DNA from: Fidelibacterota bacterium | GTDB taxonomy: Bacteria; Fidelibacterota; Marinisomatia; Marinisomatales; TCS55 | Assembly (NCBI GenBank): GCA_004124385.1 | Contig: SCKN01000004.1 | Span: 62,001 to 126,000, forward strand | DNA: 64,000 nt | Direction of reading: 5' to 3' | Shown: piece by piece, positions 1 through 64,000 of the stretch | How the letters are laid out: each line of letters starts with the position of its first letter | Numbering within the stretch: the first letter of the stretch is position 1 | Notes under the pieces: model-generated | The model's input: the letters and a program-made list of their open reading frames with translations, nothing else | What the model was told of the DNA's origin: nothing | Databases searched by the model: none | Program-made: the position numbers and the translations under genes

Positions 1-747
1 GATGACTGCGGTGAAGTTGTCATTGCGACAATTAAAACATTCGGCGAAACAAACCATACATTTGTCCAAAGGAATAATTACGATGGCGTTTTTCTGCCGG
101 GATATAAAGTATATGAAGAAGATATTATTGCTGATCCAACGGGGTTGGTCCATATCGATCATCTTGTGGGTAACCAGGCTGATGGAGATATGCAAACTGT
201 GTGTGATTTTTATGAAAAAGTTTTTGGTTGGCACCGCTTCTGGTCTGTGGATGATAAGGATATCAATACTGAATTTTCTGCCTTACGTTCAATCGTCATG
301 GCAAATAATAATGAAAAGATTAAAATGCCCATCAATGAACCAGCTGATGGCTTGAAAAAATCTCAAATCCAGGAATTTTTAGATTATTATGAAACAGCTG
401 GTATTCAGCATATAGCGATGTCCACTCGTGATATTGTAAAAACAGTCACTAAAATGCGGGCGAATGGAGTTGATTTTCTACCCACGCCTAAATCGTATTA
501 TACTGATTTGACTGAACGAATTGGTGAAATTGATGAAGATATTGAAACTCTGGCTAATTTGGGTATTTTAGTTGACAAGGATGAAAATGGGTACATGCTC
601 CAAATTTTTACCCAACCGATTCAAGATCGCCCAACACTATTTTATGAAGTGATTCAGCGGAAAGGATCCCAGAGCTTCGGTAAAGGAAATTTTAAAGCGT
701 TGTTTGAATCCATAGAACGTGAACAGGCACAACGCGGTAATTTGTGA
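1..747 (+). CDS. hppD: 4-hydroxyphenylpyruvate dioxygenase, 5' end cut by window
   Basis: Converts 4-hydroxyphenylpyruvate to homogentisate, the entry step of aerobic tyrosine breakdown, using Fe(II) and O2 in the cytoplasm. Frame 1 is open from the first base, so only the C-terminal 248 residues are here. The three family iron ligands can be placed in the visible fragment: His54 (IDHLVGN), His137 (GIQHIAMST) and Glu216 (FYEVIQRKG). The tail FGKGNFKALFESIERE is nearly that of characterised bacterial HPPDs. FAH-family and hmgA genes follow on the same strand, so this is the first visible gene of a tyrosine catabolic operon. The identification is firm; only the N-terminus is unseen. Confidence 0.96.
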   Translation, partial: DDCGEVVIATIKTFGETNHTFVQRNNYDGVFLPGYKVYEEDIIADPTGLVHIDHLVGNQADGDMQTVCDFYEKVFGWHRFWSVDDKDINTEFSALRSIVMANNNEKIKMPINEPADGLKKSQIQEFLDYYETAGIQHIAMSTRDIVKTVTKMRANGVDFLPTPKSYYTDLTERIGEIDEDIETLANLGILVDKDENGYMLQIFTQPIQDRPTLFYEVIQRKGSQSFGKGNFKALFESIEREQAQRGNL

Positions 748-762
748 TAAATTGAGGAAAAG

Positions 763-1749
763 ATGAAATTTGTAACATATTTAAACAGTGGAAATAAATC
801 GCAGCGTTTTGGTTTTATGATGGATGGATATGTAGTTGATGTGTTCCGGGCAGCCATTTTTATGAATGAAGAAAAACATGAACCTGACTATCTACAGATT
901 CCATCTTCTCTTCATTCATGCCTGGAAGATTGGGAACCAAACCTAATAAAGCTACAAAGACTTCAAAATGAATTAGAAGTTGAACCTATAGCTAATCTCA
1001 TGGCAAATGGCCAGCATGTATCTCTTCAAGAATCGGATGTGCAATTGCTTCCACCCATCACCAATCCCAGCACATTTCGTGATTTTTATGCATTCGAGCA
1101 ACACGTTAAAGCTGCACGAAAATTGCGGGGTTTGGAAATGCACCCCGACTGGTTCAGAATACCCATTTTCTATTTTTCCAATCCCAATGCCCTTTATGGA
1201 CATGGCGCTGAAATTCCGTATCCAAAAAATACAGAAGAGCTGGATTTTGAACTGGAATTTGCTGTGATTATTGCCAATGGCGGACGCGATATAAAAGCCG
1301 ATGATGCCGATCGTTTGATTGCCGGTTATACAATCTGCAATGATTGGTCATCACGTAATTTACAGCGGGAAGAAATGCCCATGAGTTTGGGTCCGGCGAA
1401 AGGAAAAGATTTTGCGACAAGCTTCGGACCTTACATGGTTACGCCCGATGAATTAGCCGATGCTTGGGATAATGATGGAAAACTTCAACTGCGCATGACC
1501 TGTCATGTGAATGATACACTCATTTCCGATGGCAATACAAACGACCTGTATCATTCCTTCCCGACCATGATTGAGAGAGCCAGTATGAATGCGAATCTGG
1601 TGGCTGGCGATTATCTTGGTTCCGGTACAGTTGGAACGGGTTGCATCCTTGAACTTCGACCGGAGAATACCGGTGGATGGATACAAAAAGGTGACACTGT
1701 CCGTATGGAAGTAGAGCGGTTGGGTGTACTGGAAAACAAAATAATATAG
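763..1749 (+). CDS. Fumarylacetoacetate hydrolase family protein
   Basis: Probably cleaves fumarylacetoacetate to fumarate and acetoacetate, the last step of the homogentisate route. The 328-residue protein has the FAH-fold signature: Asp107 and His114 in RDFYAFEQH (metal ligand and catalytic His in the family), Glu163 and Glu165 in DFELEFAVII, and Asp194 in YTICNDWSSRNLQ. A GAGG ribosome site lies 5 nt before the ATG, and the start is 15 nt after the HPPD stop. It is shorter than eukaryotic fumarylacetoacetase (about 420 residues) and belongs to the bacterial FAH family, whose members vary in substrate. The role therefore rests on its place between HPPD and hmgA. Confidence 0.88.
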   Translation: MKFVTYLNSGNKSQRFGFMMDGYVVDVFRAAIFMNEEKHEPDYLQIPSSLHSCLEDWEPNLIKLQRLQNELEVEPIANLMANGQHVSLQESDVQLLPPITNPSTFRDFYAFEQHVKAARKLRGLEMHPDWFRIPIFYFSNPNALYGHGAEIPYPKNTEELDFELEFAVIIANGGRDIKADDADRLIAGYTICNDWSSRNLQREEMPMSLGPAKGKDFATSFGPYMVTPDELADAWDNDGKLQLRMTCHVNDTLISDGNTNDLYHSFPTMIERASMNANLVAGDYLGSGTVGTGCILELRPENTGGWIQKGDTVRMEVERLGVLENKII

Positions 1750-1757
1750 GATGTAGC

Positions 1758-2906
1758 ATGCCTTTTTATCAAAAACGAGGGATTATCCCAAATAAACGAC
1801 ACATTCAATTTCGTGATGACAAGAACAATTTATATTGGGAAGAGTTGGTCAGCCGCGAGGGATTCAGTTCTATTTATTCCAATATCTATCATAAAAATCC
1901 GCCTACTGTTGTAAAAAAAGTAGGAGATTTTAATCCCTTGAAACTTGAAGCTTGGACTGGAACTCACAGACATCACCATTTGACGACTCACAAACTTAAT
2001 TCATCCGGCGATGCCATATCAGCCAGGGTACCATTATTTTTTAATAGTGACTGTGTCCTTTACAAAGCACATGTGAATTCATCCATGACAGATTATTACA
2101 GGAATGGACACCATGATGAAATAATTTTTGTTCATGTAGGATCAGGAACACTGATCACTAATTTTGGTCAGCTTAATGTAGCTGCAGGTGATTATGTAGT
2201 CATACCCCGAGGTGTAATCTGGCAATTGGATGTGAAAGACTCAATGAAGCATTTTATCATCGAATCATCCGGTCCAGTAGAAACACCCAAGGGTTATCGG
2301 AATCGCCACGGGCAATTACTGGAACACTCTCCATTCAGCGAAAGAGATATCCGCACACCTGAACTTGTTGATTCACAATCGGATGGGCCAACAAATATTA
2401 ACGTCCGACTGAATGGCGGTCATCAGATATATGAATACGCAACACACCCGTGTGATCTTGTCGGTTGGGATGGATATTATTTCCCATGGGTGTTTAATAT
2501 TAAAGATTTTATGCCTATAACCGGGAAAGTTCATCAGCCGCCGCCGGTACACCAGGTCTTTCAAGCATCCGGATTGGTTATATGTAATTTTGTACCGCGC
2601 TTGTTTGATTATCATCCAGAAGCAATTCCGGCGCCGTATGCCCACAGCAATGTGGATTCCGATGAAATTTTATATTATGTGGAAGGTGATTTCATGAGTC
2701 GCAAAGGTATGGAAGAAGGGTCTATTACATTTCACCCAGGAGGATTGCCACATGGCCCACAACCGGGCAAGATCGAGGAATCAATCGGTAACAAAGAGAC
2801 GTCTGAATATGCTGTGATGGTCGATACATTCAAACCTCTAAACATAACTACAGCTGCCCAAGAGGTAGATGATATTGATTATCCTGCATCATGGCTGGAA
2901 TCATGA
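1758..2906 (+). CDS. hmgA: Homogentisate 1,2-dioxygenase
   Basis: Opens the ring of homogentisate to maleylacetoacetate with Fe(II) and O2. The 382-residue cupin protein carries the family iron ligands His296 (PYAHSN), Glu303 (SDEILYYVEG) and His332 (GGLPHGPQPG), and a first cupin domain around residues 120-160 (GTLITNFGQLNVAAGDYVVIPRG). It is somewhat shorter than the human enzyme (445). It starts 8 nt after the FAH-family gene and its stop overlaps the next start (ATGA at 2903-2906), so it is within one transcription unit. No separate maleylacetoacetate isomerase gene is visible in the window. Confidence 0.96.
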   Translation: MPFYQKRGIIPNKRHIQFRDDKNNLYWEELVSREGFSSIYSNIYHKNPPTVVKKVGDFNPLKLEAWTGTHRHHHLTTHKLNSSGDAISARVPLFFNSDCVLYKAHVNSSMTDYYRNGHHDEIIFVHVGSGTLITNFGQLNVAAGDYVVIPRGVIWQLDVKDSMKHFIIESSGPVETPKGYRNRHGQLLEHSPFSERDIRTPELVDSQSDGPTNINVRLNGGHQIYEYATHPCDLVGWDGYYFPWVFNIKDFMPITGKVHQPPPVHQVFQASGLVICNFVPRLFDYHPEAIPAPYAHSNVDSDEILYYVEGDFMSRKGMEEGSITFHPGGLPHGPQPGKIEESIGNKETSEYAVMVDTFKPLNITTAAQEVDDIDYPASWLES

Positions 2907-3523
2907 TTTTTGATCCCAACGAACATTCTTTAGCGGAAACACATAAACTCATGATCGGGTCCATTGTACCACGCCCCATCGCATTTGTATCTACACTATC
3001 AAAAGATGGAATTGAAAACCTTGCGCCTTTTTCATATTTTAATGGAATTTGTTCAAATCCGCCCTCCATTATGTTTTGCCCGGCTCGGCGGGGGTATGAT
3101 GGTATTACAAAGGATACTTTAAATAATATTCGTGATACTGAAGAATTTGCTGTCAATATCGTATCAGAAGATTTTGCAGAACAAATGGTCGCAACGGCGA
3201 CAGATTTTGATCCTGAAGTAAATGAATTTGAAATTTCAGGTTTGACTCCTGATCCTTGCAAATTCATTGCACCTCCCAAAGTAAAAGAAGCCAAGATTAG
3301 TTTCGAATGCAAATTGAATCAAATCATTCCTGTTGGCAACGAAGGGCCTGGTGGTGGATTTGTTGTTATTGGGACTGTTGTTCTTTTTCATATTGATGAT
3401 GATGTATATGACAACGGTCATATTCTTCTAGAAAAACTGCGCCCAATCGCTCGGGTTGCCGGTAATAACTATATTCGTACCACAGATCAATTCGAAATTA
3501 TTCGAAAAATAAAACCTGAATAA
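2903..3523 (+). CDS. Flavin reductase (DIM6/NTAB-like) family protein
   Basis: A split-barrel FMN-binding protein of about 206 residues. The signature MIGSIVPRPIAFVST near the N-terminus, then NLAPFSYFNGICSNPP, is typical of the flavin reductase-like domain found in flavin:NADH oxidoreductases and partner reductases of two-component monooxygenases. I chose the ATG at 2903 because it makes a 4-base ATGA overlap with hmgA; an in-frame ATG at 2891 would add four residues. Its substrate is unknown. The position suggests a redox role linked to aromatic amino acid breakdown, which is inference only. Confidence 0.85.
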   Translation: MIFDPNEHSLAETHKLMIGSIVPRPIAFVSTLSKDGIENLAPFSYFNGICSNPPSIMFCPARRGYDGITKDTLNNIRDTEEFAVNIVSEDFAEQMVATATDFDPEVNEFEISGLTPDPCKFIAPPKVKEAKISFECKLNQIIPVGNEGPGGGFVVIGTVVLFHIDDDVYDNGHILLEKLRPIARVAGNNYIRTTDQFEIIRKIKPE

Positions 3524-3525
3524 AT

Positions 3526-4443
3526 TTGACTAAACCTTTGTCAGATCGCATTTATCAGGCACAATGTTTGGGGAATGTTGAACCTATCGAATACATGACG
3601 CCTTATCCGAATCTACACGGTTTGGTAGAAGGTCAAAATGTTAAGCACCATGGAAAAATGATCTATAAGGATTTGGGTATGACCAATCTCGATTTTTATT
3701 CGAACGTACAAAAAATTGCTAATTGGTTGGTGAAAACAGGCTTAAAACCAAAAGAACGGGTTTGGGTCCATCCCCAGCAATTTCCCCACACAGAATTAAT
3801 CGTTTTCGGCATTTGGACTGTGGGTGCGTCTGTTATTCTTGCGGAAAAACCAGAACAAAACATTGACCATATCATAACTCCAGATCATATTATCGAAACA
3901 GATCCAATTCCAGATTGTTTTGAAAACCAAGATGACACGTTTAACCCAACTTATAAACCGAACCTGGATGATGAAGCATTGATATTTGTTTCAGGTGATA
4001 AAGGGATTCGACTTTCGCATTATAATTTGCTGGTTAACGCAAATGATGTTCAACGGAAATTAGACTTATTTGATGACGGTACATTTCACGTAGATTTAAA
4101 ACCCAACAGCACAGCTTGGGTCATATTACAAGCTATTCTACCATTATATACAGGAGCTCCCGTAACTAAAGAAAATCCAGATCTAACAATCGGACATGAA
4201 GATGCCGATTATATTGTCAATTTTGATTGGACTGAAATCAGCGAGTCTAATCAACTTTATATTTTACCGGAGAATACAGCAGTTGTCTCTGTTGGGAACT
4301 CGGGAATGCACATGACAACAATAAAACAAAATGAATCTCACCTATTTGTGGAAGGTCATTCAGTTATGATGGGCTATACGGATGATAAAGATAACGAAAA
4401 GGTGTTTACAGGAGAATCGCTAGTTCTGCAATTGAATCCATAA
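3526..4443 (+). CDS. Degenerate, truncated acyl-CoA synthetase-like (ANL) protein
   Basis: This 305-residue product resembles the N-terminal part of AMP-forming acyl-CoA ligases but looks catalytically dead. The usual P-loop SSGTTGxPKG is reduced to FVSGDKGIRLSHYNLL: the flanking SG and LSHYNLL remain but the Thr/Pro-Lys-Gly core is lost. The C-terminal region with the VEGxxVMMGY stretch ends at FTGESLVLQ, just where the TGD motif and the lid domain should follow. The start is a TTG 2 nt after the flavin reductase stop. Its 3' end overlaps the convergent HAD gene by 38 nt. It could be a decaying ligase (for example for acetoacetate) or a pseudoenzyme kept for another role. Confidence 0.65.
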   Translation: MTKPLSDRIYQAQCLGNVEPIEYMTPYPNLHGLVEGQNVKHHGKMIYKDLGMTNLDFYSNVQKIANWLVKTGLKPKERVWVHPQQFPHTELIVFGIWTVGASVILAEKPEQNIDHIITPDHIIETDPIPDCFENQDDTFNPTYKPNLDDEALIFVSGDKGIRLSHYNLLVNANDVQRKLDLFDDGTFHVDLKPNSTAWVILQAILPLYTGAPVTKENPDLTIGHEDADYIVNFDWTEISESNQLYILPENTAVVSVGNSGMHMTTIKQNESHLFVEGHSVMMGYTDDKDNEKVFTGESLVLQLNP

Positions 4444-5188
4444 TTGCATCGGGAACAATATCTGATTTTTCTAACAGCTTTTTTCGATATTTCCCCGTTT
4501 TAACCAGCACGCTTTTTATACCCAGGGATTGCGCGCCGCCAATATCATTGATTAAATCATCTCCTACCATCACAACGTCATTTGGTAAACATCCAAGATC
4601 ATCCAGTGCTGCCTTAAAAAACTCTTTATTGGGTTTGCCGAGTATGATTGCCTTTTTACCCGTAGCGTATTCCAATCCGGTAACAATTGCACCAATATCC
4701 AAATCAAGACCATCGCTTACTTGAAAATATTTTCCTTTATGCAGTGCTAATAATTCTGCACCGTCCATCATGAGTCGAAAAACTTTGTTCATATTATCAT
4801 ATGTCCAGTCGTGGCCCCGATCACCCATAACAACATATTCTGGTTTTTGATTGCCACAATCAAATTCAGCATAATCTTCTTTCAATTCTTCGCTGATTAA
4901 CAAATAACAAGGAGGTGAACCGCATTTTCTTAAATGGATAACCCCTGCCTGTCCTGCAGTAACAATCTCATCTTTACGAACCGCGAGTCCCAAATTATTA
5001 AGTTGTAGTGTAAGCTGCTTTCTGGTTTTGGTTGTGGTATTGGTTACAATTCGAAATGGTATTTTCTTTTCCCTTAATAAAGCAATCGCATCAGGGCCTC
5101 CAAAAATTAATTTCCCTGAAATATAAAAAACACCGTCCAGGTCAAAAAGGAATGCTTTCGGTTGGCTCAAGGTGTTGATTCTCTCCAT
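4406..5188 (-). CDS. HAD-IIA family phosphatase
   Basis: A 260-residue haloacid dehalogenase hydrolase of subfamily IIA (NagD/LHPP-like). All four motifs are visible (numbers from a TTG two codons upstream): FDLDGVFY with nucleophile Asp18 and Asp20, IVTNTTTKT at about 50, Lys187 in LGKPNKEFF, and the acidic pair in VGDDLINDIGGA at about 212. The cap inserted between motifs II and III marks the IIA class. I prefer the ATG at 5188 to the TTG at 5194. The natural substrate of such enzymes is rarely predictable. It lies last in a minus-strand run behind the membrane protein at 5167-5642, whose 3' end overlaps it. Confidence 0.85.
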   Translation of the reverse strand: MERINTLSQPKAFLFDLDGVFYISGKLIFGGPDAIALLREKKIPFRIVTNTTTKTRKQLTLQLNNLGLAVRKDEIVTAGQAGVIHLRKCGSPPCYLLISEELKEDYAEFDCGNQKPEYVVMGDRGHDWTYDNMNKVFRLMMDGAELLALHKGKYFQVSDGLDLDIGAIVTGLEYATGKKAIILGKPNKEFFKAALDDLGCLPNDVVMVGDDLINDIGGAQSLGIKSVLVKTGKYRKKLLEKSDIVPDAIMDSIAELAILL

Positions 5189-5642
5189 CTCCAATCATTT
5201 GAATCACCTTCAAACTCATTGCCATCATTCCCCCGCTTCAACTGTTCCCGATTAAAGACCCACACTGCTTCATTGAGTTTATTAAAGGATTCAAATACAG
5301 CGAAGGCTCCCAAAAATAAAGAACCTAAATAAACAGAAATAAATGAACTCGCATCTGTATTAACTAATGCAGAACTCGCAACAGGCCCAATTATCAATGC
5401 GCCCAACCCCAGCATGCGCATAAAAAAGTATTTTCATAAAGTTCCTGTGATTCAGGGTATCGTTTCAATTCACTTCCCAGAGACATTAATGGAAATGATT
5501 CTCCTCCCTTAACATATTTTTGCCCCATAAATCCTTGCTGCAGGTAGATCGTGTCATAATAATATTGCGTTTCAAAGTCCGTGTCCTGCCCAAATACAAT
5601 GCAAACGCTGAATATGATTAACAGAAATTTCTTCATGATCAT
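5167..5642 (-). CDS. Exported membrane protein split by a -1 frameshift (slippery U UUU UUA)
   Basis: Two adjacent frames look like one gene. Frame A (5642-5394) has a signal peptide (MKKFLLIIFSVCIVFG) and runs to ENTFL before drifting into an unlikely Cys/Trp-rich tail. Frame B (from 5421) begins MRMLGLGALIIGPVASS with two hydrophobic segments and ends near 5167. The junction is a T6 run whose in-frame heptamer T TTT TTA (5427-5421) is a classical -1 slippery site. A -1 slip there joins the halves into about 158 residues. A missing T in a homopolymer would look the same. The start overlaps the MOSC gene stop (ATGA). Function unknown. Confidence 0.6.
5421..5427 (-). other. Candidate -1 ribosomal slippery heptamer T TTT TTA
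   Basis: Read on the minus strand, the heptamer sits in frame as X XXY YYZ after the Asn-Thr codons of the 5642 reading frame. A -1 slip places the ribosome on ATG CGC ATG, the start of the downstream frame. I did not find a clear stimulatory hairpin, so a homopolymer indel remains an alternative. Confidence 0.4.
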
Positions 5643-6127
5643 CCTTCCAGCTTAATTATATCACCGGTGCTTACAACACCTTCTTCCAACACACGTGCAT
5701 ACCAGCCACGGCGGTCTTTTACTGTTTTAATAAATTCCGGACCCTTTTCATCACCAATATACGGCAATGAATAAAGATAGGTACAGGGCTCACATTTAAA
5801 GGAAATTTGAATTAATGCAGTTCCCATTCTGAATTTTTGTTCTGGTTCGATGGATATATAAGACAAATCGCTAAGAGTCAGATTTTCTCCCAAGTCTCCA
5901 CTTTCCACCGGCCAGCCTTCTCTGTTTAGATCATCCAAAATTCCTTGAGTAATGAGCATGACAGCCATATCCGGCTCGCCGCTCTTTTTCTCTTGACGAA
6001 AATTATTATAATCACCGTCTACACCACCATAATGGATTTCTGCGGAAGAAACCGACATTTTGGGTAATCCATGTTCTCCGGGCGTACTCGGCTTCACACT
6101 AATTTGTAAGATTTTTCCTGAATTCAT
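5639..6127 (-). CDS. MOSC domain protein
   Basis: A 162-residue stand-alone MOSC (molybdenum cofactor sulfurase C-terminal) protein. Features include VKPSTPGEHGLPK, the GGVDGDYNNFR region where family members have G-x-x-x-D-x-H, the core GDLGENLTL, and the conserved cysteine in FKCEPCTYLY near residue 120. Such YiiM-like proteins bind sulfur- or Moco-related groups, and some reduce N-hydroxylated compounds. I chose the ATG at 6127 over an upstream TTG because that ATG overlaps the stop of an upstream small open frame (ATGA). Its own stop overlaps the next gene. Confidence 0.85.
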   Translation of the reverse strand: MNSGKILQISVKPSTPGEHGLPKMSVSSAEIHYGGVDGDYNNFRQEKKSGEPDMAVMLITQGILDDLNREGWPVESGDLGENLTLSDLSYISIEPEQKFRMGTALIQISFKCEPCTYLYSLPYIGDEKGPEFIKTVKDRRGWYARVLEEGVVSTGDIIKLEG

Positions 6128-6265
6128 TTTACAACGATCTGCCAATCGTAAGAACCAATGATAAATTCTTCTGCATTGCCTTCAGTCACCTGGCTTTTAA
6201 TAAAACCATAGGCAGCGTCGCTTCCGGGGATTTTCAAGTATATCTGTATGTTCTGATTGGAACAT
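6124..6265 (-). pseudogene. Small frame-disrupted gene before the MOSC gene
   Basis: A strong AGGAGG (6274-6269) precedes an ATG at 6265, but that frame stops after about 22 codons. One frame over, a well-formed coding stretch (NQNIQIYLKIPGSDAAYGF onward, ending GSYDWQIVVK) runs to a TGA at 6126-6124 that overlaps the MOSC start as ATGA. A +1 shift within the first codons would give a protein of about 47 residues. Without it, only a TTG at 6237 (37 residues) could start the good frame. I recognise no family. The rest of 6266-6429 is AT-rich and I see nothing definite in it. Confidence 0.35.
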
Positions 6266-6429
6266 AGGCCTCCTGCCTTTCTGTATATTTTAAGATGTAT
6301 ATGATGTCCTTACATTTTTTTCATTAGCAATAATATGTTAAGAACGTCATGTATGATAGACAAGTTAACAAATCAATTTTTTATTACAATCCAGTCAAGA
6401 AGATAATTCCCATTAAAAACATAATACAA

Positions 6430-7146
6430 TTACACACCACTTATCATTAATAAAAAGATCAATCCACATGCTGCTCCCCAAGTACCATAAACATATTTTC
6501 TGCGCAATTCTTTATATTCACGGCTATAAGTCTTATCATAAATAGATTTAGAAGCCGAATCCAATTCCTTATAAAAATTACTGTCCGGCTGTTTCATACC
6601 ATAATTATTTTCAACCGCTAGAGCTACTATAGGCATCCCAATTCCAAAAACCATTGTTCCTATGCAGCCGGCTAAGGCCCCCACAACATTCGACCCTTGG
6701 TTTACAGCGTTATTTGCTGCTTGTTCAGCGTGAGATACAACTGAAAAATATGTGGGTTTTGATTCGTCTACTTTAACTTCAGTTGAAGGAAAAATGGATA
6801 CTGACACACCACTAAACGGTTGAATGCTGCGGATATTCACTTTATCCAACATCAGCCTTCCCAGCGTATTGCTCAATAAGGTTATTTCAGTATCGGTTTC
6901 AGATTCAATGATACCTGTTATACTGTCACCAGATTTAAGAAGAATAAGAACTGTTTTTTCTACTGTCTCTTTATCAGATTTTATTAATTCACCTGTTTCG
7001 GGATCGTATTGAACTTCCTTTATTATTTCACCTGTAATCGGATCATATTGGATTTTGATCGTTTCTCCTGTTTCAGGATCAAATTCCTGAGCAATAATGA
7101 CACTTCCCAACAATACAGTTAATATTGATTTAAAAAATGTATGCAT
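6430..7146 (-). CDS. Exported protein with DPxTGE repeats and a small beta-barrel-like module
   Basis: The 238-residue product starts with a signal peptide (to about residue 20, ending VIIAQ). Three imperfect repeats of the form F/Y-DPxTGExIK follow at residues 22-32, 34-44 and 47-56. Next is a compact module at 66-110 (LKSGDSITGIIES to LDKVNIRSIQ) that resembles LSm/SH3-like barrels and recurs in other exported proteins of this window. Hydrophobic helices lie at about 155-178 and 220-236, and the tail has SREYKELRRKYVYG. It lies 9 nt after the 7156-8646 gene, so the two are probably co-transcribed. I do not recognise a named family; an envelope location is inferred. Confidence 0.7.
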   Translation of the reverse strand: MHTFFKSILTVLLGSVIIAQEFDPETGETIKIQYDPITGEIIKEVQYDPETGELIKSDKETVEKTVLILLKSGDSITGIIESETDTEITLLSNTLGRLMLDKVNIRSIQPFSGVSVSIFPSTEVKVDESKPTYFSVVSHAEQAANNAVNQGSNVVGALAGCIGTMVFGIGMPIVALAVENNYGMKQPDSNFYKELDSASKSIYDKTYSREYKELRRKYVYGTWGAACGLIFLLMISGV

Positions 7147-7155
7147 ATTTAATTC

Positions 7156-8646
7156 TTAAAACTCAAAAAATTCCCAATAAATATCAATATATGGCTGTTG
7201 AAAATGAATGCCAAAACGAAAATTTTCATTAAATGCATAGAGAATTCCAAAATCAAAATCAATTAAGCTAGCATTCCCTTCTACAGAGTCAAAGGTTAAG
7301 GAAGGTGAACCATCTGATCCAGTATAATCTTCTAAAACTTTTGATAACTCTAATGTTTTATAGCCATTATCTATCCAAATAGAGGCCACCAATTTTAGTT
7401 CTTTTCGCAAATCATAATCCAAGGCCGCCCAAAGACGAAAAGGTACTTCATACAATGATTCTTTGCTCCATGTATATCCTTCATTTAACCAATCATTTCT
7501 TCCAATGAATGCACTCGAAATTTTTCCACCGACTGTCCATCCGACTTTACCACGCCCTGTTGGATTTACACGTTGAGATGTATATACCAAATACGCTTCT
7601 ACGTACTTTGGATTTTTTGATCCATCTACAATAGCATCATCGACATTTAATGAAATATTTTCATTAAATGTCGTAACGGTACCCGCAGAGTCGGTATAAT
7701 TAATAGCATGGGAATATTTTCCAATAATTGATTTCACTGGATAAGCTCGATGGAATCCTAAACCCCAAGCAATACTTTTTTCCTTTTCTGCAGTTTTTTT
7801 GTGATAAAAACGCATTTTTGGATGAAGGTTTAGGTCACCCGCAAAATTTGAACCAAATTTTGTAGTAATCATAAACCGATCTGTTAAACCGTATCCAATT
7901 GACATACCGCTTAAATAAAAAGTATTGCCTTCCAGTGGATTTGCTGTTGGGTCCAGAAACACACTAATTAATTGTTCTTCACCGACGTAAAACCTTCTTC
8001 GCTCTTCTGTTTTTTTATCCAGGATTCCACCATGATATCGTTTCATTCTTTCAATTTCACGTTTATGGATAGTAGCGTCACCATAAACAGTCCGTAACTC
8101 AAAAACTTCATTTGTTTCAGATAATACTGCACCAACGTATACTTCTCCTTTCTTATTGGTGATTTCTGCAGTTTCTGCTAAAAATTCGCTTTTTGGAATT
8201 ATAAATTCACCTGATTTTGTTTTAAGAGTCACATTACTATCAAGATCGGCCGTAATTGTTCCCTCTCTTATAGATCCATCCCGAAAATGGAAACGCTTTG
8301 ACATACCTTCTTCCAATACGCTGGCAGCAAGCAGCAATTTCTTTTGTTTTTTACTTTCGATTGTTTGTTCTTTTTTAATTTCAACTTTCTTGATTACTGG
8401 CGGAGTAATATTGCCCTCCTGAAAATTCCGGATTAATTTTGCCCCCTGACTTTGAGTCAATTGGCTAAGTTGTACACCGTATTCGCCAATTAAATAATTC
8501 TGTAAAGATGCTTCGCTAAATCCACTCTGGAAGGATAGTTCGCGAATTGCTTTTTGCTGTCCATCAAAGATGGGAGTAGATTGGGCAAATAAAATTGCAC
8601 TTATAGCAACAATTACTAAAAAGTTAGATAATCCTATGTTTTTCAT
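7156..8646 (-). CDS. Exported protein with two beta-barrel-like modules and a predicted outer-membrane barrel
   Basis: A 496-residue protein with an N-terminal signal peptide (ILFAQS at about 22). A basic linker at 85-105 is followed by two tandem small modules (117-159 FRDGSIREGTITADL; 162-205 KKGEVYVGAVLSET), each with the pattern G-x4-G-x-I/V and a strand ending in T-x-x-G. Residues from about 215 to 496 alternate in hydrophobicity and end in EFFEF, suggesting an outer-membrane beta-barrel with a terminal aromatic. An AAGGAGG ribosome site precedes the ATG. It is divergent from the HTH-PAS gene across 90 nt. No named family is recognised. Confidence 0.7.
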   Translation of the reverse strand: MKNIGLSNFLVIVAISAILFAQSTPIFDGQQKAIRELSFQSGFSEASLQNYLIGEYGVQLSQLTQSQGAKLIRNFQEGNITPPVIKKVEIKKEQTIESKKQKKLLLAASVLEEGMSKRFHFRDGSIREGTITADLDSNVTLKTKSGEFIIPKSEFLAETAEITNKKGEVYVGAVLSETNEVFELRTVYGDATIHKREIERMKRYHGGILDKKTEERRRFYVGEEQLISVFLDPTANPLEGNTFYLSGMSIGYGLTDRFMITTKFGSNFAGDLNLHPKMRFYHKKTAEKEKSIAWGLGFHRAYPVKSIIGKYSHAINYTDSAGTVTTFNENISLNVDDAIVDGSKNPKYVEAYLVYTSQRVNPTGRGKVGWTVGGKISSAFIGRNDWLNEGYTWSKESLYEVPFRLWAALDYDLRKELKLVASIWIDNGYKTLELSKVLEDYTGSDGSPSLTFDSVEGNASLIDFDFGILYAFNENFRFGIHFQQPYIDIYWEFFEF

Positions 8647-8736
8647 AATTCCTCCTTAAATTATTTATAACACTTCAACTATTCATTTTACTTGAATAAT
8701 ATTACAGTATATGTTAATTTAATTCAAGTTTTATTT

Positions 8737-9453
8737 ATGATTATGAAAACAGTACAAGAAATTATATCAGGTGTTATGGCTGGCCATGGCTTCCGCCACA
8801 AATACCAAGTGGCTGAATATTTCGGTGTCACGCCCCAAGCTTTGAGCACATGGCTGACAACTGGCATCATCCCATCAAAACATATACTAAAATATCAATC
8901 TGAATCTACACCTTCTCATTCCCTGCCCGCTCCCGCGCCCCTATCTGAAGAAGATGAAACCAACCGTCAAAAGGAAGTGATCGATTATCTTATAGCAGAA
9001 AATGTGACACTAAAAAATGAAATCGCCCAGTTGAAACAGAACTTAACACGCATCCAATCGTCAAAAGGAAAAGGAGACATAATCGAAAAAGTAAATGCGG
9101 AATCGTTGTTTATCTCCGGACGTATTTCCGACGGTGTCATTACCAACGTCCAGGGAGACTGGCAAAAGCATATGGGTTATGCAGATGAAGATTTAGTAGG
9201 ACATCGTTATGATCGGGAAGATTTAATCCACCCCGATGAATTCGAGCGGACCAAGCGCCACCAACAAACCCTGAAAACATCAGAAGGAATTAAGGAAACA
9301 CGCTTTAGTACCATCCAGCGCTGGAAACATGGGCAGACGGGTCAATACGTCATGTTGAGCATGGTTTGGTATGCGAATATTGAAAAAGACCGGGTGGATA
9401 TTGTAGCCAAGCCCATTGATTCTTTTATAGGTGAAGATCTATTATCTAATTAA
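8737..9453 (+). CDS. HTH (CI-repressor type) - coiled coil - PAS protein
   Basis: About 238 residues. The N-terminus holds a phage-CI-like helix-turn-helix (VAEYFGVTPQALSTWLTTG, then IPSKHILKY). A Pro/Ser linker and a short coiled coil (YLIAENVTLKNEIAQLKQN) follow, then a PAS fold (SDGVITNVQGDWQKHMGY, EDLVGHRYDREDLIHPDE, and the FSTIQRWKHGQTGQYVMLS strands). It is probably a soluble DNA-binding regulator that senses a ligand or redox state through PAS. I prefer the ATG at 8737 (or 8743) to one at 8692, because the intervening residues are hydrophobic and unlike the family. It is divergent from the 7156-8646 gene, its most likely target, and slightly overlaps the peroxiredoxin 3' end. Confidence 0.78.
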   Translation: MIMKTVQEIISGVMAGHGFRHKYQVAEYFGVTPQALSTWLTTGIIPSKHILKYQSESTPSHSLPAPAPLSEEDETNRQKEVIDYLIAENVTLKNEIAQLKQNLTRIQSSKGKGDIIEKVNAESLFISGRISDGVITNVQGDWQKHMGYADEDLVGHRYDREDLIHPDEFERTKRHQQTLKTSEGIKETRFSTIQRWKHGQTGQYVMLSMVWYANIEKDRVDIVAKPIDSFIGEDLLSN

Positions 9454-9901
9454 TCTCGTTTAACACATCTTGGGCGTGGGTCTTGACCGACACTTTTTCA
9501 TACGCCTTTTCAATATTTCCATCTTCATCAATAATATACGTGTAGCGAAAAATACCTTCATATTCTCTGCCGTATAATTTCTTTTTTCCCCAAGCACCGT
9601 ACGCTTTAATCGTTTCTTTACTTTCATCAGAAAGTAAGGGGAACGGGAAACTATATTTATCACAGAAATTCTTCTGTCGTTGTACAGAATCTGCGCTCAT
9701 GCCCAGTATAACTGTATTCTTATCTTTAAATGTTTGGAATTCATCCCGGAATCCCTCTCCTTCGACTGTTCAGCCAGGGGTACTGGCTTTAGGATAAAAC
9801 CATAATACAACTTTCTGCCCTTTCAATCCGGACAGGGACACATTATTCCCATCCTGATCCAGCAGTGTAAAATCCGGTGCTTTGCTTCCGACGTCTAACA
9901 T
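9446..9901 (-). CDS. bcp: Selenocysteine peroxiredoxin of the PrxQ/Bcp class (UGA at codon 44)
   Basis: A 151-residue thioredoxin-fold peroxidase reducing hydroperoxides. The frame opens with ATG at 9901 behind AAGGAGA and reads [18 protein letters not shown], then FYPKASTPG, then an in-frame TGA (9772-9770), then [11 protein letters not shown] and the rest of a PrxQ/Bcp protein. In E. coli Bcp the sequence at this point is TPGCTVQ with peroxidatic Cys45, so UGA lies exactly at the catalytic position. Cys80 in KNFCDKYS is 36 residues on, the spacing of the resolving cysteine in alpha3-type PrxQ enzymes; the usual alpha2 resolving position is Glu. A SECIS-like hairpin follows the UGA. Standard gene calling would give only the part from 9700. 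Confidence 0.85.
9736..9755 (-). promoter_or_regulatory. SECIS-like hairpin downstream of UGA44
   Basis: On the mRNA, GGGAUUC (9755-9749) pairs with GAAUUCC (9742-9736): seven base pairs with one G-U, closing a six-base loop CGGGAU. The loop begins 22 nt after the UGA and has G among its first two bases. This matches the published bacterial SECIS pattern (short stem, apical loop with an early G, 16-37 nt from UGA). The element lies inside the coding sequence, as bacterial SECIS elements do. Confidence 0.7.
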
Positions 9902-9923
9902 GATTTCTCCTTTTGTGTTATGG

Positions 9924-9943
9924 AGACGTAGCGTGCTACGTCT
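9924..9943. repeat. Perfect 20-base palindromic hairpin
   Basis: AGACGTAGC-GT-GCTACGTCT forms nine-base perfect arms around a two-base loop. On the minus strand it overlaps the NUDIX stop codon (TAG at 9938-9936) and lies 23 nt before the peroxiredoxin ATG. It looks like a dispersed palindromic (REP-like) unit or a weak internal terminator that could lower peroxiredoxin expression. Confidence 0.55.
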
Positions 9944-10397
9944 TTACCATTGACCAACGCATACGATCATCATTGCTTAAAACCATTTCACTTACAACTT
10001 GGATGCTCTGTTTTTGGCCTCTCCAAACAAGATGCTCAAGCGCTTCTTCCAACGTAACCCATTTAAATTCACAATGTTCATCAGATAAAGTTACGATATC
10101 TGAATCGACTTCAATCCCAAAAACGGGCACAAGGTTGATACGGTCACCATGAGCTTCATAAAACCGGCTTACGTGATCTGCTACAAACATCGTTTTTGGA
10201 GCTAGTCCCGTTTCTTCCATCAATTCCCTTTTGGCTGCTTCCGGAGCTGATTCCCCTGGCTCGATCTTTCCAGCCACGCCTTGCCATAGATGCTCATATA
10301 TTTTGGACTCCGCCCTTTTTAAAATTAAAAACAGTAACCCATCTCTTGTTTTACGAAATACATACGCATCTACAACTCGAACTAGAATATCCGTCAT
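9936..10397 (-). CDS. NUDIX hydrolase
   Basis: A 153-residue NUDIX protein with the complete box [20 protein letters not shown] followed by TGL, which supplies the metal-binding glutamates. The region [11 protein letters not shown] and the [14 protein letters not shown] segment resemble NudB/dATP-pyrophosphatase-like members; the exact nucleotide substrate cannot be told. The ATG overlaps the tgt stop (TAATG), implying translational coupling. The last codons and stop lie within a palindromic hairpin. Confidence 0.88.
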
Positions 10398-11530
10398 TAC
10401 ATTCCTTTATGGTCCAGCATAAATTTCAAATAATTATGTGACCATTCATTAAATGTTCCGGCGGCAATTTCTGATCGCATGTTTTCCATGAGATCCATAT
10501 AATAGGTCAAATTGTGCATTGTTGCCAAGCGATGACCTAATATTTCATTCACATTCATTAAGTGTCGTAAATAGGCACGAGTATGGTTTTTGCAGAGATT
10601 ACATCCGCACTTTTCATCCACAGTAGAAAAATCTTCTTTATGTTTTTCGTTGCGGATATTCACAATTCCATGAGACGTAAACAGTTGCCCATTGCGGGCA
10701 TTGCGCGTGGGCAGAACACAATCGAACATATCCACACCGCGTTTGACTGATCGCACTAAATCTGTTGGCCGGCCAACACCCATTAAATACCTCGGCTGAT
10801 CTTTCGGCAGTAATTCATCCATTTGCTCAATTGTTTCAAACATGGCACTTTTTTCTTCTCCAACTGCCAATCCACCAATGGCCATTCCGCATGTTGCAAA
10901 TGGGATTAATTCTTCTGCACTTTTTTGGCGCAGTTCTTCATATACATTTCCCTGAACAATAGGAAACACATTTTGCTCCCAATCATGAATACCTTGATTT
11001 TCAGTTAAATACACATTGCAACGTTTCATCCATTTTGATGTGCGCTCAACAGCTGTTTCAACCGTTTGGTAATCTGTCTGCCCAGGAGGACATTGATCAA
11101 ATGCCATTATTATATCTGCACCGAGATGCTGTTGAATTTCCATGGATGATTCTGGAGTAAACAAATGCCGGCTGCCATCAATATGAGATTGAAATTCCAC
11201 ACCTTCATCATTAATCTTATTCAGTTTGGCTAATGAAAAAACCTGAAATCCGCCGCTGTCAGTTAACAAGGCACCATTCCAATTCATAAAGTTGTGTAAA
11301 CCGCCGGCTCGACCGATTAAATCATGCCCCGGTTTTAGATATAGATGATACGTATTTCCTAAAATGATTTTAGCTGAAATGCTGTTTAACTCTTCAGTGC
11401 TTACTGCTTTCACTGTGCCACGTGTGCCAATAGGCATAAAAACAGGCGTCGGAATCGTCCCGCGATCTGTAATTATCTCACCCGTACGAGCAGATGTTAC
11501 TTCATCTTGATGGTGAATTGTAAACTTCAA
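10397..11530 (-). CDS. tgt: tRNA-guanine transglycosylase
   Basis: Exchanges guanine 34 for preQ1 in GUN-anticodon tRNAs, a step of queuosine synthesis. At 377 residues it has normal bacterial length. It shows LLTDSGGFQVFSL (catalytic Asp), FDCVLPTRNARNG (nucleophile Asp) and the zinc site CGCNLCKNH with a later His in ILGHRL. It lies 3 nt after radA on the same strand and overlaps the NUDIX start, so radA-tgt-nudix-prx form one run. No other queuosine genes are seen nearby. Confidence 0.96.
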   Translation of the reverse strand: MKFTIHHQDEVTSARTGEIITDRGTIPTPVFMPIGTRGTVKAVSTEELNSISAKIILGNTYHLYLKPGHDLIGRAGGLHNFMNWNGALLTDSGGFQVFSLAKLNKINDEGVEFQSHIDGSRHLFTPESSMEIQQHLGADIIMAFDQCPPGQTDYQTVETAVERTSKWMKRCNVYLTENQGIHDWEQNVFPIVQGNVYEELRQKSAEELIPFATCGMAIGGLAVGEEKSAMFETIEQMDELLPKDQPRYLMGVGRPTDLVRSVKRGVDMFDCVLPTRNARNGQLFTSHGIVNIRNEKHKEDFSTVDEKCGCNLCKNHTRAYLRHLMNVNEILGHRLATMHNLTYYMDLMENMRSEIAAGTFNEWSHNYLKFMLDHKGM

Positions 11531-11533
11531 TAT

Positions 11534-12886
11534 TTAAAAAATAATTTGGAATGCTTCACGGACAGATTTTACGCCGTGGATTTTCAATCCTTTGAAGGAT
11601 TTTACATTTTTCATATTGCCTTTGGGTATAATTGCAATTTTAAATCCCAAAGCGGCTGCTTCCTGCAAACGCTGATCAATCCGCGCCACCGAACGGACTT
11701 CGCCCGTTAAGCCTACTTCACCTACAAGGACAGTTCCATCTGCAATCACATTATCTTTACTGCTGGATGCCACCGCAGAAATAATCGATAAGTCTGCCGC
11801 CGGATCTTGAATTTTCAATCCGCCCACAAGATTTACAAATACATCATTCATGCCCATAATATTTCCCAATCGCTTTTCCAACACAGCCAAAAGCATGGAT
11901 AGCCTGCGACTATCCACTCCATTTGTATTGCGTTGCGGCGTCCCAAAATTTGCTTTGGAAACCAGTGCCTGAACTTCCACCAAAATGGGACGAGTGCCTT
12001 CCATAGTGGGTAAAATCGCTGTTCCGGCTGTATTGGCAGTCCGTTCTGCCAGAAAAAGTTCAGACGGATTTGTAACTTCCTCCAAACCAGCAGATGTCAT
12101 ATGGAAAACACCCACTTCATTGGTGGCGCCAAAGCGATTTTTTACAGAACGAAGTATGCGATGATCATATCGCTCATCCCCTTCCAGATACAAAACTGTG
12201 TCCACCATATGCTCCAACATTTTCGGGCCGGCGATGGTACCGATTTTTGTCACATGACCAATAACGATTACCGTAAATCCTTTTTGCTTACACGCATTCA
12301 GCAACTGCTGACCGCAATCCCTAATCTGGCTCACAGAACCCGGCAATGAATCCAAGTCTTCATTATAGACTGTTTGGATGGAATCAATCACCAGCAAACT
12401 TGGTTGTAAGACAGATACTTGTTCCAGTACGTTCATAATTTCATTCTCGCCGGACACATGTAGATTTTTTGTATTTATACCCAAGCGTTCGGCTCTTAAT
12501 GCAAGTTGATCTTCACTTTCTTCTGCAGAAACATAGAGAGCGGACTTACCGCAGCCAGCAACAATTTGTATAGCGATTGTAGATTTTCCAATTCCCGGCT
12601 GACCTCCAAGCAAAATCATTGATCCGGGGAGCAGTCCGCCACCCAAAACCCTGTCTACTTCATTTATTCCGGACGATGTTCGTTTGCGGTCTTTTTTATG
12701 GGTGATTGTGTGGAGTTCTGTCGTTTTCCTGGCGGGCGCGCCGTTGGATTTACGTCTTGATTTCGGCGGATGGAATTCACTTAACGTATCCCATTCACTG
12801 CAAGCCGGGCATTGTCCATGCCATTTGAAATATTCATTCCCGCAGCTGTTACAGAGGAATATTCTTTTAGATGATGATTGTGCCAT
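11534..12886 (-). CDS. radA: DNA repair protein RadA
   Basis: A RecA-like ATPase that promotes branch migration during recombinational repair. The 450-residue protein has the N-terminal zinc finger (CNSCGNEYFKWHGQCPAC), Walker A (GGQPGIGKST), the RadA-specific KNRFG motif (SVKNRFGATNEVG) and a C-terminal Lon-like domain (GGLKIQDPAADLSIISAV and VGEVGLTGEVR). It heads the radA-tgt-nudix-prx run. The 99 nt upstream hold no gene. Confidence 0.97.
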   Translation of the reverse strand: MAQSSSKRIFLCNSCGNEYFKWHGQCPACSEWDTLSEFHPPKSRRKSNGAPARKTTELHTITHKKDRKRTSSGINEVDRVLGGGLLPGSMILLGGQPGIGKSTIAIQIVAGCGKSALYVSAEESEDQLALRAERLGINTKNLHVSGENEIMNVLEQVSVLQPSLLVIDSIQTVYNEDLDSLPGSVSQIRDCGQQLLNACKQKGFTVIVIGHVTKIGTIAGPKMLEHMVDTVLYLEGDERYDHRILRSVKNRFGATNEVGVFHMTSAGLEEVTNPSELFLAERTANTAGTAILPTMEGTRPILVEVQALVSKANFGTPQRNTNGVDSRRLSMLLAVLEKRLGNIMGMNDVFVNLVGGLKIQDPAADLSIISAVASSSKDNVIADGTVLVGEVGLTGEVRSVARIDQRLQEAAALGFKIAIIPKGNMKNVKSFKGLKIHGVKSVREAFQIIF

Positions 12887-12985
12887 TGTCCGGTTAGAAA
12901 GTTATTGGAAACCGGCTACTTGTGCAAAGCTTACAGAGAAAATTTTTAAATGAAATTGACTAACTTTTAGTAGCCAATCATTTGT

Positions 12986-15900
12986 TTACCAATCCGTACC
13001 TAATGAGAAGTAATACTGTGGTTTAGAGTAACCTGATTCATTGATATCCCAGGCAGAATCAATCCGTAGTAAAAAATAACCCATGTTTATTTTCATGCCC
13101 CAACCAAAACCGGCTATGGACTCTTCAAATTCACTTCCTTTATCCCATGCTGTTCCAATATCAAAAAATAAATGGGATCCCAGATTACTTATCATGAATT
13201 TTTCAGGAACGCCTAACGCTAATAAAAATGGGAAACGAAATTCAAAATTAGCGAGCGCAACATTTGAACCCACTTGTTCCATATAACGACGACCGCGAAC
13301 GGGGACGACAAATTCAGAAAAGAAAACATCCTCGAGATCATTTTCACCATCGAGCAAATTATTACGAAAATGGCTATTATCTTTTACGCCATCCGTTTCA
13401 CCTGTACCATAAATCCAGTTTTGCAATCCACCCAAATAGAATTTTTGTTTATCAGCTCCGCGACTGGTTCCCAGGGTTAATCTTCCGGCTAAACTAGAAT
13501 ATCGTCCGATCTTATAATATTTTCTGAAATCCATTTTAAGCGTTTTGAAATCCATTTTTTTACTGCCCCATCCAGGACTGACAACCAACGTCGTGTTTTG
13601 GCGAAAACCATCAATTGGCCCGGTGTAACCATAAACAGTATTATCATACACCCAACTGGTGACAGGTAGTACAACGGAAAAGTCCTCATTGGATACTTCT
13701 TCAAATTCATAATAATTAACTTCCTGCCATTCGCTAAAGGAAAAATAATGATATGACAATCCTCCTTCAACCCGCATAAAACGACTAAAGGGATGGGATA
13801 GATAACTCATTAAAGAAAAGTTTCTTAAGAGCCCACGATGCTGATAGCCATTCATATCATACCCAAGAAAATATTCGTTCGCTATATGTGAAATAGAAAA
13901 ATAATAATCTGTGGGCCTGGTCAGATAAGCATAACTGAAAAAGTAATCACTACGTTTCAAATCGATGACCATTTCAGTCCCAAAATAAATTTGGTGATCA
14001 CCCAGAATATCACTAAATGCAAACATTGTCATTCCCTGAGCGCCAAATACATTATTAAAAGATGCATAGCCATTGACTAAATCCAGTGTAAATCGCGTTT
14101 TATATGCTTTGGACACATAACCTTCATCCGTTAAATCTGTCGTATCCTTAACAAAGTCGGCTGAAGCATCTTCTGGTGTTTCCATGGGCTGATTAAAATG
14201 ATCATATTCTCTGGCAAAAATCCATCCCTGATAATCCCTGCCAGTCGATCTACCCGTACTCCATTGACTTCTTTTATGTCGCCTTAAATCTATTAAATCT
14301 TCAGATACATTATCTTGATTCATGATGTATCGTGTAGGTGGGACTTCCATTGCGTCTTTTTCTAAAGGATGGCTCATGCTATAAACATCCCAACCCATAT
14401 CGGCATAGCCGGCAAATACTAAATAATCATCATTTTCTGTAAGGCTCAATTGAAATACGCCTGTTAAAATATTGGTCAATGCCACTGGATCCGAATCCGG
14501 TTTATATCGATATATATTCCAAACACCGCCATCATCAGAGACATAGAATAGTGTATTTTTTTCAGTGTGAGACCAAATTGGATAATCTTCATTGTGGTCC
14601 GTATCTGTTATGCGGCTGATATTTCCAGATGATAGATCAATTGCATAAATATCTTTTTGAGAAAAATCATGTTCTATGATTGCTTCCGGTGGCTGTAGTC
14701 CGGCAATATCCCCATTACGGTCTGATACAAATACCAACACGGAGCCATCATTATTCCAAGACGGTTCAGAATCGGAATAAATATCACTTGTTAAAGCAGT
14801 CAGTTTTTCCTCATCTATATTATAAACATAGACGTCACTGGCACCGTCCTTCGTTCCAATAAAAGCCAGTTGATTTCCATCGGGACTCCATGCAGCGGTA
14901 AAAATCCCATCCAGATTAAACGTAAATTTTTCTTTCTTTCTCGTTTTTACATTAATCAAATACAACGCATCCGATTTACCGGCCTTTGCAGCAATGACGA
15001 TTCGTTTACTATCCGGTGACCAGGAAATTCCGGGCTGGAGTAATTTTAATTCTTCAAAATCTACAGATCGATTGCCTTTTACCAAGCGTCGTATTTCTTT
15101 ACCATCAATTGCATCTAAAACATAAATATCGAAATAACCTGACCGATCTGACAAAACTGCAATTTTACTGCCATCGGGTGAAACTGCTGGAGAAATATTA
15201 TAATAATTCTTTTCTTTTTTATGATCAGTCAAACGTTTGGCAATGTCTTCAATCTCATCACGTCCGACAACATCCGGCCAATATTCCTTTTTCAAATATT
15301 TATGCCACTGCTTGGTTAAATCTTCATAATCCATTCCCAATGCTCGTTCAATCCCTTTTTCGGCATTTTGGGTCATTTTCATAGCAGTGATGATTTCACC
15401 AATCTTTTCTCGGCCGTACTTTTCAGCAATAAATCGCCAGATGGATTGACCGCCTTTATAGGCCATATACGATTCCAGTTCTTTCACTGTGGGCATACGC
15501 TCATTAATGGAAAGGTCGCGCAAAGTCATATCCGCTTTGGTATCCCAATTCATAGATAAATATTCAGCCAAGCCCTCATTTGCCCATAATGGAATTCTTA
15601 ATTTAACCCGACCGGTAATGATGCTTTGAATATTACCATCATAAATCATATCATTTAAAATTGCGTGTACAAGCTCATGGTGAATGACATGGCGGAATTG
15701 TTCATAATCCCCTTCGAAAGGTAAGACGACCCTATTTTTAAATAACTCTGTTACACCTCCAATTCCTTCCCGCATATACTGCCAGATAACATTTGTTTGC
15801 TGAAAATCATTGTGTGAATAGTATACAATAATGGAAACACGTTTTTTTAATGTCCAGCGCAAGTGTTTGGAAATTTGCTCATGGGCTTTTTCAGATACTT

Positions 15901-16087
15901 CAGCAGTGAATTCTGCTAATTGAGTATCTTCTCCATAATAATACACATCAAAGTTTGGAGATGAAATCAAGGACCAATCGAATTCCTTGTATTGTACCTT
16001 ATTTTGTCCAAAAGATTGGGCGAACAATCCTTCAGCTATTAGAAATAAAATGAAAATGATTTTACGCATGTGTAAAATTACGTCCAT
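12986..16087 (-). CDS. Gluzincin-like protease domain - TolB-like propeller - outer-membrane barrel fusion
   Basis: This 1033-residue exported protein has three parts. After a signal peptide (RKIIFILFLIAEGLFAQS) comes a peptidase-MA-like domain with HHELVHAIL (137-141 zinc site) and the downstream glutamate in WANEGLAEYLS (about 171). Residues from about 290 to 600 hold TolB/PD40 blades such as VSPDGSKIAVLSDRSG and WSPDGNQLAFIGT. The rest, to a terminal Trp, resembles an Omp85/BamA-family barrel (LFFDIGTAWDKG near the end). It is probably outer-membrane anchored with the protease and propeller exposed. Substrate is unknown. Start may be the ATG at 16069, just before the signal peptide. It is divergent from the lpxH-like gene. 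Confidence 0.75.
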   Translation of the reverse strand: MDVILHMRKIIFILFLIAEGLFAQSFGQNKVQYKEFDWSLISSPNFDVYYYGEDTQLAEFTAEVSEKAHEQISKHLRWTLKKRVSIIVYYSHNDFQQTNVIWQYMREGIGGVTELFKNRVVLPFEGDYEQFRHVIHHELVHAILNDMIYDGNIQSIITGRVKLRIPLWANEGLAEYLSMNWDTKADMTLRDLSINERMPTVKELESYMAYKGGQSIWRFIAEKYGREKIGEIITAMKMTQNAEKGIERALGMDYEDLTKQWHKYLKKEYWPDVVGRDEIEDIAKRLTDHKKEKNYYNISPAVSPDGSKIAVLSDRSGYFDIYVLDAIDGKEIRRLVKGNRSVDFEELKLLQPGISWSPDSKRIVIAAKAGKSDALYLINVKTRKKEKFTFNLDGIFTAAWSPDGNQLAFIGTKDGASDVYVYNIDEEKLTALTSDIYSDSEPSWNNDGSVLVFVSDRNGDIAGLQPPEAIIEHDFSQKDIYAIDLSSGNISRITDTDHNEDYPIWSHTEKNTLFYVSDDGGVWNIYRYKPDSDPVALTNILTGVFQLSLTENDDYLVFAGYADMGWDVYSMSHPLEKDAMEVPPTRYIMNQDNVSEDLIDLRRHKRSQWSTGRSTGRDYQGWIFAREYDHFNQPMETPEDASADFVKDTTDLTDEGYVSKAYKTRFTLDLVNGYASFNNVFGAQGMTMFAFSDILGDHQIYFGTEMVIDLKRSDYFFSYAYLTRPTDYYFSISHIANEYFLGYDMNGYQHRGLLRNFSLMSYLSHPFSRFMRVEGGLSYHYFSFSEWQEVNYYEFEEVSNEDFSVVLPVTSWVYDNTVYGYTGPIDGFRQNTTLVVSPGWGSKKMDFKTLKMDFRKYYKIGRYSSLAGRLTLGTSRGADKQKFYLGGLQNWIYGTGETDGVKDNSHFRNNLLDGENDLEDVFFSEFVVPVRGRRYMEQVGSNVALANFEFRFPFLLALGVPEKFMISNLGSHLFFDIGTAWDKGSEFEESIAGFGWGMKINMGYFLLRIDSAWDINESGYSKPQYYFSLGTDW

Positions 16088-16224
16088 ACCTCATTAGAGT
16101 TCCAGCAACTAAACATATTCTTAATTTTCTTTTGATATTGTGCAATTAGACTACTTTTAAAACAATAAGTTAAAGTGCTACAATTCCTTTGCCTATACAT
16201 CCTCAAAAAAGTAAGTTTCTGTGT

Positions 16225-16965
16225 ATGCAATTGCCCGTCTATTTTATTTCCGATATTCATTTAATGCTTCAATACGATGAGCAAGAAAAGAAACGTCAGG
16301 AAAAATTGTTTCGCTTCATGGATTTTGTCGCCCAATCCGGAGGCACATTATTCATCATTGGAGATTTATATGATTTCTATTTTGAATACAAACATGTAAT
16401 CCCAAAAGTTTATTTTCCCTTTTACCAAAAATTATTTAGTTTAAAAAATAGCGGTGTAGACATTCACTTTATTACAGGCAATCACGATCATTGGACAATG
16501 GATTTCATGGGTGAAACTCTTACGACAAAAGTGTATTTTAATGATGTGTCCATTGATATTCATGGAAAACGATTTTACCTAACACATGGCGATGGCATTC
16601 TTTCCTGGGATCGAAGTTATCGAGTGTTAAAAACAATTATACGCAGCAAACTTTTTATTTGGCTGTATCGTTGGCTTCACCCAACGATCGGTTATGGAAT
16701 TGCTCACGCTATTTCTAAAAAAGGTCGACACTATAACCATTCTAAAGAATACAATGAAAAAGTTATGAGCGAATTAAAAGTCTTTACAGAAACAGTTGTG
16801 GCGGATGGTCATGATTACGTTCTTACTGGCCATTATCACCAGGCAAAGATTGAAAATGTGAATGGCGGGAAGCTGGTTGTTCTGGGTGATTGGCTACAGT
16901 ATTTTTCATATGCTATTTTTGATGGGAATAAATTAGAACTCAAATTCTGGGAAGAAAATGCGTAG
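16225..16965 (+). CDS. lpxH: UDP-2,3-diacylglucosamine diphosphatase-like metallophosphoesterase
   Basis: Probably hydrolyses UDP-2,3-diacylglucosamine to lipid X, the fourth step of lipid A synthesis, at the inner face of the inner membrane. The 246-residue protein shows the calcineurin-like motifs in order: FISDIHL (Asp10, His12), IIGDLYDFYFEY, TGNHDHW, LTHGDGI and TGHYHQA. The GDLYDFYFEY and GNHD forms are those of LpxH-like proteins in the Bacteroidetes group. I chose the ATG at 16225; a TTG at 16189 would add residues not seen in the family. Its stop overlaps the next gene by 8 nt. Confidence 0.85.
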   Translation: MQLPVYFISDIHLMLQYDEQEKKRQEKLFRFMDFVAQSGGTLFIIGDLYDFYFEYKHVIPKVYFPFYQKLFSLKNSGVDIHFITGNHDHWTMDFMGETLTTKVYFNDVSIDIHGKRFYLTHGDGILSWDRSYRVLKTIIRSKLFIWLYRWLHPTIGYGIAHAISKKGRHYNHSKEYNEKVMSELKVFTETVVADGHDYVLTGHYHQAKIENVNGGKLVVLGDWLQYFSYAIFDGNKLELKFWEENA

Positions 16966-18082
16966 GTTAATTATATTAATAATCATGGCTACTTCCCTTT
17001 CTTTTCAAGGCTGTTCTACAATCAAAGGACTCTTTGGGAAAAAGAAAGAGAAGAGCGATGTAAATCTTGCCGAGGTGGAGAACCTGCGTCGTGATTATCA
17101 GGATGGCCAAGTCCAAGCATTGCAAGAATTAATCAGTATGTATAATGATTCAAACTTACCATTCGATGTTCGCATCGCTGCCGGTGATGTGCTGGCTCAA
17201 ACACAACATCCCACTGCAATGAATGCCATCGCCCAAGTCGTTTCTGAAGCTGAAGCACTTGATTTGAGTTTTATGATAGCGTCTATAGAACTATTGGCAG
17301 AATTTCGTAATAATCCTATAGCAGGCGATGCCATGGTACGCGCCATGCATACCATCGATGAAAAATCAAACAAACTGCATATGACCCTCGTACGCAGCTT
17401 AAACAGAGTCCGAACAAAAGACCAGGTTTTGGCTTTATTGGAATTATATGAAGTCTCCAAAGCAAATGTGTCACGTACTAATAAACTCTTAACGGAAACA
17501 CTGGGTGCAATCGGGTCAGATGATGTGATACCAATTCTAGTAACCATTTCCAAAGATTCAGATATTAATATTGCTGTTCGAAATCGTGCTTTAGAAATCC
17601 TGGGAAAGAAAGACCCCCACGAAGTCGCATCTGCCTTTGCTGAATTATTGGGTGACCCGGATATGAATACAGAAATTAGAGAATTTGCTATCAATACGAT
17701 GGCTGGCGTAAAAGAAGAAAATTTGATTCTGGCTCTTATCGAAACATATAACACAGGTAAACGTCAGTACTTCAGCATGCTCAATACGTTGCTGGATGCT
17801 TTGGGTGAATTCGACGACCCCCAAGTGTATAAAGCAACGGTTGATATAGCTCAAAATAATGAATTTCCAATTCCAATCCGATCGAAAGCAATCCGAAGTT
17901 TGGGGCGGTTTGCAGATGATGCGACTGTTAAAATGCTTTTACCGGTTTTAGCAGATGCCAATAATTATCCATTACAACCGGCCATAATGGATATGCTCAA
18001 AACAATGGGAAAAACGGATGTATTTGCGGAAGATTTACGCCGGCTAGCTTTTCAAGCACAACAGGAAGCTGTCATTCAATGA
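16958..18082 (+). CDS. HEAT-repeat lipoprotein
   Basis: A 374-residue predicted lipoprotein: hydrophobic leader MRRLIILIIMATSLS, then FQGC with Cys19 as the lipidation site. The mature part is an array of alpha-hairpins of HEAT/PBS-lyase type, seen in units such as FDVRIAAGDVLAQT, NIAVRNRALEILGKK, TEIREFAINTMAG and IPIRSKAIRSLGRFADD. Such proteins act as scaffolds at the envelope; no enzymatic motif is visible. It overlaps both neighbours (8 nt upstream, ATGA downstream) and so is translated with the lpxH-like gene and the next exported protein. Confidence 0.8.
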   Translation: MRRLIILIIMATSLSFQGCSTIKGLFGKKKEKSDVNLAEVENLRRDYQDGQVQALQELISMYNDSNLPFDVRIAAGDVLAQTQHPTAMNAIAQVVSEAEALDLSFMIASIELLAEFRNNPIAGDAMVRAMHTIDEKSNKLHMTLVRSLNRVRTKDQVLALLELYEVSKANVSRTNKLLTETLGAIGSDDVIPILVTISKDSDINIAVRNRALEILGKKDPHEVASAFAELLGDPDMNTEIREFAINTMAGVKEENLILALIETYNTGKRQYFSMLNTLLDALGEFDDPQVYKATVDIAQNNEFPIPIRSKAIRSLGRFADDATVKMLLPVLADANNYPLQPAIMDMLKTMGKTDVFAEDLRRLAFQAQQEAVIQ

Positions 18083-18843
18083 AGTTATTTATTTTAATAA
18101 TCACTTCGTTTATTTTTGCCCAGGAAGCAGACTCATCGAAAACGGATACTACAGCCGGAGACAGCACTCAATTCCCTGAAGTTATTCTTGAAAAAAAGAA
18201 AACTGAAAAACTCGAGGGAGAAAATTTCTTTTTTGACTATAAAGATGATTTACACGGGCTACAAACTCAAATCGATTCATTGAAGCGTGTCCTTCGCGTT
18301 ATAGAAAGGAAAGGAGCTATGCCCAGTATAAATAAAGAATTATTAAATCTTATTAGAATTCCCGAACTCAAACATCGTGTCGAACTCACCAACGGAACAA
18401 TTGTTATCGGAGAAATCCTTGAAGAGTCAGAAAAACGAGTCATCATTCAAACTGCTATCGGGCAATTGGCCATTGATAAAGATAAGGTAGTTAACATTGA
18501 AAAAGAATCACCTCCAGTGCCAAAAGTAGAACTGATGAGTGAACCGCTTGTAAGCGTTTATCCGGACCACGAAGAAATTACCGGGATAGTGAAAAATTCA
18601 GGTAAAGTTCGTGCAGATTTTGTACGTATAATTGCAAAACTCTGGACTCCAGAAACAGAACTCGCGGCATCAGATTCAGCGTTCGCTTCGGGATCAATTC
18701 AAAAATATACTACAGGTGTCATATCTGATACAGCTATCGAGCCGGGAGCCACAGCTAGTTTTACAATTACAGTTCCTTTGGAAGAAAGTGCTTCTAGAGT
18801 TGAATATCGCACATACGATATTCGCTGGATTATTTCCCAATAA
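18079..18843 (+). CDS. Exported protein with small beta-barrel-like module and FxLYD-like domain
   Basis: A 254-residue secreted protein beginning with a short signal peptide (MKLFILIITSFIFAQ). A short coiled segment (LHGLQTQIDSLKRVLRVIE) is followed by the small module at 98-142 (VELTNGTIVIGEILEESE to IDKDKVVNIEKE), the same type found in three other exported proteins here. Residues 160-254 resemble an immunoglobulin-like FxLYD domain (EITGIVKNSGKVRADFVRI). It overlaps the HEAT lipoprotein by ATGA. Immediately behind its TAA, in the same frame, lies a sorting-domain remnant, so the protein may once have been longer. Confidence 0.7.
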   Translation: MKLFILIITSFIFAQEADSSKTDTTAGDSTQFPEVILEKKKTEKLEGENFFFDYKDDLHGLQTQIDSLKRVLRVIERKGAMPSINKELLNLIRIPELKHRVELTNGTIVIGEILEESEKRVIIQTAIGQLAIDKDKVVNIEKESPPVPKVELMSEPLVSVYPDHEEITGIVKNSGKVRADFVRIIAKLWTPETELAASDSAFASGSIQKYTTGVISDTAIEPGATASFTITVPLEESASRVEYRTYDIRWIISQ

Positions 18844-19119
18844 TTAACATTTCTGATTCAGTTTCAATTATTACAAAATTTTCCAAACCCATTTAATGGA
18901 TCAACAACAATTCAATATTCAATTTCAAAATAATCCTTTGTCCAATTATCTATTTTTTCAATTGACAGTAAATGGATACAAGATTTAATCTATGATCAAA
19001 AATCGGCAGGAGATTATTCAATAAATTGGCAACCAATAAATGTTCCTTCCGGAATTTATTTATATCGTTTGTATACGGGTAAAAATATTAAAACAGGCAA
19101 ATGCCTATACTTGAAATAA
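18844..19119 (+). pseudogene. Orphan FlgD-like / T9SS-type C-terminal domain remnant
   Basis: Directly after the TAA of the previous gene and in the same frame, the sequence reads LLQNFPNPFNGSTTIQYSI, then SK, a TAA (18931-18933), then SFVQLSIFSIDSKWIQDL and on to VPSGIYLYRLYTG and KCLYLK before a final stop. NFPNPFNxSTTIxY and SGIYxYRL are hallmarks of the FlgD-like C-terminal domain used as a type IX secretion signal in FCB bacteria. Two stop codons separate it from any start. It is either the decayed tail of the 254-residue protein or a fragment of another secreted protein. Confidence 0.7.
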
Positions 19120-19134
19120 GTGCACCTTATTTTA

Positions 19135-20046
19135 TTAAGATGTTAGCGCTACCATAATAGCATTTTGTGCATGAAGTCGATTCTCGGCTTGGTCAAAGAC
19201 AATGGAATAACCTGCTTCCATCACTTCGTCCGTAGTTTCTCTTCCTCGCTCTGCCGGCAAGCAGTGCATAAAAAGAGTTTCTTTACCTGTACGAGATATC
19301 ATATCTCCATTCACTTGAAAATTTACAAACAGTTTTTCACGTTCTTCCGCTTCTTCTTTCTGGCCCATGGATGCCCACACATCTGTATAAATAACATCTG
19401 CTCCTTTTACACCTTCAATTGGGTCATGGGAAATAACAATTTCAGAACCACTATTTGTTTTGGCTAACTCCACAGTCTTTTCATCCGGCGTAAATCCTTC
19501 TGGACACACACACGTAAATTTCATGGGCAGTCGTGCCGCTAACTGCAACCAGGAATGGACAATATTATTACCATCTCCAACATAGCATACATGAAGATTA
19601 TCTAACGAACCCCTGTGTTCGCTTATAGTTAATATATCTGCCATAATTTGGCAGGGATGATTATAATCGGTAAGGCCGTTCACAATAGGTGAATCAGAAT
19701 ATTCGGCCAATTCCATAATATGGGCATGATCAAATAGTCGAGCCATAATAACATCATTATATCTGCTCACGACTCGGGCGATATCTTTGATTGCTTCCCG
19801 TTTGCCAATGTCTATATCATTGGGTCCAAGAAATAATGCATGACCTCCCATCCATGTAAAACCTGTTTCAAAGGATATACGTGTCCTTGCCGATGGTTTG
19901 GCAAAAATCATGGCCAACGATTTATTATGGAAATGCTTGAAATCTTCTTTTTGACGAAATTTGGTTTTCAAATCCTTTGCCAGTGAAATGATTTCAAGAA
20001 TTTCTTCTTTGCTCAAATCCTTGATGTGTAAAAAATGTTTATCCAT
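19135..20046 (-). CDS. argF: Ornithine carbamoyltransferase
   Basis: Joins carbamoyl phosphate to ornithine to make citrulline in arginine synthesis. The 303-residue protein has the carbamoyl-phosphate site KPSARTRISFE (usually S-T/M-RTR), the HPCQIMADILT motif, the ornithine-side DVWASMGQKEE, and HCLPAERGRE with the catalytic cysteine. Length and order are normal. It is alone among neighbours on its strand, with a hairpin 15 nt upstream of the ATG. No other arginine genes are in the window. Confidence 0.95.
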   Translation of the reverse strand: MDKHFLHIKDLSKEEILEIISLAKDLKTKFRQKEDFKHFHNKSLAMIFAKPSARTRISFETGFTWMGGHALFLGPNDIDIGKREAIKDIARVVSRYNDVIMARLFDHAHIMELAEYSDSPIVNGLTDYNHPCQIMADILTISEHRGSLDNLHVCYVGDGNNIVHSWLQLAARLPMKFTCVCPEGFTPDEKTVELAKTNSGSEIVISHDPIEGVKGADVIYTDVWASMGQKEEAEEREKLFVNFQVNGDMISRTGKETLFMHCLPAERGRETTDEVMEAGYSIVFDQAENRLHAQNAIMVALTS

Positions 20047-20060
20047 TATTTCGCCTTATA

Positions 20061-20088
20061 AAAAAGGTTTTCGCAGGGAAACCTTTTT
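20061..20088. promoter_or_regulatory. Hairpin in the argF leader
   Basis: AAAAAGGTTT (20061-20070) and AAACCTTTTT (20079-20088) are perfect ten-base arms around an eight-base loop. On the argF strand it ends 14 nt before the ATG, where a hairpin could act as an attenuator or block ribosome access. The short G/C core makes it weak. Confidence 0.35.
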
Positions 20089-20204
20089 GTTAATAATTCT
20101 CCCTTCATCAATTAGGAATTTACCTAAATGATTCTTTGATAAAAATATTGTTTGTATAAATTTTAAATTTACGGTCACCAATTAAAAAATGAGGGGTGCA
20201 CAAA

Positions 20205-20645
20205 ATGAAAAATATTTCACTAAAGAGAATGTTTGTTATCATATTATTTATAACTGTTGTTTTAAGAGGGAATAAGGAATTATTCAATCAATTTGAGTCA
20301 CAAACCATTTTTGTAAAGTCAAATTCTGAAAATGAATTAATCATTAAATCCTCAATAGATGAAATTTTTTATATTTTGAATTTGATAGACGAAAACCCAA
20401 TTTTAAGTGAACAATTTTCTGGAATGATTGATGTTAAAGAAAGAGAATTTGAGATAACTAATAATACTGAAAAGAAAACATCTTTGTTTGCGCTTGATGC
20501 TATTGATAATACATATGCTACTAGAATTGTTGGATTAGGTTCTTATAGGATTAGTTATCTTTCTACAAATTTAAGTTTTATTGATATAGATTATTCATTC
20601 AATCAGTTTATTTGTTTTCCTGTAAAATCAATAATACAAAAATAG
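20205..20645 (+). CDS. Small exported protein of unknown function
   Basis: A protein of about 146 residues with an N-terminal hydrophobic stretch (RMFVIILFITVVL) that may be a signal anchor. The remainder is Asn/Ile/Phe-rich without motifs I recognise. The ATG at 20205 is preceded by GAGGGG at a good distance; a GTG at 20196 lies inside that ribosome site and is less likely. Base composition is more AT-rich than its neighbours, which could mean recent acquisition or weak constraint. It is divergent from argF and ends shortly before a strong terminator. Confidence 0.55.
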   Translation: MKNISLKRMFVIILFITVVLRGNKELFNQFESQTIFVKSNSENELIIKSSIDEIFYILNLIDENPILSEQFSGMIDVKEREFEITNNTEKKTSLFALDAIDNTYATRIVGLGSYRISYLSTNLSFIDIDYSFNQFICFPVKSIIQK

Positions 20646-20691
20646 ATATAGTTCCTCTCGAATCTTTGAGATAACAACACCAACAACGAGC

Positions 20692-20713
20692 CCCTGCCTC
20701 AAATGAGGCAGGG
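20692..20713. terminator. Strong hairpin between convergent genes
   Basis: CCCTGCCTCA and TGAGGCAGGG form ten perfect base pairs around a two-base loop. It stands between the + gene ending at 20645 and hflC ending at 20756 (minus), as expected for a bidirectional terminator. No long T-run follows on either strand, so it could instead be a palindromic repeat. Confidence 0.5.
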
Positions 20714-20755
20714 ATATATGGGAGGCTGAATTATTTTGAACTTTGTTTCTTGTAT

Positions 20756-21601
20756 TTAATCGATCAGCGTTTTGAAGAGTTTTGAATCAGCCGGAAGTAT
20801 AAGCGTTGTCTTCTCATCAATTATTTTCTTATACGCTTCCAGAGTACGGGTGAATTCATAGAAGTCAGGATCTTTGTTAAATGCATTAGCATAAATTTCC
20901 AGTGCCTTCGCTTCTCCTTCGCCACGGATTTCTTGAGACTCTTTATATGCAGTAGCCAAAATAATGGTTTTATCTTTTTCTGTTAATGCACGAATCTTTT
21001 GTGCCTCTTCTTCTCCTTCAGATCGGAATTTGTTTGCTTGTCGTTTTCGTTCTGCATCCATTCGAGCATAAATAGATTCTTCATTCTCCCGGGGAAGGTC
21101 AACTCGTTTGATTCGTACATCGACTACTTCAATTCCGTATTGGTCCGTGGACTTATCACTGGCTTTTGTGACAATTTCCATAATCTCTTCTCTCGTTTCG
21201 AAGATGATTTCGGACATATTGTGTTTACCTAATTCCTGGCGAAGTTCTGAATACACAATATCATCCAAGCGTGTTACAGCAGTGGGAATCGCTTGAACCG
21301 TTTGCAAAAATAGAAGTGGATCTGAAATTCTCCAACGGACGTAATTATCCACAATGAGTGTTTTTTTATCTTTACTTAACACTTCTTCCGGTGCCACATC
21401 GTATTCCAAAAGACGATCGTCAAACGTAATAGCATTTTGAAACGGTATCGGTAATTTGAAATATAGACCCGGTTCTGTAATAGTCCGGACTGGCTTACCT
21501 AATTGTAAAATGACAACCTGTTCGCGCTCATCTACAATAAATACGGTTGTAAAGAAAACAATAAGTCCTAGTACAATGATGACTAATAAAGATCTTTTCA
21601 T
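20756..21601 (-). CDS. hflC: HflC, SPFH/band 7 membrane protein
   Basis: Partner of HflK in the inner-membrane SPFH complex that surrounds and modulates the FtsH protease. The 281-residue protein has an N-terminal membrane anchor (LLVIIVLGLIVFFTTVFIV) and a periplasmic band 7 domain (DEREQVVILQLGKPVRTI, DNYVRWRISDPLLFLQTV). A coiled-coil region rich in Glu/Lys/Ala follows (about 185-250, MDAERKRQANKFRSEGEEE). It follows hflK with the start abutting the hflK stop, the universal order. Confidence 0.95.
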   Translation of the reverse strand: MKRSLLVIIVLGLIVFFTTVFIVDEREQVVILQLGKPVRTITEPGLYFKLPIPFQNAITFDDRLLEYDVAPEEVLSKDKKTLIVDNYVRWRISDPLLFLQTVQAIPTAVTRLDDIVYSELRQELGKHNMSEIIFETREEIMEIVTKASDKSTDQYGIEVVDVRIKRVDLPRENEESIYARMDAERKRQANKFRSEGEEEAQKIRALTEKDKTIILATAYKESQEIRGEGEAKALEIYANAFNKDPDFYEFTRTLEAYKKIIDEKTTLILPADSKLFKTLID

Positions 21602-22557
21602 TAGTTACCTCCTTTATTATTCAAGTTTAAGAGGTTTAGTAGATTCCCGCCATCGCCTCCAGGAATGATATATTTATTAATATTGGGTAAAATTTCTTCC
21701 ATGGTTTCCAGATATAATCGTGTACGAGTCACCACCTTGGCTTTTTTATATTCCACCAACATTGCGTTAAATCTTGCAACTTCACCTTCCGCACGACTGA
21801 CTCGTGCTTCTCTAAAACCTTCTGCTTCGCTAATCATAGCTTGGGCTTCTCCCCTGGCTTTTGGGATTATATCGTTTCTGTAACCTTCCGCTTGGTTGAT
21901 CATTCGGTTTTTATCTTCCTTGGCAGAGGCCACATCCTTAAAAGCAGCCCTAACTTGCTTGGGAGGCGATACATCCTGAAGCTGTACGGCTACAACCAAA
22001 ATTCCAGAGCCATACTTGTCCAAAATACTTTGCAGTAAGTCCTTTGTTTCTTCCTGGATTAAAAATTTTCCTGATGTGAGAGCTTCATCAATTTTATGTT
22101 TACCGATAACAGTTCTTAATGACGCTTCTGCAGCCTCTCTTACTGTTAGGACCGGCTTTACAAAATTGAAAAGGTAACTTGCTGCATCTTTTATTTTGTA
22201 CTGTACAATCAGTTCAGCATCAACAATGTTTTCATCACCGGTGAGCATAAGGCTTTCTTTTTCTATAGCACGATATTGATTATTTCCCATAGTTCGGAAC
22301 CCGATTTCTACACGTTTTACTTCTGTAACTTTTGGTGTTTGAACTGTTTCTATGGGATAGGGCCAATGATAGTTTAATCCTGATTGAGTGATGCTGGTAT
22401 GCTTTCCAAATGTCTGCACAACACCCACTTCATCAGGACCTACAACATAGGTACCTGTCAACAACCAAAAGACCAATCCTATGCCAATCATAGGAAAAAT
22501 TCCTAGAACAGGAATACTGACCTCTTTATCGCCGATTATAACTCGTTTAGTTTGCAT
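21601..22557 (-). CDS. hflK: HflK, SPFH/band 7 membrane protein
   Basis: Forms the HflKC complex that controls FtsH. The 318-residue protein has a membrane anchor at about 15-38 (PVLGIFPMIGIGLVFWLL), then the SPFH domain (TYVVGPDEVGVVQTFGKH, GLNYHWPYPIETVQ) and the HflK-typical VAVQLQDVSPPKQVRAAFKD. A coiled coil ends near 290. The glycine-rich N-terminal tail of proteobacterial HflK is absent. It lies 24 nt after rpoN on the same strand and is followed directly by hflC. Confidence 0.95.
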   Translation of the reverse strand: MQTKRVIIGDKEVSIPVLGIFPMIGIGLVFWLLTGTYVVGPDEVGVVQTFGKHTSITQSGLNYHWPYPIETVQTPKVTEVKRVEIGFRTMGNNQYRAIEKESLMLTGDENIVDAELIVQYKIKDAASYLFNFVKPVLTVREAAEASLRTVIGKHKIDEALTSGKFLIQEETKDLLQSILDKYGSGILVVAVQLQDVSPPKQVRAAFKDVASAKEDKNRMINQAEGYRNDIIPKARGEAQAMISEAEGFREARVSRAEGEVARFNAMLVEYKKAKVVTRTRLYLETMEEILPNINKYIIPGGDGGNLLNLLNLNNKGGN

Positions 22558-22581
22558 TATTTTTCTCCATTTTATGTTTAA

Positions 22582-23913
22582 TCATATTTGTTTACGCAAC
22601 CGGGCCACGGGAACATGAAGCTGTTCACGATACTTTGCCACGGTTCTTCGCGCCACAGGATATCCCTGTTTATTTAACAAATCTTTTAATTTTTCATCGG
22701 TATAGGGATGTCGTTTAACTTCCTCATCCAGTAATTTTTTCAATAGGCGTTTAATCTGTAGAGTACTTATTTCCTCTCCACTTGTTGTTAACATCCCTTC
22801 TGTGAAGTATGATTTTAACTCATAAATACCATACGGTGTATCCACATATTTTCCTCTTGTTGATCTGCTTAAAGTCGAAACATCCACTCCTATTGCATCA
22901 GCGATATCCTGGAGTTTCATAGGCTTGAGTTGATCAATATTCCCTTCGAAAAATTCTGGCTGTCGTTTAATAATTTCTTGCATAACACGCGTAAGTGTTT
23001 TTCGTCGATCGGAAATAGCATCTACAAACCATTCAGCAGTATCCACTTTTTCCTTAATAAATGATTTGGTTTTTTTATCCAATTCACCTGCCAACATATC
23101 CACGTATTCACGACTCACTTGTACTTCGGGCAGCCAGCTGTCATTCACTACAACCACCCAATTATCATCTCGTGTATACACAATCAATTCCGGTATAACC
23201 GAAATGGTTTCTGCCCCTTCATGGCCAGCACCCGGTTTTGGATTCAAATGGCTGATAACTTCCAACGCATGTTTCAATTCTTCTTCGGAATATCCAGCTT
23301 TTTGCGAAAGGTGTTCATAACGATGATTGGCAACTTCATCAAAATATTCATGTACAAGTTTATATGCGACCGGATATTCTGTTTTATCGATCTGAATAAG
23401 TAAACATTCCTGTAAATCCCGTGCGGCTATTCCAGAAGGTTCAAATGTTTGGACTGTTTTCAATATAGAAAGCACATCCATTAAATCCGTTTCATAACGG
23501 TCACTAATGAGTTCCAAATCAACAGCTAAATATCCATTTTCATCCAAGTTATAAATGATTTCTTCTGCCACTGCACGTTCTTTGGAATTAAAATCATAAA
23601 GATTCAGTTGATCTGACAATGATTCCACAAAATCCTTTGTTTGAAGAATAGGCATATCTTTGTATTCTTTTTTTTCGTAAACGTTTGGAGGTTCATATTC
23701 ATACTCTATTTCCCAATCAAGCCCATCTTCATCGGTTGTTTCCTCTTCAGGTTCCGTAGTGCCTTCCATTTGATCCAAGGCAGGGTTTGATTCCAATTCT
23801 TCCAGAATACGTTCTTCTAGATTTACAGCATTAAGCTGAAGAATCGTTGCCTGGAGAATTTGCTGTGGCTGAATTGTTTGTTTTTGTTCTAATCGTTGCT
23901 GCAGCTTTGCCAT
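22582..23913 (-). CDS. rpoN: RNA polymerase sigma-54 factor
   Basis: Directs RNA polymerase to -24/-12 promoters that need an AAA+ activator. The 443-residue protein has the Gln-rich region I (LQQRLEQKQTIQPQQILQAT), an acidic linker (PEEETTDEDGLDWEIEYE), the core-binding region and the C-terminal RpoN box ARRTVAKYREQL, ending LHVPVARLRKQI. Length is normal for the short FCB form. I see no sigma-54 activator gene in the window. Confidence 0.96.
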   Translation of the reverse strand: MAKLQQRLEQKQTIQPQQILQATILQLNAVNLEERILEELESNPALDQMEGTTEPEEETTDEDGLDWEIEYEYEPPNVYEKKEYKDMPILQTKDFVESLSDQLNLYDFNSKERAVAEEIIYNLDENGYLAVDLELISDRYETDLMDVLSILKTVQTFEPSGIAARDLQECLLIQIDKTEYPVAYKLVHEYFDEVANHRYEHLSQKAGYSEEELKHALEVISHLNPKPGAGHEGAETISVIPELIVYTRDDNWVVVVNDSWLPEVQVSREYVDMLAGELDKKTKSFIKEKVDTAEWFVDAISDRRKTLTRVMQEIIKRQPEFFEGNIDQLKPMKLQDIADAIGVDVSTLSRSTRGKYVDTPYGIYELKSYFTEGMLTTSGEEISTLQIKRLLKKLLDEEVKRHPYTDEKLKDLLNKQGYPVARRTVAKYREQLHVPVARLRKQI

Positions 23914-23986
23914 TGGGATTCTATAAAAAAGTGAATAAAGATGTTATGAAAATTCTGATAAATCCTAATTTTAAAACCCCTATGTA

Positions 23987-24056
23987 TTTCCCCTATAACA
24001 GGGGAAACATAAGAACTTTGAAGAATCCTAGTTATCCCCCGGTTACAGGGGGATAA
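23987..24056. repeat. Pair of hairpins in the lptB-rpoN gap
   Basis: Two similar palindromes lie 24 bases apart: TTTCCCC-tataaca-GGGGAAA (23987-24007) and TTATCCCCC-ggttaca-GGGGGATAA (24032-24056). Both have seven-base loops and a C-run/G-run stem, so they look like copies of one REP-type element. The 212-nt gap between lptB and rpoN holds nothing else that I can recognise. Confidence 0.5.
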
Positions 24057-24125
24057 TGGGGGTTTATTAAAAAAGTGTCTCATGAAAATTCTTTCCTTAT
24101 AATATTAATATCCACGGGAATATTC

Positions 24126-24860
24126 TCAATCCAGCTTAAATTTTTCGCCTAAATATAATCGACGTGTTTCTTCATCATTCGCCAGAAATTCAGATGTGCC
24201 GGAATTCAAAATGCGGCCATCAAATAATAAATAAGAACGGTCGGTAATGGAGAGCGTTTCACGAACGTTATGGTCCGTAATCAATACACCGATATTGCGA
24301 TCTTTCAATGAGCGAACAATTTGCTGAATATCTTCCACAGCAATGGGGTCCACACCGGCAAATGGTTCATCTAACAAAATAAAATTTGGATCCATAGACA
24401 ACGCCCTGCAAATTTCCACGCGGCGCCTTTCTCCTCCGGATAGTGTATTGCCTAAACTTTTTCGCAGGTGGGTGATGGATAGTTCTTCAAGTAACTTATC
24501 TATTATTTCCTGTTGTTCTTGTTTTGAAAGTGATGTCATTTCCAGTACCAGTTTCAAATTATCTTCCACAGAAAGCTTACCAAAAATAGATGCCTCCTGG
24601 GCCAGATAACCAATTCCTTTTCGTGCCCGCAAATACATAGCATCATGAGTTATTTCATGTTCATCTAAAATTATCTGCCCTTTAGTCGGTTTAACCATGC
24701 CTGTAATCATATAAAATGTTGTTGTTTTTCCGGCGCCGTTTGGACCCAACAAACCTACAATCTCGCCTTGGCTCACTTCCAGATCCACACCAGATACAAC
24801 CCAGCGGGAGCCGTATTGTTTAGACAGATTTTGTCCTTTGAGTGTTTGTTTACTGCTCAT
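24126..24860 (-). CDS. lptB: LPS export ABC transporter ATPase LptB
   Basis: Cytoplasmic ATPase that powers extraction of LPS from the inner membrane with LptF/G. The 244-residue protein has Walker A (GPNGAGKTT), the Q-loop region YLAQEASIFGKLSVEDN (LptB-specific), the signature LSGGERRRVEI and Walker B ILLDEPFAGVDP, followed by the H-loop (LITDHNVRETL). The gene overlaps the 3' end of lptC by 11 nt. lptF/G are not in the window. Confidence 0.95.
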   Translation of the reverse strand: MSSKQTLKGQNLSKQYGSRWVVSGVDLEVSQGEIVGLLGPNGAGKTTTFYMITGMVKPTKGQIILDEHEITHDAMYLRARKGIGYLAQEASIFGKLSVEDNLKLVLEMTSLSKQEQQEIIDKLLEELSITHLRKSLGNTLSGGERRRVEICRALSMDPNFILLDEPFAGVDPIAVEDIQQIVRSLKDRNIGVLITDHNVRETLSITDRSYLLFDGRILNSGTSEFLANDEETRRLYLGEKFKLD

Positions 24861-25383
24861 TTTCTTTAATGGTTGTTACGCCGGATGGTTTAATAATTCG
24901 CCAGTTTTCCAGAGCAATATCTGATTCAAACCCAATCCCGTAAAGTGTATCGCCCTTTTCAGTGGTTAGCATAATATTATCCTCTGTATAAATTAATTCT
25001 TCTTTGGAGTCCCAGACTAAGGTATCCGTATAAAGTGTTACGCCACTATCGGACACAACAATCACATTTCCCATGGCTCGCATAAAGTCGTTACCCTCTA
25101 CAACTTCTGCAATAGCTGATTTTAAGTTTGTTGTATGATTTTCGTCTTCATCAAAAAAGTCGGCATCCACACGTTGATCCAACAGGATAAATTCCTTTTC
25201 ATCATACTTTTCTAAATGCCCTGAACGAACGACAGAACGCTTAATGCCGTTATCTGTAAGTGTTATGGTTACTTTCCAGCTTTCCTGATCCGGCAACCCT
25301 TCCCGAGTGTTTTCATTTTTATCCTCAACTCGGTTGGAACAGCTCATAATAAATAGAGCCATTAATATGACGAATCTTAACAT
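24850..25383 (-). CDS. lptC: LptC-like LPS export lipoprotein
   Basis: A protein of about 177 residues that should carry LPS from LptB2FG toward the periplasmic bridge. I chose the ATG at 25383 because it gives a lipoprotein leader (MLRFVILMALFIMSC, Cys15); longer starts run into kdsC. The mature part has the LptC/YrbK beta-jellyroll pattern (SGHLEKYDEKEFILLDQRV, GNVIVVSDSGVTLYTDTLVWD, GDTLYGIGFESDI). Position between kdsC and lptB is the classical kds-lpt order. In proteobacteria LptC is membrane-anchored, whereas lipidated forms occur in FCB bacteria. Confidence 0.82.
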   Translation of the reverse strand: MLRFVILMALFIMSCSNRVEDKNENTREGLPDQESWKVTITLTDNGIKRSVVRSGHLEKYDEKEFILLDQRVDADFFDEDENHTTNLKSAIAEVVEGNDFMRAMGNVIVVSDSGVTLYTDTLVWDSKEELIYTEDNIMLTTEKGDTLYGIGFESDIALENWRIIKPSGVTTIKENEQ

Positions 25384-25399
25384 TTGAAAATTAATAACA

Positions 25400-25952
25400 C
25401 TAATGATACGGATCGCTTTCAGGCGGGTTTTGGACTTCGTCTCGCAATGCCAATAACACCTCTTCAAGCCGACCTTGTTGTATAAGAATCCACTCCAATG
25501 CTTCCCTGAAAGCGCCTTCGCCTCCTGATTTTTCTGTTATGTGAATGGCGGTATCTTTGACCAACGGATACGCATTTGCTACAGCGATAGGTACGGCAAC
25601 TTGTTCCATTATAACAAGGTCAATTAGGTCATCACCAATATAGGCGATTTCATTATCACTTAATCCATGCTTCGCTTTGATTTCATTATAAGGGCCCCGT
25701 TTGTCCAATGTACCATTATATACTTCTTTGATTTTCATTTCTGCAGCTCGAATGGAGGTTGCTTCAGAATAGCGTCCGGATATCAAAGCTAATTTTAGTC
25801 CTGCTACACGAGCAATGGCAGAGCCGGCTCCATCCGTCACATTGAAGCGTTTCAATTCTTCGCCATTGGCTCCCTTGTAAATAGAGCCATCTGTTAAAAC
25901 ACCATCCACATCAGAAATGAGCATCTTTATATTGGCGCATAATGCTTTTGTA

Positions 25953-25972
<20 letters not shown>
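25400..25972 (-). CDS. kdsC: 3-deoxy-D-manno-octulosonate 8-phosphate phosphatase
   Basis: Removes phosphate from Kdo-8-phosphate, the third Kdo step. The 190-residue HAD protein of class C0 (no cap) shows [16 protein letters not shown] (nucleophile and acid Asp), LKLALISGR, and [22 protein letters not shown]. It overlaps the kdsA gene by 20 nt if the first ATG is used. Together with kdsA and kdsB nearby, and lptC/lptB behind, it forms a Kdo/LPS block. Confidence 0.94.
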
Positions 25973-29458
<3,486 letters not shown>

Positions 29459-29601
29459 AACTTTAATTCCAATTTAGACAAGGGACACGTTTCCACCGGG
29501 ATCAAATTATTCGTCATGATGATGTCCTTTTTGAGCATAAACCAGCGAAAACCAATCGTTAAGTTAATGAAATGATAGATAGAATTATGAATGAAATTTT
29601 T

Positions 29602-30858
29602 CTACTCAAACCGCAATGATTCAATGGGATCCAAATTTGCCGCTCGCCAAGCGGGATAAATTCCAAATCCAATTCCGATAAATGAGCAAACAACTAATCC
29701 ATACACAACCCAATCCATGGGAATAACAGCTGGTATATTCATCATCATCGCTACTGCATTTCCGCCAACTACTCCTAAAATCACACCCACAATACCGCCA
29801 ATCTCACTTAAAAAAACAGCTTCCGCAAGAAACTGCGTAATAATATCACGTTTATTCGCGCCGATTGCTTTGCGAATGCCAATTTCCTTTGTTCGTTCCG
29901 TTACTGATACCAGCATAATATTCATAATGCCTATCCCCGCCACAAACAGAGCGATAATACTGATCACAAAAGCAAAGGCTTTTACACCACTGGTAAATGA
30001 ACTGAATGTCTCTAATAATTGAACATTTGAAATAACTTCAAAATCATTTTCTTCGCCAGGAGGAACTTTGCGAATTGTGCGCATAATACCGATAGCTTCA
30101 TCCTGTGTTTTATCATAAAGTTCAGTTGCAGGTGATTCTATAGTAATGACCAAAGATGTTCGTTGATGGGCAAAATGATGTAAATATGTAGAAATGGGAA
30201 TAATTACATAATTATCCTGACTTTGTCCAAATGATTGACCTTTTCTTTCGGCGGTGCCAATCACAAGAAACTTAATCCCATCTATTGTAATGGAATTCCC
30301 TAGTGCATACTCAAAAGGGAAAAGTTGATCTAAAGCATCACCGCCTAAAATGACCACTCGCCTGGCATAGTGAACATCATCATGCGTAATATTGCGGCCG
30401 TCATCTATCGTTGAATTATAAGTTCGTATAGTCCATTCATCTCCAGCATAAAGTGCTGTATTTCGTTTTGCTTGATTATCACCATTTTTAATATTCTTGC
30501 CCCAAGCATCATCATTCGCACTGACATATGCTGCTGTTTTCACTCGTTCGCGTAATTTTTCATATTGATCGTAAGTAATACTTTTACGTTTTGAATATTT
30601 TTCCCAAGATCCGTGACCGCCTAAATGAATAGCAGGGAATTTTTGAAATGAAAACGTATTTGCCCCAAACACATTTAATCCCGATTGAATCGATGATTCC
30701 ATAGTCGTTATAGCTGTCATAACACCAATAACAGAAAATACTCCAATGGCAATTCCCAGCAATGTTAACGAAGATCGCAATTTATTCTGGCGAATAGACT
30801 GGATAGCCATGATTAAACTTTCCTTCAGTGTGTTTTTAAAATGACTTTTCTTCTGCAC
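29602..30858 (-). CDS. MacB-type ABC transporter permease (second copy)
   Basis: A 418-residue permease of the MacB/FtsX superfamily: one N-terminal helix (LRSSLTLLGIAIGVFSVIGVM), a large periplasmic MacB_PCD domain, and three C-terminal helices around the cytosolic motif SVTERTKEIGIRKAIGANKRDI. It lacks an ATPase domain and would use the ATPase encoded at 32252. A gap of 176 nt without a gene separates it from the preceding permease. The two permeases are similar in plan but clearly different in sequence, suggesting a heterodimer or two alternative pumps. Confidence 0.88.
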   Translation of the reverse strand: MQKKSHFKNTLKESLIMAIQSIRQNKLRSSLTLLGIAIGVFSVIGVMTAITTMESSIQSGLNVFGANTFSFQKFPAIHLGGHGSWEKYSKRKSITYDQYEKLRERVKTAAYVSANDDAWGKNIKNGDNQAKRNTALYAGDEWTIRTYNSTIDDGRNITHDDVHYARRVVILGGDALDQLFPFEYALGNSITIDGIKFLVIGTAERKGQSFGQSQDNYVIIPISTYLHHFAHQRTSLVITIESPATELYDKTQDEAIGIMRTIRKVPPGEENDFEVISNVQLLETFSSFTSGVKAFAFVISIIALFVAGIGIMNIMLVSVTERTKEIGIRKAIGANKRDIITQFLAEAVFLSEIGGIVGVILGVVGGNAVAMMMNIPAVIPMDWVVYGLVVCSFIGIGFGIYPAWRAANLDPIESLRFE

Positions 30859-31034
30859 TATTTTCCTATATAAAATGGTTGCATGGTTGATTTCATGATT
30901 GATTGAACGGTTGGTTGGGTGTCAAGGTTTCACCGCCTCACACTTGGAATTTGTAATTTTTTCTCTAACATCAAACATCGAACATCTATCATTTTTTTCC
31001 ACTCCACCAGTTACAGCTAACCGCTCTACCAAAC

Positions 31035-32249
31035 TCATTCATACCGCAAAGCTTCAATGGGATCTAACCGTGCTGCTTTATATGATGGAGCTAACCCAGC
31101 GACAATTCCTACAACTGAACTTAAAATCAATGAAATGAGAGCTAGGGATACGGGCATGGTTGAAGGAAAAACAAATTTATCAATCAAAAAACTCCCACCT
31201 AAAGCCAAAACAATTCCTACACACCCGCCAAATAAACAAATAAACAATGCTTCCAATAAAAACTGACGCATGATACTTGCCTGAGTTGCACCAATTGCTT
31301 TGCGGACACCAATTTCTCTTGTCCGCTCTTTTACAGATACAAACATGATATTCATGATTCCGATACCACCAACAACTAATGATAACACGGTAATAAAGAA
31401 GCCGGTTCCGCCAATAGCAATTTTCATGGTCTGGTATTGTTGACGAAAGGCATCTTGTTGATTGATAGCAAAATCATTTTTCTCTTCAGGACCCAGACCA
31501 CGCAAGCGACGCATGATAGCAATAATTTCATCTTTAGCATCATCAATGTGCTCATCATCTACTTTTACTTCCAAGCGCATCCAACCACGGCGGGAAAATA
31601 AACGCTGATACGTTCCCATTGGAATTATAGCTCGATTGTCCAGACTGAACATTCCCAAAAATTTTCCCTGTTTTTCAGTTATTCCAATAACGCGAAATAC
31701 ATAATTTCCGATCTTCACTTTTTCACCAATTGGGTTTTCATTTTCAAATAGTACGTTGGCTACATCATAGCCAATTACTATAACTCTTGCACCACTGCGG
31801 TCTTCACCTTCAGTGTAAAAGCGGCCGGATTCAATATTCATAAAAGCTGTCTGGGTGAACTCGGTTGTAGTGCCGGCAAGACTAATGCCCATTGCCATTT
31901 CATCTTTGCGGGTGATATTTACTGAACGCATAGCAACGGGTGCAGCTGCTATAACGTATTTACCTTGATCTTTTAATTTTTCAACATAATCAACTTTTAA
32001 ATCTGGGCGATTTCGAATCTCCCACCACTCCGAATCACCAAACCATTCATGTTTGGAAATATATAGGACATCACGACCTAAAAAGGACATACTTTTTTCA
32101 AAAGAACGGTCCAAACCAGAAATAAGTGTGCCCATTAGCGTAACTGCCAAAATGCCAATGACTATCCCAAGAGTGGTTAAAGCTGCTCGCATTTTGTTTC
32201 CCCAAATAGCAGTCAGGGCCATGCGCAATGACTCAACATAAGTAACCAT
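31035..32249 (-). CDS. MacB-type ABC transporter permease (first copy)
   Basis: A 404-residue MacB-like permease with an N-terminal helix (MRAALTTLGIVIGILAVTLM), a periplasmic domain and three C-terminal helices with the coupling motif SVKERTREIGVRKAIGATQASI. It starts 2 nt after the ATPase gene, in the order TolC-like, MacA-like, ATPase, permease. The cargo is unknown; family members export peptides, lipoproteins, macrolides or siderophores through TolC. Confidence 0.9.
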   Translation of the reverse strand: MVTYVESLRMALTAIWGNKMRAALTTLGIVIGILAVTLMGTLISGLDRSFEKSMSFLGRDVLYISKHEWFGDSEWWEIRNRPDLKVDYVEKLKDQGKYVIAAAPVAMRSVNITRKDEMAMGISLAGTTTEFTQTAFMNIESGRFYTEGEDRSGARVIVIGYDVANVLFENENPIGEKVKIGNYVFRVIGITEKQGKFLGMFSLDNRAIIPMGTYQRLFSRRGWMRLEVKVDDEHIDDAKDEIIAIMRRLRGLGPEEKNDFAINQQDAFRQQYQTMKIAIGGTGFFITVLSLVVGGIGIMNIMFVSVKERTREIGVRKAIGATQASIMRQFLLEALFICLFGGCVGIVLALGGSFLIDKFVFPSTMPVSLALISLILSSVVGIVAGLAPSYKAARLDPIEALRYE

Positions 32250-32251
32250 GA

Positions 32252-32977
32252 TTAGGCAGTCGCTTTTTTCTTATTCAGTTTTTTTCTTATTTTTTTATTA
32301 TACACATCTTTTTCGATGCGTCCATCTAGTATATGGATTGTACGATGGGCGTGTTTTGCAATATAGGCTTCATGGGTAACCAGAATTATTGTATTTCCTT
32401 CACTGTGCAATTCATCAAAAACACTCATAATTTCTACACCACTTTTTGAGTCCAAGTTTCCAGTAGGTTCATCCGCAAGTATGATGGATGGATTTGTCAC
32501 CAATGCCCTGGCAATGGCCACTCGCTGCCGCTGTCCGCCGGAGAGTTCATTGGGTTTGTGATGCATACGGTCGGTTAGACTCACTTTTCCCATGGCTATT
32601 TCTGCAAGTTCGAGACGTTCATCTTTAGGAATATTGGCATAAATTAAAGGAAGTTCAACATTTTTTAAGGCAGTCAATTTGGGCAATAAATTAAAGGTTT
32701 GGAAAACAAAACCTATTTTCCGGTTTCGTATTGAGGCTAATTGATTATCATCCATTTCATGAACTTTTTCACCTTCAAATTCATAGGTACCTGTCGTAGG
32801 TGAATCCAAGCAACCGATCATATTCATCATGGTTGATTTCCCTGAACCTGAAGGTCCCATTATGGAAATGTATTCATTTTGGTTGATGACTAAATCAACG
32901 CCGTCCAGAGCTTTTACAGTTTCGCCACCCACTTCATAATACCGTTGCAATCCGGTAAGTTTGATTAAATCAGCCAT
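32252..32977 (-). CDS. MacB/LolD-type ABC transporter ATPase
   Basis: A 241-residue ATPase with Walker A (GPSGSGKST), the LolD/MacB-type [23 protein letters not shown], signature [15 protein letters not shown], Walker [12 protein letters not shown] and the H-loop ILVTHE. A Lys-rich tail ([15 protein letters not shown]) ends the protein. It stands directly after the adaptor gene (shared base region at 32977) and before two permeases, so ATPase and membrane parts are separate chains rather than fused as in E. coli MacB. Confidence 0.93.
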
Positions 32978-34239
32978 TAATCTTCATCTAATCGAACAGG
33001 GCTATTATGATTTAAATCTCGACTGATTGCTTTATAGCTGCCGTTAACTACTTTTTCACCTTCGTTTAATCCGTTTAAAATTTCATAATGAGTTTCACTA
33101 CTGATACCCACTTTCACTGGTTTGGCAATCGCAAATAGACCTTTTTTATTCCCTTTCACTTCTTTATCGCCAGACGGTTTATCTTGGACGATAAAAACCA
33201 ATTCAACCATCTTTTTCTTTTCTTTACCACTCCTATATTTTTTATCTTTGTCTTCATCGCCTTCTTTCTCGTCACCTTTCTTTTTACCAGATTCTTTATC
33301 ATACCCTTCGGGACGCACAGTCAAACTTTGGATAGGAATTGTCAGCACATCTTCCCTTACATCTGTAATAATATTTGTATTGGCACTCATACCCGGACGA
33401 AATTTGGGATGAACATCCAGCATGCGAACTTTGATCTTAAAATTTGTAACCTGCTCTTGAGTACCAAAATTTGATGTTTCTGCTACATGAGCAATTTCAC
33501 TAACAACGCCATAAAACATGGTGTCCTGGAACGCATCCACTTCAATTTCTGTCGTATCTCCCAATGAAATTGATACAACATCATTTTCATTTACATCTAC
33601 TTGGACTTCTAATTTTGTCAAGTCAGCAATCGTCATCAACGTTGCCGCCTGAAACATACTACCCACCGCCATCTCGCCTACTTCAATATTGATTCTAGTG
33701 ACAGTTCCAATTGATGGCGCAGTCATTTTTAGTTTCGATAATTCATCTTCTCGGGAACTCAACGCTGCTTTAGCCTGCCTCAATTGATTGACTGCCAGTT
33801 CATGTTTTGCAGTGATAGATTCCAACTCTTGCTGAGAAATCAGCTTCTGTTTAAAAAGTGATTCCATTCTTTTTTTCTGTGCACCTACTTGTTTCAAGCT
33901 CGCTTCAGCAGAATTCACAGAAGATTGCGCTTGTTCTGTTGCCGCTAAATGTTGTTTTTCATCCAACGTAATCAACAATTGCCCCACTTTTACACGGTCG
34001 CCTTCTTTAACAGTAATTTTTGTAACCCAAGCTGATGTAGTTGAACTGATTTTGATTTCCTTTATGGGCTGTATTTTACCACTGGCATTTACCTTATGAA
34101 TAACTGTTCCTCGTTGAACTTCCTCCACTTCTACTTTGATAGAATTATCATCCTCACGAAACATATTGGCAGAGATAATGATGATTAATAACACCAGTGC
34201 TCCGCCGATTATGTATATTTTTTTCTTATTCTTTTTCAT
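32977..34239 (-). CDS. MacA-like periplasmic adaptor with charged insert
   Basis: A 420-residue membrane fusion protein: N-terminal anchor ([20 protein letters not shown]), lipoyl/barrel-sandwich halves around [23 protein letters not shown] (split here by the hairpin), a coiled-coil hairpin at about 97-172, and beta-barrel and membrane-proximal domains. Residues 312-344 are a run of Lys/Asp/Glu/Gly not typical of the family, with a second short one near 353-366. It links the inner-membrane MacB-type permeases to the TolC-like channel. Confidence 0.9.
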
Positions 34240-34258
34240 TAATAATCGTTACTCCTAG

Positions 34259-35584
34259 TTATCTGTAATCTTGATCAAGTGTACCTAATATTGCCCTTAA
34301 TTGCGCTTCTTGAGTTCTTGCATTGTATTTTGTACTTACCAATGAACTGCGGGCTCGACTTACGGACACTTGGGCATCCAACACTTCTAAAATGGTTGTA
34401 GAACCAAGTTTATATCGCTCTTGGACTAATTTCAAATCTTCTTCCGCAGATGCCAAGACTTGTTCACTGATGGGTATTAATTCCTGATAATTACCCAAAA
34501 TATTAATCAAATTTTCCATCTGTACCATTAAATCATGTTTTTGTGTTAAATAATTGTATTGCTGCTTGAGGACATTCAACTCAGCCTGCTGCTGTCTTGT
34601 GGATAAATTATATCCAGTAAATATTGGAATTGATAATGACAACGATATGCTTGAAGACCATTTATCTAATTGAGTCATGTTTTCAAATTCATTTGTTGTA
34701 GTTCCATAACTCATAGATGTACTCAAATTGGGTAAACGTCTACCCACCAAAATTTTCCTGTTTAATTCAGCATCTGCTATTTGAGATCGATATACAAGTA
34801 GTGTTGGGCTATACTCTTCCATTTCAAACACAGATTGTTTTACTTCCGGCACTGGCAGTAATGGGCGTCCTGTATCAAAGATTTCAAAATAAGTTGTGCT
34901 GGCGATCAAACCCATACTATTTCGGAGTGCAAGTTTTGCATTCCGTACATTTGTTTCCTTTATTAATACATCCGATTGGGCATTTCCTTTTAAAACATGA
35001 GCTTTTAGTAAGTCTGTTTTATTAACAGCTCCCAATTCAAATTGTGTTTTTACCAAACTAATTTGCTGGCGAGCTAAATCCAAATTTTTCTTTGACACAT
35101 CCAACAGCTGCTGTGCTTTCAGCAATTCATAAAAAGACTGATGAACATCCATAATTACATTGATTTTCTGTTGGCGAGCCCGCAACTGGTTAATAACAAG
35201 CGTGTTTTTAGCCAATTTGATTTGGTTTAGCCATTGTCCACCATCATAAATAGGCTGATTGATGGAAAATGATGCTCCATAATTATTAGATATTCCACCG
35301 TACGGAGAGGATAAGGGTACTGTATCACCCATGAACACCATCTCTGAATAATTCACACCTTTCGGTGAATGTGATTCACTCCAGGAATTACCATAACTAA
35401 TCGTCGGTAGTATATTGCTCAAGGACCCTTTTGTACCGGATACAGCCGATTGTACATCCAGAGCTGCAGATTTCAACGTCTCTTTATTCAAAAGAGCAAT
35501 CTCAATGCAATTCTCTAAAGAATACACCTGAGCTTCAAGACTTATAAATGGTAAAAAGAACAGTAGATAAAATAGTCGTTTCAT
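34259..35584 (-). CDS. TolC-like outer-membrane efflux protein
   Basis: A 441-residue OEP-family protein with a signal peptide (LFYLLFFLPFISLEAQV) and the two-fold repeat of long helices and short strands (SLENCIEIALLNKETLKSAA near the start; LKLVQERYKLGSTTILEVLDAQVSV near the end). It should form the trimeric outer-membrane duct of the exporter encoded by the next three genes. It starts 5 nt after the YIP1 gene stop. Confidence 0.92.
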   Translation of the reverse strand: MKRLFYLLFFLPFISLEAQVYSLENCIEIALLNKETLKSAALDVQSAVSGTKGSLSNILPTISYGNSWSESHSPKGVNYSEMVFMGDTVPLSSPYGGISNNYGASFSINQPIYDGGQWLNQIKLAKNTLVINQLRARQQKINVIMDVHQSFYELLKAQQLLDVSKKNLDLARQQISLVKTQFELGAVNKTDLLKAHVLKGNAQSDVLIKETNVRNAKLALRNSMGLIASTTYFEIFDTGRPLLPVPEVKQSVFEMEEYSPTLLVYRSQIADAELNRKILVGRRLPNLSTSMSYGTTTNEFENMTQLDKWSSSISLSLSIPIFTGYNLSTRQQQAELNVLKQQYNYLTQKHDLMVQMENLINILGNYQELIPISEQVLASAEEDLKLVQERYKLGSTTILEVLDAQVSVSRARSSLVSTKYNARTQEAQLRAILGTLDQDYR

Positions 35585-35588
35585 AGAT

Positions 35589-36296
35589 TTAAGTTATTAG
35601 TGACCCAATAAATGAGAAAAAAGTTGTCTGGAATATCCAATAAATAACTAACGCAATCAAAAATGGTTTTACCTCCCGGCGATATAAAACACTCATACCA
35701 ATGGCAAGAACGATTACTCTCCAAAAAGCGAAAAGATCCATTCCGCTCATAAAATTAAATAAAAAACTTCCTTCTTCACCCAATCCTAATAATCCCAAAC
35801 CGGTATGGATATCAACTCGCCATTGAGATACCATCAGAGGAACTTTAACCAATGATTCTAACACAGCAATCAAATACGTATACGATGTCATAACAAGAAT
35901 ATTTCCGTAGGTTGTTTTTCCTCCGAAAAAGAAATTTCCTATCAGCATAATCATCAACGACATCATTAAAATTCGAAAAGGTGTAGATAATGCACTCGAT
36001 GCATATCCAATTAATTTCATACTGCTTGAGGGATGTGTTATACTTTTTAGACTTTCAGTTAAAATATCTTCCTTTTGGTCATCGGGTATTTGTGAATTAC
36101 CCATGATATATTTTTCAGTTTGTTGAATTTGTACCTCTGTTAGCAACTCTTCCAAAACTGCCATACTTGCAATACCTACAATTGCAGTAATGATAAAAGG
36201 CAATATTGAGTTCTTCCAATTATTCCTTTTGCTCAAGATCGTGAAAACATCTCGTGGTTCTAAAAAAACATTTATAAGATTATTCAAACCAAACAT
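35589..36296 (-). CDS. YIP1-family membrane protein
   Basis: A 235-residue multi-pass protein with about five hydrophobic segments (SILPFIITAIVGIASMAVL, ILMMSLMIMLIGNFFFGG, ILVMTSYTYLIAVLESLV, WRVIVLAIGMSVLY, FLIALVIYWIFQTTFF). The arrangement and the NVFLEPRDVFTIL start fit bacterial YIP1 proteins, which often accompany efflux operons. It lies directly upstream of the TolC-like gene with 4 nt between and is probably part of that operon. Function is unknown. Confidence 0.78.
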   Translation of the reverse strand: MFGLNNLINVFLEPRDVFTILSKRNNWKNSILPFIITAIVGIASMAVLEELLTEVQIQQTEKYIMGNSQIPDDQKEDILTESLKSITHPSSSMKLIGYASSALSTPFRILMMSLMIMLIGNFFFGGKTTYGNILVMTSYTYLIAVLESLVKVPLMVSQWRVDIHTGLGLLGLGEEGSFLFNFMSGMDLFAFWRVIVLAIGMSVLYRREVKPFLIALVIYWIFQTTFFSFIGSLIT

Positions 36297-36302
36297 AACG
36301 TT

Positions 36303-37724
36303 TTAATCCTTCAAAATTTCATCTTTAATTGTGATCATATAATCCTTCGCGGCATCATACTCATTTTCAATTTCACCATTTAATATTGCTTCTTCAATTG
36401 CATGTTTAATTTTTCCAACTGTTTTTCCTTCAGAGAGTCCACACAATTCCATAATCTCCTTGCCACGCACTGGTGATTGAAATGCTTTCATTGCATCTCG
36501 CTCTTCTACATTTGACATTTTTGCTTCCACAATATCAAAATTGTTCAAATATTTTTTTACTTTATTTGGGTTTCGTGTAGTGATATCGGCCCGGCATAAA
36601 ATCATCAAATCGTCCAAATCATCTCCGGCCTCGAACATAACCCTGCGAATGGCTGAATCAGTCACTTCCTTTTTCACTAAAGCAATAGGGCGTAAGTGTA
36701 GAAGAGTCAGTTTTTTTAGATAACTTTTAAGTTCATTCGAAAGCTTTAAGTACTTGGACACTTTATTTAATATTCGTTCACCAACTGCATCATGACCATG
36801 AAATGTATATCCTTTTTTCTTATCAACTCTCCTTGTGTTTGGTTTTGCGATATCATGAACCAGAGCTGCAAAACGCAACTCCATTTTGCTGGATAATTGA
36901 GCAGCGTTATCCACAACTTGCATGGTGTGATAAAAAATATCTTTATGGTGCCATTCTTTCGTTTGATCCATTCCATACATTTTATCAATTTCAGGAAAAA
37001 CATATTTCATCAATCCCGTCTTTTGCAACATAATCAGCCCGACAGATGGTTTATCTGTTGCTAATATTTTCAATAGTTCAGCTGTAATTCTTTCTTGGGA
37101 AACGATGTTGATTCGATTTGCCTGTTTTTGAATTGCTTCAATAGATTTTTTTTCTATCTCAAAATCTAACCCTGAAGCAAAGTATGCTGCACGCATCATG
37201 CGTAAAGGATCCTCGTTGAATGTTTTATCCGGATCAAGTGGTGTTTTAAGTATTTTAGCTTTAAGGTCTGCAATCCCGCCATGAGGGTCGTGCAATTCGC
37301 CAAATCGGTCAGGATGGAGATCCACAGCTAATGCATTAACCGTGAAATCCCTGCGTAATAAATCTCCCTTCAGGTCTGTATATACAACTTCTTTAGGCTT
37401 GCGGGAATCTTTATCATAGAATTCAGTTCGTGCTGCGGCTACTTCGAGTGGAATGATTTTGTAAGGGATTTTGGCGGTAGAAAATTTTGGAAATGGAACA
37501 ATTTTCCTTACATTCAATTTTTTTGCCAATGCTTCAGCAAACACCACACCATCGCACACAACCATAAAATCGATTTCTTTCAACGGACGCCCAAGAAAAA
37601 GATCTCGGACATATCCACCAACGACGTAAACTCCGTGATTACGTTCTGCGCCCAACTCCCCGGCTATTCGAAGCACTTTTGAGCCTACAGAATCTTCAGC
37701 AATTAAATGATATATGTTAGCCAT
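36303..37724 (-). CDS. CCA-adding / poly(A) polymerase-type nucleotidyltransferase with HD domain
   Basis: A 473-residue class II nucleotidyltransferase that adds or repairs the tRNA CCA end. The catalytic head has VYVVGGYVRDLFLGRPLKEIDFMV (G-G-x-V-R and D-x-D type), GDLLRRDFTVNALAVD, and NEDPLRMMRAAYFAS (RRD/ERxxxE region). The C-terminal part carries an HD domain (RFAALVHDIAKPNTR) as in E. coli CCA. I leave the symbol blank since CCA, A-adding and poly(A) members are hard to separate. It runs divergently from the PorD-like gene. Confidence 0.88.
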   Translation of the reverse strand: MANIYHLIAEDSVGSKVLRIAGELGAERNHGVYVVGGYVRDLFLGRPLKEIDFMVVCDGVVFAEALAKKLNVRKIVPFPKFSTAKIPYKIIPLEVAAARTEFYDKDSRKPKEVVYTDLKGDLLRRDFTVNALAVDLHPDRFGELHDPHGGIADLKAKILKTPLDPDKTFNEDPLRMMRAAYFASGLDFEIEKKSIEAIQKQANRINIVSQERITAELLKILATDKPSVGLIMLQKTGLMKYVFPEIDKMYGMDQTKEWHHKDIFYHTMQVVDNAAQLSSKMELRFAALVHDIAKPNTRRVDKKKGYTFHGHDAVGERILNKVSKYLKLSNELKSYLKKLTLLHLRPIALVKKEVTDSAIRRVMFEAGDDLDDLMILCRADITTRNPNKVKKYLNNFDIVEAKMSNVEERDAMKAFQSPVRGKEIMELCGLSEGKTVGKIKHAIEEAILNGEIENEYDAAKDYMITIKDEILKD

Positions 37725-37817
37725 AATAGCAAAGAATTTACGGAACTTGTTTTAAATCTTACACTGCATCATAATTTCATTTGCTCCCTTCAGAATCTAC
37801 CTCTATTTTCATGCATG

Positions 37818-38648
37818 ATGAGTATAAGACAGATTTGGATAACACTCGTTTTCCTCAGTTTTTCCTACGGGCAGTTTGGTGAAGTGAAAGTTGTTTTCGA
37901 TAACCGCCTTCTAAAGGTACACCATCAGCAAAATATCTTGCCCCTCAAACAAGATATTGTTCGTTATATAAAAACAACTCGTTGGGATGAGGATTATACT
38001 GATTTGTCAATCCCTCTTCATATTCAATTCATTTTTGAAGGAGTAGCCCAAAAAGGTGCCCAAGAAACATTTCTTGCTCAAGTACTTTTTTCCACAGGAA
38101 TTGACCAACGCTACTTCGATAAATCAGTTCAATTTCCTTACGGCCAAGGTGGAACATTATATTTTGATATTGTTCAATTTGATCCTCTTTCTAGTTTTTT
38201 AGCCTATTATGTAAACCTTATTTTAGCCGGAGAAATAGATACTTACGAACTTATGGGTGGAACACGTATTTTCGAAATGAGTCGTGAAATTGCTTTGAGA
38301 GGTACAGCTAGTGATTTTTCACGTGGTTGGTCTGAGAGAGCAAAACTTGTTGACAATATCAGTACAAATTATGGATTAAGAAAAGCCAAGTTATCATTTT
38401 ATTATGCAATGGAACTTTTTAGAGATGGGGAGATGGACGAGGCAATTTTAGAATTCAAAAAAATGATCAAAGGTTTGGACGAGGTTTATGACCGTTCTCC
38501 GCGAGAACATTATACTCTTCTATTCCTGAAGGCACATACCAATGAACTGGCAAAAATACTTCAATTAATGGGACAGAAAAGCATGCTCCGCGATATGATG
38601 GAGCTTGATCCGGACAATTTGGAGATTTATAAAAAAGCTCTTTATTAA
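37818..38648 (+). CDS. PorD-like DUF4835 protein (type IX secretion)
   Basis: A secreted protein of about 276 residues beginning with a signal peptide (SIRQIWITLVFLSFSYGQ). The remainder (VVFDNRLLKVHHQQN, DIVRYIKTTRWDEDYTD, YFDIVQFDPLSSFLAYYVNLILAGEIDTYE) follows the DUF4835 family, known in Bacteroidetes as PorD and required for type IX secretion. I chose the ATG at 37818 (or 37815), because starts further up overlap the divergent nucleotidyltransferase gene and lack a signal. Its last bases overlap the convergent glycosyltransferase by 4 nt. This supports a T9SS in this organism. Confidence 0.82.
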   Translation: MSIRQIWITLVFLSFSYGQFGEVKVVFDNRLLKVHHQQNILPLKQDIVRYIKTTRWDEDYTDLSIPLHIQFIFEGVAQKGAQETFLAQVLFSTGIDQRYFDKSVQFPYGQGGTLYFDIVQFDPLSSFLAYYVNLILAGEIDTYELMGGTRIFEMSREIALRGTASDFSRGWSERAKLVDNISTNYGLRKAKLSFYYAMELFRDGEMDEAILEFKKMIKGLDEVYDRSPREHYTLLFLKAHTNELAKILQLMGQKSMLRDMMELDPDNLEIYKKALY

Positions 38649-39670
38649 AGATCGCTATATTTTTTAATACCGCGTATATAATGTGCAAAAACTATACTGC
38701 CGCGATAAACATTTTTTAACATTTCCTTATCGTTTTTAACACGCACTCTTTTAACAATACGTCTTTTCTTTAAAATAACAAATGGGTGCGTTAGTAACCA
38801 TAATAATGATTTAAAGACAGCACCAAAATGTCGTAAATCCCATTTGAGTAATGCATATGTAATCGCTACAAATTCAAGCATCAGCCTAATGGGTAAAAAG
38901 TACAGTGTCAGGGGTAAATTATAATTTGTTAAAAGCATGAAGAATGAATTCCGGTGATTTAAATAATATTTACGAAACGAATGCATTGGGAGAGATACTG
39001 CATTTTTATGATATACAACTGCTTTGGGCTCATAAACAATACGCTTGCCCATAAGTTGCAAACGCCAGCACAAATCAATCTCTTCCTGATGAGCAAAAAA
39101 TGTTTCATCAAATCTTCCTGCTTTCTCAAAGGATTCTTTGTGAACCATTATAGCTGTACCAGATGCCCAAAAGATATCTTCAACAGTATCATATTGCCCC
39201 AAGTCTTCTTCTTGATCTAAAAATATTCTTCCCTTTGTAAAGGGATAACATAATAAATCGATATGTCCGCCAGCTCCTCCGGCATAATCGAATAATTTTC
39301 GTTCATAGTAATTCCGAATTTTAGGTTGGATTGCAGCAATATCATTTTGATTACCTACTGCATCTGCTAAATGTCCCAGCCAATCTGCGTCTTGAATTGT
39401 ATCATTGTTCAAAAAGAGTAACCATTCACCCTTTGCGGTTGAAACACCGCGATTACATCCTCCGGCATAACCGTAGTTTTGATCATTCTCTATTAAAATT
39501 AAATCCGGGTGATTTGCTTTGATCCAATCCTGACTTCCATCGGAAGACGCATTATCAACAATAATTATTTCCTTATGTTGATATGTGGAATTTTTAAGTG
39601 AATCAAGACATTCGGAAAGGACATCAATTCCATTCCAATGAGGAATAATTATTGATATAAATGCTGACAT
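38645..39670 (-). CDS. Family 2 glycosyltransferase
   Basis: A 341-residue GT2 enzyme resembling rhamnosyltransferases. It shows SIIIPHWNGIDVLSECLDSL, IIIVDNASSDGSQDWI, GCNRGVSTAKGEWLLFLNNDT (metal-binding region), and the acceptor-side GRFDETFFAHQEEIDLCWRL. A C-terminal amphipathic/hydrophobic region (LPLTLYFLPIRLMLEFVAI) suggests membrane association. It probably adds a sugar to LPS or another surface glycan. It follows the DUF2723 gene by about 50 nt. Confidence 0.9.
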   Translation of the reverse strand: MSAFISIIIPHWNGIDVLSECLDSLKNSTYQHKEIIIVDNASSDGSQDWIKANHPDLILIENDQNYGYAGGCNRGVSTAKGEWLLFLNNDTIQDADWLGHLADAVGNQNDIAAIQPKIRNYYERKLFDYAGGAGGHIDLLCYPFTKGRIFLDQEEDLGQYDTVEDIFWASGTAIMVHKESFEKAGRFDETFFAHQEEIDLCWRLQLMGKRIVYEPKAVVYHKNAVSLPMHSFRKYYLNHRNSFFMLLTNYNLPLTLYFLPIRLMLEFVAITYALLKWDLRHFGAVFKSLLWLLTHPFVILKKRRIVKRVRVKNDKEMLKNVYRGSIVFAHYIRGIKKYSDL

Positions 39671-39721
39671 GTCAGATAGTTATTGGTGAATTGAGTTTAC
39701 AACTCACTATCGAATAAAAAA

Positions 39722-42658
39722 TTAAGAATCCGTTAATTCCTTCAATAGTTTTTTTGCTTCTTTATCTTTGGGATTGCGATCGAGCCAAGTTGTCAACAAG
39801 TCTTTCGCTTCATCCGGCATTTCAAGCTTACGATAATTGATAACCAGTTGACTCACAATATCAGGATAATGTTTGCGGTATTGATTCCACATTTGCGTGT
39901 TTACATTTTTTCGCTCACGCCCGCTTGCCAAGATTTTTGCTTCCACAGAATTATAACCATTATAAAGATTTTTCAAGATTGGTAAACTTGTTTCAAATTC
40001 TTCTAATTCCAAATATGATTGAGCATATTCTACACGATGGCGAACTGTATTATCATTACGCTTCATTAATATAGAAAGTACTGCCTTGAATTTTTCTTTA
40101 TTTCCAATGCCCATATACAATCTACCTACCTGATAATGAAGATCCCTGTTATCCATACGGATTGGATTTTCAGGCAAATTCTCTGACATCATATCCAAAA
40201 CGTCTTCAACTTTTGCTCTTTTTATTTCTGCAGCATCCATCTTTTTTGACACTTGTAATTTTTGAAAATCCATGAAATGATGAACGGCTAATTGCATATA
40301 TGCACTTCGGTAATTTTGCAGCAGTCGAATGACCTGATTATTATAGAAGACCTCTTTATTTCCAAGGTTGCGGAATAGATATTTATCATGGGGACCTCGA
40401 AACCAAAGCGTCCCCTCCTGTTCTTCCCAATCAGTACCTACAAGATCTTTTTTCCATGTTTCTTCACCCAATTCAGTCATTAAGTGATATTCCATGCGTT
40501 CAGGATTAATTCCCTTCGTCCTGTAAGGACGCAGGCGATATGCCAATCCTTCCATTTCAAGATAATTTTCGAGCCCGATACGATTTCCGGGGGATACGGT
40601 TACAGCAAAATAAATAGGTGATGTCCAATTTGCATCATTGATTATTTGCATAATCATCATGTCCTGAACTTTCAATGCCTGTTTCGCAAATGTGGGTTTA
40701 ACACTCCATGTGATTTGCTGATCACTCTGAACTGGAAATGTTACGTCACGGGTTTTCCAGCGTGTTAACCCGTTTGTAATATTTTTAATATCACCGTCAC
40801 CGATTTTAATAAAACGTTGTCCAATGATTTCATTGCCCTCACGTTCTTGAATGAGGTTATTATATTCAGACGCAGTTGGTCGCGAATCTCGAAGTTGTTT
40901 AATATACCAAGGTGTATTCAGCAAACTTAAATTAGCCACGGCAACATCTTTTCGTATTCCTTCCACTTCCTGCAAATACCATAATGGAAACGTATCATTA
41001 TCGCCATTCGTAAATAGAATTCCATTTGGTTCACAGGATTGCAACAAATTATAACTATAATCCCATGCTACATAATTTCCCGATCTATCATGCTCTCTAT
41101 AGTTAGCCTTGAGCATAATTCCTGGTATAAATATCACCTGTAAAACAAGAGCTGAAATAATTGCATTCCTGGAAAACCCAGGTTTTTTGATTACATTTAA
41201 TAACCATTCACTTAAAGCAGCAGAACCAATACCAATCCAAATGGAAAAAGCCATAAAACTGCCAACATATGAATAATCCCGTTCACGAGGCTGTGGATTA
41301 TCTTGGTTCAAGTAAAAAATAAGTAACCATCCCGTTACAAAAAAGAGCGTAAAGACTGTAAAGAAAATATTCCAGTCTTTACGAAAATGATGTACAAAAC
41401 CAATAATCCCAAATAAAAATGCCAAGGGCAATCCAAACTGGAGCCAATGGACACCATCTTGCCGATTGTTGGCTCCCATTGCTGTCGTATAGTCACCTCC
41501 TGAAGGTCCACGTCCAGCAAATTGCCAAAGGAAATACCGGTTGTACATTTTTCTAACTTGGTAATTCAAGAAAAATTCCCACTGCTTTGGACCATTGTAA
41601 AACATATATTTTCTGTTTTGACTGGAAGAATATTTATTTCTCCCTGCCGCTGGACGTCCAACGACTTCATGTTTTGGAGATAGCCCTTTGAAGCGTCTGG
41701 GAAATTGACTGATTTCTCCATACTGCTCACGTTGTAAATATGAAATAGCACCTGCCATAGTTTCCGGGTTATTCTCATCAATTGCAGGGTTTTGATTTGA
41801 TCGGATAAAAATAAGTGAATAGCTTGAAAATCCAATTAAAATTAATACAGCAGACGAAAGTGCCAACGACATTAATTGGTGTTTATTTCTAATGGACCAC
41901 ACCGTTGATCCGAATACGAAAAGTACAAGAATAACTACACCCATGAGGCCAACAGCTCCTGCTAACTTGGGCAGACCTATAATAATTCCATTGTGAATAA
42001 TCAAAAAGACAACGAATGTAATCACCGTTGTAAGAAAAAATGTTTTCCATTCGAATTTCATCTTACGGAAATAAATGATGAGTGCAATAAAAGGGAGTGT
42101 TAATAGGTTTAGAATATGAACCCCGATGGCCAATCCAAACATATAGGCAATAATGAGAATGTAGCGTTCACTGCCTGGTTCATCGGCTCTGTCAGACCAA
42201 TGGAGAATAAGCCAAACCACGATAGCAGTAAAAAAAGTACTGATGGCATAGACTTCAGCTTCCACGGCATTGAACCAGTGACTATCTGTAAAAGCAAATG
42301 TCATGGCACCTATGAAAGCAGCTCCAAAGACAACAATCGCATCTTGCCGTGAGCGTATTTCACCACGGTAGTTAGCAATTACTTTAACGATTATGAGATA
42401 GAGCAACATAACAGCTAATGAACTGGTAATCGGCGACATGAGATTTACGCGATATGCAATATCTGTATTTAATGGCAGCATTGAAAAAATACGTCCCAGA
42501 ATTAAATATAGGGGGCTTCCCGGGGGATGAGGGACACCTAGAATGTATGACGAGGCAATAAATTCACCGCAGTCCCAATAAGAAACAGTGGTCGCCATTG
42601 TGCTTAAGTAAACAATAAAAGATACTATCAGCGTTACAGCTGCCAGTATTCTATTCAT
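39722..42658 (-). CDS. DUF2723 membrane protein (glycosyltransferase-like), TPR tail
   Basis: A protein of about 978 residues with a dozen or so membrane helices in the first 560 residues, starting AAVTLIVSFIVYLSTMATT. The signature TVSYWDCGEFIASSYILGV and HPPGSPLYLILGR defines DUF2723, related to GT-C O-mannosyltransferases and the eukaryotic TMEM260. The Asp-Cys-Gly-Glu motif corresponds to the catalytic region. The C-terminal 200 residues contain TPR-like helices (YQVGRLYMGIGNKEK, YAQSYLELEEFETSLPILK). I prefer the ATG at 42658; a longer start would overlap the DUF1844 gene. It probably glycosylates exported proteins. Confidence 0.87.
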   Translation of the reverse strand: MNRILAAVTLIVSFIVYLSTMATTVSYWDCGEFIASSYILGVPHPPGSPLYLILGRIFSMLPLNTDIAYRVNLMSPITSSLAVMLLYLIIVKVIANYRGEIRSRQDAIVVFGAAFIGAMTFAFTDSHWFNAVEAEVYAISTFFTAIVVWLILHWSDRADEPGSERYILIIAYMFGLAIGVHILNLLTLPFIALIIYFRKMKFEWKTFFLTTVITFVVFLIIHNGIIIGLPKLAGAVGLMGVVILVLFVFGSTVWSIRNKHQLMSLALSSAVLILIGFSSYSLIFIRSNQNPAIDENNPETMAGAISYLQREQYGEISQFPRRFKGLSPKHEVVGRPAAGRNKYSSSQNRKYMFYNGPKQWEFFLNYQVRKMYNRYFLWQFAGRGPSGGDYTTAMGANNRQDGVHWLQFGLPLAFLFGIIGFVHHFRKDWNIFFTVFTLFFVTGWLLIFYLNQDNPQPRERDYSYVGSFMAFSIWIGIGSAALSEWLLNVIKKPGFSRNAIISALVLQVIFIPGIMLKANYREHDRSGNYVAWDYSYNLLQSCEPNGILFTNGDNDTFPLWYLQEVEGIRKDVAVANLSLLNTPWYIKQLRDSRPTASEYNNLIQEREGNEIIGQRFIKIGDGDIKNITNGLTRWKTRDVTFPVQSDQQITWSVKPTFAKQALKVQDMMIMQIINDANWTSPIYFAVTVSPGNRIGLENYLEMEGLAYRLRPYRTKGINPERMEYHLMTELGEETWKKDLVGTDWEEQEGTLWFRGPHDKYLFRNLGNKEVFYNNQVIRLLQNYRSAYMQLAVHHFMDFQKLQVSKKMDAAEIKRAKVEDVLDMMSENLPENPIRMDNRDLHYQVGRLYMGIGNKEKFKAVLSILMKRNDNTVRHRVEYAQSYLELEEFETSLPILKNLYNGYNSVEAKILASGRERKNVNTQMWNQYRKHYPDIVSQLVINYRKLEMPDEAKDLLTTWLDRNPKDKEAKKLLKELTDS

Positions 42659-42689
42659 AAAAATGTTATCGCTGGAAATCACTCTGTTG

Positions 42690-43079
42690 CTACATTTTTT
42701 TATCTTTGCCACTATTCTTGTTCTCTCTTTTTTCATCTGCTACTGTTGAATCTTCATTTTCCTTCTGCTTGGAATTCTCATTTTCGGCATCTTCCTTGTT
42801 ATCTTCTGCCGGTTTATTTTTTTCCTCAACAAAATTCATTTTTAATTCCCTAACCAAATGTCCTAAATATTTTTCTTCATTTTCAGAAAGATTGCCGCTC
42901 ATGCGTTTGTGCAGCATGTCCAGCATATCTATTTGAACAGACGCCTGATCCAAGTTTCTCTCCAATGCATCATTCGTTGGATTCTTGACTTTGCCAAGAG
43001 AGACCCAAGCACTATGGACCAACGATGAAATGAGCTGGTCAAATAACTGTTCTTCTGTTAATTTATTTTCTTTTGTCAT
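42690..43079 (-). CDS. DUF1844 domain protein
   Basis: A 129-residue soluble protein. The first 75 residues match DUF1844 (FDQLISSLVHSAWVSLGK, DQASVQIDMLDMLHKR, LSENEEKYLGHLVRELK). The last 45 are a low-complexity Glu/Lys/Asn tail (EDAENENSKQKENEDS). DUF1844 proteins are common in FCB and delta-like bacteria and have no established function. It precedes the DUF2723 gene by about 30 nt. Confidence 0.82.
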   Translation of the reverse strand: MTKENKLTEEQLFDQLISSLVHSAWVSLGKVKNPTNDALERNLDQASVQIDMLDMLHKRMSGNLSENEEKYLGHLVRELKMNFVEEKNKPAEDNKEDAENENSKQKENEDSTVADEKRENKNSGKDKKM

Positions 43080-43188
43080 ATTATTTTTACCTAACGATAT
43101 ATAACTATTGATGTTTCAATCTAAAAAAGCCAGCGAATTTATGCTTATTGAGGCTAAAGATGAATGATTGATTCCAAATTTTGTTATT

Positions 43189-44061
43189 CTATTTCATCAC
43201 ATAAATCAGCGAGCTACACTTCTCTTTATTAACCCAACACGATAGCCAAGAAACAAATCCATTCCAAATTCCACTTATCATAGATTTTTCCATATGCTGT
43301 GAACTCAATATGGAAACATAAAATGCATCAAAGGGCATCCTGTGAATTTCGTCGATCAAAAATTCATTGTTGAACATTATCTTTTCCATGGATGTGGGAG
43401 TAAAATGATATAGATGGCGGGGAGTATCATAGGCTGCCCAATCAGCTCCGTATTTATTTCCATCTGTTGATTCATAATTCGGTGATGCTACAATTAACAC
43501 TCCGTCAGCACTTAACTGTGTTTTGATTTTTTCCAAATAGACCCAAGGATCATACACATGTTCCAAGCTGTGCCAGCATGTAATGATATCATATGTTTCA
43601 TCTGAATTAAACCAATCTTCGGGAGTAATCACATCAATATCAAATTGACTTTTCACCAATTCCCGTGCTTTTTGTGAGGCATCCACGCCCTTCACATCCC
43701 AACCGTTTTCTTTCATAGAGTTTAAGAAATGGCCGGCACCACAACCGATATCCATAATTCTACCTTGTTTATTTTCGGATGATTTCTCAACTATATTCCT
43801 TTTTCTACCCAGCATATAAGAACGGACCATATTATAAATGGAATCAAAAACACCTTTTGATTCATCTGCATGAGAAATGTATTCGTCCGATTCATAATAA
43901 CCGCCAATAGCATCTTTTTCCGGAAATGGACTGGTCGAACGCAGACGGCAGTCTGAACATTCCGCAATATCAAATTTTTCTCCGCTCACTAAATAGTCTT
44001 TCGTGGAGAATACAGTTACCAATTCATTTTTGCAAAGGGGGCAGTGGGTTTGATTTATCAT
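43189..44061 (-). CDS. Class I SAM-dependent methyltransferase with N-terminal zinc-binding cysteines
   Basis: A 290-residue protein. The N-terminus has a C-x2-C pair (HCPLCKNELV) and a second (ECSDCRLRSTSPFP), likely a zinc ribbon. The methyltransferase core follows with GRIMDIGCGAGHFLNSMKENGW (SAM motif I), VKGVDAS and the ITCWHSLEHVYDPWVYL segment. This UbiE/COQ5-like arrangement is common in surface polysaccharide gene sets, but the substrate is unknown. It abuts recG. Confidence 0.85.
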   Translation of the reverse strand: MINQTHCPLCKNELVTVFSTKDYLVSGEKFDIAECSDCRLRSTSPFPEKDAIGGYYESDEYISHADESKGVFDSIYNMVRSYMLGRKRNIVEKSSENKQGRIMDIGCGAGHFLNSMKENGWDVKGVDASQKARELVKSQFDIDVITPEDWFNSDETYDIITCWHSLEHVYDPWVYLEKIKTQLSADGVLIVASPNYESTDGNKYGADWAAYDTPRHLYHFTPTSMEKIMFNNEFLIDEIHRMPFDAFYVSILSSQHMEKSMISGIWNGFVSWLSCWVNKEKCSSLIYVMK

Positions 44062-46136
44062 TAACTTATTACTGCCGTTTCCAAATATTGAGCATAATCC
44101 ATTAGCAGCCGTTCTTTCATAAGTGGATGATTTTTCAGCTTTGTATCTGCTTTAGCAATGGTTTGAGCTGTTTCTCGTGCTTTTCTGATAATAACTCCAT
44201 CTGTAACCATATCTGCAATTTTATGCTTAAAGAATCCGCTCTGCTCCGTACTGAAGAATTTCCCCGGCCCACGCATTTTTAAATCCTCATCGGCAATGAT
44301 AAAACCGTCGTTTATTTTTTCCATAATCGCCAGTCGTTTCCTGGACGTATCCCTGAAATTGCGCTCAACCAGGATACAGTAACTCTTGGCACTGCCTCGG
44401 CCCACTCGCCCCCGAAGCTGATGAAGTTGTGTCAGTCCAAAACGCTCGGCATGCTCAATTAACATAACCGATGCATTTGGAATATCAATCCCCACTTCAA
44501 TGACGGTAGTAGAAACCAGAATATTAATCTCATTTTTTGAATAGGCATCCATAATGGCATCTTTTTCTTCTTTTTTCATCTGTCCGTGAATAAGGCCGAT
44601 TCTAATTCCTTTAAATATTTTCTGTAATGTTTCAAATCCTTCCGATGCAGCGGCAAGGTCAGATTTTTCCGTCTCTTCCACTAACGGATAAACTACCATG
44701 CATTGTCGGCCGGCTTGCACTTCTTCACGAATAAATTTATATACATTCTGCAGGCGATCTTCTTTGACTATTTTTGTAATGACGGGCTTCCTGTCTTTTG
44801 GCATTTCGTCAATGATGGATAAATCCATATCGCCATGATACGTAATGGCCATGGTCCGGGGAATAGGTGTCGCTGTCATAGCCAATAAATGGGGATGGAG
44901 CCCTTTTTGCAAGAGGATTCCACGCTGTACTACACCAAAGCGATGCTGTTCATCTACGACAACAAAGCCCAGATTTTTGAATACTACATCTTTTTGGATT
45001 AAGGCATGTGTGCCAATCACAACATTTACTTTACCATCTTTAATAGCTTCAAGGGTCTGTTTTCGTTCAGCTGCTTTTTGCTTCCCCACTAATAATGTAC
45101 AAGTGATATGAACTTTATTTAATTGTTTCTTGAATGATTTATAATGCTGGTGTGCCAATATTTCTGTTGGCGCCATAATAGCAACTTGAACACCATTGGC
45201 AACAGCGGCGGCGGCAACTAATATAGCGACAATCGTTTTTCCTGACCCAACGTCTCCTTGCAACAAACGATTCATTGCTTTTGGAAGTGCAATATCTCTT
45301 CGAATTTCCTGTATCACTTTTTGTTGAGCAGCAGTGAGTTCAAAACCCAATTCATTTTCGATTTGTTGTACTTGCGGTCCGGATTTAGTAAGGGCATTTG
45401 TTCCAATTTTTTCATATGATTTTTTTCGCAGTGCCATTAACAACTGCAGGAAAAAGTGTTCATCAAATTTTAACCTATACATAGCAGCGTGCAGATTCTC
45501 TCTTGATTCAGGAAAATGGATATGCTGCAATGCAGTTTTCAAGGGTATCAATTTTTGTTCCTTTAGTACACCTTCATCAAAATAATCATTTATGATTGAA
45601 AATACTTCTTCATTTTCTTTAATAATACGACGAAAGCTACGGTGGTCAATTCGAGCTTTTTTCAGTTCAGCAGTTAGTGGATATAATGGAATGATAGTCC
45701 CCGTATTGATTGGATCTGCATCAGAATCCAGCTTATCAAAATCCGGATGAACAATTTGAAAGCCGTTATAAAATTCCACTTTGCCATGAATTGCCAGGCG
45801 ATCACCTTTAATAACAGCATTTTTGATATATTTTACACCATTGAACCACACAAGTGTAATCATCCCGGTGCCATCTGAAAGGACAGCTTGGAATAGTTTC
45901 CGTTTCCGGGTATGGCGTTCGCCGCACACTTCCACCGTTCCGATCATCGTCACCTCATCGCCCTTTTTAACATCGTGAATTGATTTAACCGTAGTACGAT
46001 CGAGATAGCGGCGGGGGTAATAATGTAATAAATCATCGACTGTTTCAATCCCTGCAGTCGCAAGGGCATCTGACCTTTTGGGGCCGATACCTTTTATATA
46101 TTTAGTAGGGGTATTTAAATCAGTGTGAGCTGACAC
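44061..46136 (-). CDS. recG: ATP-dependent DNA helicase RecG
   Basis: Rewinds and remodels stalled replication forks. The 691-residue protein has the N-terminal wedge/OB domain (IHDVKKGDEVTMIGTVEV), Walker A (LQGDVGSGKTIVAIL), the DEQH box (VVVDEQHRFGV), SF2 motif III (AMTATPIPRT), and the C-terminal helicase half (STTVIEVGIDIPNASVM, QLRGRVGRGS). Length and domain order are normal. It is followed directly by the methyltransferase gene. Confidence 0.97.
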   Translation of the reverse strand: MSAHTDLNTPTKYIKGIGPKRSDALATAGIETVDDLLHYYPRRYLDRTTVKSIHDVKKGDEVTMIGTVEVCGERHTRKRKLFQAVLSDGTGMITLVWFNGVKYIKNAVIKGDRLAIHGKVEFYNGFQIVHPDFDKLDSDADPINTGTIIPLYPLTAELKKARIDHRSFRRIIKENEEVFSIINDYFDEGVLKEQKLIPLKTALQHIHFPESRENLHAAMYRLKFDEHFFLQLLMALRKKSYEKIGTNALTKSGPQVQQIENELGFELTAAQQKVIQEIRRDIALPKAMNRLLQGDVGSGKTIVAILVAAAAVANGVQVAIMAPTEILAHQHYKSFKKQLNKVHITCTLLVGKQKAAERKQTLEAIKDGKVNVVIGTHALIQKDVVFKNLGFVVVDEQHRFGVVQRGILLQKGLHPHLLAMTATPIPRTMAITYHGDMDLSIIDEMPKDRKPVITKIVKEDRLQNVYKFIREEVQAGRQCMVVYPLVEETEKSDLAAASEGFETLQKIFKGIRIGLIHGQMKKEEKDAIMDAYSKNEINILVSTTVIEVGIDIPNASVMLIEHAERFGLTQLHQLRGRVGRGSAKSYCILVERNFRDTSRKRLAIMEKINDGFIIADEDLKMRGPGKFFSTEQSGFFKHKIADMVTDGVIIRKARETAQTIAKADTKLKNHPLMKERLLMDYAQYLETAVIS

Positions 46137-46142
46137 AAGGGA

Positions 46143-47462
46143 TTATTTCCATTCCTTGCGATATGTGTAGGTGACCGTTTTATATTCACCGGCATCCAGA
46201 GAAAATGGGAAATGAATTGTTGACGCATCTTTCTTTATATAATTGTCTGATGCATCACGGATTATCCAATCGCCATGAATCTGCTCCGAGAGACGAATGT
46301 TCACTTTTTCATCTCGTTTATTTTTCACAATAATTTCAATGGATGCTTCTTCACTTTTACGCTGACGGTCATAGTGCAAAACAATACGTTTACCGATAAC
46401 ATCAAAAGCTCTTCCGGCCGAAATAGTAGCTGTTTCTCCCCGGGGGACTTGCTTCAGCTCATCCTCTCCTGCGTATTCCAATGAACCATCTTGTGATTTT
46501 AAATATAAACTAATTTTCCCCTGGGGTAATGGAATACCCAATCCATTTTCAGCTGTATTGGCCAGCTTTATCTCAATCTTGAGCGGTTCTTCTTTTTTGC
46601 TCCGCTCTGAATTTTGAAACACATACGTCTTGGTATAATCTACATTTCTGGGTTCATATAATCGAACGGTTACGCTTTGATTTCGGCTTAAGCTAATACG
46701 TTCCGGTAATGAATAAATATGAAAATCTCCCAATGCATCTACACTGGCTACGGGTGGAGTTTGAATAGTCATAGCAGATATGCTCCGTTCTGCTCGATAA
46801 ATTGGTTGTGGACGTCCTCCTTTTTTTTGCAGATTTCCTTCCACGAGTTTTAATGTAAAATTGCTGAAATCAACATTGCTGTTGTTTTTAATAACGGCCT
46901 CTGGAATAAGCTCCCCTTTGTTTCCATCCAATACGAATCGATAAACAGCATTCCAGTCAAATCCACCAGATAAATATACCAAATCACCGGAAATCGTTCC
47001 TGTCATAGGACTGTTAATATCCCATGCCAACTCGGGGTGTAATTGAGGTTCAGTCTCCTGATCTCGTGTGTACATATAATCAACTTTTGAGCGGGAAATG
47101 GTCATTATATCTTTACGCGTTTTTATAGAAATACTATTTCCTTTCGATTCAATAAGTATTCCTTCTTGAATTTTATCATTATGAATTTTTACATAAACAT
47201 ATTGACCCAGTTTATCATTGAAATATTTTTCACCACTAAACACATTATTATTATAGCGCTGATAAAGAATTGCCGCATCATGGAGCAACAAAAAAGGTGA
47301 TTCCGGAAAAAGACCATTTGGGAGTTGATCATAAGTAATTTCAGACAATCCCGCCTGAACATACCAGTAAACAGGTTCTTTTACTAAAGCAATATTATCC
47401 TTATAAACCGTCATGCTTTGGCCCAATAAAATGATGGGTAAAAATAAATAAATTATTCTCAT
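46143..47462 (-). CDS. Exported DUF4139-like protein with small beta-barrel-like module
   Basis: A 439-residue secreted protein (signal MRIIYLFLPIILLGQS). It resembles DUF4139 proteins: an N-terminal beta region (TVYKDNIALVKEPVYW), a central part (YLSGGFDWNAVYRFVLD, VIKNNSNVDFSNFTLKLVEG) and a C-terminal beta domain (VKNKRDEKVNIRLSEQIHG, PFSLDAGEYKTVTYTY). Inserted at 88-134 is the small module seen elsewhere here (VKIHNDKIQEGILIESKG to SKVDYMYTRD). It is between valS and recG, overlapping valS by 4 nt. Function unknown. Confidence 0.78.
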   Translation of the reverse strand: MRIIYLFLPIILLGQSMTVYKDNIALVKEPVYWYVQAGLSEITYDQLPNGLFPESPFLLLHDAAILYQRYNNNVFSGEKYFNDKLGQYVYVKIHNDKIQEGILIESKGNSISIKTRKDIMTISRSKVDYMYTRDQETEPQLHPELAWDINSPMTGTISGDLVYLSGGFDWNAVYRFVLDGNKGELIPEAVIKNNSNVDFSNFTLKLVEGNLQKKGGRPQPIYRAERSISAMTIQTPPVASVDALGDFHIYSLPERISLSRNQSVTVRLYEPRNVDYTKTYVFQNSERSKKEEPLKIEIKLANTAENGLGIPLPQGKISLYLKSQDGSLEYAGEDELKQVPRGETATISAGRAFDVIGKRIVLHYDRQRKSEEASIEIIVKNKRDEKVNIRLSEQIHGDWIIRDASDNYIKKDASTIHFPFSLDAGEYKTVTYTYRKEWK

Positions 47463-50092
47463 TGCAGCATCTCCAAATTTGCGTTCACTTTTTCAAGTTC
47501 TGCTGTCATATCCTCTTGTTTTTCTTTTTCTCTGGCCACCACTTTTTCCGGTGCCCTGCTCATAAATTGTTCATTGGACAGTTTTTTAGATATTCCCAGT
47601 AAATGTCCGTTAATTTCATCTGCTCGTTTTTGCAAACGCGACATTTCTACATCTAAATCGATCAATCCACCCAATGGAATATACAGTTCATTCTTGCCTA
47701 TGACCACCGTTGCAGATTGTTCCGGTTTTGCCTGGTTTGCACCCGTCAAGACCGATGTTGTCCGCGTTAGGGCTGATATAATATCTTGATGTGTTTGCAA
47801 AAATTCAGCCATGTCACTATTGCACTTTGCAATTAAATCTGATTTTTTTCCCGGTGGAATATTCATGCGACTACGAACAGTGCGAATTCCGGTAATAATT
47901 TCCTGAAGTAATTCCATTTTCTTTTCTGCCGCATCATCTTTTTTATCCATCTCAATTTCTGGCCATTTATTAATAATAAGATCCGGGTCGTCTGTGCTTT
48001 TCACTTGAGCCCATAATTCTTCGGATATAAATGGAGCATACGGATGTAGAATTGTTAACACTGTTTTTAATACATGAATAGCTACGGATCGGGCGACATC
48101 AGCTGCATGAACATCGTTTCCATAAAAACGGGTTTTGGCAATTTCTATATACCAATCACAAAAATCATTCCATGTAAAATTATAGAGTACTTTAGCTGCT
48201 TCATTAAAATGAAAACGATCCAGCTGGCGATTATAATTTTGAACAGATGATTGCAATTTGCTTAAAATCCAACGTTCTGGTAAATCCAATTCTTCTGAAT
48301 CCAAATCAATGTCCGGTACATGCCCATCTTCCAAATTCATAAGGACAAAGCGTGACGCATTCCACAGTTTATTCATGAAATTTCGACCCACTTCCAATCG
48401 AGTGGATGAAAAAAGAACATCCAATCCCTGAGGTGCCATGAGCATAGTGCCAAATCGAACAGCATCCGTTCCATATTCTTCGAATAATTCAAAAGGATCA
48501 GGCGAATTCCCAAGAGACTTACTAAACTTACGACCCTTTTCATCCCGAAGAATGGATGTGAAATACACATCTTTAAATGGCAAGCCCTCTTTGAATTCAT
48601 ACCCAGTCATAATCATCCGTGCTACCCAGAAAAAAATAATATCTGGACCGGTGACCAAAACATCAGTGGGATAAAAATAATCCAGTTCGGCGCTTTCTTC
48701 CGGCCAATCATGAACAGCCATTGGCCACAGCCATGAGCTTGCCCACGTATCCAACACATCTTCATCCTGAATCCAATTTTCTGGATCATTCGGACCTTCA
48801 ACAGACACATGCAATTTCTTTGGATCTTCCTTATGATACCAAACCGGGATCTGGTGTCCCCACCAGAGCTGACGGCTGATACACCAATCTTTAATATTCT
48901 CCATCCAGTGGTTATATGTTTTAACCCAATGTGTCGGATGGAAGTTGATTTTGCCGTCAGACACTGCCTGCATTGCCGGTTTGGCCAATTCGCTCATTTT
49001 CATGAACCACTGCTCAGACATATAAAATTCGATGGGCACATTTCCACGTTCTGAAAAACCGACTTTGCTAACATAGTCTTCTGTTTTATGGAGAAAACAC
49101 AGATTGTCTAAATCTTTTATGACAGCTTTTCTGGCATCTTCCCTTGAAAGATTTTGGTATGCTTCCGGGGCATTTTCATTTAACGATGCATCATCATTCA
49201 TAATGTTGATAAATTCTAAATTATGGCGTTCGCCCATGGCAAAGTCATTTTGATCGTGGGCTGGTGTAACTTTTACACAACCAGTTCCAAATTCCGGATC
49301 TACATAATCATCTGCAATGACAGGAATCTCTCGACCCACCAATGGTAGTATAATCGTTTTCCCGACTAAATGTGCAAATCGTTCGTCTTTGGGATGAACT
49401 GCTACAGCCGTATCCCCCAGCATCGTTTCCGGCCGCGTTGTGGCCACAATCATGAATTCATCACTGTCCTTAATCGGATATTTAAAATGCCATAAATGAC
49501 CGTTTACTTCTTTGTGGATGACTTCTTCATCACTGATTGCAGATTTGGAAACAGGGCACCAGTTTACAAGACGGTAGCCTTTATAGATTAATCCTTTTTC
49601 GTATAATTTTACAAATGCGGATAGAACTGCTTTTGAATATCCTTCGTCCATGGTAAACCGTTCACGTTCCCAATCGCAAGAACAGCCCAACTTTTTCAAT
49701 TGCTGAATTATAATTCCGCCATATTTTTCTTTCCACTCCCAAGCGTGTTTCAAAAATTCTTCCCGGGAAAGGCTGTGTTTTTCGATACCTTGTTCTTTGA
49801 GCATGTGTACCACTTTACTTTCAGTGGCAATGGATGCGTGATCGGTTCCGGGAATCCAACAGGCTTCTTTTCCTTCCATGCGTGCTTTTCGAATCAGGAT
49901 GTCCTGAATGGTATTATTAAGTACATGGCCCATGGTGAGCATACCCGTTACATTGGGTGGCGGTATTACAATCGTGTAGGGGTCTTTTTCAGGATTGACT
50001 TCAGCGTGAAAATAATCATTGTCCAGCCAGTGCTGATACCACTTATCTTCAATCGATGAAGGAGAATACACTTTGTCCAGCTGTACCATCAT
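47459..50092 (-). CDS. valS: Valyl-tRNA synthetase
   Basis: Charges tRNA-Val. The 877-residue protein has the class I HIGH-type motif (PPNVTGMLTMGHVLNN), the editing domain (ATTRPETMLGDTAVAVHP, GTGCVKVTPAHDQND), KMSKS as KFSKSLGNSPDP, the anticodon-binding domain (SRMNIPPGKK region) and a C-terminal coiled coil (RLQKRADEINGHLLGISKKL). All parts look intact. It follows the CNBD gene by 16 nt. Confidence 0.97.
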   Translation of the reverse strand: MMVQLDKVYSPSSIEDKWYQHWLDNDYFHAEVNPEKDPYTIVIPPPNVTGMLTMGHVLNNTIQDILIRKARMEGKEACWIPGTDHASIATESKVVHMLKEQGIEKHSLSREEFLKHAWEWKEKYGGIIIQQLKKLGCSCDWERERFTMDEGYSKAVLSAFVKLYEKGLIYKGYRLVNWCPVSKSAISDEEVIHKEVNGHLWHFKYPIKDSDEFMIVATTRPETMLGDTAVAVHPKDERFAHLVGKTIILPLVGREIPVIADDYVDPEFGTGCVKVTPAHDQNDFAMGERHNLEFINIMNDDASLNENAPEAYQNLSREDARKAVIKDLDNLCFLHKTEDYVSKVGFSERGNVPIEFYMSEQWFMKMSELAKPAMQAVSDGKINFHPTHWVKTYNHWMENIKDWCISRQLWWGHQIPVWYHKEDPKKLHVSVEGPNDPENWIQDEDVLDTWASSWLWPMAVHDWPEESAELDYFYPTDVLVTGPDIIFFWVARMIMTGYEFKEGLPFKDVYFTSILRDEKGRKFSKSLGNSPDPFELFEEYGTDAVRFGTMLMAPQGLDVLFSSTRLEVGRNFMNKLWNASRFVLMNLEDGHVPDIDLDSEELDLPERWILSKLQSSVQNYNRQLDRFHFNEAAKVLYNFTWNDFCDWYIEIAKTRFYGNDVHAADVARSVAIHVLKTVLTILHPYAPFISEELWAQVKSTDDPDLIINKWPEIEMDKKDDAAEKKMELLQEIITGIRTVRSRMNIPPGKKSDLIAKCNSDMAEFLQTHQDIISALTRTTSVLTGANQAKPEQSATVVIGKNELYIPLGGLIDLDVEMSRLQKRADEINGHLLGISKKLSNEQFMSRAPEKVVAREKEKQEDMTAELEKVNANLEMLQ

Positions 50093-50108
50093 ACTATATA
50101 AAAATAAT

Positions 50109-50612
50109 TTATCTTTCTAATATTAAACTGAAAGCTGTAGTCAGTTTTAATACATTTTGATTGGCTTTTACAAGATTCCCGCAAAGAGTTCTGCAAAGAT
50201 TTTGCATAACTTTATACCCAGTATTGGGGTGCGCATCACATACTTTAAACAACTCTTCTTTCATGATTTGTGCCAGTTTGCAATCTGATAATGCTTTTAC
50301 ACTAGCTGTGCGTTGGTCGCCTTCAATAAACAAGGACATTTCACCAAAGAGCGGTTTGCTTTCGCTGGAAAGTTTTATGATCGTTTTTTCTCTATTATCC
50401 GCATCACTCTTATTCATGAAAAGTGTCAACGCTTGATTGATTTCGACTTCACCCTCAAGCAAGAGAAAAATTGAATCACCTACATCTCCTTCAATTATGA
50501 AACAATCCCCTTCGGAAACGTCTACAGACGAAACTTTATCTTCAAATAATTTTATTTCCGATTCATCCAATCCTTTAAAAATGGAAAAATCTTTTAATGC
50601 TCCTATATCCAT
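50109..50612 (-). CDS. Cyclic nucleotide-binding-domain protein
   Basis: About 167 residues forming one CNBD (Crp-like beta-roll): DFSIFKGLDESEIKLF, EGDCFIIEGDVGDSIFLLLEGEV, the phosphate-binding cassette region SESKPLFGEMSLFIEGDQRTASV, and a C-terminal helix. No DNA-binding or enzymatic domain is attached. GAGG lies 5 nt before the ATG at 50612; a GTG at 50618 is less likely. It directly follows the potassium channel gene, so it may be the channel's separate regulatory subunit. Confidence 0.82.
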   Translation of the reverse strand: MDIGALKDFSIFKGLDESEIKLFEDKVSSVDVSEGDCFIIEGDVGDSIFLLLEGEVEINQALTLFMNKSDADNREKTIIKLSSESKPLFGEMSLFIEGDQRTASVKALSDCKLAQIMKEELFKVCDAHPNTGYKVMQNLCRTLCGNLVKANQNVLKLTTAFSLILER

Positions 50613-50619
50613 ACGCACC

Positions 50620-51744
50620 TCAAGGTATAATTATGGCTCGTTCGCCATCTTTTATTTTATAATTTTTATCTGGATTGATCACAGTTGTGATTTTGCTTTC
50701 TTCTTGTAATGAAATACCACCTTCTTTCATTTTGCGTTCGATAAAAGCATCCAAAGCTGAAGTGTCAGCCGATAATATTTCTCCAATGCCCAGATTTTCT
50801 TCTTCAGAAAAAAGACCTACGAGCAGTGACCCGTTTATATTTCTGAAGTGATTAAATAGATTGTCAAACGATTGTCCCACAAATTCATTGGGGATATCCA
50901 CTCGTTTGAAACGATTTTCTGATACATTGTCCAACAAGCGATTCAATGTTTGGGGAATTCCAGGGTCCATTACATGAGATGCCAACATAAATGCCCCAAA
51001 ATCATCACTAATGACCACTTCATCTGCATTGGCCCGTTTAATATGTGTCAAGTTTTCCCGATTATACAGATATGCAATTAATCGCTTATTCGGTTCTAAT
51101 CCCTTAATCGTTAGAGTGGCCAAAATCGTTTTTTCATCCGGATTTTGAATCGTTCCATCCATATCGCTGGGGATTATTATAATTGTATCTGCTTCTTCTA
51201 ACGATGCACGTTGAAGTATCTGTTCGCTCGTATAATCTCCCGCAACAAAATGCAGATGAATATCTCGATAGCGCGTCTTTAAGCGGGCGGCTGTTTCTTC
51301 ATCCAAATCATTGATCAAAACGAGATCCTTCCGGCGCCCTTCTGATAAATACTGGATCGAGTCAATTATTTTATCTGCGTTTCTGTTCCAACCGCAAAGA
51401 ATGATGTGATTTTTTACATTTACTTTTTCCAAACCTTTATCCTTTCTAATTCTTTTGGCGACAAATATAGACGAAATGACAGCTGTAAACATAGCCGTCA
51501 GCGATATGCCGGCAAACATAACCAATACAGCAAATATTCTGCCTTCAGAAGTTGATGGTGCATAATCCCCATATCCAACCGTTGTCATCGTAACGATTGC
51601 CCACCAAAACGGTGCTTCTCCTTCAGCTATATCTCCTGTCTCTAATGTACGTAAAATCAGCCCGCCAAGAATCATGACCAAAAAGATGCCCATGCCTACT
51701 TGAAAGAAACTGTTACGTATCAGTAATTGAAACCAGCGACGCAT
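50620..51744 (-). CDS. Two-helix potassium channel with RCK domain
   Basis: A 374-residue MthK/Kch-type channel: first helix (VGMGIFLVMILGGLIL), pore loop with selectivity filter TVGYGDYAP, second helix (FAVLVMFAGISLTAMFTAVI), then a TrkA-N/RCK nucleotide-binding domain (NHIILCGWNRNADKIIDSI) and a TrkA-C-like end (IGEILSADTSALDAFIERKM). It should assemble as a tetramer gating K+ by a ligand on the RCK ring. The following CNBD gene starts within a few bases. Confidence 0.92.
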   Translation of the reverse strand: MRRWFQLLIRNSFFQVGMGIFLVMILGGLILRTLETGDIAEGEAPFWWAIVTMTTVGYGDYAPSTSEGRIFAVLVMFAGISLTAMFTAVISSIFVAKRIRKDKGLEKVNVKNHIILCGWNRNADKIIDSIQYLSEGRRKDLVLINDLDEETAARLKTRYRDIHLHFVAGDYTSEQILQRASLEEADTIIIIPSDMDGTIQNPDEKTILATLTIKGLEPNKRLIAYLYNRENLTHIKRANADEVVISDDFGAFMLASHVMDPGIPQTLNRLLDNVSENRFKRVDIPNEFVGQSFDNLFNHFRNINGSLLVGLFSEEENLGIGEILSADTSALDAFIERKMKEGGISLQEESKITTVINPDKNYKIKDGERAIIIP

Positions 51745-51788
51745 AACGAAAAATTTAAGTCAGTTATTAGAAATAAATAAGTATTGAA

Positions 51789-53198
51789 TCAGTTCTTTTC
51801 CAAAACGCCAACAGTCTCAATATGAGGCGTATGGGGAAACATATCCACCATTGACAGCTTTTTGAGAGTGTAGCCATTTTCCATTAATAATGCTATATCC
51901 CGAGCTTGAGTTGTTGGATTACAGGATACATACACTAATCGTTGTGCACCGAATTTTGGTAAAGCACTCACCATATCTTTGTGCATACCGGCTCGCGGCG
52001 GATCAACAATAATAACATCCGGATCAGGTAATTTTTTACGTCTGGACCCTTTTTTGAAAAAGAAATCCAAATTAGCTTTATGAAAGCGTACATTGGTTAT
52101 CAAATTTGTAATTGCATTCCGCGTGGCATCTTCTACAGAAGATGTAATAAGTTCAAAACCATGGACTTCTTTTGCTTTTTGGGAAAGAAAGAGTGAAATA
52201 GAACCTGTCCCGCAATACAGATCGTAGACAATTTCTTTTCCTGTAAGTTCAGCGCCGTCCAATGCAGCCTGAGAAAGATGTGTTCCTTGTTTGGTATTCG
52301 TCTGAAAAAATGAATTGGCAGAAATTTCAAATGTAAGATCACCCATTTTTTCCGTAATGGTGGGATTACCATATAAAATTGTTTCATATTCACCAAATGC
52401 TATATCCGCTTTCTTTGTGTTGATATTATTAATAATGGATGTGACTTGAGGAAATGTTTCATGGATATGATCAGCCAATGGTTGAATTAATTCCGGGTTT
52501 TCATAACTGGTGACCAAGTTCACCATCATATCGCCTGTATTATGTCCGAAACGCATAACCAAGTGCCGTAGAAATCCATTATGGGTTTTTACATCGTAAG
52601 GCTTGAGTTTTAATTCCTGCGCTTTTTCTTTCACTGCATTGAGAATTTCATTACCCAATTTTGGTTGGAGGTGACATTCATTAATATTCAATATTTTATC
52701 ATAACGACGGGGAATATGAAGACCTAAAGCAAAACTTCTTTCTGTATCATCGCCTTCATCAGGCAATGTCCAGCGGCGGTTGGAAAATGAAAATTCCATT
52801 TTATTCCTGTAATGATATTGCTCTTCAGCGGCAATCACATTATCCACAGAAAAATCAGCGATCCCAGCTTGGCGTCTGAATAAATCTTCAACTTGCTGTT
52901 TTTTCTGATTCACCTGTTCTGCATAATCCAACTGCTGGAATGTACAGCCGCCGCAAAATGCAAAATGTTCACAGGGAGCATCCACCTTAAACGATGATTC
53001 TACCAACACCTCTAGCGGCCGGGCTTCTGCAAAACCTTTCCGTTTGCGATAAACCAGTGCACGAACTTTTTGCCCGGGAATGGCATTTTTCACAAATACA
53101 ACAAAGCCGTCCACTTTGGCAATTCCCTTTCCGCCGTACGCCAACGATTCAATGGTTAATTCGTATTCCTGTCCTTTTTTGACTGTCGGTTCTATCAT
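51789..53198 (-). CDS. 23S rRNA (uracil-C5)-methyltransferase RlmD-like
   Basis: A 469-residue TrmA/RlmC/RlmD-family enzyme. It has an N-terminal TRAM domain (YELTIESLAYGGKGIAKVDG), an iron-sulfur cysteine set (CEHFAFCGGCTFQQLDY, with one more Cys in the insert), SAM motif VYDLYCGTGSISLFLS, VIVDPPRAGMHKDM and the catalytic cysteine in YVSCNPTTQARD. FCB members of this family are usually annotated rlmD/rumA, though the target uridine cannot be told from sequence alone. Confidence 0.92.
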   Translation of the reverse strand: MIEPTVKKGQEYELTIESLAYGGKGIAKVDGFVVFVKNAIPGQKVRALVYRKRKGFAEARPLEVLVESSFKVDAPCEHFAFCGGCTFQQLDYAEQVNQKKQQVEDLFRRQAGIADFSVDNVIAAEEQYHYRNKMEFSFSNRRWTLPDEGDDTERSFALGLHIPRRYDKILNINECHLQPKLGNEILNAVKEKAQELKLKPYDVKTHNGFLRHLVMRFGHNTGDMMVNLVTSYENPELIQPLADHIHETFPQVTSIINNINTKKADIAFGEYETILYGNPTITEKMGDLTFEISANSFFQTNTKQGTHLSQAALDGAELTGKEIVYDLYCGTGSISLFLSQKAKEVHGFELITSSVEDATRNAITNLITNVRFHKANLDFFFKKGSRRKKLPDPDVIIVDPPRAGMHKDMVSALPKFGAQRLVYVSCNPTTQARDIALLMENGYTLKKLSMVDMFPHTPHIETVGVLEKN

Positions 53199-53238
53199 GT
53201 TATTTTCTTATTATTTATTTTTAAGTTGGAGGAGAGTT

Positions 53239-54042
53239 TTAAGAATATGATTCTAAAAAACGAACGAGAAGTATTTTCAAGTCTTGAATCCCTTTATCAG
53301 CATTTTCCATTGTTAATTCATGGCTCAATACTTCATCGCTCATGCCCGCAGCCATATTGGTCATTACAGACAATGCAGCCACTTTCATTCCGGCGTGGCG
53401 GGCTAAAATCACTTCCGGGACTGTGGACATACCCACTGCATCTGCACCCAATGTTTTAGCTGCTCGAATTTCTGCCGGTGTTTCAAAACTGGGACCGCAA
53501 AACCAAATATAAACACCTTCGTGAAGTTTAATATTTTCATCATCTGCAATTTTATGGAATCTTGAACGCATATCCGAATTGTACGCGTTAGCCATATCCA
53601 CAAATCGATTATTACTTTCTTCGCAAAACAATGGACTTACACCTGTAAAATTGATATGATCTGTTATTGCCATGACGCTGCCAGGCTGGGCTTCTTCCAT
53701 TAAACTGCCGGCGGCATTGGTCAAAATCAGTGATTCACACCCAAGTCCGGACAAAGTTCGAACGGGAATTTTCATGGCATCCACAACACCCGTTTCGTAA
53801 TAATGAGCACGTCCTTGAAGAACGACAATTTCTGTATGATTGATTTTTCCTAAATGAAGTTTTCCCTCATGCCCGAAAACACCCGTATCCGGGAATCCAT
53901 CTAATTCATCATAGGATAATGAAACCGGATTTTCTAACACATCTACAAATGAACCCAACCCGGATCCGAGAATAATTCCAACTTTAGGATTTATTCCTTG
54001 GGAATTTGATTGTATATATTCAATTGTTTTATTGATGTCCAT
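53239..54042 (-). CDS. punA: Purine nucleoside phosphorylase
   Basis: Splits purine (deoxy)nucleosides to base and (deoxy)ribose-1-phosphate. The 267-residue trimeric-type PNP shows GIILGSGLGSFVD, GHEGKLHLGKI, VLQGRAHYYETG, LTNAAGSLMEEAQPGSVM and the base-binding VYIWFCGPSFETPAEIRAAK. It is near the ALDH/deoC operon on the same strand, separated by 146 nt with hairpins, so it may be transcribed separately but serves the same salvage route. Confidence 0.95.
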   Translation of the reverse strand: MDINKTIEYIQSNSQGINPKVGIILGSGLGSFVDVLENPVSLSYDELDGFPDTGVFGHEGKLHLGKINHTEIVVLQGRAHYYETGVVDAMKIPVRTLSGLGCESLILTNAAGSLMEEAQPGSVMAITDHINFTGVSPLFCEESNNRFVDMANAYNSDMRSRFHKIADDENIKLHEGVYIWFCGPSFETPAEIRAAKTLGADAVGMSTVPEVILARHAGMKVAALSVMTNMAAGMSDEVLSHELTMENADKGIQDLKILLVRFLESYS

Positions 54043-54101
54043 AAAAAGTTAACACCGAAAAGTATTTTTGGGATAAATCCCATATTTGGATGACTTTTTA
54101 C

Positions 54102-54121
54102 CCCCGACATAAATGTCGGGG
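54102..54121. repeat. Palindromic hairpin, terminator-like
   Basis: CCCCGACAT-AA-ATGTCGGGG: nine-base perfect arms with a two-base loop, in the gap between the truncated ALDH gene and punA. A second weak hairpin (GGGTT-TT-AACCC) lies at 54146-54157. The first is probably a terminator for the deoC-ALDH operon or a REP-like unit. Confidence 0.5.
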
Positions 54122-54188
54122 ATTTGAAATAATATAACGTTTTTAGGGGTTTTAACCCTTTTCAGAAATAGACTCATAAATTTCTTTA

Positions 54189-55052
54189 TTAAATAGAAAC
54201 CGGGTGCCATGTTGTCTTAATTTCTAACGTATTCAAAATTCGATATGGATCCTGTGTGTTTTTGTTGTGCCAATTTTCGTTAGAATAAACAATCGGCCTT
54301 TTTACGTTCAGGGCCGCATTTTCCTGAACGAGCTTAATTTCTTCTGATTCATTGCCGCAATACACGATTGCATTCACATCCATGTGAGATGAAAATTGTT
54401 CTATTAATTCTGATCGATGCCCAGTCAAAATATTTACTACACCACCGGACACATCTGACGTATGGAGCACTTCTGCAAATGTAATTGAACACAGCGGATT
54501 TTCTTCTGATGCCAATACAACAACCGTATTTCCACCGGCAATGATGGGTGCAACGATTGAGACCAATCCGATTAAGGATGACTCATTCGGTGCGATGGCT
54601 GAAACCACTCCCGTCGGTTCTGGATAGGAAAAATTGAAATAGGGCAATGCCACGGGATTGACCCGGCTGAATATTTGCTGATATTTATCCGCCCAACCAG
54701 CATAGTATATTAATCTGTCAATGGATAGGTTGATTTCTTTTTCTGCTGCTTTTTTCGAAGAACCCTGGAGTATCAATTCATCCATAAACTGGCTGCGTCT
54801 GCCTTCCAGCATTTCTCCTATTCTATATAGAATTTGACTGCGATTATAAGCAGTTCTTGATGACCATCCGCAAAAGGCTTCTCTGGCTGCAACCACGGCA
54901 TTTCGAAAATCTTTTCTCGATCCCCTACAAATATTTACTGTTGTTGCCTTTTTGGGGTCCGTCCATTTGATATAACGACCCGATTCCGTTCTGGGGAATT
55001 TTCCACCAATATAGAGCTTGTATGTTTTTTTAATATCTTCTCGTTTTTTCAT
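54189..55052 (-). CDS. Aldehyde dehydrogenase-like protein without catalytic domain
   Basis: A 287-residue protein homologous to the N-terminal (NAD-binding) half of aldehyde dehydrogenases: YIGGKFPRTESGRYIK, AREAFCGWSSRTAYNRSQIL, IYYAGWADKYQQI, GVVSAIAPNESSLIGLVS and AGGNTVVVLASEENPL. The catalytic cysteine domain is absent; the protein ends in a distinct tail (TTWHPVSI). Such short partners next to a complete ALDH and deoC occur in other bacteria, so I regard it as an evolved partner and not a broken gene. It lies 15 nt after the complete ALDH. Confidence 0.85.
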   Translation of the reverse strand: MKKREDIKKTYKLYIGGKFPRTESGRYIKWTDPKKATTVNICRGSRKDFRNAVVAAREAFCGWSSRTAYNRSQILYRIGEMLEGRRSQFMDELILQGSSKKAAEKEINLSIDRLIYYAGWADKYQQIFSRVNPVALPYFNFSYPEPTGVVSAIAPNESSLIGLVSIVAPIIAGGNTVVVLASEENPLCSITFAEVLHTSDVSGGVVNILTGHRSELIEQFSSHMDVNAIVYCGNESEEIKLVQENAALNVKRPIVYSNENWHNKNTQDPYRILNTLEIKTTWHPVSI

Positions 55053-55067
55053 AAAACTATCTCCTCC

Positions 55068-56537
55068 TTACACCAGATTAACATAGGGCATTAATCCTTC
55101 TAAACCGCCTTCGCGCCCCATTCCGCTCTCTTTATATCCACCAAAAGGTGATGTTGGATCAAATTTGTTAAATGTATTTCCCCATAATACACCAGAACGA
55201 ATGGCTTTGGATACTTGAAATATTTTCGCACCTTTATCCGTCCACACACCGCCGGAAAGACCAAAAGGAATGTTGTTTGCTTTGGTGATGACTTCATCTA
55301 CCGTACGGAATGTTTGAATCGCCAACACAGGACCAAATATTTCTTCCTGCATAATGCGGTGAGATTGGCTCACATCTGTAAAAATTGTCGGTGCATACCA
55401 ATAACCCTTTTTAGGTAGCTTGCATGATGACTGATGGATTGAAGCACCTTCTTTTTGTCCAATTTTCACATACATTTTTATTTTATCTAATTGCATTTTT
55501 GAATTGATGGCACCGATATCTGTGTTTTTATCCAGAGGATCACCGACAATTAATGATTCCATTCTGTCTTTCAATTTTGAAATGACTGTATCAGCGACAC
55601 TTTCTTGAACAAACAACCGGGAACCGGCGCAACAAACGTGACCTTGGTTAAAAAAGATACCGTCAATAATACCTTCCACTGCTTGATCAATGGCCGCATC
55701 TTCAAAAATGATATTTGCCGCTTTTCCACCCAGTTCCAGTGTATATCTTTTTCCCGTGCCTGCCATCGATTTCATAATCAGTTTTCCCACATCTGTGGAC
55801 CCGGTAAAGGCAATTTTATTAATGTCTGGATGCTCGACCAAAGCTCGACCGGTTTTTCCATCTCCGTTTATAATATTTACAACGCCTGGAGGTAAATCTG
55901 CTTCTTGAATTATTTCTGCTAATTTCATTGCAGTTAGGGGTGTTGTTTCTGCTGGTTTTAAAACGACTGTATTCCCCGTTGCCAAGGCCGGTGCTATTTT
56001 CCAGGCTGCCATTAATAAAGGGAAATTCCATGGAATAATTTGACCGGCGACACCGATGGGTTTTGCCATTTTTCCAGGAAATGCATATTCCAGTTTGTCC
56101 GCCCATCCTGCATAATAGAAGAAATGTGCTGATACCAATGGAATATCAATATCCCTGGATTCCCGAATTGGTTTCCCGCCATCCATGGTTTCAATAACCG
56201 AAAACTCACGGGCACGCTCCTGGATTAATCGGGCAATACGATAAATATATTTCCCTCTTTCGGCAGGATCCATTTTAGACCAAACATTGTTGTAAGCTTT
56301 TCTGGCAGCTTTGACTGCTTTATCCACATCTTTATTATCTGCTTCCGCTACATCCGCCAATTTTTCTTCATTCGCAGGATTGATCGTTTTAAAATAATTT
56401 CCCTTTATGGGTGGAATAAATTTTCCATCGATAAAAAGATCATTTATCGCGGGAATACGAACGTGGTCTGTACTTTCCAGAGCAGGACTGTATGACCAAT
56501 CTGTTTTTAATTCTGATTTTTTAATTTTTTTACCCAT
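55068..56537 (-). CDS. Aldehyde dehydrogenase (probably acetaldehyde)
   Basis: A 489-residue NAD(P)-dependent aldehyde dehydrogenase with all core motifs: IIPWNFPLLMAAWKIAPALA, AFTGSTDVGKLI, TLELGGKAANIIF (general-base Glu), FNQGHVCCAGSRLF (catalytic Cys) and EIFGPVLAIQTF. It lies 12 nt after deoC, so oxidation of acetaldehyde from DeoC to acetate is its likely job. It may form a complex with the half-length ALDH encoded next. Confidence 0.93.
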   Translation of the reverse strand: MGKKIKKSELKTDWSYSPALESTDHVRIPAINDLFIDGKFIPPIKGNYFKTINPANEEKLADVAEADNKDVDKAVKAARKAYNNVWSKMDPAERGKYIYRIARLIQERAREFSVIETMDGGKPIRESRDIDIPLVSAHFFYYAGWADKLEYAFPGKMAKPIGVAGQIIPWNFPLLMAAWKIAPALATGNTVVLKPAETTPLTAMKLAEIIQEADLPPGVVNIINGDGKTGRALVEHPDINKIAFTGSTDVGKLIMKSMAGTGKRYTLELGGKAANIIFEDAAIDQAVEGIIDGIFFNQGHVCCAGSRLFVQESVADTVISKLKDRMESLIVGDPLDKNTDIGAINSKMQLDKIKMYVKIGQKEGASIHQSSCKLPKKGYWYAPTIFTDVSQSHRIMQEEIFGPVLAIQTFRTVDEVITKANNIPFGLSGGVWTDKGAKIFQVSKAIRSGVLWGNTFNKFDPTSPFGGYKESGMGREGGLEGLMPYVNLV

Positions 56538-56549
56538 ATCTGATTTACC

Positions 56550-57437
56550 TCAATCCATTGAAAAATAATTAGCCGATTGATAAACACCGGTTGATTGCTT
56601 GAGAATTTGCATCAAAACATCATTGGCCAAAGAGCTGGCTCCGAATCGAAATAAGTCCGCATTCAGCCAATCCTGCCCTAATGTTTCTTTTATCATAACC
56701 AAATATTGAATCGATAATTTTGCTTTACTTATTCCGCCTGCAGGTTTCATTCCAATTTTTTTGCCTGTTTTTTTAAAATAATCACGAATGGCTTCTAACA
56801 TAATGAGCACCACAGGAGGTGTGGCTGCCGGTGATACTTTTCCTGTTGATGTTTTGATGAAATCAGCCCCGGATTTCATGGCAATATCACTGGCTAAACG
56901 TACATTATCCAAGGTAACCAATTCCCCTGTCTCTAAAATGACCTTCAAATGGGCCTTTCCACAAGCTTCTTTTACAGATGCAATTTCATCTGCTACATAA
57001 TTGTATTCACCGCCCAGAAACTTCCCTCTTGAAATAACCATATCCACTTCATCTGCTCCTTCAGCAACGACCATTTTCACTTCATTCAATTTATACTCAA
57101 GAGGTGTCATTCCGCTTGGAAATGCTGTGGCCACAGAAGCAACATTAATATCTGTACCTTCAAGTGCTTTTTTTGCAATGGCCACCATTGTGGGATAAAC
57201 GCAAATAGCAGCCACCGTTGGCAAATTAGGGAGCTGATCATGCAAATGGGCTGCTTTATAACATAGCTGTTTCACTTTCCCTGGAGAATCTTTTCCTTCT
57301 AAAGTGGTTAAATCAATCATACTTAATACAGTATGTAAAGCCTCTATTTTAGATTCTTTTTTGATACTTCGAGAAAAAAGCCTTGAAACTCTTTCCTGGG
57401 CACCCACTTGATCGATTCTATGTATAAATGTTTCCAT
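56550..57437 (-). CDS. deoC: Deoxyribose-phosphate aldolase
   Basis: Cleaves 2-deoxyribose-5-phosphate to glyceraldehyde-3-phosphate and acetaldehyde. The 295-residue barrel has the Schiff-base lysine in ADFIKTSTGK (Lys195), the general acid region ADEVDMVISRG (Asp132) and GMKPAGGISK (second lysine). It is longer than E. coli DeoC (259) by an N-terminal extension (to about residue 35). It heads the operon deoC - ALDH - ALDH-like. Divergent GAPDH genes upstream use its product. Confidence 0.94.
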   Translation of the reverse strand: METFIHRIDQVGAQERVSRLFSRSIKKESKIEALHTVLSMIDLTTLEGKDSPGKVKQLCYKAAHLHDQLPNLPTVAAICVYPTMVAIAKKALEGTDINVASVATAFPSGMTPLEYKLNEVKMVVAEGADEVDMVISRGKFLGGEYNYVADEIASVKEACGKAHLKVILETGELVTLDNVRLASDIAMKSGADFIKTSTGKVSPAATPPVVLIMLEAIRDYFKKTGKKIGMKPAGGISKAKLSIQYLVMIKETLGQDWLNADLFRFGASSLANDVLMQILKQSTGVYQSANYFSMD

Positions 57438-57616
57438 AATTACTTCATCCGTCTTAAATCTATAATTTACGCAGATTGCAAGGCCATAAGGTTTTTTTGT
57501 GAGATATCAATTTATGATTCCTTTTACTTTATCAACAAGAACTTGATTATTATATCAAAATTCAATAAACAAATTAATATACTTTGAGTTGATTTATTTT
57601 GTAATATTAAAACTTG
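57438..57616. promoter_or_regulatory. Divergent control region deoC / GAPDH pair
   Basis: This 179-nt AT-rich gap separates the starts of two oppositely transcribed operons and must hold both promoters. I do not see a convincing -35/-10 pair or operator, nor any gene. Confidence 0.4.
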
Positions 57617-58636
57617 ATGTTTAATCAAATTAATATCGGAATTGTAGGGTTTGGCCGAATCGGTCGCAACTTATTGAGACTCGGTTATGATGATCCGCGT
57701 TTTAATTTTGTTGGTATCAGTGATTTAGCTGAACCTGAAGCTCTTTTTTATTTGTTAGGCCATGATACTGTATATGGCCCTATTGATACGGAGATAGAAC
57801 TCAAAGGTAATTACATTCATTTTGGTCCTCAAAAAGTTCGCATTCTACCTGGAGCGGGACCCGGTTTATTGCCATGGGATGCTCTTGGAGCTGATATAAT
57901 CATTGACTGTACCGGTCGCATTTGGCCTCGCACTACATTAGAAAAATATCTGGAAGAGGGAGCAAAAAGAGTAATTGTAACCAAACCACCAGAAGATCCT
58001 GTTGATCGAATTGTTGTGATGGGTTTGAATAATAATGAAATTTCTATTGATGATAAAATCGTTTCTCCTTCTTCATCTACTACACAAGTATTAGCGCTGA
58101 TGTTAGATATTTTGGATAAAGAATACGGTCTGGAAAAAGCTATGATGACTTCTGTCCATGCTTATACATCAGACCAGCCTCTCTCTGATAGTGTACGTTC
58201 AGACTTACGACGTAGCCGATCTGCAGTCAAAAACATTATCCCAAACCAAACTCGTTCACCTCAATTAGTAGAATCGGTTTTACCTCACCTTAAAGGGAAA
58301 ATAAGCGGAATCGCTTTCAATGTCCCTATTCCTGATGGATCCTGCGTGGATTTGACTACTCAATTGCGTTCTACCCCATCCGTAGAAGAAGTGAACACAT
58401 TAATGAAAAACATATCTGAAAATTCTTTGTCTGATATTATTGGCTATACGGATGATCCAATTGTTTCTAGTGATGTTGTAGGAGATAGCCATTCCATGTT
58501 GTTTGATGCAAAAGCGACTATGATTGCTGCAGGAAAACTGCTTAAGACAATCTGTTGGTATGATGACGGTTTTGGTTATTCACAACGTATTCTAGAACTA
58601 ACTAAAGCTTACAACGATTTAGAAGCAACCTCATGA
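57617..58636 (+). CDS. GAPDH paralog with Ser replacing the catalytic Cys
   Basis: A 339-residue glyceraldehyde-3-phosphate dehydrogenase homolog with an intact Rossmann start (NIGIVGFGRIGRNLLRL) and the catalytic-domain His (TSVHAYTSDQ, His181). The catalytic motif SNASCTTN is replaced by SPSSSTTQ, so Ser154 stands where Cys should be. Ordinary thioester chemistry is therefore unlikely. FNVPIPDGSCVDLTTQL and WYDDGFGYSQR are retained. I chose the ATG at 57617 over a TTG three bases up. It overlaps the complete GAPDH by 4 nt, suggesting equal expression and perhaps mixed tetramers. Confidence 0.9.
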   Translation: MFNQINIGIVGFGRIGRNLLRLGYDDPRFNFVGISDLAEPEALFYLLGHDTVYGPIDTEIELKGNYIHFGPQKVRILPGAGPGLLPWDALGADIIIDCTGRIWPRTTLEKYLEEGAKRVIVTKPPEDPVDRIVVMGLNNNEISIDDKIVSPSSSTTQVLALMLDILDKEYGLEKAMMTSVHAYTSDQPLSDSVRSDLRRSRSAVKNIIPNQTRSPQLVESVLPHLKGKISGIAFNVPIPDGSCVDLTTQLRSTPSVEEVNTLMKNISENSLSDIIGYTDDPIVSSDVVGDSHSMLFDAKATMIAAGKLLKTICWYDDGFGYSQRILELTKAYNDLEATS

Positions 58637-59631
58637 GAATTGCTTTAAATGGATTTGGACGAATTGGTCGTACCGTTTTCCGAATACTAAATAATCAAAA
58701 AGATATTCAAGTAATAGCAATCAATGATTTGGCTGATGATGATGTGTTAGCTTATCTGTTAAAATATGATACTGTTATGGGACGATTGAAAGATACTGTT
58801 ACTGTTCAAAACGGGATTTTAAAAACAAGTACCCATTCAGTTAGAATGCTTAACGAGCGTGATCCCTCCGCCCTCCCGTGGGCTGAATTGGGTATCGATG
58901 TTGTCATTGAAGCGACAGGTGTTTTTAGAACCCGTGAGCAGCTACAATCCCATTTAGACGCTGGAGCTGGACGCGTAATTCTAACGGTACCAGCTAAGGA
59001 TGAAATTGATTATACAGTTGTAATCGGAGTAAATGAAGATGGGCTATCTGCTGATCACAAAATTGTATCCAATGCATCGTGTACTACAAATTGTCTCGCC
59101 CCTATGGCGAAAGTTTTGAATGATGCCTTCGGGATTGAATATGGCGTCATCAATACGATTCACGCATATACCAATGATCAACGATTGGCTGATGTTCCTC
59201 ATTCGGATTGGCGCAGAAGTCGTGCGGCGGCGGAAAATATTATTCTCACCACGACAGGAGCTGCACGAGCAGTAGGTGTTGTTTTACCCGAACTCAAAGG
59301 TAAACTGGACGGCATTGCCATGCGCGTTCCTGTCCCTGACGGTTCTATCGTAGATTTGAATGTTCAATTAAAAACAGATGTTAATGCCGATGATATTCGT
59401 CATGCGGTAAAAGAAGCAAGTGAGACAGACCGCCTGAACTCCATTCTGCAATACGAAGATACTCCAATCGTCTCTTCAGATATTATCGGCAATCCTCATT
59501 CATCCATTTTTGATGCACCCTTTACAACTGTCTTAGGCAAACGTTTTGTGAAAACGCTGAACTGGTATGATAATGAGTGGGGTTACTCTAATCGAGTGGT
59601 GGATCTTATCAATTTATTAGCGTTAAAATAG
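58633..59631 (+). CDS. gap: Glyceraldehyde-3-phosphate dehydrogenase
   Basis: The glycolytic enzyme that oxidises glyceraldehyde-3-phosphate with NAD and phosphate. The 332-residue protein has ALNGFGRIGRTVFRIL, Asp32 in AINDLADDD (NAD preference), SNASCTTNCLAPMAK (Cys150) and NTIHAYTNDQ (His177), and the C-terminal NWYDNEWGYSNRVVDL. Everything is conserved. Its ATG overlaps the stop of the Cys-less paralog (ATGA). It is convergent with the phosphohexomutase gene, only 3 nt apart. Confidence 0.97.
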   Translation: MRIALNGFGRIGRTVFRILNNQKDIQVIAINDLADDDVLAYLLKYDTVMGRLKDTVTVQNGILKTSTHSVRMLNERDPSALPWAELGIDVVIEATGVFRTREQLQSHLDAGAGRVILTVPAKDEIDYTVVIGVNEDGLSADHKIVSNASCTTNCLAPMAKVLNDAFGIEYGVINTIHAYTNDQRLADVPHSDWRRSRAAAENIILTTTGAARAVGVVLPELKGKLDGIAMRVPVPDGSIVDLNVQLKTDVNADDIRHAVKEASETDRLNSILQYEDTPIVSSDIIGNPHSSIFDAPFTTVLGKRFVKTLNWYDNEWGYSNRVVDLINLLALK

Positions 59632-59634
59632 ATT

Positions 59635-60972
59635 TTATAGTTTAGACCAAATCTGATCTATAAGCCCTTGGGCTTCTGCTTTTGTTGGACCTTCAGCATA
59701 GATTCTCATAATAGGTTCTGTATTGGATAAGCGTAAATGGATCCACCGATCTGTCCATGTAAATTTGACTCCATCGACTTCATTGATATTCGCATCAGAA
59801 AAAATAGAGCGAGCTTTATTGAAAACAGCTTCTTTATCAATTCCATCCAATTCAACTCTATCTTTCACAATTGAGAATTGCGGCAAATTATCATAAATAG
59901 TACCTATAGGTTTATCTGTCATTGCCATACGATGCAAAATCATCGTAGCTGCTACAAGAGAATCCCGACCAAGGTGCGCTTCCTTCAATATAACTCCGCC
60001 GTTTCCTTCACCCCCAAGATTGGAGCCGGATTCAATCATTTTCTGAACGACATTAATTTCTCCAACTGCTGACCTTTTGACGGTTGATCCGTACTGTTCA
60101 GCGAGTTTTTCCAATGCAAGTGTCGTCGATAAATTTGTAACTATGACTTCAGGTTTATTCACTGTCTGTAAATACCCATCCGCTGCTATAACCAAGGTGT
60201 ACTCATCTCCAGCCGGTCGTCCGTCTTCTAATATAACGGCTAATCGATCCCCATCGGGATCTGACGCAAAACCCACATCTGCTTTATTCTGAACAACTGC
60301 TGTGCTCAAATCGGTTAGATTTTCCGGAAGTGGTTCCGGTGGCCTTGCAAAGTTACCATCACCATTGCAGTGAATTTTAATCACTTCACAGCCCAGCGAT
60401 TCCAGCATATACGGCAGTGCTTCAAACGCAGCGCCATTCACAGCGTCCACAACAACTTTAAAGTTCCGTTTACGAATTTCATTCTGTTGAATAAAAGATA
60501 AGCTTGCTACTTTTATTACATGTTTTTGAATGGCGTTTACATCTGGGAAATGTAATCCTGGTTCTTGATCAACATCAGAAAATTCACCATCTATATCTAC
60601 AGATTTAAATAATTGTCTGCATTCATCGGGAAGAAGAAACGTGCCGTCTTCCCGTATAAATTTTAAGCCGTTCCATTCAGTCGGATTGTGGCTGGCTGTA
60701 ACAACAATCCCTCCTACTGCATCTGTATTTTCTACCATGAACTGTACGGTTGGAGTCGGAACTATATTCAAATTGATAACATCCCGCCCAACAGAAATGA
60801 GTGCCTGTGCAACATCTTCAATAAATCCTTCCCCCGATGGGCGCGTATCCCTGCCGAGCATAAACACACCTTTAGGCTGTAAAGCATTGAAGGCCTGTGC
60901 ATAGCGGAAAATAGATTCAGAAGTGAATTCAGGAGCTGTACCCCTAACGCCGGAAATACTGCGGATAATCAT
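59635..60972 (-). CDS. Phosphohexomutase (GlmM / PMM-PGM family)
   Basis: A 445-residue alpha-D-phosphohexomutase. It has the phosphoserine loop GIVVTASHNPTEWNGLKF, the metal-binding loop ASDPDGDRLAVI, the sugar-binding GEGNGGVILKEAHLGRD, and the C-terminal phosphate-binding loop RLSNTEPIMRIYAEG. The start IIRSISGVRG is GlmM-like. FCB genomes often use one such enzyme for phosphoglucosamine, so it may feed UDP-GlcNAc, but I do not assign the substrate. Confidence 0.9.
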   Translation of the reverse strand: MIIRSISGVRGTAPEFTSESIFRYAQAFNALQPKGVFMLGRDTRPSGEGFIEDVAQALISVGRDVINLNIVPTPTVQFMVENTDAVGGIVVTASHNPTEWNGLKFIREDGTFLLPDECRQLFKSVDIDGEFSDVDQEPGLHFPDVNAIQKHVIKVASLSFIQQNEIRKRNFKVVVDAVNGAAFEALPYMLESLGCEVIKIHCNGDGNFARPPEPLPENLTDLSTAVVQNKADVGFASDPDGDRLAVILEDGRPAGDEYTLVIAADGYLQTVNKPEVIVTNLSTTLALEKLAEQYGSTVKRSAVGEINVVQKMIESGSNLGGEGNGGVILKEAHLGRDSLVAATMILHRMAMTDKPIGTIYDNLPQFSIVKDRVELDGIDKEAVFNKARSIFSDANINEVDGVKFTWTDRWIHLRLSNTEPIMRIYAEGPTKAEAQGLIDQIWSKL

Positions 60973-60991
60973 TATAATTTGCTTTAATTAG

Positions 60992-62182
60992 TTATTTTAT
61001 ATTTTGGGATATTTCAATAAAATGTGATTGAACTTCAGTATCAACCGTGATAAATGAAATTATATTCCCTTTATAAAACAATGTTTTTCCATTCGGTAAT
61101 TTTTCTGAAACAGCAGGTGGTACACACCAAATTTTGTATTCCCCATATTCTAATTCGATGGGTTTATTTAGAGGAGTTGTGCCCACATAATTTGTATTGA
61201 TAAAAACGGGCAATCCCAAAAGGTTTGAATCTATATAGATATTGCTTGTTTGTTTTGAACGTTTAAGATCTATTTTTTCCAATCCAAGTTCCGAACCGGA
61301 TATAGTTTCATTTGATCTACTAAAAGTAACTTGATATAATTTTTTCCTAGATTCAAAATCACTATCTACACCAGTCATTTTTAATTCATCTACAATAGAA
61401 TCACCCTTATAATTACCAGCTTTTAGTAGGGCTTTATTTTGCTCTTCTGTTCCAGTATATTCTTCTGGGTGAGATAAACTACCCTGGACAAAGGCTACAG
61501 GCAAACCAACCTTTAAATAATCTTTTTCATAAGTGAAATGAAATTCATTTTCTTCATCAATGTTATTATTTCCATCAATACTTTTTTCAATATACTCAAT
61601 AATTTCTACTGTAGAAAATTCTGTATCTTTCCCATTATCATCAAAATATGCTAAATCACTAGAATGTTTTTTTGATATAAATTCAATTTCAGAAAAACTT
61701 GTATTTCTTCTTATTTCCAGATTTTCATTATCTTTTAAAGATAATAACATTCTTTTATCATTAATTTGATTTATAACAATTTTATTTTGTTTATAAAACG
61801 CCGTGATTGATAAAAGATTCGGATGTTTAAAACGTGAAATTACAAGATCATCTATTATTATATATTTTTTAAGAAGGAAACCAATTTGAACACTATTTTT
61901 ATTTTCTATTATTTCAATATCTCGAACTAATTTATTTAAAGTATTATTCAAGTCTACTTTGGAATTCAGAACGCTAGCATCATTTACTGTAACATATAGC
62001 CAACCATGAGGGGAATACCACGATGTAACATTTTTAAAAGGAATCATTTTATTAGCTAAAAATGTAATTTTTAATCCATTCAAAAGTTCGTCGCATGCTA
62101 TTCGAGTAATAATGAGATCTTCCCCAAAAATGGGTTTTATTAAAAGGAAGAAGATTGCAATGATTTTAACGAATTTTTTCAA
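60992..62182 (-). CDS. Exported PEGA-domain protein of unknown function
   Basis: A 396-residue secreted protein with a signal peptide (FVKIIAIFFLLIKPIFG). The first 150 residues form a beta-rich domain that resembles an AMIN-type fold (LNGLKITFLANKMIPF, GWLYVTVNDASV), followed by a polar Asn/Asp/Glu-rich linker (about 175-290). A C-terminal PEGA domain lies at about 316-352 (NIYIDSNLLGLPVFINTNYVG, then TTPLNKPIELEYGEYKI). Probably binds peptidoglycan or other envelope glycans. A long hairpin separates it from rpsU upstream. Confidence 0.68.
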   Translation of the reverse strand: MKKFVKIIAIFFLLIKPIFGEDLIITRIACDELLNGLKITFLANKMIPFKNVTSWYSPHGWLYVTVNDASVLNSKVDLNNTLNKLVRDIEIIENKNSVQIGFLLKKYIIIDDLVISRFKHPNLLSITAFYKQNKIVINQINDKRMLLSLKDNENLEIRRNTSFSEIEFISKKHSSDLAYFDDNGKDTEFSTVEIIEYIEKSIDGNNNIDEENEFHFTYEKDYLKVGLPVAFVQGSLSHPEEYTGTEEQNKALLKAGNYKGDSIVDELKMTGVDSDFESRKKLYQVTFSRSNETISGSELGLEKIDLKRSKQTSNIYIDSNLLGLPVFINTNYVGTTPLNKPIELEYGEYKIWCVPPAVSEKLPNGKTLFYKGNIISFITVDTEVQSHFIEISQNIK

Positions 62183-62200
62183 AAATCACCTCGGATATAA

Positions 62201-62257
62201 TCTCTAATATAAAATAAAGGCTCGGCAAAAACCGAGCCTTTTATTTTATATTAGAGA
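62201..62257. terminator. Long, nearly perfect inverted repeat; rpsU operon terminator
   Basis: The arms 62201-62225 and 62232-62257 pair along 25 bases with a single extra T, around a six-base loop. The core AAGGCTCGG-caaaaa-CCGAGCCTT is a typical terminator stem, and its AT-rich flanks continue the symmetry out to TCTCTAATAT / ATATTAGAGA. It lies just after rpsU on the minus strand. The long symmetry is unusual for a simple terminator. Confidence 0.75.
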
Positions 62258-62263
62258 GTGCTT

Positions 62264-62461
62264 TTAATACTGGTTATAACGGCGCAAACGAGCCATTCTA
62301 CGCAGTGCTTTTTTACGTGCTTCACGTTTTGAATCACTGGGTTTTTCGTAAAAAGATTTCTTTTTTACATCCCGTAAAATACCTGCGCGTTCCCATTTCT
62401 TTTTGAAACGGCGTAACGCTTTTTCCAGCGGTTCACCATCTCTAACGGTCACTTCGACCAC
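62264..62461 (-). CDS. rpsU: Small ribosomal subunit protein bS21
   Basis: A 65-residue basic ribosomal protein near the 16S 3' end, needed for initiation. The sequence [20 protein letters not shown] with the C-terminal Arg/Lys-rich helix ([16 protein letters not shown]) is the normal bS21. I chose the GTG at 62461 because family members begin M-V-E-V; a GTG at 62467 adds two residues and is too close to the ribosome site. The leader has an 11-base perfect Shine-Dalgarno sequence. It follows the sigma factor gene by 20 nt. Confidence 0.95.
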
Positions 62462-62467
62462 GTGCAC

Positions 62468-62478
62468 TCACCTCCTTT
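62468..62478 (-). promoter_or_regulatory. Extended Shine-Dalgarno of rpsU
   Basis: The minus strand reads AAAGGAGGTGA, an 11-base perfect complement to the usual 16S rRNA 3' tail (UCACCUCCUUU), six bases before the GTG at 62461. In Bacteroidetes an unusually strong SD on rpsU supports autoregulation through the bS21-controlled anti-SD. Confidence 0.7.
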
Positions 62479-62481
62479 CAA

Positions 62482-63336
62482 TTATCCTAAATATGTTCTA
62501 AGTGTTTTACTACGTGAACGATGACGTAAGCGACGAATCGCTTTTTCTTTAATCTGTCTTACACGTTCACGGGTTAAATTAAATTCTTCGCCAATTTCAT
62601 TCAGTGTTAACGCATAATCGCGCTCAATACCAAAATACATTTTAATCACTAGGCGTTCTCTTTCTTTCAATGTGTCCAGAGATTGACGAATTTCATCTTT
62701 CAAAGAATCATTCATCAATGGTTCATCTGGGGAAGACTGGTTTTCATCCTTGATTACATCAATCAGGGAATTTTTATCGCCATCACGAAATGGAGCGTTC
62801 AATGAATGATGTCGTCGTGAAATACGCATGGCATCAATCACTTCATCTGGTGTCATTTCTAACTGACGACCAATTTCTTCTTCATTAGGTGAACGTTCAA
62901 TTTCTGCCTCTAGCTTTTCAGCTGTTTTAGTAATTTTACTAATGGTTCCTACACGGTTCAACGGTAGACGCACAATACGTGAATGTTCAGCTAAAGCCTG
63001 TAGAATGGATTGGCGAATCCACCAAACAGCGTAGGAAATAAATTTAAACCCACGTGTTTCATCAAATCGTCCTGCCGCTTTAATCAGGCCCAGATTCCCC
63101 TCATTAATCAAGTCTGTCAGGGGTAAGCCCTGACCTTGATAATCTTTTGCAACAGATACAACAAACCGAAGATTGGCTTTGACCAATTCCTCTAAAGCAC
63201 GTTCGTCATTCTTGTGGATCTTTATCGCTAATTCAACTTCCATCGCCGGTTGAAGAGGTTCATAATTCCCTATTTCTTCCAGATAGCGGCTAAGACTTCT
63301 GTTGGATTCGTTGACTGATCTTGCAGCTTTTGCCAT
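62482..63336 (-). CDS. rpoD: Primary sigma factor (RpoD/SigA family, short form)
   Basis: A 284-residue sigma-70 protein lacking region 1.1, as in FCB bacteria. Region 1.2 ([21 protein letters not shown]), region 2 ([38 protein letters not shown], and [16 protein letters not shown] for the -10 element), region 3 ([13 protein letters not shown]) and region 4 with the -35 helix-turn-helix ([20 protein letters not shown]) are all intact. GAGG lies before the ATG. It heads the rpoD-rpsU unit. Its 3' neighbour and size match the Bacteroidetes housekeeping sigma factor. Confidence 0.95.
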
Positions 63337-63420
63337 AGTTTTCCTCTATAAATCGTTTCGAGATAAGTACGGTAATTTACACTAAAACAAAAGTTTTCTC
63401 AAGATATAGAGTGCAGTTTT

Positions 63421-64000
63421 TTAAATTATTTTTGAAAGTTCTGCAAACTCATTAATTGTAAGCGTTTCAGGACGGCGAGTGAAATCAATTTTCGCTTTGA
63501 CTTCTTCAGAAATCCTAAATCCTGTAAGAGTATTCCTCAACATTTTTCTACGCTGGGAAAATGCGGCTGCTACAATTTTTTCAAAACGACTGAACATTTC
63601 ATCAGAAACAATAGGTTCATCATGTTTAACCAGTTTTATTATAGCTGATTTTATTTTTGGCTTGGGAATGAATACTTCGGGTGGAATTATAAAACATTTT
63701 TTTACATTCAAAAATGCTCCAATCATAACCGTTAAGCGGCCATAGGTTTTTGTTCCTACAGTACCTGTAAGTCTATCCGCCATCTCCTTTTGAACCATAA
63801 AATACGCTTCATTCCAATGGGAACGCTGCTCTATTAACCAAAATAATATGGGCGATGTAATATTATATGGAATATTACCGACAACGTTTAGCGGAGTAGG
63901 GATAGGCAATTCATTCAAATTCTGGCGAAGAACATCACCTTGAATAAAATGACAATTTTGCAGATCTTCACGTTTTTTTAAATATTCAATTAGTTTGGGA
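63421..64000 (-). CDS. ksgA: 16S rRNA dimethyladenosine transferase, N-terminus beyond window
   Basis: Dimethylates A1518 and A1519 of 16S rRNA. The visible 192 residues include the substrate motif NIPYNITSPILFWLIE (N-I/L-P-Y), VQKEMADRL, TYGRLTVMIGAF, PPEVFIPKPKIKSAIIKL and the C-terminal RRKMLRNTL helix. The frame is open through base 64000 (PKLIEYLKKREDLQNC is readable at the edge), so the SAM-binding start lies outside. Everything seen is normal. It ends 84 nt before the sigma factor gene. Confidence 0.95.
   Translation of the reverse strand, partial: PKLIEYLKKREDLQNCHFIQGDVLRQNLNELPIPTPLNVVGNIPYNITSPILFWLIEQRSHWNEAYFMVQKEMADRLTGTVGTKTYGRLTVMIGAFLNVKKCFIIPPEVFIPKPKIKSAIIKLVKHDEPIVSDEMFSRFEKIVAAAFSQRRKMLRNTLTGFRISEEVKAKIDFTRRPETLTINEFAELSKII

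Follow-up and report, generated by a model that had tools for sequence, protein, structure and literature searches.

The gene described here lies on the minus strand of the window, the whole 64,000-nucleotide stretch of DNA that was analysed. Its features are as follows.

12986-16087, minus strand: open reading frame, 1033 aa.
16019..16069, minus strand: signal peptide, Met7 to about Ala23 (a hydrophobic stretch followed by conserved FGQNxVQY).
15278..16000, minus strand: predicted zinc-protease domain (gluzincin/peptidase MA), residues ~30-270, from Pfam and fold.
15665..15679, minus strand: HELVH (HExxH), residues 137-141, two predicted zinc ligands and the catalytic Glu.
15560..15580, minus strand: NEGLAEY, residues 170-176; by alignment, E171 is the third zinc ligand.
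15458..15460, minus strand: Tyr210 of AYKGG, from alignment.
14354..15250, minus strand: TolB-like (PD40) β-propeller, residues ~280-578 (E 4.8e-25).
14105..14326, minus strand: disordered charged linker, residues ~588-661 (low pLDDT).
14216..14224, minus strand: linker motif W622-I-F624 (aromatic-x-Phe), from the orthologue alignment.
12989..14104, minus strand: predicted 16-stranded Omp85 barrel, residues ~662-1033, from AlphaFold2, Pfam and profile comparison.
13289..13300, minus strand: VRGR, residues 930-933, the Omp85 loop-6 VRGF/Y motif, between strands 11 and 12.

The length agrees with the single chain of about 1030 residues given in the first-pass annotation. The ATG at 16069 is probably the start codon, which would shorten the protein to 1027 aa, since in the closest homologues the frame opens just 1-3 residues ahead of the equivalent of Met7. 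The cleavage site near Ala23 was placed by eye; FGQNxVQY, at the mature N-terminus, comes directly after the hydrophobic stretch.

Residues 78-266 scored 48.6 bits (cut-off 32.4) with Peptidase_MA_2 (PF13485). When the domain was modelled in isolation (pLDDT 83.6) a gluzincin fold was predicted, which in structure comparisons aligned with M9 collagenase (Z 17.4, rmsd 3.9, 232 aligned), M30 lugdulysin (Z 15.6) and M1 aminopeptidases (Z ~12-14). HHELVH occupies residues 136-141, with H137, E138 and H141 falling within HExxH, and together with the downstream Glu of NEGLAEY it forms a predicted zinc site of the peptidase MA type. Tyr210 presumably takes the place of the transition-state tyrosine of the M1 and M61 families. 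Both the two motifs and the family assignment had been made in the first-pass annotation and were confirmed, as were its PD40/TolB blades: the Pfam scan found PD40, and the propeller could be superimposed on TolB (2w8b_B; Z 25.7, rmsd 2.4, 245 aligned). With the NCBIfam TolB equivalog the protein scores 148 bits, below the cut-off of 343.15.

Most 10-residue blocks of the linker have a pLDDT of 22-35 in the AlphaFold2 model, where its position is of low confidence, and apart from the signal peptide it is the least conserved region among aligned orthologues. Within it, F624 is kept in at least 95% of aligned orthologues. [FYW]xF occurs in the linkers of 118 of 129 proteins, compared with 34.3 expected from shuffled linkers, and at the same aligned place it reads YIF in Marinimicrobia and YxF in Bacteroidia. 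In sequence, this conserved motif resembles a β-signal.

The barrel was recognized by Pfam Omp85 on residues ~802-1033 in the whole-genome search (42.4 bits, cut-off 24). A plain hmmscan of the protein returned no barrel family at E ≤ 0.1, the NCBIfam scan gave a weak match to BamA (E 0.005), and one of the 14 members of homologue set A1 matched Omp85 at E ≤ 0.01; orthologues in four of eight streamlined genomes reached 44-59 bits. In the AlphaFold2 model, residues 666-1030 form 16 barrel strands of at least seven residues (mean pLDDT 67.7), which match BamA barrels with Z ~20-21 (rmsd 4.2-5.4, about 300 aligned). R931 and G932 of the loop-6 motif are found in at least 95% of aligned orthologues, and RG in 40/40 of a further Marinimicrobia set; the fourth residue is variable and is Arg here. 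Profile, predicted strands and loop-6 motif place the protein in the Omp85 superfamily. The aromatic-ended, Omp85-like barrel of the first-pass annotation, which had also proposed structure prediction and comparison with BamA, is thus upheld, the last residue being Trp. Within its own genome the barrel's best match was the TamA-like protein (profile E 7e-8, over the whole barrel); the BamA-like protein matched weakly (hhalign probability 20%, E 2e-4). POTRA families were absent at E ≤ 0.1 from the window protein and at E ≤ 0.01 from the 14 homologues (Pfam).

Among sampled genomes of the window's phylum, 147/149 match the protein, most of them over its full length, and 143/149 at E ≤ 1e-150; at 103 positions the same residue occurs in 40 or more of the 41 aligned homologue rows, some rows being identical to one another. 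Judged by this conservation, the three-part protein is no chance open reading frame. Matches were found in 124 of the 149 Bacteroidia genomes sampled (some through a paralogue) and in 12/12 genomes of genus g22, which measure 0.7-1.0 Mb. In each of eight of these streamlined genomes, Pfam Omp85 detected a protein of ~800 aa that is presumed to be BamA; four also yielded the window-type protein. The same search gave no other Omp85 protein in the eight, hence no TamA-like one, and no M48 protease was matched in any of them; each has two Trypsin_2 (DegP-type) proteins. TamB exceeded its cut-off in just one of the eight, over a short stretch, so a stable partnership with TamB is unsupported.

The window genome also encodes BamA-like and TamA-like proteins, TamB and an M48 protease, and redundancy is therefore possible there. 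In two paralogues from this genome, Pfam Omp85 detected no barrel in the whole-genome search. One (L056) reached E 7e-6 with the barrel profile and so likely has the same architecture; the other (L055), which may share it, had no profile match (E 0.71) and only a sub-threshold NCBIfam Omp85 trace (E 0.002). The genome's fifth Omp85 match (L060) was not recovered with the barrel profile (E 0.8).

The zinc ligands and Tyr210 are intact in all the proteins read from Marinimicrobia (62/62) and from Ignavibacteria/Kapabacteria (5/5), and position 210 is Tyr in all 67. As they have been kept across deep divergence, catalysis looks to be under selection in these groups. In contrast, HExxH is missing from 65/65 Bacteroidia orthologues read, where Tyr is not among the six commonest residues at position 210; the loss towards Bacteroidia is one change on the tree. 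The first-pass annotation had named absence of the zinc ligands in orthologues as evidence against its reading, and such absence is general among the Bacteroidia proteins read and was not seen among those read from the window's phylum. The predicted protease site is thus real in that phylum, yet no constant part of the family's function, and the constant role cannot be proteolysis alone. For one locus (L113, genome G181), where the sequence covers the C-terminal half of the gene, the class is a guess.

Retention of the whole protein by Bacteroidia is what would be expected of a pure assembly factor or scaffold, similar to TamA or BamA, in which the protease fold serves as a co-opted module for binding and catalysis is secondary everywhere. 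The conserved loop-6 RG, the TamA-like best match of the barrel, and persistence in eight streamlined genomes in which no TamA-like Omp85 was found and TamB passed its cut-off once are also consistent with this. However, an active site intact in every Marinimicrobia and Ignavibacteria/Kapabacteria protein read argues against it, and we regard it as somewhat unlikely.

Gene neighbourhood gave little indication of a partner. An LpxH-like gene lies opposite in 19/20 loci of the Marinimicrobia order, where tgt (19 of 20) and radA (15 of 20) are also common neighbours; in Bacteroidia another gene takes the LpxH-like position in 15/20 loci. As neighbours differ between the two groups, a conserved partner gene was rejected, and across these 20 Marinimicrobia-order and 20 Bacteroidia loci there was no fixed partner among envelope-machinery genes. 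Apart from the gene, just two homologues link the window to a set of seven distant loci (L040-L046), one in L041 (54% identity) and one in L042 (30%); within the window, both lie at a distance of over 9 kb from the gene. By analogy with PlpD, the protein might serve envelope-lipid or LPS homeostasis rather than outer-membrane proteins, as the LpxH-like gene and, in an Ignavibacteria locus, an AsmA-family protein encoded two genes upstream could suggest. This is improbable: with the two LpxH profiles the neighbour scores 93.5 and 79.6 bits, short of the respective cut-offs of 134 and 190; Bacteroidia have another gene there; and a lipid substrate for the protease domain is not obvious.

The first-pass annotation offered two functions: that the barrel secretes or displays the protease, or that the protein is a processing and assembly factor at the outer membrane. 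In the former, type V-like case, the barrel would translocate the protease to the cell surface; a single chain with a signal peptide, and a flexible linker long enough to span a pore, would suit this, as would an older view of PlpD as an example of type Vd (PMC11116518). However, both ends of a 16-strand Omp85 barrel are on the periplasmic side, and display would require protease and propeller to unfold on their way through a lumen occupied by loop 6. PlpD, the nearest enzyme-Omp85 protein, keeps its enzyme domain in the periplasm (PMC11116518). Display is therefore disfavoured and most improbable, and the second function is the better supported.

Our preferred explanation, with a probability of about one half, is a periplasm-facing factor for outer-membrane assembly or quality control, ancestrally a protease and in Bacteroidia a pseudoprotease. 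In place of POTRA domains, the predicted Omp85-superfamily barrel carries a zinc-protease domain and a TolB-like propeller, which would remain in the periplasm beneath it. The propeller may dock an envelope partner or substrate, the barrel would handle outer-membrane proteins, and the aromatic-x-Phe peptide of the linker may sit at the lateral seam of its own barrel or of BamA's. The protease would clip stalled or maturing clients, as a built-in counterpart of the BAM-associated BepA; in Bacteroidia, binding and assembly would persist without catalysis.

Several observations were counted against the preferred explanation: the active site, its hint of quality control, is absent from the largest sister group; the Flavobacterium johnsoniae BAM complex lacks this protein; no partner gene is fixed; and the possible redundancy in the window genome, the low-confidence position of the linker and the weak match to the genome's own BamA-like protein also weigh against it.

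Near-universal spread, and retention in small genomes where neither a TamA-like protein nor M48 was found, make this Omp85 protein, kept in nearly all sampled genomes of the phylum and most of the sampled Bacteroidia, a candidate overlooked core envelope factor. It may tentatively be seen as an ancient second Omp85 machine of the Marinimicrobia/Bacteroidota lineage, seemingly unstudied so far: a one-chain assembly-and-proofreading unit regulated by an internal β-signal-like peptide, kept at ~0.9 Mb beside a BamA-like protein alone and reduced in Bacteroidia to a pseudoprotease assembly factor. How outer-membrane proteins are assembled outside Proteobacteria is still under study. A clade in which the active site was lost naturally provides a ready test of which role is indispensable.

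Barrel fold and loop-6 RG motif are common to the window protein, TamA and BamA; these have POTRA domains, whereas its N-terminus has peptidase and propeller. PlpD has a POTRA domain and no propeller, and is a lipase rather than a protease. Patatin-Omp85 proteins such as PlpD likewise place an enzyme domain on an Omp85 barrel with a β-signal-like peptide beside it, Ile-Ser-Phe in the PlpD lid (PMC11116518). No patatin family was among the Pfam matches of the window protein at E ≤ 0.1, a peptidase family being found instead. The propeller fold is shared with TolB, but here it sits between peptidase domain and barrel. PG1058 of the type IX secretion system was set aside, as its domains presumably differ. 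BepA carries TPR repeats and is a separate protein of another peptidase family; in the window protein the protease is joined to the barrel. BepA, of family M48, is also an HExxH-type zinc protease at an Omp85 machine, degrading stalled outer-membrane proteins at BAM (PMC13067283). The F. johnsoniae BAM complex described in 2025 comprises BamA, D, G, H, M and P; its main text does not use the terms peptidase, propeller, PD40, metalloprotease or WD40, and a role as a subunit of the complex was rejected (PMC12611786).

The closest layout is that of the WD40-Omp85 subfamily, described in 2014, in which a TolB-like propeller precedes the Omp85 barrel and which was likened to a BamA-BamB fusion (Heinz and Lithgow, PMC4104836). 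The window protein has the same propeller-on-barrel layout. In the main text of that survey 'peptidase' does not occur, and its 'metalloprotease' class is PF00149 (Pfam name Metallophos), a phosphoesterase; its supplementary sequences may include the window protein. Beyond that survey, the architecture had no title or abstract match in the literature searched, a set that stops short of subscription journals and preprints. The protein is best regarded as a variant of the Omp85 superfamily, in which propeller-Omp85 proteins were already known and the protease-bearing form appears to be new.

The open reading frame under study was read as 1033 residues, and the frames of its nearest homologues begin only one to three residues ahead of the equivalent of Met7, which points to ATG 16069 as the probable start codon.

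12986-16087, minus strand: protease-barrel ORF

After the signal peptide lies a conserved FGQNxVQYxxFDW stretch; Pfam then assigns a Peptidase_MA_2 domain (48.6 bits against a cut-off of 32.4) and, following it, a propeller of PD40 type. The C-terminal part gave no barrel family in a plain hmmscan; in a Pfam Omp85 search of the whole window genome it scored 42.4 bits (cut-off 24). The proposal of the first-pass annotation that zinc protease, propeller and outer-membrane barrel share one chain is borne out.

An AlphaFold2 model built from 14 sequences (mean pLDDT 67.7) comprised peptidase, propeller, a low-confidence linker and a predicted barrel of 16 strands, each of at least 7 residues. In VIA-align the propeller matched TolB at Z 25.7 (rmsd 2.4 over 245 aligned residues); the barrel matched BamA at Z 20-21, with rmsd 4.2-5.4 over some 300 aligned residues, supporting the suggested barrel C-terminus. 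The loop-6 RG of Omp85 proteins fell between strands 11 and 12, its expected place. Folded alone (pLDDT 83.6), the peptidase domain resembled M9 collagenases at Z 17.4 (rmsd 3.9 over 232 aligned residues), lugdulysin of family M30 at Z 15.6 and the M1 aminopeptidases at Z about 12-14; Foldseek put the same families on top. Because of these matches, the predicted domain is of gluzincin-type fold.

A profile of the orthologues' barrels was aligned to other proteins of the window genome. It matched a 623-residue TamA-like protein, which adjoins a TamB match, over its full length (E 7e-8, probability 92%), and, more weakly, another Omp85 protein (L059, E 3e-6) and an 808-residue BamA-like protein (E 2e-4, probability 20%); the names TamA-like and BamA-like derive from Omp85 and TamB matches and sequence reading. 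The profile matched neither the genome's fifth Omp85 match (L060, E 0.8) nor the negative control (E 0.95), a putative outer-membrane protein that is encoded elsewhere in the window and unrelated to the family.

7156-8646, minus strand: putative outer-membrane protein, only a sub-threshold DUF5777 barrel match; the negative control above

Two more proteins of the window genome, L055 (986 residues) and L056 (981 residues), are similar in order of parts.

L055, 181-3138: PD40 propeller and peptidase-like motif (HELQH/EGLAEY)
L056, 603-3545: PD40 propeller, peptidase-like motif (HEFAH/EGSAQY) and Omp85-like barrel

L056 had a sub-threshold Peptidase_MA score (27.7 of 32.4) and matched the barrel profile. 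In L055 HExxH and the downstream EGLAEY were recognized by eye, and neither Peptidase_MA nor the barrel profile matched. The Pfam Omp85 search of the genome found no barrel in either. The protease-propeller(-barrel) architecture therefore probably forms a small paralogous family in this genome.

Close relatives of the window belong to Candidatus Marinimicrobia. Among 149 genomes drawn across the phylum, 147 matched the family profile at E ≤ 1e-60 (83/84 of the good assemblies) and 143 at E ≤ 1e-150, many matches ending at contig ends; G045 and G287 had none. The remaining four of the 147 (G231, G279, G283 and G286) reached only 1e-91 to 1e-109, which may represent a fragment or paralogue. One copy (G302:C1:72014-74929), in a genome of ~1.0 Mb, has two in-frame TGA codons, which may stem from a sequencing error, decay or recoding. 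In the class of Reichenbachiella (G061), Bacteroidia in GTDB, 124/149 genomes matched at E ≤ 1e-30, at least three of them (G107, G147 and G212) via a paralogue only, as probably did G181. Ignavibacteria and Kapabacteria records also hold orthologues.

The expectation that orthologues keep the zinc ligands held on one side of the family and failed on the other. H137, E138, H141, E171 and Tyr210 were all present in 62/62 distinct Marinimicrobia proteins (returned loci plus 40 hand-chosen stretches, minus duplicates, with no random draw) and in 5/5 from Ignavibacteria/Kapabacteria. None of 65 Bacteroidia orthologues has HExxH within its first 330 residues (29 top matches, 34 hand-chosen others, L045 and L046; the 66-row alignment includes a C-terminal fragment of L125), although some of the 65 have Glu aligned with E171. 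On a tree of 83 proteins, made by a quick method and with an unsure root because the outgroup was split between sides, 34 Bacteroidia orthologues group together in a single clade (SH-aLRT 99), with just one change in HExxH. A Bacteroidia paralogue keeps HExxH in 5/5 proteins (L112, L114-L117), a sixth (L113) being without that region. Together these point to loss of the active site in one clade-wide event, not scattered decay.

Genus g22 comprises streamlined genomes within the phylum, and all 12 sampled (0.7-1.0 Mb) matched the family profile. In eight of them, a Pfam Omp85 search returned one protein of ~800 residues apiece, taken to be BamA, and the protease-propeller barrel in four, with no further Omp85 match; in the remaining four the gene was detected by the family profile. 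The zinc site was intact in the two of these eight whose proteins were read (L181 and L183). All eight had two Trypsin_2 (DegP-type) proteins apiece and no M48 match, and TamB exceeded its cut-off in one; as they are 89-98% complete, a gene missing from any one of them says little, but the same pattern recurs. In the window genome the count is higher, at five Omp85 matches, with TamB and an M48 protein also present.

Neighbouring genes were also compared.

16189-16965, plus strand: LpxH-like phosphoesterase, opposite in strand to the protease-barrel gene and adjoining it

This phosphoesterase, which scores below the LpxH equivalog cut-offs, adjoins the gene in 19/20 loci of the Marinimicrobia order. 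In L040 an AsmA-family protein (1388-5866, 1493 residues) lies two genes upstream of the orthologue, and L043 and L044 have ORFs of 1494 and 1492 residues at the corresponding position. In 15/20 Bacteroidia loci (L150-L169) one gene family, which we take to resemble metallo-beta-lactamase-fold hydrolases, is encoded on the other strand, 1.6-3.4 kb upstream of the orthologue midpoint; in 4/20 (L152, L159, L161 and L163) ORFs resembling the type IX secretion system proteins PorV and PorU lie < 10 kb from the orthologue. A NUDIX gene adjoins tgt in the window and lies ~2.7 kb past it in L036.

The linker, with a median length of 86 residues in Marinimicrobia and 108 in Bacteroidia, is poorly conserved apart from an aromatic-x-Phe motif, usually DYSxYIF in the former and INNYxF in the latter; of the orthologues aligned, at least 95% have F624. 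With rows of < 850 residues excluded, [FYW]xF occurred in 57/61 Marinimicrobia, 58/63 Bacteroidia and 3/5 Ignavibacteria/Kapabacteria linkers, against 16.2, 16.2 and 1.9 expected from shuffled linkers, a contrast inflated by kinship. The motif is similar to the terminal part of the beta-signal that outer-membrane proteins carry. A comparable element is the beta-signal-like Ile-Ser-Phe in the PlpD lid, which binds strand 1 of its own barrel (PMC11116518). A beta-signal-like role is only proposed here, because the model places the motif without confidence.

An Omp85 barrel has both its termini on the periplasmic side, which should leave protease and propeller suspended beneath the membrane. Surface display or secretion of the protease by the barrel, as first suggested, is accordingly disfavoured, the more so since PlpD, long believed to secrete its enzyme, retains it in the periplasm (PMC11116518). 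On these two grounds, the preferred reading is a quality-control or assembly factor that is anchored in the membrane and faces the periplasm; the Bacteroidia protein would have to work without HExxH catalysis. Some observations weigh against this. No partner gene is conserved, neighbours varying between the groups compared; the protein is absent from the BAM complex of F. johnsoniae as described in part of PMC12611786; and function may overlap with other Omp85 and M48 proteins of the window genome.

The propeller-barrel combination is already known: WD40-Omp85 proteins were listed in 2014 and likened to a BamA-BamB fusion (PMC4104836). The main text of that survey nowhere mentions peptidase by name, and its 'metalloprotease' group is PF00149, named a phosphoesterase family by Pfam. 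Literature searches on this architecture found no description of a true protease domain, near-universal retention in the phylum sample, one-clade loss or the linker motif. The closest functional parallel is BepA, an M48 protease degrading stalled proteins at BAM (PMC13067283), which differs in being a separate protein.
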